From assembly GCA_019113175.1 (NCBI GenBank), contig DXHY01000076.1:1-37237 (forward strand): 37,237 bases of DNA, written 5' to 3'. A program made the position numbers and the translations under genes. The stretch is from Candidatus Eisenbergiella stercoravium. Lineage in GTDB: Bacteria; Bacillota; Clostridia; Lachnospirales; Lachnospiraceae. The notes under the pieces were generated by a model. The model was not told the origin of the DNA. It saw nothing but the letters and a program-made list of their open reading frames with translations, and did not search any database. This document shows, piece after piece, positions 1 to 37,237 of this stretch; the stretch's first letter is position 1; every line of letters begins with the position of its first letter.

Positions 1-127
1 GTTCCCCACATCCGGCTTCCTTCAGATTCCACCTCACGATGGACACCCTTGCCTTCGGCTACATCCTTCCCGCTACCGGGCGGATTTGGGACTTGCACCC
101 TTAAGAAACGTGCGCCGCCAGGCACAC
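1..127 (-). mobile_element. Group II intron, 5' end only (continues past the left edge)
   Basis: Read on the minus strand, position 127 begins GTGTGCCTGGCG, matching the GUGYG 5' end of bacterial group II introns. Further in come GGGTGCAAGTCCC and then GGGTGTCC followed by GGAATCTGAAGGAAGC, phrases I recognise from domain I of such ribozymes. GTGTGCC can pair with the nearby GGCGCAC. The intron-encoded reverse transcriptase, if present, would lie beyond the window, so no protein is called. The boundary is inferred from the 5' consensus; the 3' end is not visible. The intron sits 7 bases beyond a hairpin that follows the esterase gene. Subclass not assigned. Confidence 0.72.
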
Positions 128-133
128 CATATG

Positions 134-162
134 CAGAAGAGGCCAGCTCCTGACCTCTTCTG
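134..162. terminator. Hairpin after the esterase gene
   Basis: CAGAAGAGG (134-142) and CCTCTTCTG (154-162) form a perfect 9-bp stem with an 11-base loop. A TTTTAT tail follows on the plus strand only. For the minus-strand ugp-like operon that ends at 165 there is no U-run; instead CATATG and then the intron start follow. It may be a terminator whose tail was displaced by the intron, or one acting on plus-strand transcripts. Confidence 0.4.
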
Positions 163-164
163 TT

Positions 165-968
165 TTATGGCTTTTCTTTCAGACAGAGCTGAATCCATTC
201 CAACACCCGCTCAATGCCGGCGTCCCAATATTTCCATTGATGATCTCCGTCCGCTTCTTCAAAAGTCAGATCAAAACCTTTCTCCCTCAGAAAATCTCTG
301 AGCCGGATGTTGTCCTGATACAGGAAATCCTGTTTTCCGCACCATTGATAAAGCTTTGGGAGCTTCCCGCCTTTTTGGGCCGCAAGCTCTGCCAGTTCGA
401 ACAGATCATCTCTGCTGCCCCGTATCTGTCTGTTTCCATAAACCGGGCCGAACGCATTCGGTTCGCCCTTCGCCTCTTCCCGGATCCGTTCTGCCAGAGA
501 GGCCACATCCACTGCGCCGGAAAGCGATGCCGCCGCCCGGAACCGCTCCGGGAAGGCCAGAGCCAGCTTCAGAGCCCCGTATCCGCCCATGGACAGCCCT
601 GCCGCAAACGTCATTTCCGGATCATCCGTCATATTCGGGAAAAGGTCCTTACAGATTCTGGGGAGTTCCTCTGAAATATAGGTCCAGTAGCGGAAGCCGA
701 TCTCCATATCAGAATAAAAGCTCAGATGTGCTCCCGGCATGATTACAATGATGCTCTTATCGGCTGCGTATCTCTCCACGCTGGTTCTTCTTGCCCATAC
801 CGTATGATCTCCATTGTAACCGTGAAGCAGATACAGCACCGGATACGGCGGTTTAAATTGTCCGCCGTTTACCGGATTTATGATATTAATATTCTGCGGA
901 AGGATTACATTGAGATTCACACTCATATGCAGCACTTCCGAGAAACAGTCCACCGTAAGAAAAGCCAT
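165..968 (-). CDS. Esterase family protein (tributyrin esterase / FrmB-like alpha/beta hydrolase)
   Basis: A 267-residue alpha/beta-hydrolase of the putative esterase (EstA/FrmB-like) family. The oxyanion strand is YPVLYLLHGYNGDH (42-55), the nucleophile elbow is GLSMGG with Ser126, and Asp214 (CGKQDF) and His243 (GDHQW) complete a plausible triad. There is no signal peptide, so it is probably cytoplasmic. The frame stays open further upstream, but the start at 968 is preferred because AAAGGA lies 7 bases before it and the family's N-terminus (MAFLTVDCFSEVLHM) begins there. It is the last gene of the ugp-like operon, 16 bases after the phosphodiesterase. The family acts on short acyl esters; a role in stripping acyl groups from lipid-derived substrates is inference from context. 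Confidence 0.85.
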   Translation of the reverse strand: MAFLTVDCFSEVLHMSVNLNVILPQNINIINPVNGGQFKPPYPVLYLLHGYNGDHTVWARRTSVERYAADKSIIVIMPGAHLSFYSDMEIGFRYWTYISEELPRICKDLFPNMTDDPEMTFAAGLSMGGYGALKLALAFPERFRAAASLSGAVDVASLAERIREEAKGEPNAFGPVYGNRQIRGSRDDLFELAELAAQKGGKLPKLYQWCGKQDFLYQDNIRLRDFLREKGFDLTFEEADGDHQWKYWDAGIERVLEWIQLCLKEKP

Positions 969-984
969 GAAATATTCCTTTCTT

Positions 985-1815
985 TTATGATTCAAGCGCT
1001 TCTGCCGCAAGATCCGGACGGTTCGTAATAATGCCGTCGCAGCCGGCCAGTACCAGCCTTTCCATTTCTTCAGCACTGTCGCAGGTATAGGGATTTACAC
1101 CGATTCCACGATTGTGCATCTCCTTTACCAGGTCAGGATTTTCCAGAACACTGTGATAATCCGGATGCAGATAATCCGGCCTGTAGGGCAGACTGTCCAC
1201 TATCTGAATAAGCGTATGAGATTCTCCTGCCTTCTCCAGAACCGCTTTCACATCCGAAACCGGATATTTTGCGGCGAAGGTTGCCGAAAACTCCCTGAGA
1301 AGCCCCTGCATTTTTTCCTGAAAGGTAAGAAGCCCAACCCTGCAGGTACTGTCCTTTTTCTTCAACTGTCCCAGCAGGTCCGCGTCGAAGGACGAATAGA
1401 TTACACGGTCCGCAAGCCCGCTTTTCTGTACAATGGAAAGAACCTTTCCCGCGAAATCCACACTCTTGTCCAGATGCGATTTCAGTTCCAGATTGATCAC
1501 TTTCATGTCCTTCAGAATGGGGAGCAGTTCTGAAAGCGTCAGAATCCGTTCTCCTTCAAATTCCTCTCCCTTATAGGAGCCAAAGTCATACTGCTTCAGC
1601 TCCTTCAGAGTCTTCAGAAAAATGGCGCCCTTCCCATCTGAAGTATTATCAATATAATAATTATGATGAATGACAATTTCTTCATCAGCCGTAAGCTGCA
1701 GATCCGTTTCGATTCCGTCCGCTTTCAGATCATACGCCTTCAAAAACGCGGCTTTCGTATTCTCGGGGGCATGAAAGGATGCCCCTCTGTGTGCCATAAT
1801 ACGTATCTTATTCAT
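985..1815 (-). CDS. ugpQ: Glycerophosphodiester phosphodiesterase
   Basis: A 276-residue GDPD of the UgpQ type, hydrolysing glycerophosphodiesters to glycerol-3-phosphate plus an alcohol. The catalytic HRG is His9-Arg10, followed by PENT (17-20), the metal ligands Glu36 and Asp38 in GIETDLQLT, and His51 in VIHHN. Length fits the short cytosolic UgpQ form and no signal peptide is visible. Its ATG overlaps the end of the binding-protein gene by 8 bases, indicating translational coupling. Placement after an ABC importer suggests it processes the imported glycerophosphodiesters. The enzyme class is secure; the exact head group is not visible. Confidence 0.93.
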   Translation of the reverse strand: MNKIRIMAHRGASFHAPENTKAAFLKAYDLKADGIETDLQLTADEEIVIHHNYYIDNTSDGKGAIFLKTLKELKQYDFGSYKGEEFEGERILTLSELLPILKDMKVINLELKSHLDKSVDFAGKVLSIVQKSGLADRVIYSSFDADLLGQLKKKDSTCRVGLLTFQEKMQGLLREFSATFAAKYPVSDVKAVLEKAGESHTLIQIVDSLPYRPDYLHPDYHSVLENPDLVKEMHNRGIGVNPYTCDSAEEMERLVLAGCDGIITNRPDLAAEALES

Positions 1816-3193
1816 TCAGCAGTTCATTTCCTTTCGCTTCCAGCTCAGCCAGCGTGGTATCCACATCGGCATCGTTCACCATAATTTCTGCCATTGCATC
1901 CGTCAGCTCCGCCTGAAATTCCACATAACCCGGATTGTTGGGACGTCCGGAGGCGATTTCAAGCTGATCCAGAGCTACCTTATACTGCGGATACTGCTCA
2001 TACCATTCCACCATTTTCTCATCTTCCACAGCGCTCTTTCTGGTCGCAAGATATCCTGTTACAATGCTTGCCTCCACCGTCTCATCCATGGAAGTCATGA
2101 ATTTGATATATTCCCATGCCGCATTCTGCTGTTCCTCAGACAGTCCGCTCAGCATGGCAATATTGCATCCTCCGGTAGTGACGCCATACTGTGTTCCTTT
2201 CGGAATAAACGCCGTCTGCAGTTCAAATCCCAGCTCATTGGCAACAGAAAGCATTTGGCTCAGTCCTCCCGTAGACTGGAAGAAGAACGCCGCATCCTGA
2301 TTCATCAGATCCGCGCTCATCTTATCCGCTTCCGCATAGGGATAAAGATGTGCCAGTCCTCTGTCACGCAGATCCTTGAAATAGTTGATAACGGTTCTGT
2401 CCACGTCATTGTCCACCGTGCACTGAGTTTCATCCTCATTTACCGTAAATCCTCCCCAGGTCAGCATGAAGGCTTCATGGAACCAGTAGTTGATCGGCAT
2501 GGAAATTCCATATTTTCCCGTCGCTTCATAAACCTTCTCACTCGCTTCCGCAACATCATCCCAGGTTTCAATTTCATCCGGATTTACGCCGGCCTCCTTC
2601 AGCATGGTGGTATTCATGTACAAAATGGAGGTGGAGCGCAGAAAAGGAAGGGCATAGCAGGAATCGTCAATATAACAGTTGTACAGAAGCCCGTCATGGA
2701 AATCGCTCATATCCATTCCATCCGCTTCAATTCTGTCATCCAGGCTCTGAATCATGCCGCCTTCCGCAAACATCCCAACCGCTCCGATTTCCAGCACCGT
2801 AAGCTGAGGCGCGGTTCCGGCAATATACGCAGCCTGCAGCTTCTGATGCAGATCCGTATATTCTCCCTGATATTCCGCTGTCACATGAATCCCCTTTTCA
2901 GCGCCGACCGTACTGTTGAATCTTTCCGTTGCCTCGCCGATATAGGTTTCTACCGTATCGGAATTGGCAAACCAGAAAGTCAGTTCAATGGTATCCTGGC
3001 TGCCGGAAGCGTCGGCCTCTGTTGAGGTCCCGGTGGTCTCTACAGAAGAAGTCTGCTCTGAAGCCGCTTCCGAAGAAGCCGGGCTGCTTCCTGCCGCATT
3101 TGCGCTTGTGCTTCCGCAGCCTGCCAGAGATGCCGTCATCGCTGCTGCAGCCAGTAATGCCATGGATTTTCGTATCAATCTGTTCATTTTCAT
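1808..3193 (-). CDS. ugpB: Extracellular solute-binding lipoprotein, family 1 (UgpB-like)
   Basis: A 461-residue lipoprotein with a basic N-terminus, a hydrophobic stretch and lipobox LAGC (Cys26). A Ser/Ala/Thr/Glu-rich linker (about 27-68) precedes a MalE/UgpB-like domain beginning IELTFWFANSDTVETY. Fragments such as PFLRSTSILYMNTTMLKEAGVNP and AMLSGLSEEQQNAAWEYIKFM are typical of family 1 binding proteins. It is probably anchored outside the membrane and delivers substrate to the two permeases encoded upstream. The neighbouring UgpQ-type enzyme favours glycerol-3-phosphate or glycerophosphodiesters, but sugar-binding relatives look alike, so the substrate is inferred. A second in-frame ATG two codons in is also possible; AAAGGA precedes both. 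Confidence 0.82.
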   Translation of the reverse strand: MKMNRLIRKSMALLAAAAMTASLAGCGSTSANAAGSSPASSEAASEQTSSVETTGTSTEADASGSQDTIELTFWFANSDTVETYIGEATERFNSTVGAEKGIHVTAEYQGEYTDLHQKLQAAYIAGTAPQLTVLEIGAVGMFAEGGMIQSLDDRIEADGMDMSDFHDGLLYNCYIDDSCYALPFLRSTSILYMNTTMLKEAGVNPDEIETWDDVAEASEKVYEATGKYGISMPINYWFHEAFMLTWGGFTVNEDETQCTVDNDVDRTVINYFKDLRDRGLAHLYPYAEADKMSADLMNQDAAFFFQSTGGLSQMLSVANELGFELQTAFIPKGTQYGVTTGGCNIAMLSGLSEEQQNAAWEYIKFMTSMDETVEASIVTGYLATRKSAVEDEKMVEWYEQYPQYKVALDQLEIASGRPNNPGYVEFQAELTDAMAEIMVNDADVDTTLAELEAKGNELLNE

Positions 3194-3257
3194 TTTTCCT
3201 TTCTTTGATCTGCGTATCTTCGCAGGTTTTCAGTTTCCGGCCATATCAGGCGTTCTG

Positions 3258-4079
3258 CTATTTCACGCCCGTATAGGCGAAAGCTTTCAGAATCTGCTTC
3301 TGTGCGATAACAAAAGCGATCAGAATCGGCACCATCATGATCAGATTTCCTGCCATAATGATATGGTTGGCTACGCCTCCGTCCACATCGCTCAATGCTG
3401 TAATTCCCACAGGAAGCGTGCGTACCGCATCGCTGGTTGTCAATACCTTGGCCCAGAAATAATCATTCCAGGTTCCGATGAAGGTCAGGAGCGCCAATGT
3501 AGCCACTGTGCTGCGGGACATGGGAAGCATGATTTTAAACATGATTTTCAGCTCCCCCGCCTTGTCCAGCCGCGCTGCTTCAATCAGCTCCTTCGGCACC
3601 TGCATGAAATTCTGCCGAAGCATGAAAATACCAAACGCGCTCGCCGCCTGCGGCAGGATCAGAGACCAGTAGGTATTAATAAGGTTCAGCCTGCTCAGGA
3701 TCAAAAAGACCGGAAGAAACACAAGCTGAGCCGGTATCATGGTGGTAGCAAGAACCGCGCCGAACAGCACACCCTTTCCCCTGAATTCATATCTGGCGAA
3801 GGCGTAGGCCGCCGGAACAACCGTGACCAGCTGCAACACCAGCACGCCAACCGTTACGATCACGCTGTTTTTCAGATAATGGAGAAAATCTATGGATTCA
3901 AACGCGGTTACAAAATTGACAAACTGGGGATTGGATACCCAGAAAACCGGCGGGGACTGAAGCGTCTGCCCCAACGTTTTGATGGACGTAAGCGCCATCC
4001 AGTAAAAGGGAACGAAAAAGATCATAAACAGTATGATGTTAATGATCCATCTCCCGGATTTTTTTGCCATTTTCTTCAT
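3258..4079 (-). CDS. ugpE: Carbohydrate/glycerol-3-phosphate ABC permease (UgpE/MalG type)
   Basis: A 273-residue inner-membrane permease with a first membrane helix at about 12-30 and some six hydrophobic segments in all. The EAA loop is visible as ELIEAARLDKAGELKIMFKIMLP, the contact site for the ATPase. Length and the KTLGQTLQSPPVFW N-terminal loop fit the MalG/UgpE group (CUT1 family). GGAGG sits 5 bases before the ATG. It lies 18 bases after ugpA and 64 bases before ugpB in the same operon. Substrate assignment rests on the context, not on this protein. Confidence 0.83.
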   Translation of the reverse strand: MKKMAKKSGRWIINIILFMIFFVPFYWMALTSIKTLGQTLQSPPVFWVSNPQFVNFVTAFESIDFLHYLKNSVIVTVGVLVLQLVTVVPAAYAFARYEFRGKGVLFGAVLATTMIPAQLVFLPVFLILSRLNLINTYWSLILPQAASAFGIFMLRQNFMQVPKELIEAARLDKAGELKIMFKIMLPMSRSTVATLALLTFIGTWNDYFWAKVLTTSDAVRTLPVGITALSDVDGGVANHIIMAGNLIMMVPILIAFVIAQKQILKAFAYTGVK

Positions 4080-4097
4080 TTCTGCCTCCGACTCCGT

Positions 4098-5069
4098 TTA
4101 TTGATAATGCACTTTTTTCTGAAGCAAGCTGAAATAGATCAATGTCATGAGACCGACAATCAGCATCAGGACTACACCCATGGCGGACGCATACCCCGTA
4201 TGGTAAAAGACGAAGCCCTGCTGGTAAAGCTCATATACCATTGTATTTGTCGCATCTGCAGGGCCTCCGGCCGTCATCAGAGATACGCATTCAAAGGTTT
4301 TAAACGAGCCGATAATTCCGGTCAGAATGAGGAAAAACAGGGTGGGGGACAGCATGGGCAGCGTAATCCGGAAAAAGATGGACACCGGCTTTGCCCGGTC
4401 CATGGCAGCCGCCTCATACAGATATTCCGGAATTCCCTGCAGAGCCGCCACAAAGATCAGCACATAGTAACCCAGGCTTTTCCACACATTCACAATCACC
4501 AGAGACAGCATCGCCACATTCGGATCTCCCAGCCAGTTGACCGGATCCACGCCGAACAGGCTCAGCACAAAGTTGAACAGCCCTCTGTCCTCGTCCATCA
4601 TCCACATCCAGATGAAGGATATGGAAACCAGTGAAACAATGTTCGGCATGAACATGACATTCTGAAGAATTCTGTTGATCCTAGTATTTCTTTTCAGATA
4701 AAGAGCAATCGCCAGGCTCAGAACAATAGTTGTCGGAACCATCATCAGCATAAACCGGAAGGTATTCCCCAACACCTTCCAGAATTCCCTGTCCGTAAAC
4801 ATGTCCAGATAATTCTTCAGGCCGATAAACTCCATGTCCGCAATCATGTTCCAGTCAAAGAAGCTGACATAAAGCATATAAAAAACGGGATAAATGACAA
4901 ACACCATAAAAATCAGCATTGCCGGAAGAATCATCAGATAGGGGAGCGTCCGGCGCAGAACCGCATTTCCCATTTTCCTTTTTCCGGCGGCCTCGCTTCT
5001 GCTTTTTCCCCGAGACAGGGGATTGACCAGCATTCCCGGTGTTTTTACCAGATTTTCAGTCGCGTTCAT
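4098..5069 (-). CDS. ugpA: Carbohydrate/glycerol-3-phosphate ABC permease (UgpA/MalF type)
   Basis: A 323-residue permease, partner of the UgpE-type protein. After a basic 35-residue N-terminus come hydrophobic helices (first about 40-62, YLMILPAMLIFMVFVIYPVF). The EAA motif is YLYEAAAMDRAKPVSIFFRITLP. The SFKTFECVSLMTAGGP stretch is typical of CUT1-family MalF/UgpA proteins. A perfect AAGGAGG lies 6 bases before the ATG. It starts 11 bases after the ATPase gene, so the two are cotranscribed. The family is clear; glycerol-3-phosphate as substrate is inferred from the operon. Confidence 0.83.
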   Translation of the reverse strand: MNATENLVKTPGMLVNPLSRGKSRSEAAGKRKMGNAVLRRTLPYLMILPAMLIFMVFVIYPVFYMLYVSFFDWNMIADMEFIGLKNYLDMFTDREFWKVLGNTFRFMLMMVPTTIVLSLAIALYLKRNTRINRILQNVMFMPNIVSLVSISFIWMWMMDEDRGLFNFVLSLFGVDPVNWLGDPNVAMLSLVIVNVWKSLGYYVLIFVAALQGIPEYLYEAAAMDRAKPVSIFFRITLPMLSPTLFFLILTGIIGSFKTFECVSLMTAGGPADATNTMVYELYQQGFVFYHTGYASAMGVVLMLIVGLMTLIYFSLLQKKVHYQ

Positions 5070-5080
5070 TTCTGCCTCCT

Positions 5081-6103
5081 TTACGCTCTCATCCGGTTTT
5101 CACTCCGGTCGAAAAAGCAGATCTCCTTCCTCGGGATCCACATCACAACATTGTCCTGATAGCGGTCATCCGTATGATAGTCTCTTGCCTGGATGCAGCC
5201 AAACGGCGTATCGATCTTATAAAGGATCTCCGCGCCGAGCATTTCTCTGGTGAGAACCCTTCCTTCTATCCGAATGCTGTCCGGTATTTCCCGAAATTCC
5301 ACATGCTCCGGCCGGAATCCTGCCCACGCCGCCCGTGCCGGAAAGTTCCACGTTGCCAGACAGTTTGCCGCCTCTATCAGATTCATGGGAGGCGTTCCGA
5401 TAAACTTTGCCGTAAACACATTTTCGGGATCCTTATAGATTTCCTCCGGGCTTCCCTGCTGCATGATCTTTCCTTCATGCATCAGTATGATGTGAGTTCC
5501 CATCGACATAGCCTCCGCCTGGTCGTGAGTCACATAAACAAATGTACTTCCCAGCTTCTGATGCAGTTCAATCAATTCTGTCCTGAGCTGCGCCCTGAGC
5601 TTTGCGTCCAAATTGGACAGCGGCTCATCCATCAGAAACACCTTCGGATTTTTCACCATGGCTCTTGCCAGAGCCACCCTCTGGCGCTGGCCGCCGGAAA
5701 GCGCGGCAGGCTTCCGGTTCATGTACTCATTCAGTCCGGTGATCTCTCCGATTTCCTGGATTCTCCGGTTCCTCTCAGCCTTCGGTATTTTCGCATTTTT
5801 CAGACCGAATTCGATATTCCCTCTTACCGTCATCGTGGGATAGATTGCATAATTCTGAAAGACCATCGCAATATCTCTCTCCCCCGGCGGCACATCCTTC
5901 ATATCCTCTCCGTCAATGGAAAGCTTTCCTCCGCTCACATCCTCCAGCCCTGCTATCATCCGCAGGGTCGTGGATTTTCCACAGCCGGACGGCCCCAACA
6001 GAATGGTAAAGCTTCCTTCTCTGATATCCAGATTCAGATCCTCAATGACCTGAACCCCTTTGTCATAAACCTTATCCACATGTTCCAGACTGATTTTGTT
6101 CAC
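5081..6103 (-). CDS. ugpC: ABC transporter ATP-binding protein (UgpC/MalK type)
   Basis: A 340-residue ATPase of the CUT1 MalK/UgpC type. Walker A GPSGCGKST is at 37-45, the Q-loop VFQNYAIYP at 81-89, the signature LSGGQRQRVALARA from 135, and Walker B VFLMDE at 155-160 followed by a D-loop NLDAKLR. The last 100 residues form the regulatory TOBE region and include RPEHVEFREIP. The start codon is GTG with AGAGGA upstream. It is the first gene of a six-gene operon. ATPases of this group can be shared between importers, so it may also serve other sugar systems (inference). Confidence 0.86.
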   Translation of the reverse strand: MNKISLEHVDKVYDKGVQVIEDLNLDIREGSFTILLGPSGCGKSTTLRMIAGLEDVSGGKLSIDGEDMKDVPPGERDIAMVFQNYAIYPTMTVRGNIEFGLKNAKIPKAERNRRIQEIGEITGLNEYMNRKPAALSGGQRQRVALARAMVKNPKVFLMDEPLSNLDAKLRAQLRTELIELHQKLGSTFVYVTHDQAEAMSMGTHIILMHEGKIMQQGSPEEIYKDPENVFTAKFIGTPPMNLIEAANCLATWNFPARAAWAGFRPEHVEFREIPDSIRIEGRVLTREMLGAEILYKIDTPFGCIQARDYHTDDRYQDNVVMWIPRKEICFFDRSENRMRA

Positions 6104-6292
6104 ACTGCATCCTCTCTTTTCTTAATCAGTACAGTTTCTGTAACAACACAAACGCAATTCATACTGCCAACTCTGCCATCATAGCATTGCATAATTATTC
6201 CTTCTATCATTCTCAGGTAAAAGTACTGTAAGTTTTTGAGCAGGACTGTTAAGATTATTAAAAAAAATTGTGAAACGGAAAAAAGTTTGTAA

Positions 6293-6298
6293 ATTATA
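6293..6298 (-). promoter_or_regulatory. Candidate -10 box upstream of the ugp-like operon
   Basis: A perfect TATAAT on the minus strand in an AT-rich stretch, about 190 bases before the GTG of the ATPase gene. No good -35 hexamer lies 16-18 bases upstream, so this is only a candidate. The rest of 6104-6335 holds no gene that I can support. Confidence 0.35.
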
Positions 6299-6335
6299 TT
6301 TATAAAATTGCAGGGATTTTCCTGAATTTTTACAT

Positions 6336-6415
6336 AAAAAAAGTGTGCGCCTTGGCGCACACTCGCGCCGAGCGCGGTTGCCTTCAGGCAACATCTACCT
6401 TGCGCGCGAGTGCGC
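6336..6415 (-). promoter_or_regulatory. Attenuator-like fold: terminator hairpin with overlapping antiterminator arm
   Basis: In minus-strand RNA, AGTGTGCGCC and GGCGCACACT (6363-6354 and 6351-6342) form a 10-bp stem with a 2-base loop. A run of U (6342-6336) follows, so this is a textbook intrinsic terminator. Upstream, the segment at 6415-6402 can pair instead with 6368-6355, which includes the 5' arm of the terminator. The hairpin GTTGCC-TGAA-GGCAAC (6392-6377) lies between them. The two folds exclude each other. It stands 230 bases before the ugp-like operon. No promoter is evident just upstream, so it could alternatively be a second terminator of the upstream gene. Confidence 0.5.
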
Positions 6416-6424
6416 ATCAACGTC

Positions 6425-6469
6425 TTTTTTTATTCGATAGGAAACGAAATTTCCTATCGAATAAAAAAA
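6425..6469. repeat. Perfect 20-bp inverted repeat
   Basis: Arms 6425-6444 and 6450-6469 are exact reverse complements around a 5-base loop (CGAAA). The outer seven pairs are T:A only and the core is ATTCGATAGGAAA. Its left T-run precedes rather than follows the stem on each strand, so it does not work as an ordinary terminator by itself. Confidence 0.75.
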
Positions 6470-6493
6470 GAAGCGGTTTTCGTTCCGCTTCTT
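6463..6493 (-). terminator. Intrinsic terminator of the RmlD-like gene
   Basis: On the minus strand AAGAAGCGG (6493-6485) pairs with CCGCTTCTT (6476-6468) over an 8-base loop, and a U-run follows (6469-6463). It lies 10 bases after the stop codon at 6503. Confidence 0.8.
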
Positions 6494-6502
6494 AAATGTT
6501 CT

Positions 6503-7363
6503 TCATTCCTTCAGATAATGCTCAAGCCCTTCCCGTACAGACAAAAAATGAATTCCCGCGTGCGACGTTTTTTCCGGAGTCATGCACAGATTCCGCAGGC
6601 TATTGCTTCCTTCCAGCGCTTCGACCAGCCCCTCTGCTCCAAATTCCTCCATCGTGTTTCTGACAATCTCATATATGCTTCCACAGGCCGGGCTTCCAAA
6701 ATTATAAATACCGGCGGGAAGCTTCCACGCCGCTTCCATGTTACGTACCACTTCCCATACGTCGGTCACACCCCGATAATCTGTTTTGGAAAATCCCTGC
6801 TTTTTTCCTTCCCGGAGAATTTCTCCAAGCATATCTGCAAGATTCCTTCTCCCCTTCCGCCGCTCCTCCTCCGTCAGTTCCCCGTACATCCAGGTGAGAC
6901 GCAGGATGACACTGTCCGGCTGCTCCGCGAGACAGGCTTCTTCAGCCAGAAGCTTATGCCTTCCATAGACCGGAATCGGACTGCATGGCTCATCCTCCCT
7001 GTGAGGGCGCAGATATTCCTCCGTACTTTCCTTCTCCCCCATTTTCCGGAAATACACCTGATCCGAGCTGCACATAACCATACGTGTGCCGGTCATCAAA
7101 CAGGCCCGGGCCAGATAGCGGGTACCTTCCACATTCACCCGCATGGAAAGCTCCGGATCCCTCTCGCAGGCTCCCACATCGGAAATGGCCCCACAGTGGA
7201 GAAGCACATCCGGCTGAAAGTCCCCCACTGCTTTCCGCGCGTTCTCCTCCCGGGTGAAGTCCAGCTCTTTATGAGAAGGCGCCCAGACTTCATATTTATC
7301 TTTATAATAGGAAAACAGACGGCTTCCGAGGAAACCGCCCGCTCCTGTCAGCATGATTCGCAT
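6503..7363 (-). CDS. RmlD-like NAD(P)-dependent sugar nucleotide reductase/epimerase
   Basis: A 286-residue extended short-chain dehydrogenase related to dTDP-4-dehydrorhamnose reductase. The Rossmann motif TGAGGFLGS is at 6-14, the core signature CGAISDVGACE at 57-67, and the active site includes CSSDQVY (98-104) with Tyr133 and Lys137 (YGRHK). RLTWMYG matches the RmlD/SDR loop. The start at 7363 is chosen for a perfect AAGGAGG 6 bases upstream; a longer frame exists but lacks such a site. No other rhamnose genes are near, so the sugar substrate is unknown. A terminator follows directly. Confidence 0.8.
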   Translation of the reverse strand: MRIMLTGAGGFLGSRLFSYYKDKYEVWAPSHKELDFTREENARKAVGDFQPDVLLHCGAISDVGACERDPELSMRVNVEGTRYLARACLMTGTRMVMCSSDQVYFRKMGEKESTEEYLRPHREDEPCSPIPVYGRHKLLAEEACLAEQPDSVILRLTWMYGELTEEERRKGRRNLADMLGEILREGKKQGFSKTDYRGVTDVWEVVRNMEAAWKLPAGIYNFGSPACGSIYEIVRNTMEEFGAEGLVEALEGSNSLRNLCMTPEKTSHAGIHFLSVREGLEHYLKE

Positions 7364-7429
7364 GCCTGCCTCCTTCGCAGTATTTACGCCAGATATACGC
7401 GCCACATGCCGGCTGCAACGCTGCAGCAT

Positions 7430-7789
7430 TTACGCCAGCATCTCATCCTTCTTTGCCAGGATCTTTTCCACAGCCGCGCAGGCAGGACAGTCACAGTAAA
7501 CCGCTCCGGCAGCCTTAATTTCCTTTCCGTGGGCTGCGACCTCCTTCGCCTTTTCCGCTCCGAAGATCTTCGCTCCCGTCTCCGATTCCGCAAGGCCGAT
7601 CAGAGCGTCCACAGTGACGATGTCCGCTTCCAGCTCGGCAACATACTTCTTTGTCTGCTCTGTTTCGTTTTCGGTTCCCACCGCATCCAGCCATGCCTGC
7701 GCCGCTTCCTTCGCCTCCCTGCTGCAGCTTGCCGCGTTCATCAGCGCGTGAGTCTGTTCCACCACATAATCCAGAACTTCTTTTTTCAT
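7430..7789 (-). CDS. Small acidic protein with a CxCPAC motif, function unknown
   Basis: A 119-residue, Glu/Ala-rich, mostly helical protein. Its only clear motif is YCDCPACAAVEKIL near the C-terminus, which could bind metal or be redox-active; one more Cys lies early (AASCSREAK). I have a vague memory of relatives in gut Clostridia labelled as a molecular chaperone, but no Hsp90-type fold features are visible and I do not adopt the name. The start at 7789 follows AAAGGGG by 9 bases; the frame extends upstream through a likely promoter. It lies 66 bases before the RmlD-like gene. Confidence 0.72.
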   Translation of the reverse strand: MKKEVLDYVVEQTHALMNAASCSREAKEAAQAWLDAVGTENETEQTKKYVAELEADIVTVDALIGLAESETGAKIFGAEKAKEVAAHGKEIKAAGAVYCDCPACAAVEKILAKKDEMLA

Positions 7790-7861
7790 AGAATTTTCCC
7801 CTTTCTTTGCGTTTGTATTTACCGCATACTTACACCGAGCCGAATTGAGCTCTGCGTAATT

Positions 7862-7867
7862 ATTGTA
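7862..7867 (-). promoter_or_regulatory. Candidate extended -10 promoter for the CxCPAC protein gene
   Basis: TGTTACAAT on the minus strand gives an extended -10 (TG-n-TACAAT) about 73 bases before the ATG. The -35 region is poor. Confidence 0.4.
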
Positions 7868-7909
7868 ACAGGAAGCAGACCGGAAATCCAGCATGAAATA
7901 GCCGCTTTT

Positions 7910-8800
7910 CTATTCCCCCGTCGCATTACGGTACGCTTCACTTCCGGAATCGGCCCAGCCTGTTTTCCCGCTGCTTATCACTTCGCCCGTATCGTAAACC
8001 CAGGCATACATGTCGAGAATTCTCGCCTGATCCGGTGCCCAGGAACCATCCTCATTTTTGTCCACGGAATAATACACGTACAGACCGCATTTCCCGTTTT
8101 TCGATTCCCGGTCATACATCAGGTACTCCACTTTTTCTTCATCCTCGAAGAGGATAATCCGAAGGTTTCCCTTTGCGTCATTGTCTTCCCGAAAATCATA
8201 CCCTTTATCCTGAAAAAGCTGCTCGTAGACTGCGCGATATCCGTCCACGATGAGCTGATAAGCTTCGTCCACTTCGCCTTCTTCTGCCGTTATCGTTTCC
8301 CCTGCAGCCTGTTCACTGACGGGCTCTTCCGGCATGACTGCCCCGCCGGATTCTTCTGTCGGAACGGATTCCTGATTCCCGAATAAATACTCCTCTATAT
8401 ACGGCTCCACCAGATATACGCTTTCCACATCGCCGTCCATGGTTAATGTAATCTCCCTGTCCGGCAGACTGTTACCCAAAATCACCGCTATGACCTGATT
8501 CTCCATCCAGGACACCTCCCAGATATCGGGACTGATATAGCTACTGTCATCATCAAGACTGAAGTCATAGTCTATGATCCTGTTTCTTCCTTCATAAAGA
8601 ACCAGCCTGCCTTCCGCATTCTCGGAAAAGGGGTCGCCTCTCGACTGCAGAAGCAGGGTATACTGCCCATTGGGAGATTCAGAGGTATCTACCGTATTTA
8701 TCTCATTTCTGTCTGAAATTCTTTCAATTCCCACCCGTATCACAAAATATACCAGGCAGACAACTATTGTTATGATAATCTTTATGAACTGCTTTTTCAT
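7910..8800 (-). CDS. Membrane-anchored or secreted protein of unknown function
   Basis: A 296-residue protein with one N-terminal membrane helix (about 5-23, IKIIITIVVCLVYFVI) and an extracytoplasmic remainder. Residues about 35-135 (SPNGQYTLLLQSRGDPFSENAEGRLVLYEGRNRIIDYDF) resemble beta-rich domains found in some Firmicutes lipoproteins. A Glu-rich linker (about 145-175) joins a C-terminal part with WAPDQARILDMYAWVYDTG. I do not recognise a named family with confidence. AAAGGA sits 5 bases before the ATG. It follows nadC by about 100 bases, in which only a tiny frame is seen. Confidence 0.75.
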   Translation of the reverse strand: MKKQFIKIIITIVVCLVYFVIRVGIERISDRNEINTVDTSESPNGQYTLLLQSRGDPFSENAEGRLVLYEGRNRIIDYDFSLDDDSSYISPDIWEVSWMENQVIAVILGNSLPDREITLTMDGDVESVYLVEPYIEEYLFGNQESVPTEESGGAVMPEEPVSEQAAGETITAEEGEVDEAYQLIVDGYRAVYEQLFQDKGYDFREDNDAKGNLRIILFEDEEKVEYLMYDRESKNGKCGLYVYYSVDKNEDGSWAPDQARILDMYAWVYDTGEVISSGKTGWADSGSEAYRNATGE

Positions 8801-8816
8801 TTTTTCCTTTATGCCT

Positions 8817-8906
8817 TCATTCTGCCAAAGCTTCCTCCTGAATCTCCCTCTCCATATGCGCCCGGCAGGAAATCCGGCAGGCTGCGTCATCAAAGTCCGC
8901 TGTCAT
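8817..8906 (-). CDS. Possible 29-residue small protein overlapping the nadC stop
   Basis: The nadC stop and an ATG overlap as ATGA, the usual arrangement for translational coupling. The frame gives MTADFDDAACRISC and continues for 29 codons with two Cys and an acidic C-terminus. It ends 16 bases before the next gene's ATG. The GGAGGG upstream is too close for a free-standing start. It may be real or may be chance; there is no family match that I know. Confidence 0.25.
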   Translation of the reverse strand: MTADFDDAACRISCRAHMEREIQEEALAE

Positions 8907-9796
8907 CCCTCCATGGGGGCATAACGGTCCGGGTCCATCTCCGCGCTCACCGCATGCAGATTCTTCATGGAAATATCCAGAATCGGCGCAGAATGGGTCA
9001 GTGCGCCGCTGGAGATATAATCCACACCGATTTCGGTCAGGCGGGCGATATTTTCCTTCGTCACGTTGCCGGAGCATTCCGTTTCCGCCCGGCCCGCGAT
9101 CAGTTCCACCGCCTTCTTCATCTCCTCCGCCGACATATTGTCCAGCATGATGATATCCGCGCCGGCATCCAGAGCCTCCTGCACCATGTCCAGATTCTCC
9201 ACCTCCACCTCGATCCGGCGGACAAAGGGCGCGTATTCCCTCGCCATCTGGACGGCTTTTTTCACACTTCCCGCAGCCCCGATATGGTTGTCCTTTAAGA
9301 GGACACCGTCGGACAGATTATATCGGTGGTTATAACCGCCGCCGACCCGAACAGCATATTTTTCAAAAATCCGCATGTTGGGCGTTGTTTTCCTCGTATC
9401 CAGCAGCTTCGTTTTCGTTCCCGCAAGGAGTTCTGCCACAGAACGGGTATAGGTCGCAATGCCGCTCATCCGCTGCAGGTAGTTCAGAGCCACCCGCTCT
9501 CCGGACAGGAGGCTGCGGATATCTCCCCGCACCTTCCCCATCAGCTGCCCGCAGTTCACTTCCTCTCCATCCTTACAGAAAAATTCGCATTCCACTCCGC
9601 CATCCAGAAGCTGGAACACCCTGGCAAACACCTCCAGTCCTGCGATCACGCCGTCCTGTTTACAGATCAGATCCACCTCTCCCGGCACAGCTTCCTTCAT
9701 GACCGCGTTAGTGGTCACATCCTCGCTGGAAATATCTTCTTTGAGTGCTTCCAGAATCAGATGATCCGCCTGGAGCGTCATGGTAATTTTATTCAT
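8903..9796 (-). CDS. nadC: Nicotinate-nucleotide pyrophosphorylase (carboxylating), quinolinate phosphoribosyltransferase
   Basis: A 297-residue enzyme converting quinolinate and PRPP to nicotinate mononucleotide, CO2 and pyrophosphate in de novo NAD synthesis. Diagnostic motifs are ALNYLQRMSGIAT, LDTRKTTPNMR, KYAVRVGGGYNHR, LLKDNHI and EVEVEN, then IIMLDNMS and the C-terminal GVDYISSGALTHSAP. The start at 9796 follows AGAGGAAG by about 5 bases; an in-frame ATG 10 codons upstream lacks a good site. The usual partners nadA and nadB are not in the window, so the gene stands alone here. Confidence 0.95.
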   Translation of the reverse strand: MNKITMTLQADHLILEALKEDISSEDVTTNAVMKEAVPGEVDLICKQDGVIAGLEVFARVFQLLDGGVECEFFCKDGEEVNCGQLMGKVRGDIRSLLSGERVALNYLQRMSGIATYTRSVAELLAGTKTKLLDTRKTTPNMRIFEKYAVRVGGGYNHRYNLSDGVLLKDNHIGAAGSVKKAVQMAREYAPFVRRIEVEVENLDMVQEALDAGADIIMLDNMSAEEMKKAVELIAGRAETECSGNVTKENIARLTEIGVDYISSGALTHSAPILDISMKNLHAVSAEMDPDRYAPMEG

Positions 9797-9885
9797 GCTT
9801 CCTCTTTCCTTTCCTGTAATTCCCATATTCCAGCCAGGAGCCGGAACCCCGCACTCTGCTTCAGATCAGAACCGGATATAGGGTG

Positions 9886-9891
9886 AGTATA
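9886..9891 (-). promoter_or_regulatory. Candidate -10 box for nadC
   Basis: TATACT on the minus strand, about 90 bases upstream of the nadC start, in the 200-base gap before the acetyltransferase gene. No convincing -35 or NAD-repressor palindrome was found by eye. Confidence 0.35.
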
Positions 9892-9944
9892 ACACAATTT
9901 TTTCGCGGATTACATCCCCCGTAACAGGTTCTTCTCAGGACGAC

Positions 9945-9969
9945 AAAAAAGAGGAAGCTACCTGCTTCC
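9945..9969 (-). terminator. Intrinsic terminator of the amino-acid ABC operon
   Basis: On the minus strand GGAAGC (9969-9964) pairs with GCTTCC (9958-9953). CTC and a run of six U (9950-9945) follow, about 33 bases after the acetyltransferase stop. Confidence 0.75.
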
Positions 9970-10001
9970 CCTTCATTTCTGTCCTCCCGTCTGTCTGACC
10001 T

Positions 10002-10586
10002 TCAGACATATCTGTTTCCTGTATTTTCATCCTGTTCCAGCGTCCGGATCACCCGGCACGGATTCCCCACAGCCAGGCTGCCCGGCGGAATATCCTTCGT
10101 AACCACGCTTCCCGCACCGATCACGCTGTTGTCCCCGATGGTCACGCCGGGCAGTACAATCGCCCCTGTACAGATCCACACATTATCGCCGATGGTAACC
10201 GGATGGGTATATTCCAGTCCCTGCGCCCGCTGCCCGGCATCCATCGCGTGCTCTTCCGTAATGATGCTTACGTTCGGAGCAATAAACACATTATTTCCAA
10301 TCGTTATCTTCCCGCTGTCCATCAGTTTGCCGTAAACATTCATGAAAAAATTGTCACCGACCGTTGTATTATAGCCATAGGTACAGAACAGCGGCTGCTC
10401 CACCACGCAGTTTTCCCCCGCCTTTCCCAGAATATTCCGAATGGCGGCTTCTCTCCCGCTGCGGTCCAGCGGGTCCATGTTATTGTATTCCTGCAGCTTT
10501 CTTACCGTCACATCCCGATCTGCAGCCAGCTCGGGATCCCCTGGCTGGTAAAGCAGCTGCGCATATGATTTTTCCCTCTCCGTCAT
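10002..10586 (-). CDS. Maltose/galactoside O-acetyltransferase-type enzyme (left-handed beta-helix)
   Basis: A 194-residue acetyl-CoA-dependent acetyltransferase of the LacA/Maa group. The Mac domain is N-terminal (MTEREKSYAQLLYQPGDPEL). Hexapeptide repeats (ITIGNNVFIAPNVSII, VTIGDNVWICTGAIVLPGVTIGDNSVIGAGSVVTKDIP) form the beta-helix, and His113 in TEEHAMDA is the catalytic base. It ends GNPCRVIR as usual. The gene follows the GlnQ-type ATPase by 16 bases and is the last gene of that operon. The acceptor is probably a sugar or related hydroxyl compound; why it accompanies an amino-acid importer is not clear. Confidence 0.9.
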   Translation of the reverse strand: MTEREKSYAQLLYQPGDPELAADRDVTVRKLQEYNNMDPLDRSGREAAIRNILGKAGENCVVEQPLFCTYGYNTTVGDNFFMNVYGKLMDSGKITIGNNVFIAPNVSIITEEHAMDAGQRAQGLEYTHPVTIGDNVWICTGAIVLPGVTIGDNSVIGAGSVVTKDIPPGSLAVGNPCRVIRTLEQDENTGNRYV

Positions 10587-10602
10587 CGCTTTTCCTCTTT
10601 GT

Positions 10603-11346
10603 TTACAGCACCTTCGACAGAAACTCCCTCAGTCTGGGATTCTTCGGATTTTCAAAGAACTCCTTCGGCCCGCTCTCTTCCTTGATCTGCCCGTCGTCCA
10701 TGAACAGCACGCGGCTTCCGACCTCCTTTGCGAAGCCCATCTCATGGGTGACGATTACCATGGTCATGCCGTCCCTTGCCAGCTCCGTCATGACGCCCAG
10801 CACCTCTCCTACCATTTCCGGGTCCAGCGCGCTGGTGGGTTCGTCAAACAGCATCACGTCAGGATGCATGCACAGAGAGCGCACAATGGCAATTCTCTGC
10901 TTCTGCCCGCCGGAAAGCTGAGAAGGATAGGCCTTCGCCTTCTCTGCAAGGCCGACCAGCTTCAAAAGCTCCATGGCCTCCTTTTCCGCTTCCTGCCTGC
11001 TCTTCTTCAGGAGCTTTATGGGCGCCAGCGTCAGATTCTGCAGAATGGTCTTATTCGGAAACAGGTTGAAATGCTGAAACACCATACCGATATGCTGGCG
11101 GTATTTATTGATGTTCGTCCTGGGATCCGTGATATCCTGTCCCTCAAAAAGAATCTGGCCGGCAGTCGGCTCCTCCAACAGATTCAGGGAACGCAGAAAG
11201 GTGGATTTTCCCGAACCGGAAGGGCCCACGATCACGACAACCTCCCCCTGGGAGATTGTCGTGCTGATATTCTTCAATACCTCTGTTTCTCCAAAGGATT
11301 TGCAGAGATTCTTTATTTCAAATAAAATCTGTCCGTCAGCGCTCAC
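10603..11346 (-). CDS. glnQ: Polar amino-acid ABC transporter ATP-binding protein (GlnQ type)
   Basis: A 247-residue ATPase powering polar amino-acid uptake. Walker [10 protein letters not shown], the Q-loop [13 protein letters not shown], signature [15 protein letters not shown], Walker [15 protein letters not shown] and the H-loop [11 protein letters not shown] are all present. I choose a GTG start at 11346, which gives the usual family length and has a perfect AAGGAGG 10 bases upstream inside the permease gene. A longer frame would add 14 residues absent from relatives. It overlaps the permease end by 11 bases (coupled). Confidence 0.92.
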
Positions 11347-12087
11347 TGGTACGCAGCCTCCTTTCCAGTCTGGATACTCCTGCCGCAAGCAGGGATACGA
11401 TCGCCAGATAAATCAGTGCAACCGCGATCAGCGGCATGAAGGCCGAATAGGTCTGGCTTCGGATGACGTTTCCTCCATGCGTCAGATCCGTCAAAGCTAT
11501 GTAACCGCTGATGGAAGTTTCCTTCAGCAGAACGATAATCTCGTTTCCCAGAGCGGGAAGCACATTTTTAAACGCCTGAGGAAGGATAATATGCCACATC
11601 GTGGCCGGGTATCCCAGTCCCAGACTTCTTCCGGCTTCAAACTGACCGATATCGATGGCCATGATACCGGAACGGACGATCTCCGCCACATAAGCCCCGG
11701 AGTTAATGCCGAAGGCCAGGATCGCCACGATCCGCTTGTCAATATTGACGCTTCCGAAGATGACATAGTACATGATCAGCAGCTGAATCATGGTGGGCGT
11801 TCCGCGGATCACCGTCAGATAGATCTGGCAGATCAGGTCCACCAGCTTAAACAGATAATAGCCCGCCATTTTCCAGAGCCAGACTCCCTTCTCCTTCATG
11901 TGCGGAGGCTTCCTGATTCCTCCCCGCACCGCGCTGGAACGAACGATAGCCGCCAGAAACCCCAGCACAAGCCCAAGGATAACCGCAAAAAAGTGATGAG
12001 CAGCGTCGTCTTCAAACCGTTCGTCAGATACTGCCATCTGTCATCCTTGATAAAATTGAGATAAAACTGATCCTTAAAATTCTGCAT
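11336..12087 (-). CDS. Polar amino-acid ABC permease (HisM/GlnP type), reading frame broken near the N-terminus
   Basis: The N-terminus [18 protein letters not shown] starts at 12087 after GAGG and reads through ITF. The family's continuation, [19 protein letters not shown], is in the -1 frame down to 11336. The break is at a run of six T (11992-11987) reading ACT-TTT-TTG; one more T, or a -1 slip on T_TTT_TTG, restores a 250-residue permease. Without it translation stops at 11896. Downstream are the EAA loop ([25 protein letters not shown]) and a membrane core. About 20 extra residues ([20 protein letters not shown]) are inserted after the first helix. Sequencing error, true mutation or programmed slippage cannot be told apart here. 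Confidence 0.8.
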
Positions 12088-12151
12088 TACATCCTCTCTT
12101 TCCGCGGCCAATATCCCGGACTCCGCCTGACAGCAGGTCTTTCTTTATGAT

Positions 12152-12182
12152 AAAAAAGACTCCAAAGCCTTGCTTCGGAGCC
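12152..12182 (-). terminator. Terminator-like hairpin inside the amino-acid ABC operon
   Basis: GGCTCCGAAGC and GCTTTGGAGTC (12182-12172 and 12168-12158) pair over 11 bp including two G-U pairs. Six U follow on the minus strand. It stands between the binding-protein gene and the permease gene. Partial termination here would give more binding protein than membrane components, a common arrangement. Confidence 0.75.
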
Positions 12183-12199
12183 TTTCATCAGTCCGATTT

Positions 12200-13045
12200 T
12201 TACTCTTTTACGATGATAACCTGCTTGGAGGTCGCATAGGAATCGGTGAAGTCCACGCTCTGCTGACGGTCCTCTGTCACCGTGATTCCCGCCACGCCTA
12301 TGTCGGCCTTGCCGGACTGAATGGCATTGATAATGGCATCGAATTCCATATCCTCAATCACCAGATCATATCCCAGAACATCACATACCGCCTGGGCCAT
12401 ATCCGCATCAATTCCAACGATCTTATCCCCGTCATAATATTCATAGGGTTCAAAATAAGCATTGGTCGCCATAACGAGCGTTCCATTGGAACGGTCCACA
12501 TCCGCAGGTGACTCATAAGGGGACTGGCCCTTCGTATCATCGCCGATGTAGTTGTTCACGATGCTCTCCAGCGTTCCATCCTCTTTCAGCTGAGCAAGCG
12601 CGCCGTTGATCGCCGTTACCAGCTCATCGTTTCCCTTTGCCACACAGATTGCATAAGACTCTTCCGCAAAAGGCTCATCCAGAATCTTAAGTCCTTCTGT
12701 ATTCGCCACAAAGGCCTCGGCAGGCTGCTCATCGATGATCACGCAGTCCACCTTGCCCTGAAGCAGTGCCTGAACCGCATCGTTTCCCTTGTTGAAACGC
12801 TCGATCGTGGAGCCCTCTTCTTCATAATCGGATGCATAAATATCACCCGTTGTTCCCAGCTGAACGCCGATGGTCTTTCCCGGAAGATCATCGATTCCGG
12901 TAACTGCGCTTCCCGTGGAAGCCGCTTCTGTTGCTGCCGTATCCGTTGCCGCCGTATCCGTTGCCGCTGTCTGTGTGCTGCTTCCGCATGCTGCCAGAGA
13001 GATGGTCATGCATACGGCAAGCGCTGCTGCCAATATCTTTTTCAT
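12200..13045 (-). CDS. Amino-acid-binding lipoprotein (SBP family 3) with lobes in circularly permuted order
   Basis: A 281-residue lipoprotein: signal sequence, lipobox LAAC (Cys20) and a Thr/Ala/Asp linker with a 15-bp tandem repeat (22-48). In family 3 proteins the first lobe (LVMATNA..PPYEYY..GIDVDMA..VDFTD..QVIIVK) comes first and the second (DDLKGKTIGVQLGTTGD...) follows. Here DDLPGKTIGVQLGTTGDIYASDY starts at 52, the usual C-terminal helix LKEDGTLESIVNNYIGDD ends at 170, and only then does NGTLVMATNAYFEPYEYY (188) begin. The protein ends exactly at QVIIVKE. The cut is at the hinge between lobes. The start at 13045 follows AGGAGG. It is the first gene of the operon. Confidence 0.9.
   Translation of the reverse strand: MKKILAAALAVCMTISLAACGSSTQTAATDTAATDTAATEAASTGSAVTGIDDLPGKTIGVQLGTTGDIYASDYEEEGSTIERFNKGNDAVQALLQGKVDCVIIDEQPAEAFVANTEGLKILDEPFAEESYAICVAKGNDELVTAINGALAQLKEDGTLESIVNNYIGDDTKGQSPYESPADVDRSNGTLVMATNAYFEPYEYYDGDKIVGIDADMAQAVCDVLGYDLVIEDMEFDAIINAIQSGKADIGVAGITVTEDRQQSVDFTDSYATSKQVIIVKE
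12936..12965 (-). repeat. Two perfect 15-bp tandem repeats in the binding-protein linker
   Basis: The unit (plus strand GCCGTATCCGTTGCC) occurs twice with no gap and encodes the repeated Ala-Thr-Asp-Thr-Ala linker after the lipobox. A degenerate third copy flanks it. Confidence 0.8.
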
Positions 13046-13100
13046 AGTCTCCTCCTCGCGCCTGTGGCGCTGATGCATAATTATACAACATTTAATACTT

Positions 13101-13128
13101 ATATTAACATAGTTTTTTCAAAAGACAA
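13101..13128 (-). promoter_or_regulatory. Sigma-A promoter for the amino-acid ABC operon
   Basis: TTGTCT (13128-13123), a 16-base spacer and TAATAT (13106-13101) preceded by TGT (extended -10). It lies about 55 bases before the binding-protein ATG. Confidence 0.7.
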
Positions 13129-13150
13129 GCGGTAATTTTCACAAAAAGTT

Positions 13151-13194
13151 CATAAAAATACGCCCCGCAGCCATATTAAATGACTGTCAGAGCG
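13151..13194 (-). terminator. Intrinsic terminator of the fab operon
   Basis: Downstream of fabH, CGCTCTG-A-CAGTCA (13194-13181) pairs with TGGCTGCGGGGCG (13173-13161) with one bulged A and several G-U pairs. TATTTTTA follows on the minus strand. Confidence 0.65.
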
Positions 13195-13201
13195 CTTTAT
13201 T

Positions 13202-14164
13202 TTACCACTCCATCACAATGGAGCCCCAGGACAGACCTCCGCCAAAGCCGGACAGCACGATCTTATCTCCCTTTTCCAGCATTCCCTTCCGGTTGATCTC
13301 GTCCAGCAGAACCGGAACGCTGGCCGCGGACATATTTCCGCAGTGATCCAGACCAATGGGGAATTTTTCCTCGGGTACATGCAGCCGCTTCGCAACCGAC
13401 TGGATAATCCTCAGATTCGCCTGATGCAGCACGAAATACTTCACATCCTCCGCCTTCACACCGGCGTCCGCCAGAGCCTTCTGAATAGACGCCGGAACCG
13501 TCGTCACCGCAAACCGGTATACCTCCTGGCCGTCCATATGCACATAATCCACGATCTGCTCCTCATCGGTCAGCGGATTATGATTTTTCCGGTTCACGCA
13601 CAACAGAGCGCTTCCCTTTTTCCCGTCGCAGCCCTGATCATATCCCAGAATACCCGTTTCTGCAGGCTGAAGTACGGCGGCTCCCGCCCCGTCTCCAAAC
13701 AGCACGCAGGTGCTTCTGTCACTCCAGTCCATGATTCTGGACAGGCTTTCCGCGCCGATCACAAGCGCGTTTTTGAATCTCCCCGCCTGCAGAAAGGCAT
13801 CCGCTGTCTGAATGGCAAACAGAAATCCGGAACAGGCGGCGTTGATATCAAAGGCCATCGCCCGGTCCGCACCCAGCCTCGCCTGCAGCTCACAGGCCGC
13901 CGAAGGAGTCACATGATCCGCTGTCACGGTTCCCACCACGATCAGCTCCAGATCCTCCGCCGCAACAGACGCCTGCTCAAGGGCCTGCACCGCGGCTTCA
14001 TATGCCATATCTGTCGTTGTCTCCTCCTTCACAAGATGCCTTTCCCGGATCCCGGTTCTGGTCCTGATCCATTCGTCGGATGTATCCATAATCCCGGAAA
14101 GCCAGTCGTTTGTCACACAGGTTCCAGCCAGACAGCTTCCCGTTCCCGTAATTCTGCTTGTCAT
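13202..14164 (-). CDS. fabH: 3-oxoacyl-ACP synthase III (KAS III)
   Basis: A 320-residue enzyme that starts fatty-acid synthesis by condensing acyl-CoA with malonyl-ACP. The catalytic triad is Cys111 (NAACSGF), His247 (LHQANLRII) and Asn277 (HCGNMSAAS), and GFGGGLSWGS closes the protein. Length matches the family. The frame stays open upstream through the repeat region, but the start at 14164 has AGGAGAGG just before it and the family N-terminus (ITGTGSCLAGTCVTNDWL). It is the last gene of the fab operon here, whereas many Firmicutes have it first. Confidence 0.96.
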   Translation of the reverse strand: MTSRITGTGSCLAGTCVTNDWLSGIMDTSDEWIRTRTGIRERHLVKEETTTDMAYEAAVQALEQASVAAEDLELIVVGTVTADHVTPSAACELQARLGADRAMAFDINAACSGFLFAIQTADAFLQAGRFKNALVIGAESLSRIMDWSDRSTCVLFGDGAGAAVLQPAETGILGYDQGCDGKKGSALLCVNRKNHNPLTDEEQIVDYVHMDGQEVYRFAVTTVPASIQKALADAGVKAEDVKYFVLHQANLRIIQSVAKRLHVPEEKFPIGLDHCGNMSAASVPVLLDEINRKGMLEKGDKIVLSGFGGGLSWGSIVMEW

Positions 14165-14177
14165 TACCTCTCCTTTT

Positions 14178-14390
14178 GCCGCCGGAGGCGGCATTTTATT
14201 CGTCAGGAATTCGCGCCCTTTGCGCGAATTTCCAGGATGAAAACCGCAGGTTTTCATCCGCCACTCCTCTTGCTGCCCTATGGGCAGCATTTTATTCGTC
14301 AGGAATTCGCGCCCCTGCGCGAATTTCCAGGATGAAAACCGCAGGTTTTCATCCGCCACTCCTTTTGCCGCCGTAGGCGGCATTTTATTC
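14178..14390. repeat. Tandem structured repeat, two units of 94-95 bp plus a partial third
   Basis: Units at 14178-14271 and 14272-14366 are nearly identical; a third head copy is at 14367-14390. Each unit holds three hairpins: a head (GCCGCC-GGA-GGCGGC, GCTGCCC-TAT-GGGCAGC or GCCGCC-GTA-GGCGGC), then GGAATTCGCGC with GCGCGAATTTCC, then GGATGAAAACC-GCA-GGTTTTCATCC. The head stem differs between copies but stays paired on both sides. It fills the fabH leader after the nitronate monooxygenase-like gene. No spacers of CRISPR type are present. Confidence 0.9.
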
Positions 14391-14401
14391 CTCTATCTGA
14401 T

Positions 14402-15478
14402 TCAGGCAAATTCTGCCATAATGTCCTTCACATGCTCCATTTTCCGGGCGCGCCATGCGTTGCTTCCGCAGAAAATCAGGCCATTATCTACATCGCCCTT
14501 CACCGCGTTCACAAGAGCCTCTGTAATACAGTATGGCGTGTCCGCCGGGTTACAGGTCTTGATGCAGCCATGACAGGGGCCATGAGGGATTTTCCCCTTC
14601 TCCGCCTTCTCAAGAAAAGCGTTCCGGATCGCACGTCCCGGCATTCCCACCGGACTTTTTACCAGAACAATATCTTCCTTTTCCGCATTCAGGTAAGCAT
14701 CCTTATAGGCCTGCGCCGCATCACATTCCCAGGTCGTCACAAAACGGGTTGCCATCTGAACGCCGTACACTCCCAGATCCAGCCAGGGCTGTGCATCCTG
14801 TCTGTCATAGATTCCGCCCGCCATGACCACCGGAATCGTCTTTCCGGCCTCCTCCGCCCATTTTCTCACGGCGGTCAGGATCCGTTTCACCTCTTCCTCA
14901 TAGTGCAGAGCAGCGATATCTTCCAGCTGGCTCCGGTCAAAGCCCAGGTGGCCTCCGGCCAGAGGTCCTTCGATTACGACCAGATCCGGCAGGCGGCGGT
15001 ATTTTTTCCCCCAGTAGTGAAAAATGACCTCTGCAGATTTAAGGCTGGAGCAGATCGGAGCCAGAAGCGTGCGGCCCTGCGCTCCGATTTCTTCCTCCGC
15101 TTCCTGCACCGCCTGCGGAAGAGTAACGGGGAGGCCCGCTCCGGAAATAATCAGATCCACACCCGCCAGGACGGCCTGGCGTACATATTCCTCATATCCC
15201 CTGGTGGCAACCATGATGTTTACGCCGATGATACCGCCGGGTGCAAACTGTCTTGCCCTGTGAATTTCCACAGGGATCTGCCGCAGATTCACCTCATGCG
15301 GATTCCTGTCATAGTCCGGCTCCCGATAACCGATCTGGGCTGTTGAGATCACACCGATTCCGCCTTCTGCCGCCACGGCTCCTGCAAGACCGGAAAGGCT
15401 CACTCCAACTCCCATTCCGCCCTGAATCACAGGAATGCTGGCTTTCAGCCGTCCGATCTGAAGTGGTTTAGGTTCCAT
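14402..15478 (-). CDS. Nitronate monooxygenase-like flavoprotein (second FabK relative)
   Basis: A 358-residue FMN-dependent TIM-barrel protein of the nitronate monooxygenase/FabK superfamily. Motifs include PVIQGGMGVGVSLSGLAGAVAAEGGIGVIST, the loop ISGAGLPVTLP, the phosphate-binding IPVVMAGGIYD and GVQMATRFV. The C-terminal tail is Cys-rich (HGPCHGCIKTCNPADTPYC), unlike the true FabK upstream. The start at 15478 has GGAGG 5 bases before it. Its position between fabZ and fabH suggests a job tied to fatty-acid synthesis, such as a second enoyl reductase or repair of a flavin-reactive by-product (inference). Confidence 0.83.
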   Translation of the reverse strand: MEPKPLQIGRLKASIPVIQGGMGVGVSLSGLAGAVAAEGGIGVISTAQIGYREPDYDRNPHEVNLRQIPVEIHRARQFAPGGIIGVNIMVATRGYEEYVRQAVLAGVDLIISGAGLPVTLPQAVQEAEEEIGAQGRTLLAPICSSLKSAEVIFHYWGKKYRRLPDLVVIEGPLAGGHLGFDRSQLEDIAALHYEEEVKRILTAVRKWAEEAGKTIPVVMAGGIYDRQDAQPWLDLGVYGVQMATRFVTTWECDAAQAYKDAYLNAEKEDIVLVKSPVGMPGRAIRNAFLEKAEKGKIPHGPCHGCIKTCNPADTPYCITEALVNAVKGDVDNGLIFCGSNAWRARKMEHVKDIMAEFA

Positions 15479-15608
15479 ATTAACCTCCATGCCGAAACGC
15501 GGCCAGACTTTGCTTTGCCGGGCTTCGGCCGGGCGCCGGACTTTCCGCCCTGCGCCGTTTATCCGCACCACTGAGGCACGAATTATTCTTATTTAATCCG
15601 GTTCCCGT
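15479..15608. other. Spacer with GC-rich palindromes, no gene
   Basis: The 130-base gap between fabZ and the nitronate monooxygenase-like gene holds overlapping palindromes around GCCGGGCTTCGGCCGGGC and GCGCCGGACTTTCCGCCCTGCGCC. I see no reading frame of note. Confidence 0.5.
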
Positions 15609-16043
15609 TTATTCCGGGTCCGTCACCGCAAAGGTGAGCTCCGCCTTTGCAACCAGCTTTCCGTTTACAGTCGCCTTTGCGCTTCCCACACCGATAGGGC
15701 CCTTGCGCCTGATAATCTCGGTTTCCAGCATGAGCACGTCTCCGGGAACCACCTTCCCCTTAAAGCGCGCCTGATCAATGCCGCCGAACAAAACCAGCTT
15801 TCCCTTATTCTCGGGAAGGCTTAAGATAGCCACCGCCCCTGTCTGTGCCAGCGCCTCCAGAATCAGTACCCCCGGCATTACCGGCTCCTGGGGAAAATGT
15901 CCGGCAAAAAAAGGCTCATTCATGGTCACGCATTTTTTTCCGACAGCGCGCACGCCCGGCTCCAGCTCCTCAATGGTATCGATCAGAAGCATGGGCTGTC
16001 TGTGCGGAATGATTTCCATAATCTGTTTTGTATTCAGTGCCAT
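15609..16043 (-). CDS. fabZ: 3-hydroxyacyl-ACP dehydratase
   Basis: A 144-residue hot-dog-fold enzyme that dehydrates beta-hydroxyacyl-ACP. The active site is His49 in [15 protein letters not shown] and Glu63 in [12 protein letters not shown]-terminal [15 protein letters not shown] is diagnostic. GGAGG lies 7 bases before the ATG. Its place after fabF fits the Firmicutes order, but the accB and accCDA genes that often surround it are missing from this window. Confidence 0.96.
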
Positions 16044-16059
16044 AAAAATCCTCCATTCC

Positions 16060-16116
16060 GGAGCAAAAGCTTCGATCCGCCGCCAGGCACGCGGTGCCCG
16101 GCGGGCTTTACGCTCC
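16060..16116. repeat. Long imperfect hairpin in the fabF-fabZ spacer
   Basis: The core CCGCC-A-GGCAC-GCG-GTGCC-C-GGCGG (16080-16104) is paired except for one A:C. Outside it GGAGC and AAGC can pair with GCTT and GCTCC, extending the fold across most of the 72-base gap and into the last codon region of fabF. Confidence 0.65.
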
Positions 16117-17351
16117 TATTCCGTGTATTTTTTTACCAGAAGGCTTGCGTTATGGCCGCCGAAGCCGAGGGAGTTGGTCAACGCATAGGGCACCTCCTCC
16201 TGCACCGGCTCCTTACAGTAGTCCAGATCGCATTCCTCATCCGGTATTCTGTATCCTACTGTAGCATGAAGATAATTTTCCTGCAATTCCTTGACGCAGG
16301 TGATGAATTCCACAGCTCCCGCCGCCCCCAGCAGATGGCCGATCATGGATTTGGTGGAATTGATGTGTACATTTTTCGCATGCTCTCCGAAGGTCAGCTT
16401 GATGGCCCTAGTTTCAAACAGATCGTTCAGTTTGGTTCCGGTTCCGTGCGCGTTGATATAGGTCACTTCCTCCGGTGCGACGCCCGCATCCTTCATGGCG
16501 TTCTCCATCGCCTTTGCCGCGCCGGCTCCGTCCTCTGCGGGAGAAGTGATGTGATATGCGTCAGAAGAGCAGCCATATCCAACCAGCTCCGCATAGATCT
16601 TCGCTCCGCGCGCCTTCGCATGCTCCAGTTCCTCCAGAATCACCACGCCGGCGCCTTCCCCCATGACAAAGCCGCTTCTTTCCTTATCAAAGGGAATGGA
16701 ACAGCGCTCAGGATCACTGCTACTGCTTAAAGCGGTCAGAGCGCAGAATCCCGCCACACCGATTGGCGTAATGCTGCTCTCAGCACCGCCTGCCACCATC
16801 ACATCCGCGTCCCCGTACTGGATGGTGCGCATGGCTTCACCGATACAGTTGGTTCCCGTGGTGCATGCGGTCACTACGTTAATGCTCTTTCCCTTCAGCC
16901 CGAACTGAATGGATACGTTTCCGGACGCCATGTTGCTGATCATCAGCGGTACCATAAGCGGATTGATACGGTTCGGCCCTTTCTCCAGGAGCTTGCTGTG
17001 TTCCCTTTCCATCGCCTGCAGAGAGCCGATTCCGGACCCCACTGCAACGCCCACGCGCCAGGGATCCTCCTTCTCCATATCCAGTCCGGAGTCCTCCAGC
17101 GCCTCTTTCGAAGCCGCCACAGCATACTGGCAGAATGCTTCCATTCTTTTGGCCGCCTTGAAGTCCATATAGTTTTTAGGGTCAAATCCCTTTACCTCTG
17201 CGGCCAGACTGGCCTTATACCCTTCCGCATCAAATTTTGTAATCGGACCGAAGCCAATCTCACCTTTCTTCACCCCGTTCCAAAACTCTTCCACGCTCAG
17301 TCCAAGAGGCGTAATCGCTCCCATCCCCGTCACAACAACTCTTCTGCTCAT
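16116..17351 (-). CDS. fabF: 3-oxoacyl-ACP synthase II (KAS II)
   Basis: A 411-residue chain-elongating ketosynthase. Cys163 in VTACTTGTNCIG is the nucleophile; His302 (NAHGTGT) and His339 (SMIGHLLGAAG) complete the active site. Length matches the family. The start at 17351 has GGAGG 6 bases upstream and begins SRRVVVTGMGAITPLG as expected. It follows fabG by 85 bases in the fab operon. Confidence 0.97.
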   Translation of the reverse strand: MSRRVVVTGMGAITPLGLSVEEFWNGVKKGEIGFGPITKFDAEGYKASLAAEVKGFDPKNYMDFKAAKRMEAFCQYAVAASKEALEDSGLDMEKEDPWRVGVAVGSGIGSLQAMEREHSKLLEKGPNRINPLMVPLMISNMASGNVSIQFGLKGKSINVVTACTTGTNCIGEAMRTIQYGDADVMVAGGAESSITPIGVAGFCALTALSSSSDPERCSIPFDKERSGFVMGEGAGVVILEELEHAKARGAKIYAELVGYGCSSDAYHITSPAEDGAGAAKAMENAMKDAGVAPEEVTYINAHGTGTKLNDLFETRAIKLTFGEHAKNVHINSTKSMIGHLLGAAGAVEFITCVKELQENYLHATVGYRIPDEECDLDYCKEPVQEEVPYALTNSLGFGGHNASLLVKKYTE

Positions 17352-17436
17352 TTCTTCCTCCAATTTGCCGCGAATCGCTCCGCGCTGTTTATAAGCTGCA
17401 CCCGTCCTATCGTGCTGCACCCGTCTTACCATGCTG

Positions 17437-18177
17437 CTAGATTGCCATTCCTCCATCCACGGAAATTACCTGTCCTGTGATATAGGAGGCTCCGTCTCCT
17501 GCCAGAAAAGCCACCAGCTCAGCCACATCCTCCGGCTTTCCTTCTCTCTTTAAGGGAATTCGGGAAAGCACCTCTTTTCTCGCTTCCTCCGGCATTGCCG
17601 CAGTCATATCCGTAGAAATATATCCCGGCGCAACCGCGTTAACCGTCACATTCCGCGCCGCAAGCTCTCTCGCCACGCTCTTGGTCAGCCCGATCACACC
17701 TGCTTTACTCGCCGCATAGTTTGCCTGTCCCGCATTTCCGAGAATGCCGGAAACGGAGGACAGATTGATGATTCTTCCGCCGCGGAGCTTCAGGAAATTC
17801 CTGTACAGATGCCGGATGGTGTTGAAGGTTCCCTTCAGGTTGGTATCGATCACCTCGTCAAAGTCGTTTTCCTTCATTCCGGCCACCAGATTGTCTCTGG
17901 TAATTCCCGCATTGTTCACCAGGATATCCACCCGGCCAAAATCCGCAAGCACCTGCTTCATCATTTCTCCACAGGCATCGTAATCCGCCACGGAACACTG
18001 ATAAATTTCAGCCCGGCGTCCCATCCGGCGGATCTGTTCTGCCGTCTCCTGCGCCCGCTCCTTGCTGCCGTTATAGTTAATTGCCACATCCGCTCCTTTT
18101 TCAGCCAGCGTCAGGGCGATCTGTTTTCCAATTCCCCGGCCTGCTCCGGTTACCAGAGCCACTTTTCCTTCCAGCAT
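17437..18177 (-). CDS. fabG: 3-oxoacyl-ACP reductase
   Basis: A 246-residue NADPH-dependent short-chain dehydrogenase. The cofactor loop is TGAGRGIG (10-17), NNAG is at 88-91, and the catalytic residues are Ser141 (NLSSVSG), Tyr154 and Lys158 (YAASK). The ending GQVISVDGGMAI is typical of FabG. The start at 18177 has GGAG 7 bases upstream; another in-frame ATG 4 codons earlier overlaps that site. It sits between fabD and fabF. Confidence 0.96.
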   Translation of the reverse strand: MLEGKVALVTGAGRGIGKQIALTLAEKGADVAINYNGSKERAQETAEQIRRMGRRAEIYQCSVADYDACGEMMKQVLADFGRVDILVNNAGITRDNLVAGMKENDFDEVIDTNLKGTFNTIRHLYRNFLKLRGGRIINLSSVSGILGNAGQANYAASKAGVIGLTKSVARELAARNVTVNAVAPGYISTDMTAAMPEEARKEVLSRIPLKREGKPEDVAELVAFLAGDGASYITGQVISVDGGMAI

Positions 18178-18332
18178 TTTAATCTCCATTCTGGAGCGTA
18201 GCAAAGCTCTGCTTTGCCGCAACGGGGCGAATGCCCAAAAGCAATTTGTGACGCTCCTGCACAAAATTGCTGCAAAGCTGCGCCTTGCAGCCGCGGCGGC
18301 AATACAGCTATCACGATTCCATGCTTCGTGCT
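18178..18332. repeat. Hairpin-rich spacer between fabD and fabG
   Basis: Several palindromes lie side by side: GCAAAG with CTTTGC (from 18202), GGGC-GAAT-GCCC, and AGCAATTTGT with ACAAAATTGCT enclosing GACGCTCC, which can also pair with GGAGCG at 18193. No gene is seen. The style matches the other spacers of this operon. Confidence 0.55.
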
Positions 18333-19238
18333 TTACAGCTTCTCCAGGTCTTCCACGTGTTCCACGTTCTTTACGGTCACAGTTTTGTCAATTCTGCGCA
18401 TGAAGCCGCTCAGCGACTTTCCGGGGCCGATCTCAATGAAAGTATCCACACCGTCCGCAATCATGCGCTCCACGCACTGCTGCCAGCGGACAGGAGAGGA
18501 AACCTGTCTGACCAGGAGATCCTTGACAGCAGAAGGGTCCTCCACATAATCCGCAGTCACATTGGACAGATAGGGAAGCTGAATGCCCTGGATGTCAATT
18601 CCCTCCAGCGTTTCCTTCAGACGTTCTCCCGCACCCTTTAAAAGAGAGGAATGGAACGGCCCGCTCACCTTCAGAGGAACACAGCGCTTTGCCCCTGCCT
18701 CCTTCATCTTTTCCGCCGCGCGGTCCACCGCTTCCTTTTCGCCTGTAATCACCAGCTGTCCCGGACAGTTATAATTGGCCACGGACACCTCGCCCGGCGT
18801 TTCCTCACAGAGCTTCTCCACCGTCTCGTTAGGAAGTCCCAGAACCGCCGTCATCGCTCCGCCCACAGGAACCGCTTCCTGCATGTAAATGCCTCTCTGG
18901 CGCACGCAGAAGAAAAGATCCTCCTCCTTCATCACACCTGCGGCTGCAAGCGCCGCATATTCTCCCAGGCTCAGGCCTGCTGCCACATCCGGTTTAACGC
19001 CCTTTTCCTCAATCGCCTTCATCAGCGCCACCTCTACGGTCAGCATGGCAATCTGCGTATATTCCGTAATGTTCAGCCTGTCGTTCTCTTCAAAGCACAG
19101 TTCCCTCAGATTCAGTCCCGTACTCTTTTCCGCCGTTTCAAACACCTCGCGGCATACAGAAAAGGAATCATAAAAATCCTTCCCCATTCCCACATATTGG
19201 GAACCCTGTCCCGGAAAAATAAATGCTGTTTTTCCCAT
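18333..19238 (-). CDS. fabD: Malonyl-CoA:ACP transacylase
   Basis: A 301-residue acyltransferase loading malonyl groups onto ACP. FPGQGSQ (8-14) supplies the oxyanion Gln11, Ser90 in AAGLSLGEYAAL is the nucleophile, Arg115 (VRQRG) should bind the malonyl carboxylate, and His196 (GPFHSSLL) is the base. The start at 19238 has AGGAGG 5 bases upstream; the frame is open further into the repeat region but without family similarity. It lies 272 bases after fabK, with its own candidate promoter in between. Confidence 0.96.
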   Translation of the reverse strand: MGKTAFIFPGQGSQYVGMGKDFYDSFSVCREVFETAEKSTGLNLRELCFEENDRLNITEYTQIAMLTVEVALMKAIEEKGVKPDVAAGLSLGEYAALAAAGVMKEEDLFFCVRQRGIYMQEAVPVGGAMTAVLGLPNETVEKLCEETPGEVSVANYNCPGQLVITGEKEAVDRAAEKMKEAGAKRCVPLKVSGPFHSSLLKGAGERLKETLEGIDIQGIQLPYLSNVTADYVEDPSAVKDLLVRQVSSPVRWQQCVERMIADGVDTFIEIGPGKSLSGFMRRIDKTVTVKNVEHVEDLEKL

Positions 19239-19254
19239 TCCTACCTCCTGATCT

Positions 19255-19330
19255 GCCGCCGCAGGGCGGCATTCTGTTCCGGAAAAGAACGGCGCCAGCC
19301 GTTCTTTGGCACGAATCCCTGATTCGTGCC
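19255..19330. repeat. Cluster of three hairpins upstream of fabD
   Basis: GCCGCC/GGCGGC (19255-19270), AAAGAACGGC-GCCA-GCCGTTCTTT (19284-19307) and GGCACGAATC-CCT-GATTCGTGCC (19308-19330) are perfect stems. The middle one recurs as a close relative at 28267-28291. They lie in the leader between the candidate fabD promoter and the start codon. Confidence 0.85.
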
Positions 19331-19366
19331 GCCTCCTATACAGCCGCCGCAGGACGGCCTCCATTT

Positions 19367-19386
19367 ACTTTGAATTTCAAATTATA
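19367..19386 (-). promoter_or_regulatory. Candidate fabD promoter -10 box fused to a FabT-like operator
   Basis: On the minus strand TATAAT (19386-19381) runs into TTTGA-AAT-TCAAA (19381-19369). The palindrome matches the FabT consensus core TTTGA-N3-TCAAA as I know it. No clear -35 is seen. Just upstream GCCG-GATCTG-CGGC followed by seven T may be a weak terminator for the acpP-fabK transcript. Confidence 0.6.
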
Positions 19387-19510
19387 TGTCTGAAAAAAAT
19401 GCCGCAGATCCGGCGTCCTTTCGGGGCTTCCTGCCCCTTCTGCAGATGATACCCTTGCGGGCAGAATCTCCACAGAATGAAAGGACTCCGCAAACGCGGT
19501 ATTTTTATAT

Positions 19511-20455
19511 TTATCCGGCAATATCCGTTTCCGGAAGCTTCAAAAGCGCACAGCCATCCCGGACCACCTCTTCGATGATCTCCTTACAGGTCTGCTCCTT
19601 TGTCACCAGTCCAGCACACTGTCCGGCCATCACGGTTCCGTTCACCACGTCGCCGTCCATAACCGCCTTTCTCAGGGAACCAAGGGTCAGGTATTCCAGC
19701 TGCTCAAAAGGAGCGCCTTCCTTCTCCAGCTTCAGGTATTCCCTGGTCATCTTGTTGCGGATCTGACGAACCGGATGTCCAGTGCTCATACCTGTCACCT
19801 CGGAATCAATATCGCGGGCCTTAATTACCTTCTGCTTATAATTCTCATGGACGATGGATTCCTTCGCTACCACAAAACGGGTTCCCATCTGAACTCCCTG
19901 TGCGCCAAGCATGAAGGATGCGGCAAAGCCTCTTCCGTCCGCAATGCCTCCGGCAGCCACGACCGGAATATCCACCGCGTCCACCACCTGGGGAACCAGA
20001 GTCATGGTCGTCGCGGAGCCGATATGTCCTCCGCTCTCCATTCCTTCCGCCACCACAGCATCAGCGCCTGCGCGCTCCATCATCTTCGCCATCGCAACGC
20101 TGGCAACCACGGGAATGACCTTCACTCCCGCCTTCTTCCACATATCCATAAACTTCGCAGGGCTTCCGGCACCGGTGGTAACGACCTGAACGCCTTCCTC
20201 TACGACGATTCTGGCAACCTCCTCCGCATTGGGATTCAGTAGCATCACGTTCACGCCGATGGGCTTATCAGTCAGCTCCCGCGCCTTGCGCACCTGCTCT
20301 CTCACCACTTCCGGCGGAGCGCTGGCAGCTCCGATGATCCCGAGGCCGCCCGCCTCAGACACGGCGGCCGCGAGATGATATTCTGCCACCCAGGCCATTC
20401 CGCCCTGGATTACCGGATATTTGATTCCAATCAGTTCCGTTATTGCAGTTTTCAT
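19511..20455 (-). CDS. fabK: Enoyl-ACP reductase II (FMN-dependent)
   Basis: A 314-residue flavoprotein reducing trans-2-enoyl-ACP, the last step of each elongation cycle in many Firmicutes. Motifs include PVIQGGMAWVAEYHLAAAVSEAGGLGIIG, TTGAGSPAKF, VAEGMESGGHIG, IPVVAAGGIADGRG and GVQMGTRFV. Length is typical of FabK. Its ATG overlaps the acpP stop as TAATG, so translation is coupled. With FabK as the reductase the organism may be insensitive to triclosan, as known for the family (inference). Confidence 0.95.
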   Translation of the reverse strand: MKTAITELIGIKYPVIQGGMAWVAEYHLAAAVSEAGGLGIIGAASAPPEVVREQVRKARELTDKPIGVNVMLLNPNAEEVARIVVEEGVQVVTTGAGSPAKFMDMWKKAGVKVIPVVASVAMAKMMERAGADAVVAEGMESGGHIGSATTMTLVPQVVDAVDIPVVAAGGIADGRGFAASFMLGAQGVQMGTRFVVAKESIVHENYKQKVIKARDIDSEVTGMSTGHPVRQIRNKMTREYLKLEKEGAPFEQLEYLTLGSLRKAVMDGDVVNGTVMAGQCAGLVTKEQTCKEIIEEVVRDGCALLKLPETDIAG

Positions 20456-20688
20456 TATCCCTCAATACCATGTTCTTTCAGATAGTCCACAACGGAGCCT
20501 ACCGTAGTCAGCTTCTCCAGCTCCTCAGCGGGAATCTCTACGCCATACTCCTCTTCCACAGCCATAACCAGCTCGAAAAGATCCAGAGAGTCCGCTCCCA
20601 GATCATCCTTAAAGGAAGAATCCTCGGTAATCTCCACGCCTTCCAGATTCAACTGTTCTTTGATGATTTCAATAACTTTCTCCAACAT
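20455..20688 (-). CDS. acpP: Acyl carrier protein
   Basis: A 77-residue acidic carrier protein. The phosphopantetheine site is Ser34 in [23 protein letters not shown]. The start at 20688 has AGGAG 9 bases upstream and gives the normal ACP length; a longer frame runs back into the promoter. It is the first gene of the fab operon, directly behind a strong promoter and operator. Confidence 0.97.
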
Positions 20689-20719
20689 TTCTATTTCTCC
20701 TTTATTGTTTTTATAAGAA

Positions 20720-20736
20720 AGTTTGACATTCAAAGT
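20720..20736 (-). promoter_or_regulatory. FabT-like operator at the acpP promoter
   Basis: AGTTTGACATTCAAAGT on the plus strand contains TTTGA-CAT-TCAAA (20722-20734) and shares one base with the -10 box. FabT/MarR-type repressors bind such sites in lactic acid bacteria (established). No repressor gene is in the window. Confidence 0.65.
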
Positions 20737-20762
20737 ATATTCTCTATGCTCTGATTTGTCAA
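20734..20762 (-). promoter_or_regulatory. Strong sigma-A promoter of the fab operon
   Basis: TTGACA (20762-20757), a 17-base spacer and TATACT (20739-20734). The -35 hexamer contains the TGA stop codon of rsmI, so the promoter is embedded in the end of the upstream gene. Confidence 0.88.
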
Positions 20763-21610
20763 CCTCTTCTTTCCAAAAAATACTGGTAGACCTCTCTGCG
20801 GCTGATTCCTCTGTCCTTCGCCACCCGCTTCATGGCCTCCTTCCGGTCGAGTCCCTGATCCTCATACAGGCTCATGTGCTCTTCCATACTCATTTCCAAA
20901 TAAGCCGCCTGCTGCTCCTGTTCCTTTTCCTGACGGCTTCTGCCTTCTACTACAAGCACATATTCCCCCCGGGGTTCCTGGGTTTCATAATAGCGCAGCG
21001 CCTCCTGCAGCGTGGTTGGAAATACGGTTTCAAACTTTTTTGTCAGTTCCCGGCAGAGTGTAATCCGTCTCTCACCCAGCGCTTCCTCAAGACATTTCAA
21101 CGTCCGGATCAGATGGTGAGGCGCTTCGTAAAGGATGATCGTCCGCGTCTCCGCTTTCAGTTCTTCCAGAACGGCGCGAAGCTCCTTTTTATTATCAAAG
21201 GGAAGAAAGCCCTCAAAACAGAATCTCCGGGTGGACAGCCCCGAGAGGGTTAATGCCGTAATGCAGGCTGCCGGCCCTGGCAGCGAAGTCACTGTGATTC
21301 CCGCCTCCTGGCACATTTTGACCAGCAGCTCTCCTGGATCGGAGATGGCGGGCGTTCCCGCATCCGTGATCAGAGCGACGTCCTTCCCCTCCTGAAGGAG
21401 GCGGACGAGCTCGTGTCCCTTTTCCACCCTGTTATACTCATGATAACTGGTCATGGGTGTATGTATGTCAAAATGATTTAAAAGCCTGATGCTGTTTCTG
21501 GTATCCTCCGCCGCGATCAGATCCACATTCTGCAGGGTTTCAGCCGCTCTTGGCGTCATATCCCGCAGATTTCCAATCGGCGTGGCACATAAATAAAGCG
21601 TTCCCGCCAT
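20759..21610 (-). CDS. rsmI: 16S rRNA (cytidine(1402)-2'-O)-methyltransferase
   Basis: A 283-residue tetrapyrrole-methylase-fold enzyme. [20 protein letters not shown] opens the protein; [28 protein letters not shown] and [17 protein letters not shown] are diagnostic of RsmI (YabC/YraL). GGAGG lies 5 bases before the ATG. It corresponds to the end of the holB-yaaT-yabB-rsmI block of Firmicutes, here with one extra gene between it and the TrmN6-type gene. Confidence 0.96.
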
Positions 21611-21649
21611 TTTTCCTCCCTATCGGAGCGCTCCGGGCTCCGGTCATGG

Positions 21650-23179
21650 TCAGTTTTCTTCCTCGGGAAGCAGTCCTCCCTCCGTATACCGGTTGGCCGC
21701 GTTCCAGAGAATCCACTCCTCATAGCCCGCGTCATAGACCGCCTGGATCTGCGCACGGATTTCCTCCGGTCCATAGGTGATGTGCCCATCCACCCAGGTC
21801 GCCGTAAAATCCTGCAGCCAGGGCCTTACCTGTGCACGGATCTCTTCCGCAGGCTCCATCTCTTTCGGATCGGGAAGCTCTGTCTGCGCCGCTGCAGGCG
21901 CTGTCTCATTTCCGGATACAGCATCCGATTCCGGTAAAGCCTCTTCCTCCGGTGAAATGGTTTCTGCCGCAGAAGTGATATCTTCCGGAGAAATATCTGT
22001 CAGATCCGTTTTCTCTCCGGTCTGCGGGATATCGTTGCCGGATACGGCTTCCGCCTCCTCCGGCGCTTCCAGTCCCGCAAGCACTCTTCTCGAAGCGCTC
22101 ATGCTGCGGTAGATCGTTTCATAGGGCTGTGCATCCGGAACAGCGAGGCCCAGATTGCCCGGACCATAATGAGAAGGATAGACCATGGGGCTTATATAGT
22201 CAAGATATTTCGACATTTCATAATAATTCTGTCCCACCAGCGAAGCATCCAGCCCGCTGTCTATGACAATTCCATACACATCGGCCGAGACGGGAATTCC
22301 CCGGCTGTGCAGACGTTCGGAAGCATATTCCACAAATTCCGTGATGACGTCTTCCCTGTCCTTCCCGTCCGCCTCCGGACCGAAATCCACATTCTTCATT
22401 CCGCCGTCAGTAGAGAAACGGATATAGTCAAACTGAATCTCGTCAAAGCCGATTGCAGCCGCCTCTTCAGCGATTTCGAGCAGATATTCCCAGACTTCCT
22501 TTTTATAGGGATTCACCCAGGCCAGCCCGGAGCTGTCCCGGAACAGATTGCCCGAACTGTCATGAAGCGCAAGATCCGTCCGTTTTTCCGCCAGAAAAGG
22601 ATCCTTAAACGCGACAATGCGGGCGATCAGATAGATGTTGTGCTCCCTGCATTTCCGGATCAGTTCCGGCATGTCCGAAACCAGTTTTCTGGAAGAACCA
22701 ACTTCCGAAACCATCGGCGTGTCCATCTCATAAACCACCCGGCCGTCATCGTTCTTCACATCGATAACCATGGCGTTCAGCTCCGTCCGGTCCACCAGGG
22801 CGATCAGATCATCCATTCCTGAGGTTCCCGCCATGGCTCCGGTAACGTAGATTCCCTTCACCTTTACGCGGTCCTCCTCGGGAAGAAGTCCTTCCTCCGA
22901 AGTGTTACTCTCTGAGCCATCATCCGGGGAAGCTGCGTTTTCTGAAATGCTTCCTGAAATCATATTTTCGGCATCCGGATCATCGGAAATCAAATTTTCC
23001 GAAATACTGTTTTCGGAAACGCCGCTTTCTGAAATTTCGTTCTCCGATACCACCCCTCCGTCTAGAACGCTGCCGGAGGTCTGTCTGGTCTCACTTCCGC
23101 AGGCTGTCAGATACGCGCCTGCCATTCCGATTCCCGCGGCGCAGATGGCTGCTGCCGCCAGATAAACTCTTTTTTTCAT
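21650..23179 (-). CDS. Lipoprotein with a glycoside-hydrolase-like DUF4015 domain
   Basis: A 509-residue lipoprotein: signal sequence, lipobox LTAC (Cys27), a Ser/Glu/Asn linker with degenerate SEN-x-IS repeats (45-82), then a TIM-barrel domain from about 107. Barrel motifs include VKGIYVTGAMAG, AMVIDVKNDDGRV, YLIARIVAFKDPFLA, GFDEIQFDYIRFSTDG and DYISPMVYPSHY. An acidic low-complexity insert (about 371-446) with two more VSGN motifs splits the barrel before WLQDFTATW and EEWILWNAANRYT. The family (DUF4015, putative glycoside hydrolase) is common near polysaccharide genes; its substrate is not established to my knowledge. The start site has only a weak GAAAG. Confidence 0.85.
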   Translation of the reverse strand: MKKRVYLAAAAICAAGIGMAGAYLTACGSETRQTSGSVLDGGVVSENEISESGVSENSISENLISDDPDAENMISGSISENAASPDDGSESNTSEEGLLPEEDRVKVKGIYVTGAMAGTSGMDDLIALVDRTELNAMVIDVKNDDGRVVYEMDTPMVSEVGSSRKLVSDMPELIRKCREHNIYLIARIVAFKDPFLAEKRTDLALHDSSGNLFRDSSGLAWVNPYKKEVWEYLLEIAEEAAAIGFDEIQFDYIRFSTDGGMKNVDFGPEADGKDREDVITEFVEYASERLHSRGIPVSADVYGIVIDSGLDASLVGQNYYEMSKYLDYISPMVYPSHYGPGNLGLAVPDAQPYETIYRSMSASRRVLAGLEAPEEAEAVSGNDIPQTGEKTDLTDISPEDITSAAETISPEEEALPESDAVSGNETAPAAAQTELPDPKEMEPAEEIRAQVRPWLQDFTATWVDGHITYGPEEIRAQIQAVYDAGYEEWILWNAANRYTEGGLLPEEEN

Positions 23180-23202
23180 CTTCGGTTCTTTCTATGTTTT
23201 GT

Positions 23203-23231
23203 ATCATACCTGATGCTTACACAATTTTCAA
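23203..23231 (-). promoter_or_regulatory. Promoter for the DUF4015 lipoprotein gene
   Basis: TTGAAA (23231-23226), a 17-base spacer and TATGAT (23208-23203). The leader to the ATG would be under 25 bases. The -35 lies about 10 bases past the stop of the TrmN6-type gene. Confidence 0.7.
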
Positions 23232-23241
23232 TAGCGTTTGC

Positions 23242-24024
23242 TCAATATCCGTAAATATCTGTGATTTCGTCCGTATACACTCCGGGCTCGCGGTACACCA
23301 CCAGAGGTTTTTCCACACTCAGCCTGCTCCTCCCGCCCCTTCTCGCCTCAAGGAGTACCATATTGGGCTCCCGGTCCGCGAAAGGATATACCAGCCGCAT
23401 CCGTTTCGGCTCCAGCTTCATGGCGGAAAGCGTCACGATGATTTCCGCCAGACGAAAAGGGCGGTGTACCAGAAAAAAGCCGCCTCCCGGCACGAGCAGC
23501 TTCGCCGCCGCCGCGGCAACATCCGCAAAGCTGCATTTTACCTCATGCCTTGCGATTGCCATCGGCGCTTCCGGATTGGTCAGGCCGTGACCGTCCGTAA
23601 TATAGGGAGGATTACAGGTCACGACGTCAAAAGAAGCAGCCGGAAAAATCCCTGCCGCCTCTCTGATGTCACCCTGCACGATGTCGATTTTATCTGACAG
23701 GCCGTTTAACGCCACACTCCTTCGCGCCATATCGGCGCTGTCCGGCTGAATCTCCAGCCCGGTCAGATGGGACGCCCGGGTTTTCGCTTCCAGCAGGATG
23801 GGAATGATGCCGGTTCCCGTTCCCAGATCCAGCACCCGCTCCCCTTCTTTCACGCGGGCAAAACCGGAGAGGAGCACAGCATCCATGCCGAAACAGAAGC
23901 GTCCCGGATCCTGGATGATACGGTAATGATTCCTCTGAAGCTCATCAATCCGTTCGCCCGGCTTCAGCATTCCGCTGTCCGGACATTCTCCCTCATTTTT
24001 CTTATTCCAGTCTGGATTTTTCAT
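23242..24024 (-). CDS. tRNA1(Val) A37 N6-methyltransferase-type protein (TrmN6/YabB family)
   Basis: A 260-residue SAM-dependent methyltransferase. The SAM loop is LDLGTGTGIIP (65-75) and the amino-methyltransferase motif NPPY is at 138-141. DELQRNHYRIIQDPGRFCFGMDAVLLSGFA is diagnostic of the YfiC/YabB group. Its start overlaps the end of the PSP1 gene by 23 bases, with GGAG upstream inside that gene. The position after the PSP1 gene matches yabB in Bacillus. Whether the tRNA target is the same as in E. coli TrmN6 is not shown by the sequence. Confidence 0.88.
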   Translation of the reverse strand: MKNPDWNKKNEGECPDSGMLKPGERIDELQRNHYRIIQDPGRFCFGMDAVLLSGFARVKEGERVLDLGTGTGIIPILLEAKTRASHLTGLEIQPDSADMARRSVALNGLSDKIDIVQGDIREAAGIFPAASFDVVTCNPPYITDGHGLTNPEAPMAIARHEVKCSFADVAAAAAKLLVPGGGFFLVHRPFRLAEIIVTLSAMKLEPKRMRLVYPFADREPNMVLLEARRGGRSRLSVEKPLVVYREPGVYTDEITDIYGY

Positions 24025-24925
24025 CCTGTTTCTCCAGCTTCTCGAGCTCCTTCATCTCTTTGGCGCTCACATCATTCTTTTTATTTTCATCATTCTTTTT
24101 GTTCTTCCCGTGTCTCCTGCGGAAACGAAGCTGATCCGCACGGTATTCCCGGATCTCCTTTTCATCTCCCACGTTCACGATGACCTTTACCATCTGGCGC
24201 AGCACATTGACGGCGGATACCTCTCCCTTCAGGCCGTCATCCGTAGTCACGTAATCTCCCGTGTTGGGAAGCCTGGGGTTTAAATCCTCATAGGTTTCCT
24301 CCTCATGCTTCAGGCAGCACATCAGCCGGCCGCAGACACCGGAAATCTTGGTGGGATTCAGCGACAGATTCTGTTCCTTCGCCATCTTGATGGACACCGG
24401 AACGAACTCAGACAAATGGGTATGGCAGCACAGTTCCCGGCCGCAGATTCCAATTCCTCCCAGAATTTTGGTTTCATCCCGCACGCCGATCTGCCTCAGC
24501 TCGATTCTGGTCTTGAACACGCCGGCCAGATCCTTGACCAGCTCCCGGAAATCGATTCTGCCGTCCGCTGTAAAATAGAACAGCACTTTATTGTTATCGA
24601 AGGTATATTCCGCGTCGATCAGCTTCATTTCCAGCTTATGCTTCTTAATTTTCTCCTGACAGATGGCAAAGGCCTTCTTCTCCTTCACCTTATTCGCCGC
24701 TTCCTGCTCGTCGTCCCTCTCATTGGCGATTCGAAGCACCGGCTTCAGGGGCTGTACCACCTTTGAGTCATCCACCTCGCGGATTCCGCCCACGACGGTG
24801 CCGTATTCCACCCCCCGCGCGGTCTCCACAATCACATGATCGCCTCTCTTTATCTCAAATCCGACCGGATCAAAATAGTAGATCTTCCCCGCCGTCCGAA
24901 ATCTCACTCCAATGATTCTTTTCAT
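24002..24925 (-). CDS. ricT: PSP1 family protein, RicT/YaaT homologue
   Basis: A 307-residue protein of the PSP1 family. Residues 1-50 open with IIGVRFRTAGKIYYFDP. Two Cys clusters, CGRELCC (Cys161, 166, 167) and CGRLMCC (Cys198, 203, 204), match the iron-sulfur ligands used by the Bacillus RicA-RicF-RicT complex, which affects RNA processing and development (established there). The tail is Lys/Asn/Glu-rich with a small repeat (KNDENKKND) and is probably disordered. It lies between holB and the TrmN6-type gene, as yaaT does in Bacillus. Confidence 0.93.
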   Translation of the reverse strand: MKRIIGVRFRTAGKIYYFDPVGFEIKRGDHVIVETARGVEYGTVVGGIREVDDSKVVQPLKPVLRIANERDDEQEAANKVKEKKAFAICQEKIKKHKLEMKLIDAEYTFDNNKVLFYFTADGRIDFRELVKDLAGVFKTRIELRQIGVRDETKILGGIGICGRELCCHTHLSEFVPVSIKMAKEQNLSLNPTKISGVCGRLMCCLKHEEETYEDLNPRLPNTGDYVTTDDGLKGEVSAVNVLRQMVKVIVNVGDEKEIREYRADQLRFRRRHGKNKKNDENKKNDVSAKEMKELEKLEKQDEKSRLE

Positions 24926-24955
24926 CTATATACCTCCAAAAGCTTCCCATCAGTC

Positions 24956-24979
24956 CCGGACAGGCATCTGCCTGCCCGG
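24956..24979. other. Hairpin between holB and the PSP1 gene
   Basis: CCGG-A-CAGGCA-TC-TGCCTG-C-CCGG forms an 11-pair stem with one mismatch on the plus strand, which becomes a G-U pair in minus-strand RNA. There is no U-tail, so it is not a normal terminator. Confidence 0.5.
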
Positions 24980-25000
24980 AAACGAGCGGGTGAAGCATAA

Positions 25001-25990
25001 TCAGTTCTCCTGAATCGTCATGCACATCAGCTGCATGGTCAGGTCAAAATTCACATTTGCCAAAAGGCGCTGCTTCGCCTTTTCCACAGCGTCCAGAATC
25101 TTCTCCAGACCTTCATAGCTTGTCCTGTCAGCTTCCTTTCTAATATACTTGATTTCCTCCCTGAAAATCAAGTGATTGGCATCATTCGTCGCCTTAAACA
25201 GCAGAACATCCCTGTACCAGATGGAAATCAGGTCCAGATAGTCCGCCACATCCAGCTTGAACTCACTGATTTTCTTAATGGCTGCCACAATTTCCGCGGT
25301 CTCAAGCTCATGAATATATTTTAAAAGCGTCACCGCTTCTTCCTTCACCCGGTCAAAATCTTCACTGGAAGCAAGAAGCTTTGCCCTGCCGATATTTCCT
25401 CTGGCAAAGGCCACGCACACATTCGCCTTATAATCCGGCACCTTCAGCTCTTCCATCAGGTACCGCCTCACAATATCATCCCGCACCGGCTTCATCTCCA
25501 GCTTTACACAGCGGCTCTGAATGGTGGGAAGCAGAGCCCCCGCATTCGCGGTCAGGATCAGAATGATCCCGTAAGCCGGCGGCTCCTCCAGCGTCTTCAA
25601 AAGCGCGTTCTGCGCCTGCACCGTCATCTTTTCTCCCTCATTGATGATATAAATCTTATAAGGGCCGTAATAAGGCTTTATGACGATGTCGTTATTCACC
25701 TGGCTCCGGATATCCTCAACGCCGATGCTGCCCGGCTTCTCATGAACCACACGGATGATATCCGGATGGTTTCCCGACAGTGCCTGTCTGCAGGAATGGC
25801 ATTCTCCGCAGGGCTCCGTTCCGCCCTTTTCACACTGCAGCGTCCGCGCAAAAATCCCGGCAATGAATTCCTTTCCGCTGTTCTTTTCTCCTGACAAAAT
25901 ATACGCATGAGAAATCTGCCGTGTTTCCAGCACATTTCTCATATATTCCTTAATTGCGTCCTGTCCGTAAATATTGTTGAAACCCGCCAT
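25001..25990 (-). CDS. holB: DNA polymerase III delta' subunit
   Basis: A 329-residue clamp-loader subunit. The N-terminal AAA+ domain has the zinc module (CEKGGTEPCGECHSC), YKIYIINEGEKMTVQAQNALLKTLEEPP and the sensor loop TIQSRC. The P-loop reads GEKNSGKE, with Glu where Ser/Thr is usual, so ATP binding is probably weak or lost, as is common for delta'. I prefer the ATG at 25990 (MAGFNNIYGQ); a GTG three codons earlier is possible. It stands between the guanylate-kinase-like gene and the PSP1 gene. Confidence 0.93.
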   Translation of the reverse strand: MAGFNNIYGQDAIKEYMRNVLETRQISHAYILSGEKNSGKEFIAGIFARTLQCEKGGTEPCGECHSCRQALSGNHPDIIRVVHEKPGSIGVEDIRSQVNNDIVIKPYYGPYKIYIINEGEKMTVQAQNALLKTLEEPPAYGIILILTANAGALLPTIQSRCVKLEMKPVRDDIVRRYLMEELKVPDYKANVCVAFARGNIGRAKLLASSEDFDRVKEEAVTLLKYIHELETAEIVAAIKKISEFKLDVADYLDLISIWYRDVLLFKATNDANHLIFREEIKYIRKEADRTSYEGLEKILDAVEKAKQRLLANVNFDLTMQLMCMTIQEN

Positions 25991-26018
25991 ATTCCCCACC
26001 TTTCCCTTTCGTACCCCG

Positions 26019-26624
26019 TCAGGTATTCCCGCTGAGTTCTTTCAGAATATAAGCTTTGATCCGGCCCAGACATTCCTCCAGATCTCCGTTATAAAACCGG
26101 ACTTTAATACCGGCTTCCCGGATTTTTTCCTCAGAAAAATCCTCCGCGTCTGCAAGAAACCTCCGGCACATTTCTTCATACTTCGGCTCTTCCTGTGCCC
26201 GCTCCCGGTTCAGCGCCCTCTGCAGACGCTCTCCGTCGTCCAGATCGATATAAATCGGACGCACCCTGTCCGCGCCGAAATAATCCCGCACAGCCATGAA
26301 GGATACAAGTGTCCCGATCATCAGGTAATTTTTATCCTTCAGATCGATCTGTCCGTCGTCTGCCGTAAAATAGTACCATGGCCCGTACCAGGTCATATAT
26401 TTCCTCTCTTCAATGACCTTTCCCTGTCTGCGGAGCTCTTCCAGCCCCGCCTCGTCCATAAAAAAGTATTCTCTTCCGTTCTGTTCTCCATCCCGCATGG
26501 GCCTGGTGGTACAGGGAACCGCGGTGAAGAGCGTTACACCCTCCACGCCTTCCTCAAGCAGTCTGCGGTATATGGTATCCTTTCCGGAAGAGCTTTTCCC
26601 TGCGATATAAAAGATTTTTCCCAT
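26019..26624 (-). CDS. Guanylate-kinase-like nucleoside monophosphate kinase
   Basis: A 201-residue P-loop kinase. Walker A is GKSSSGKD (9-16), and the GMP-site motif CTTRPMRDGEQNGREYFFMD follows at about 38-57. The insertion MTWYGPWYYFTADDGQIDLKDKNYLMIG covers the usual lid-core region. It sits just before holB, a slot held by thymidylate kinase (tmk) in Bacillus. A main guanylate kinase probably exists elsewhere in the genome, so this may be a paralogue with another preference. The start has only a weak GGGAAG. Confidence 0.8.
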   Translation of the reverse strand: MGKIFYIAGKSSSGKDTIYRRLLEEGVEGVTLFTAVPCTTRPMRDGEQNGREYFFMDEAGLEELRRQGKVIEERKYMTWYGPWYYFTADDGQIDLKDKNYLMIGTLVSFMAVRDYFGADRVRPIYIDLDDGERLQRALNRERAQEEPKYEEMCRRFLADAEDFSEEKIREAGIKVRFYNGDLEECLGRIKAYILKELSGNT

Positions 26625-26686
26625 CGCTTCCCATTTTCATCCGTTTTTGTCAAAACGGCTTTCCTCTGTTTTTCCTGCCGTATCTT

Positions 26687-28263
<1,577 letters not shown>

Positions 28264-28267
<4 letters not shown>

Positions 28268-28294
28268 AGAACGGCCCAGAGGGCCGTTCTTTGC
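28264..28294. repeat. Perfect 14-bp hairpin between pyk and glpK
   Basis: GCAAAGAACGGCCC-AGA-GGGCCGTTCTTTGC is a perfect stem with a 3-base loop. A second stem (ACGG-A-AGGAGA with TCTCCTCCGT, 28296-28320) lies beside it and is followed by T only on the plus strand. The AAAGAACGGC core is shared with the fabD leader at 19284-19307. For pyk mRNA neither stem has a U-tail. Confidence 0.8.
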
Positions 28295-28321
28295 TACGGA
28301 AGGAGACTCTCTCCTCCGTTT

Positions 28322-29734
28322 TTAAACCTCCACAACTCTGAGCTGGTTGGTCATTCCGGAGATGCCGAGAGGCACGCCTGCGGTGATGATCACTTTGTCT
28401 CCGTGGTGGATATAGCCTGCGTTCAGCGCTGCGGTAACTGCCTCGTTGAACAGATCCTCAGTGGTATTTTCCTCATGGATCAGAAGCGGCTGTACGCCCC
28501 ACTGCAGGTTAAGCTGACGCCATACCAGACGCTTCACAGCGCATCCGATGATCGGGCAGCTGGGCTTGAATCTGGAAATCATGGCAGCCGTAAATCCGGA
28601 CATGGTAACCGTAATGATCGCCTTTACCTTCAGATCCGCAGCCAGCGTGCAGGTCGCATGGGAAATCGCCGTTGTGGTGTCTCCGTCATCCGGAACCGCG
28701 CGTTTCTTCAGACGTCCCTCGAAATCAATATCCTCTTCGGTTCTCTCAGCAATTCTGGCCATGGTTCTTACAGCTTCCACCGGATAATCTCCGTTTGCGC
28801 TTTCTCCGGAAAGCATGATCGCCGTGGTTCCGTCATAGATGGCGTTTGCAATATCCGTCGCTTCCGCTCTGGTCGGACGGGGATTGTGGATCATGGATTC
28901 CAGCATCTGGGTCGCAGTAACCACCTGCTTGCCGGCTGCAACAGCCTTCTTGATCATCTGCTTCTGAAGAATCGGTACCTCCTCAAGCGGAACCTCAACG
29001 CCAAGATCACCTCTTGCTACCATGATTCCGTCGGAAACCTCGATGATCTCATCCATATTGCGAACGCCCTGCAGGCTTTCGATCTTGGAGATGATCATCA
29101 TATGGGAGTTATGCTCTTCCAGAATCTTACGGATCTCGAGAACGTCCTCTTTCTTCCGCACGAAGCTGGCGGCGATGATATCAAAGCCCTTTTCAATACC
29201 GAACAGAATGTCGCTCATGTCGGATTCGCCGATATAAGGCATGGACAGATCCGCTCCCGGCACATTAACACCCTTGTGATTGGAAACCGGGCCGCCATTT
29301 ACAACGCGGCAGATGATATCGGTATCCGTAACCTCTTCTACGATCATCTCGATCAGACCATCGTCAATCAGAATTCTGGAGCCGGCGCTTACATCATTTA
29401 CCAGGTTCTTATAGGAAATGGCAGCGATTTCATTGGTTCCCATGATTTCCTTCGTGGTCAGGGTAAATTTCTGGTCTGCCACCAGCTCCGTCTTTCCGCC
29501 TTCAAAATCTCTCAGTCTGATTTCCGGTCCCTTGGTATCGAGAAGGATGGCCACCGGCATGTTCAGTTCCTTGCTGACCTTCCGGATTGTGTCGAACTTC
29601 GCACCCTGCTCCGCATGATCTCCGTGGGAAAAGTTGCACCGGGCAACGTTCATTCCGGCAAGGATAATTTCCCTTACCTTTTCTTCGCTCTGAGATGCGG
29701 GTCCAATCGTGCAGATCATTTTTGTTTTTCTCAT
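28322..29734 (-). CDS. pyk: Pyruvate kinase
   Basis: A 470-residue enzyme for the last step of glycolysis. KMICTIGPAS, NVARCNFSHGDHAEQ, LDTKGPEIR, ISKIESLQG, MVARGDLGVE and TRAEATDIANAIYDGTTAIMLSGESANGDYPVEAV are the substrate, metal and signature sites. The length is that of the form without the extra C-terminal PEP-utilising domain found in Bacillus. AGGA sits 10 bases before the ATG. It begins 2 bases after the decarboxylase stop, so the two are cotranscribed. Confidence 0.97.
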   Translation of the reverse strand: MRKTKMICTIGPASQSEEKVREIILAGMNVARCNFSHGDHAEQGAKFDTIRKVSKELNMPVAILLDTKGPEIRLRDFEGGKTELVADQKFTLTTKEIMGTNEIAAISYKNLVNDVSAGSRILIDDGLIEMIVEEVTDTDIICRVVNGGPVSNHKGVNVPGADLSMPYIGESDMSDILFGIEKGFDIIAASFVRKKEDVLEIRKILEEHNSHMMIISKIESLQGVRNMDEIIEVSDGIMVARGDLGVEVPLEEVPILQKQMIKKAVAAGKQVVTATQMLESMIHNPRPTRAEATDIANAIYDGTTAIMLSGESANGDYPVEAVRTMARIAERTEEDIDFEGRLKKRAVPDDGDTTTAISHATCTLAADLKVKAIITVTMSGFTAAMISRFKPSCPIIGCAVKRLVWRQLNLQWGVQPLLIHEENTTEDLFNEAVTAALNAGYIHHGDKVIITAGVPLGISGMTNQLRVVEV

Positions 29735-29736
29735 TT

Positions 29737-31254
29737 TCAGTTCCTCCGTCCTTTTATGATTTCAATTGTGAGTTCCCGGGCAGAAACTCCGCCGCCGCCC
29801 GGACTTTCCACACCCTGTACGTTCAGTCCCTGCCGAACGTACTTATTTATTAACTTAATGATCTCCTCAGTGATAACTTCTCCCGGGATGATCAGCGGGA
29901 TTCCCGGCGGATAGAGGTTCACATAAGTTGCTGAAATTTTTCCTGCCGCCTCCGATAGATCTACCGCGGCTTTCGGCGCTTCCAGCGCCTCATGAAGCGG
30001 AAGAATGGCGGCCGTCCGCGGCCAGCTCTTCAGAGGGCCTTCCCGCGGCATCTCCTTTCCCGCCAGACCCATATCAATTTCCTCCAGCGCCTCTGCCAGC
30101 CGGCGGAAGCCTTCCCCGGTGTCCCAGGGCGTAAGGATTGCGGTCACGCAGGTATCGCATACCATCTCCATTTGAAGATGATAACGGTTCAAAAGCTCTT
30201 TGTAAAGTAAATTTCCGGTAATTTTTTCATTTTGTGCCGCTATCAGAAGTTTTCCCCGGTCAAACGCTTTCATACACCCCTGTTTTGGAAGCTCCGCGCT
30301 CAAAATCCGGAGGTTTCGAAGGCCTGACAGCCTGTTATATAACCGGTCCAGCCTTTTCTCAAAATCCGAAAACAGCTCTCTGCCCTGTTCCTGAAGAAGC
30401 CGCACGCAGAAGTCCATGCCTGCCATCAGCAGATAAGAGGGGCTGCTCGTCTGATACATCCTCTCATACCGCCTGACGGTCTCAGCGGATACCCGGTTTC
30501 CGTTTCGATGAAGAAGTGCTGTCTGTGTCAGGGACGGAAGCGTTTTATGCAGGCTCTGCACCACCAGGTCGGCACCGAGCCGGACCGGGCTTTCCGGCTG
30601 TCCCGGCGCGAACCCGAAGTGGGCGCCATGCGCGCTGTCCACAATCAAAACCGCCCCGGCCCGGTGCGCAGTCTCTGCAATGGCCTCCACATCCGACACC
30701 ACTCCATCATAGGTGGGAGAGGTGATCACAACCGCCCGGATATCCGGATCTCGGGTCAGAGCCTCTTCTACCTGCTGCGGCGCTATGGCATCCGCCACAC
30801 CGCCCTCCAGCAGCCCGGGATACAGAAAAACCGGATCCAGCTCCCGCAGACAGACCGCGTGATAGACTGACCTGTGGCAGTTTCTCGCCACCAGTACCCT
30901 GCTCCCTTTCGGGACAGCGGCAGACACAGCCGTCAGAATCCCGGCCGTAGAGCCGTTCACCAGAAAGAAGGTCTCATCCGCGCCGAACACCTCCGAAGCG
31001 CGCCTTTCGGCAGACATGAGAATCCCTTCCGGCTGATGCAGATCATCGAAGCCGTCGATCTCCGTAATATCCACTCCCGCTGCAGCACACAGCGCGGCTC
31101 CGGCCTCCGGAGGCATATTTCTTTTATGTCCGGGCATATGGAACGGATAGTAATCAGAATCCCTGTAGAGCTCCAGCCGTCCTATCAGTCCGCTGTCCAT
31201 CTCCTTCTGAGGTTCTGTTTTCTTCGCGCCTCCCATATCGTCCATGTCATTCAT
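29737..31254 (-). CDS. PLP-dependent Orn/Lys/Arg decarboxylase family protein (YaaO/SpeA-like)
   Basis: A 505-residue fold-type I decarboxylase. FHMPGHKRN (38-46), DITEIDGFDDLHQPEG, VNGSTAGILTAV, the PLP-binding VDSAHGAHFGF (Asp206, His209) and the Schiff-base Lys237 in SLHKTLPSLTQTA are all present, then the C-terminal LYPPGIPLIIPGE. It lacks the N-terminal wing domain of the enterobacterial enzymes. The substrate cannot be read from the sequence; arginine or lysine is likely. In Bacillus a relative (yaaO) lies a few genes before holB; here pyk and glpK intervene. Its start overlaps the HD gene by 8 bases. Confidence 0.92.
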   Translation of the reverse strand: MNDMDDMGGAKKTEPQKEMDSGLIGRLELYRDSDYYPFHMPGHKRNMPPEAGAALCAAAGVDITEIDGFDDLHQPEGILMSAERRASEVFGADETFFLVNGSTAGILTAVSAAVPKGSRVLVARNCHRSVYHAVCLRELDPVFLYPGLLEGGVADAIAPQQVEEALTRDPDIRAVVITSPTYDGVVSDVEAIAETAHRAGAVLIVDSAHGAHFGFAPGQPESPVRLGADLVVQSLHKTLPSLTQTALLHRNGNRVSAETVRRYERMYQTSSPSYLLMAGMDFCVRLLQEQGRELFSDFEKRLDRLYNRLSGLRNLRILSAELPKQGCMKAFDRGKLLIAAQNEKITGNLLYKELLNRYHLQMEMVCDTCVTAILTPWDTGEGFRRLAEALEEIDMGLAGKEMPREGPLKSWPRTAAILPLHEALEAPKAAVDLSEAAGKISATYVNLYPPGIPLIIPGEVITEEIIKLINKYVRQGLNVQGVESPGGGGVSARELTIEIIKGRRN

Positions 31255-31786
31255 TTGCTTCAGTACCTTTCGTTCTCTTTTCTTTTTTCCCGGAACAGCG
31301 TCTCCCTTTTCTCAGCCGGAGCGTTTCCAGCAGAGAACAATATTTGTCCGCCGCCGTCACAATCCAGGCCTCCCGGCACATCGGCGGCACAACCGTGAGA
31401 GGCCACATGTGCTTCCGAATAATTTCCTGTTCACAGGAAGTCAGCCTGTATTCCTTTCCCGCATTCCGAAGCGCTGTCTGAGGATGACTGAAGCCATGCA
31501 GATTCCTGATTCCCTTCGCGTGCCTGTGCGTGTGCCAGTCGTACAGAAAATAGTCGTGAAGGAGTGCTCCTCTCACAAGATCCCGTTCCCTGACACGGAT
31601 TCCCAGTCTCTTCAGCCCGTCCACGATTTCCAGACTGCAGCCTGCCACACAGATGGAATGCTCATAAACGGATACGCTGCCATGCTGAATATTTTTTCGT
31701 GTGCTGCGAAATCGGGAGGATCTCAGGATATCTCCTCCATAGCCCGCAATCCGTTTTACCAGCCGTCTATTTATTTCTTCCGGCAT
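31247..31786 (-). CDS. HD-domain protein (probable phosphohydrolase)
   Basis: A 179-residue protein with an HD-type metal site: His43 in YEHSICVAG, His77-Asp78 in LLHDYFLYDWH, His126 in RKHMWPL and Asp147 in AADKYCS. The tail is Lys/Arg-rich (LRKGRRCSGKKEKRTKG). The start at 31786 has AGGAG 9 bases upstream, just after the L,D-transpeptidase stop. Such proteins hydrolyse phosphate esters or nucleotides; the substrate is unknown. It overlaps the decarboxylase start (coupled). Confidence 0.85.
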   Translation of the reverse strand: MPEEINRRLVKRIAGYGGDILRSSRFRSTRKNIQHGSVSVYEHSICVAGCSLEIVDGLKRLGIRVRERDLVRGALLHDYFLYDWHTHRHAKGIRNLHGFSHPQTALRNAGKEYRLTSCEQEIIRKHMWPLTVVPPMCREAWIVTAADKYCSLLETLRLRKGRRCSGKKEKRTKGTEANE

Positions 31787-31802
31787 TATGTTTGCTCCTT
31801 TC

Positions 31803-33221
31803 TCAGTCATAGCAGACAACCGGGAATCCCTTCTCCACATATCCATAAATTGTCTCGGCGGCCTCCTCCGGCAGATTGATGCATCCATGTGATCCGTTTG
31901 TCTGATAGACATCCCCACCGAATTCCTTTCTCCAGGATGCGTCATGCATTCCGATATTCCCGTTAAAAGGCATCCAGTACTTCACCGGCGTTGTATAATT
32001 TTCCCCTGTCAGTGTTGCGTTTCTCTCCTTATAGGTCAGTCCGAACACGCCGGGCGGCGTTGCGTATCCCCTCGACACATTTCCAGACACCAGATCGCTT
32101 TCCAGAATCTTCTTTCCGTCTATGTACAGATAAAGATGCTGTCTGCCCAGATCAATTTCCACATAGGAGCTGCCGATATCCTCTCCGGCCGGTCCTTCCG
32201 CATAACCCCTGGAAAAATACAGCGGTTCCTTTTCCACCCTTTCTCCATTCTTTATGCCTGACAGCAGCGCCTCTGTTTCTCCCGCCCGGTCCGTCCACCA
32301 GCCATAGGAGCCCTTCAGCCTGTGCACCGTTCCGTCCGTTGCCGTAAAATCTCTCTCTCTTCCAAACGTATCATGCTTCTTTGCCAGTCCGTTTACATAT
32401 TCCCGAACCGCTTCTTCATCCAGATTTACCTCATCTCCTTCGATGGTGAGCCAGGTACTGATCAACCTGCCGTCGATCACCTCCTCTTCTCCATTCCAGC
32501 GATAGATAATTTCCGTGCCCGCATACCGGTTTGCCTTTTCAAGCGCCCGATTCAGCCCCGGATCATCCGATTTTACCTCCGCATCAGAATAAAAGCCGCC
32601 TTCCCGCAGATCGAGACTTTCCACCAGCTCTTTCAATGCCTCTTCCACAGCTGCCTTTACCTTTTCAAAATCGAGTACGGTTCCCGGATCCTCAGGAATA
32701 ATGGAATATCCTGCCGGATACTCGTACTCACTGATTTCAGCGTCCCTGGGTCTGCGGATATTTTCCGGAGCAAAAAAAGGAGATTCTCTCAGCCGTTTGT
32801 CCAGAGCATCATCCTCATAGGTCACCGCCCTGGGCAGCTCACATGCGAAAGAAGAAAAAAACATCTCCGGCCACGCCCATCCGCTCATGTCTGCGCTGAA
32901 TCGATCCAGCGTATCATCAAACACATAGCTCATTCCAAGCTCTGCCGGCGTCAGTGCATCGCTCATCTCGTCTCTTCCTGTAATCGCAAGCTCGTAGTAA
33001 ATTTCCGGATTCAGAAGCTCCTCACGTACCTGCTCCCTGGAGCGAAAGCTCACGTCTGTTCCATTAATACTCGTTCTCCAGAAATAATGGCCTGCAAAAA
33101 AGAAAGAGCCCGCAAGATAGATCAGAGCCAGCGCTCCTGCCGCGATGACCGCGGCAGGAATCACTCTGCGCAAAAGCCCCCCTCTTTTTTCCTGCTGCTC
33201 TCTTATTTCATTTCTGTTCAT
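31803..33221 (-). CDS. L,D-transpeptidase (YkuD) with peptidoglycan-binding-like domain
   Basis: A 472-residue membrane-anchored enzyme. One N-terminal helix lies at about 22-43. A long region (about 50-345) contains the peptidoglycan-binding_4-type segment seen in VanW-like proteins. A C-terminal YkuD domain begins YVEIDLGRQHLYLYIDG, with catalytic Cys447 in SHGCINLP and His426 in GMHDASW. It should form 3-3 crosslinks or attach groups to peptidoglycan outside the membrane (family knowledge). It starts the run that continues with the HD gene, decarboxylase and pyk. Confidence 0.93.
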   Translation of the reverse strand: MNRNEIREQQEKRGGLLRRVIPAAVIAAGALALIYLAGSFFFAGHYFWRTSINGTDVSFRSREQVREELLNPEIYYELAITGRDEMSDALTPAELGMSYVFDDTLDRFSADMSGWAWPEMFFSSFACELPRAVTYEDDALDKRLRESPFFAPENIRRPRDAEISEYEYPAGYSIIPEDPGTVLDFEKVKAAVEEALKELVESLDLREGGFYSDAEVKSDDPGLNRALEKANRYAGTEIIYRWNGEEEVIDGRLISTWLTIEGDEVNLDEEAVREYVNGLAKKHDTFGRERDFTATDGTVHRLKGSYGWWTDRAGETEALLSGIKNGERVEKEPLYFSRGYAEGPAGEDIGSSYVEIDLGRQHLYLYIDGKKILESDLVSGNVSRGYATPPGVFGLTYKERNATLTGENYTTPVKYWMPFNGNIGMHDASWRKEFGGDVYQTNGSHGCINLPEEAAETIYGYVEKGFPVVCYD

Positions 33222-33254
33222 TCAGCCTTCCTTTGTAACATTTTCTTTTCTCTT

Positions 33255-33260
33255 ATTGTA
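33255..33260 (-). promoter_or_regulatory. Candidate extended -10 promoter for the L,D-transpeptidase gene
   Basis: TG-A-TACAAT on the minus strand, about 34 bases before the ATG, in the 100-base gap after the exporter operon. The -35 match is poor. Confidence 0.45.
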
Positions 33261-33321
33261 TCACTTCCCGTGCAAAAGAGAAACCTGAGAATGCTACAAA
33301 CCTGCCGGAAAAACTGACCAG

Positions 33322-35109
33322 TTATTCAAACTGAGCCAGATACATCTGTCTGTACAGCCCCTCCTGATTCAGGAGCTCCTCATGGGTTCCCTGCTGAACC
33401 ACATCCCCGTCGTTAACCACCAGAATATGATCCGCGTTCCGGATTGTGGAAAGCCTGTGGGCAATGATAAAACATGTCTTTCCTTCCATCAGCTTCCGCA
33501 TCGCTTCCTGGATCTTCATTTCCGTTCTGGTATCCACATCCGAAGTCGCCTCATCCAGAATCAGCATTCTCGCAGGAAGCAGCATGGCTCTCGCAATCGT
33601 AAGGAGCTGCTTCTGACCCTTGGAAATATTGGTTCCCTCATCTGAAAGCACCGTCCGATAACCCTCCGGCAGTCTTCTGATGAATCCGTCAATGCCGGCC
33701 TCCTTTGCCGCCGCCCGTATCTGCTCCTCCTGTTTTTCAATATCCCCTTCCAGGCTGCCGTATGCCAGATTTTCATAAATCGTGCCTGTAAACAGCCAGG
33801 TATCCTGCAGCACCATCGCATAGGAATGACGGAGGCTGTCCCTCTTAAGCACCCTGATTTCAGTTCCGTCCACTGCGATAAACCCATCGTCCACATCATA
33901 AAAACGCATGAGCAGATTAATCAGCGTCGTTTTTCCGGCTCCGGTTGGTCCCACAATCGCTATCATTTTACCGGGTTTTACGTGGAAACTCAAGTCATGG
34001 ATCACAGTTTTAGCAGGATTATAGCCAAATTTCACGTGACTTAGCTCCACGTCTCCTTCCGCCGCTGTCAATTCCTTCGCGTCCGGTGCATCAGCAGCCT
34101 CTTCCATCTCGTCCAGCAGCCGGAATACCCTCTCCGCGGCAGCCATGGAGGACTGCAGGTCGCTGATGATATTCGCGGCCTCGTTGATCGGTCCGGAAAA
34201 TTTTCTGGAATACAGCACAAAAGACGAAATATTTCCCATGCTCATTCTTCCGAACAGATACAGAATGGCGCCAAATACGCTGATCAGAGAAAGAGAAAGG
34301 TTGTTGATGAAATTTACCATCGGCCCCACGATACTGCCATAATATTCTGCCCTGTAATATGCTGTCATGGCTTTTGCATTCTTTTCCTCAAAGCGGCGGA
34401 TCGTATTCTCCTCCTGACAATATGCCTTCAGCGTCCTCTGCCCTGAAACCATTTCTTCTGCAAATCCGTTCAGTTCTCCCAGTGTGGCTGATCTGGCACG
34501 AAACAGCGGCCGGGTTTTACCCGTCAGATATCTCGTGATACACATGGATAGCGGCATGGTAAAAGCAAAAATAAGAACAAGTGCCGGAGAGATTATCAGC
34601 ATCATGAGAAAAGCCCCGCTCACCGTAATCACAGTCGTCAGAAGCTGCACCACATCATCGGACAGAGACAGATTCACCGTATCGATATCATAGGAAATCC
34701 GGCTGATGATATCCCCTCCCTGATGCACGTCAAAATACCCAACCGGAAGGGCAAGCAGCTTTTCAAAAACATCCTTCCGCATCTGATATACCACCTTCCG
34801 GCTGATGGTGATCATCAGAACCTGCAGCAGATAGGAAAATACGGAGGATACCACATAAAAGCCCGCCATCCAGGCCGCATAATAAAACACTCTTGAAAAA
34901 ATAACTTTTCCAGGTCCCGGTTCTATGGCATCCACTGCATAACCTGACAGCAGAGGCCCGATCAGCGAAAACAGATTGCTGCCTACTGTAAGAGCCATCG
35001 CTCCGACAAGATACCATTTATAACGCATCAGATATCCGCCGAGCCTCAGCAGTGTCCCCTTTTTTCCGGCTGTTTTATGTTCTCCGCCTTTTCGTCCTTC
35101 CGTCTTCAT
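33322..35109 (-). CDS. ABC exporter half-transporter with canonical ATPase motifs (TM288-like subunit)
   Basis: A 595-residue protein: six-helix type I exporter domain (about 25-330) and a nucleotide-binding domain. Walker A VGPTGAGKTT, Walker B MLILDEATSDVD with the catalytic Glu, and IIAHRLST are canonical. The signature is ISKGQ rather than LSGGQ. This is the pattern of the consensus-site subunit in heterodimeric exporters. The start at 35109 is the second of two adjacent ATGs and has GGAGG 5 bases before it. It follows its partner gene by about 100 bases. Drug or lipid export is the family role; the substrate is unknown. Confidence 0.9.
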   Translation of the reverse strand: MKTEGRKGGEHKTAGKKGTLLRLGGYLMRYKWYLVGAMALTVGSNLFSLIGPLLSGYAVDAIEPGPGKVIFSRVFYYAAWMAGFYVVSSVFSYLLQVLMITISRKVVYQMRKDVFEKLLALPVGYFDVHQGGDIISRISYDIDTVNLSLSDDVVQLLTTVITVSGAFLMMLIISPALVLIFAFTMPLSMCITRYLTGKTRPLFRARSATLGELNGFAEEMVSGQRTLKAYCQEENTIRRFEEKNAKAMTAYYRAEYYGSIVGPMVNFINNLSLSLISVFGAILYLFGRMSMGNISSFVLYSRKFSGPINEAANIISDLQSSMAAAERVFRLLDEMEEAADAPDAKELTAAEGDVELSHVKFGYNPAKTVIHDLSFHVKPGKMIAIVGPTGAGKTTLINLLMRFYDVDDGFIAVDGTEIRVLKRDSLRHSYAMVLQDTWLFTGTIYENLAYGSLEGDIEKQEEQIRAAAKEAGIDGFIRRLPEGYRTVLSDEGTNISKGQKQLLTIARAMLLPARMLILDEATSDVDTRTEMKIQEAMRKLMEGKTCFIIAHRLSTIRNADHILVVNDGDVVQQGTHEELLNQEGLYRQMYLAQFE

Positions 35110-35130
35110 CATTACCTCCACACAGAAGCC

Positions 35131-35217
35131 TCATCGCTGAAGCGCATTTACCTTAAAATGCACGCCAAATCTCCGGCTCATCGCCGCAATCAGCCTGTTC
35201 TTTTCTTCAGCCTCCAA
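35131..35217 (-). CDS. Possible 28-residue small protein between the exporter genes
   Basis: A TTG at 35217, overlapping the end of the first exporter gene, opens a 28-codon frame (LEAEEKNRLIAAMSRRFG...) that fills most of the gap and stops 21 bases before the second exporter start. It looks like a basic amphipathic helix. There is no independent Shine-Dalgarno site. It may instead be the decayed end of the upstream gene or chance. Confidence 0.2.
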   Translation of the reverse strand: MEAEEKNRLIAAMSRRFGVHFKVNALQR

Positions 35218-36934
35218 TATCCCCCGTCTGTGACCTGCTGATCTCCCGGTATACGGCGCAGCCCCTCAGCAGCTCCTCATGGGTTCCATAACCGATCATT
35301 TCCCCGTCCTCCAGCACAAGAATATGATCCGCATGCATGACGGAACTGATGCGCTGAGCAATCAGAATGGTTGTCGTATCGCTGAAATTTTCCTTCAGCT
35401 GTCTGCGCAGCATGGCATCCGTCCGATAATCCAGAGCGCTGGAAGAATCGTCCAGAATCAGGATTTCCGGCCGGGCAGCCAGCGCCCTTGCAATCAGTAC
35501 CCTCTGCTTCTGTCCGCCGCTCAGATTCGCCCCCCGGATATCCAGCATAGCTCCCTCGCTCTCCTCCTTCTCCCTGGTAAACTCATCCGCCTGCGCATAG
35601 CGCAGCGCCTGAATGATTTCCTTTTTTCCGATCTGTCTACCCATTCGGACATTTTCATAAATAGTATCTTCAAAAATAGTATCATTCTGGAACACCACGC
35701 CAAATCTGCTTCTCAGATCCTTCTTTTCGAAGCTTCTCACGTCCCGCCCTCCGATCAGCACTCTTCCTTCGTCCACATCCATGAGACGCATCAGAAGCGA
35801 TGCCAGCGTCGTTTTTCCGGAACCTGTGGAACCGATAATTCCCAGCATTTCACCTTTCTTAACGATAAAGGAAATATCCCTCAGATTCGGCTCATTTTTA
35901 TTATAGGAAAAGGTAACATGATCAAACACAATCTCTGCATCCTCTGTATCCGCCTCCTGCCCTGTCTTATCACCCAGGAGCGCCAGATCGTCCTCGCAGG
36001 ACAGCACCTGATCAATTCTGGCCGCGGACGCCACTGCCTTGTTGATGATGACAAACATTCTGGATATGGACATCATGGCATTCAGAATAATGGTAAAATA
36101 GGTCATAAACGCCAGAATTTTTCCCACCTCTGAGGTTCCTGCATTTACACGGAAAGCGCCAACAATAATGACTCCCACCAGCCCAAGATTCAGGAGCATG
36201 TTCATTGCCGGATTCAGAACTGCCATCGTTCTTTCCGCATTTCGCTCACAGGTCACCACCATTCGATTGATCCGGTCAAATTTCTCCTTTTCATAATCCA
36301 TCTTGGACAAGGCCTTAATCACCCGGATTCCGGCAATGTCCTCCCGTACCAGACAGACAAAGCTGTCCACACTGCTCTGAAGCTTCCGATACAGAGGCAT
36401 ACCCTTTCTGGATACAGCCACCATTACAACCGCGAGCACTGGCATTACAAGAAGCAGCACAGATGAGAGAACCGGATCCAGAGACATGGTAAACATCACA
36501 CCGCCCACCAGAAGAATTGGCGCTCTCACTCCCAGCCTCTGAACTCTTCCAATCATCTGATTCACATTATAAGTATCCGTTGTAAGCCTGGAAATCAGAG
36601 ATGGCTTTGTAAAAGCGTCTGTCTGCCTTGCCGAAAGATACATGGTTTTTGCAAACAGGTCATGCCTGATAATCTGCGTCGCATCACTCGCTACCCTGGA
36701 GGCCATCCTGTTTGCGATGATGTTAAAAGACACCGCCAGTATGGAGCAGATCAGCATCACGCCTCCCCAGACAAAAATAAGCCCCATACTTCCAACCGGA
36801 ATTACAGAATCGATCACATAAGCCAGTATCCATGGAATGAACAGATCCATGATTGCTCCCAGAAATTTTATCAGAAATCCAACCGCCATCCGTCTATAAT
36901 AGGGACGAAGATAAAAGGTGATTATTCTCTTCAT
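35207..36934 (-). CDS. ABC exporter half-transporter with degenerate ATP site (TM287-like subunit)
   Basis: A 575-residue protein: six-helix exporter domain (about 15-310) and nucleotide-binding domain. Walker A GSTGSGKT is at 368-375 and LSGGQ at 471-475. Walker B is ILILDD (491-496), with Asp496 in place of the catalytic Glu, and the H-loop His is replaced by Gln527 (LIAQRISS). With the partner's ISKGQ this gives one degenerate and one complete ATP site, as in TM287/288 and BmrCD-type heterodimers. AAAGGA lies 6 bases before the ATG. It is the first gene of a two-gene operon. Confidence 0.9.
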   Translation of the reverse strand: MKRIITFYLRPYYRRMAVGFLIKFLGAIMDLFIPWILAYVIDSVIPVGSMGLIFVWGGVMLICSILAVSFNIIANRMASRVASDATQIIRHDLFAKTMYLSARQTDAFTKPSLISRLTTDTYNVNQMIGRVQRLGVRAPILLVGGVMFTMSLDPVLSSVLLLVMPVLAVVMVAVSRKGMPLYRKLQSSVDSFVCLVREDIAGIRVIKALSKMDYEKEKFDRINRMVVTCERNAERTMAVLNPAMNMLLNLGLVGVIIVGAFRVNAGTSEVGKILAFMTYFTIILNAMMSISRMFVIINKAVASAARIDQVLSCEDDLALLGDKTGQEADTEDAEIVFDHVTFSYNKNEPNLRDISFIVKKGEMLGIIGSTGSGKTTLASLLMRLMDVDEGRVLIGGRDVRSFEKKDLRSRFGVVFQNDTIFEDTIYENVRMGRQIGKKEIIQALRYAQADEFTREKEESEGAMLDIRGANLSGGQKQRVLIARALAARPEILILDDSSSALDYRTDAMLRRQLKENFSDTTTILIAQRISSVMHADHILVLEDGEMIGYGTHEELLRGCAVYREISRSQTGDIGG

Positions 36935-36986
36935 GGTAATCCTTTCATTTGCAATAATTTCATCAGCAATAATTACCCGTAATCAA

Positions 36987-36992
36987 ATTATA
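36987..36992 (-). promoter_or_regulatory. Candidate -10 box of the exporter operon
   Basis: A perfect TATAAT on the minus strand about 53 bases before the ATG. No good -35 hexamer is present at the right distance; none of the nearby inverted repeats is strong. Confidence 0.4.
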
Positions 36993-37016
36993 TAACACTT
37001 CTGCAATTTTGGGCAT

Positions 37017-37059
37017 AAAAAAATCACATCCGGCCCATCTTTTTATGGCCTGATGTGAT
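37017..37059 (-). terminator. Intrinsic terminator after the tRNA genes
   Basis: ATCACATC-A-GGCC pairs with GGCC-G-GATGTGAT (37059-37047 and 37035-37023) around a loop, then a run of U (37023-37017) follows on the minus strand. Confidence 0.85.
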
Positions 37060-37068
37060 CATTTTCAG

Positions 37069-37141
37069 TGAAGCATGGGGGATTCGAACCCCCGACAACC
37101 TGATTAAAAGTCAGGTGCTCTACCGGCTGAGCTAATGCTCC
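37069..37141 (-). tRNA. tRNA-Lys (anticodon TTT)
   Basis: A complete 73-base cloverleaf: acceptor GGAGCAT with ATGCTTC plus discriminator A, D-arm GCTCAGCCGGTAGAGC, anticodon stem CCTGA/TCAGG around CTTTTAA, and T-arm GGGGGTTCGAATCCCCC. The CCA end is not encoded. It lies 46 bases after a tRNA-Phe and just before a terminator. Confidence 0.97.
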
Positions 37142-37187
37142 AGATATTAACCATGTTTTCCGTATATTCTGTACAGACATAAAAAAA

Positions 37188-37237
37188 TGCCCAGAACCGG
37201 AATCGAACCAGTGACACGAGGATTTTCAGTCCTCTGC
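37188..37237 (-). tRNA. tRNA-Phe (anticodon GAA), cut by the right edge
   Basis: The 3' 50 bases are present: anticodon arm AGGACTGAAAATCCT with GAA, T-arm ACTGGTTCGATTCCGGT and acceptor strand TCTGGGC plus discriminator A. The 5' part lies outside the window. CCA is not encoded. Confidence 0.92.

Follow-up and report, generated by a model that had tools for sequence, protein, structure and literature searches.

The protein gene at positions 12200-13045 of the window (the whole stretch of DNA that was analysed, 37,237 nucleotides) lies on the minus strand and its translation is a lipoprotein of 281 aa; the plus strand of the same interval has no reading as this protein. The pieces of the protein are named after the canonical order, A being the first part of lobe 1, and B1 plus B2 making up lobe 2, where the hinge strand and the final helices also belong to B2. 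The importer genes and the parts of the lipoprotein are as follows:

10603..11388, minus strand: GlnQ-type ATPase gene, a called ORF with a TTG start (the true start may be further in)
11336..12087, minus strand: GlnP-type permease gene, its start set by alignment to relatives (the single ORF covers only 11336-12037)
12200..13045, minus strand: permuted amino-acid-binding lipoprotein gene, in the order signal, spacer, B1, B2, linker, A
12986..13045, minus strand: signal peptide with lipobox LAAC and Cys20, from the translation (residues 1-20)
12908..12985, minus strand: spacer from the lipid anchor to lobe 2 (residues 21-46)
12692..12907, minus strand: piece B1, first part of lobe 2, canonically placed after A (residues 47-118)
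12536..12691, minus strand: piece B2, the remainder of lobe 2 together with the hinge strand and the usual C-terminal helices (residues 119-170)
12488..12535, minus strand: joining linker from the old C-terminus to the old N-terminus (residues 171-186)
12203..12487, minus strand: piece A, lobe 1, normally N-terminal, its end being the hinge strand (residues 187-281)

LAAC and Cys20 were assigned by the lipobox rule. The spacer behind the lipid anchor differs in length among relatives, and in the window a 15-base tandem repeat of 2.5 copies (12930-12967) encodes part of it. An AlphaFold2 model, built from an alignment of 77 B1-B2-A sequences, reached a mean pLDDT of 87.2 and a pTM of 0.76, with poor values for the signal and for much the greater part of the spacer (pLDDT below 50 at residues 19-42). 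The joining linker is both conserved (G173 is invariant, and P176, Y177 and P180 occur in at least 90% of the 77 sequences) and confidently modelled (its 10-residue blocks have mean pLDDT of 92 and 97), and thus looks like a built element and not a loose tether.

The permease and the ATPase both score above the Pfam cut-off, and their best NCBIfam models are GlnP and GlnQ, respectively, each below its curated cut-off. Compared with five relatives that carry intact copies (L001, L003, L004, L005 and L062), the permease reading frame shifts near 11987-11994 (minus strand) at a one-base length difference beside a homopolymer, leaving the first 30 or so residues out of frame; this may be a draft error or a broken gene. 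Between the binding protein and the permease, shortly after the stop, lies a terminator-like hairpin (12150-12182, minus strand: GGCTCCGAAGC-AAGGC-TTTGGAGTC-TTTTTT), which is absent from the listing of the terminator scan. No riboswitch or T-box that might serve as a clue to the ligand was found in the window, where Rfam at gathering scores returned two tRNAs only.

Lobe order of the window protein

The PF00497 profile matched the window protein in two stretches totalling 118.9 bits (Pfam cut-off 26.4), and profile positions 1-91 of 132 fall on residues 190-280. The same swap was found with phmmer against the PDB: residues 9-103 of AncQR (4zv1) match residues 187-280 of the query (75.7 bits, i-Evalue 4e-20) and residues 108-232 match 47-168 (78.0 bits, 8e-21), with swapped blocks also in 6svf and 4prs. 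The collinear order of lobe 1, lobe 2 and C-terminal helix is absent: the window protein runs lobe 2, helix, linker, lobe 1. Judged from these alignments, chance is excluded as the source of the swapped order, and since the protein lies above the PF00497 cut-off while being non-collinear with the profile, we call it a permuted variant and not an ordinary member of family 3. The structural comparisons point the same way, isolated domains of TmArgBP (the arginine-binding protein of T. maritima) fitting the model in swapped positions (domain 2 on 45-128, domain 1 on 185-276). Whole-protein sequential TM scores from Foldseek were low (TMq at most 0.46 among the 50 matches listed), which is expected of a sequential aligner on a permuted protein, yet does not positively show that the two lobes make a closed shape.

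The sequence-only reading of this DNA had claimed that the two halves are reversed, and the profile, PDB-sequence and structure comparisons agree with it. The borders that it drew (lobe 2 from about residue 52, linker at about 171-187, lobe 1 from 188) were correct within a few residues, and the usual lobe order, which it had named beforehand as the finding that would speak against it, appeared in neither the profile nor the PDB alignments.

Three circular orders of one importer gene

In Clostridia the binding protein of one importer occurs in three circular orders: A-B1-B2 (canonical), B1-B2-A (that of the window) and B2-A-B1 (cut inside lobe 2). Of 150 genomes of the family, the window's own being one of the 150, 86 matched at 1e-30. 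In 32 of these the match was collinear with B1-B2-A, and the 11 that were read all had that order; the 14 with a B2-A-B1 pattern were all read and all proved to be B2-A-B1; the 40 with the usual-order pattern were also all read, and 39 had A-B1-B2 in one ORF. The remaining one of the 40, L289 (G140), has the canonical order too, but its reading frame changes between B1 and B2, giving an ORF of 201 aa. Two orders in one genome were found in none of the 86 at this threshold. Beyond the family, 91 of 291 genomes of the class matched at 1e-28, again with these three patterns spread across many families, and 14 of 299 genomes of the phylum matched at 1e-26, two of them from outside the class (G516 and G570) with the B-A order. 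Plasmid records gave 607 matches, and the 25 matches listed are all two-piece, the pattern that canonical proteins give. The resulting domain set, repeat fetches dropped, holds 100 single B1-B2-A domains, 8 fused to a permease, 29 canonical (2 of which, L039 and L083, are distant paralogues), 24 B2-A-B1 and 13 domains from tandem proteins. A genome search for the same order beside a permease had been proposed with the sequence-only reading; a permease was found within 3.5 kb downstream of 113 of 115 B1-B2-A ORFs, and likewise of 28 of 29 A-B1-B2 and 28 of 29 B2-A-B1 ORFs, in counts where some genomes were fetched twice.

Several loci carry fusions and tandem copies which, like the canonical version and the second permuted version of the gene, could not be seen from the window. 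B1-B2-A is fused to the permease in L080, L107, L109, L144, L186 and L187, and also in L135 and L136, where B2 scored below the limit. In L131, L134 and L138 the permease is preceded by two or three permuted domains; the protein of L131 (2203-5190) has 995 aa, with three such binding domains in succession fused to the permease. The whole importer is contained in one chain of 1143 aa in L106 (4106-7537) and of 1151 aa in L133 (1260-4715), each consisting of two permuted binding domains, permease and ATPase, and L137 is a canonical A-B-A-B-permease protein. In L110, two adjacent genes for permuted binding proteins (3936-4724 and 4896-5687), the first with the longer branch, precede one permease and one ATPase. 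In the 615-aa protein of L132 (3683-5530), residues 382-612 at the C-terminus are the sole part recognised as a permuted domain, and behind this gene no permease was found.

Two orders of the same gene meet within a single genus, g210. When 85 of its genomes were searched with a canonical protein, 57 had a collinear canonical gene (one cut short), 22 matched only over A-B1 inside a full-length ORF, 4 gave weak matches only and 2 gave none. All 22 of the A-B1-only ORFs read as B2-A-B1, and the 38 of the 57 collinear ones that were read are all canonical. Once reordered, canonical L246 and B2-A-B1 L221 are 87.6% identical. Canonical L245 starts with the signal MKTLKRIVAGILSTALLLGMTSC and a leader ending AFTTIESGKLIMATNA, whose last residues are already part of A, and has the C-terminus KYIPAEG. 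L221 has a like signal, a short spacer, B2 ending KYIPVEG and a linker ending EFTTIESGKLIMATNA, followed by the remainder of A and by B1, with the C-terminus AKAFVAAANK. Judged by these residues, its linker thus looks like the former C-terminus followed by the former post-lipobox leader. A tandem duplication would be expected to leave this trace once the signal of the second copy, the leader-A-B1 of the first and the final B2 had been lost. No remnants of the lost pieces were found beside the g210 genes when the three pieces were searched by tblastn in 40 loci (L220-L259), the two hits outside genes being insignificant (E 0.44 and 0.73).

Both the binding-protein tree and the permease-ATPase tree scatter the orders. 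The former has 94 rows, that is 117 minus 23 (11 and 2 domains from permuted and canonical tandems, respectively, 2 outgroups and 8 rows that were distant or on long branches), and the latter 86 rows, or 98 minus 12; about a quarter of loci L001-L080 were used, limiting near-copies. The number of changes of order required by parsimony was 7 for the binding-protein tree of 94 rows, and 13 and 11 for the partner trees of 86 and 98 rows, respectively, all trees coming from quick searches with short and partly long-branched rows. The groups for the single-clade tests were chosen after earlier trees had been seen; with this reservation, the binding-protein tree rejected one clade for B2-A-B1 (p 0.004) and for the canonical order (p 0.0005), and did not reject one for B1-B2-A (p 0.615, the constrained tree being even better), while the permease-ATPase tree rejected one clade for B2-A-B1 (p 1e-12) and was marginal for B1-B2-A (p 0.042). 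On these tests, more than one origin is most likely for B2-A-B1, whereas the window order B1-B2-A may have had a single one. The B2-A-B1 proteins have three types of linker, told apart by eye, which also fits multiple origins. Within g210, the 22 B2-A-B1 genes form one clade (94/99) beside canonical L245/L246 in the binding-protein tree, whereas in the permease-ATPase tree L245/L246 stand inside the B2-A-B1 clade, with weak inner support (80/57, 84/87) below a 99/94 fork. A return to the canonical order is possible in g210, and gene replacement explains the conflict between the trees equally well.

Proposed origin and working of the permuted protein

In the window, three genes very probably make up a type I ABC importer for a polar amino acid, with the lipoprotein as its substrate-binding component and as a naturally arisen circular permutant of a family 3 (GlnH-like) protein: the old termini are joined, new termini lie elsewhere and both parts derive from one ancestor. 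The permutation would have started with a tandem gene duplication, or an in-frame tandem fusion, after which the first A and the last B1-B2 would have been lost and the signal peptide kept in front, thereby joining the old C-terminus to the start of lobe 1 and placing the new ends at the first hinge crossing. The duplicates and fusions present in other loci are the raw material that such an account needs. No extant protein of the window lineage was found to be a direct intermediate (A-B1-B2-A-B1-B2 with a window-type linker and without the second signal), and the window linker has, by eye, no clear match to a canonical leader.

Other histories can be weighed against this one. Pairs of neighbouring binding-protein genes do exist (as in L110), and a chimera of two such different genes, or an assembly error, could in principle mimic a permutation. 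Against this, the B1-B2-A ORF is present in all of the best 80 of 218 matching stretches of the GTDB contig collection (a sample picked by similarity, which speaks of conservation and not of frequency), among them the complete genome AP025576.1 and Eisenbergiella tayi DSM 26961. The two halves also share their nearest relatives: the identities of the A and B parts of the window protein to 51 canonical or B2-A-B1 proteins are correlated (Spearman 0.80), and canonical L091-L094 rank first or close to it in each of the two lists. A chimera or an assembly slip is thus rejected for practical purposes, its probability being next to nil; the sequence-only reading had named a chimera beforehand as the outcome that would tell against it, and the 80 loci and the half-by-half identities do not bear it out. 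Its positive proposal, a natural permutation with a cut at the lobe hinge and the old termini fused by a short linker, is supported by the same 80 loci and correlation and by the model. Alternatively, the protein may have been excised from the double binding domain of a GlnPQ-like tandem fusion, keeping the latter half of the upstream domain and the former half of the downstream one. The GlnPQ SBD1-SBD2 tandem is indeed the first Foldseek row for the window model and the second PDB sequence match, which spans the domain junction, and fused (B-A)n-permease proteins exist, as does a canonical A-B-A-B-permease. However, the window protein is encoded by a separate lipoprotein gene and its nearest neighbours in sequence are canonical proteins with a single domain (each half is about 60-70% identical), and we consider this route unlikely; its sole difference from the duplication account is whether the duplicate was first fused to a permease.

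In the permuted protein, the two lobes would still form one ligand cleft and close on the amino acid, and the closed form would dock on a permease dimer, which should be a homodimer because the operon has one permease. G253, T255, R260 and D105 are invariant in the 77 sequences; matched by eye, they are the putative counterparts of G68, T70, R75 and D157 of the GlnH pocket. The lipid anchor would pull on lobe 2, and, since A stops at its hinge strand, a single covalent crossing of the hinge would tie the lobes where two are usual. With the crossings placed by the family 3 topology, the modelled chain appears to pass between the lobes once, in strand 127-136 towards helix 140-155, and the last strand of A, 271-280, appears to lie at the crossing that was severed; B2-A-B1, which is cut within lobe 2, probably keeps both crossings. 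Binding would then be kept, and hinge motion or tether geometry changed. With the A-to-B crossing cut, the tie between the lobes would be loosened, and the single crossing and the linker would permit a lobe-swapped dimer in which lobe 2 of one chain works with lobe 1 of another. This is most improbable: the linker is short, conserved and confidently modelled, which suits old termini joined within one chain, and single-chain permease fusions exist. More speculatively, and with considerable doubt, the binding protein of this importer may switch repeatedly among the three orders by routine duplication and trimming, perhaps even back, in which case the order would be a device for tuning anchor and hinge stiffness and not an accident.

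Known permutants and significance

The window protein resembles GlnH/ArtJ/HisJ-type family 3 proteins (PF00497) in the sequences of both lobes, its lipoprotein form and its GlnP- and GlnQ-type partners, but those are A-B1-B2, whereas it is B1-B2-A, ends at the hinge and probably has a single crossing. GlnPQ (6h30), a permease fusion with tandem SBD1-SBD2 of the same domain family, has a domain junction that aligns with the window protein; its order is canonical A-B-A-B, judged by the alignment, while the Clostridial fusions found here are B-A-B-A(-B-A)-permease(-ATPase).

Natural permutation of binding proteins is already known. According to one report, TpMglB-2 (Tp0684) of Treponema pallidum, 'type Ic / cluster Bc', is a naturally permuted sugar-binding lipoprotein of an ABC importer; its structure is solved, it binds its sugar and changes shape, it has homologues in Gram-positive gut bacteria, and anchoring was raised by the authors as a possible reason for the permutation (PMC4990184). 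Unlike the window protein, it has a sugar-binding fold of type I/cluster B and gains a hinge crossing through its permutation, and one permuted order is described for it (PMC4990184). The window protein lies outside that fold class, its sequence matches being family 3 amino-acid-binding proteins. Permutation relations among bilobed binding proteins, with glycine-betaine-binding OpuAC/ProX, were also obtained from a structure search, between pairs that are less than 24% identical (PMC2395249), whereas here versions of one operon gene are up to 88% identical within a genus. We recognised no report of natural permutation in family 3, or of several circular orders of one gene, in the open-licence literature; as far as searched, the family 3 variant is new within it.

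Profile searches give the protein its correct name and yet conceal the rearrangement, which is a warning for annotation. In many gut Clostridia, the amino-acid catcher of one importer has its halves joined in reverse. Since natural circular permutants are mostly inferred by comparing distant relatives, their origin and effects are hard to test. In g210, one operon gene occurs in different orders, with a pair of proteins 88% identical and a readable trace of duplication, and this pair allows folding, hinge motion, ligand affinity and docking to be compared directly between orders.
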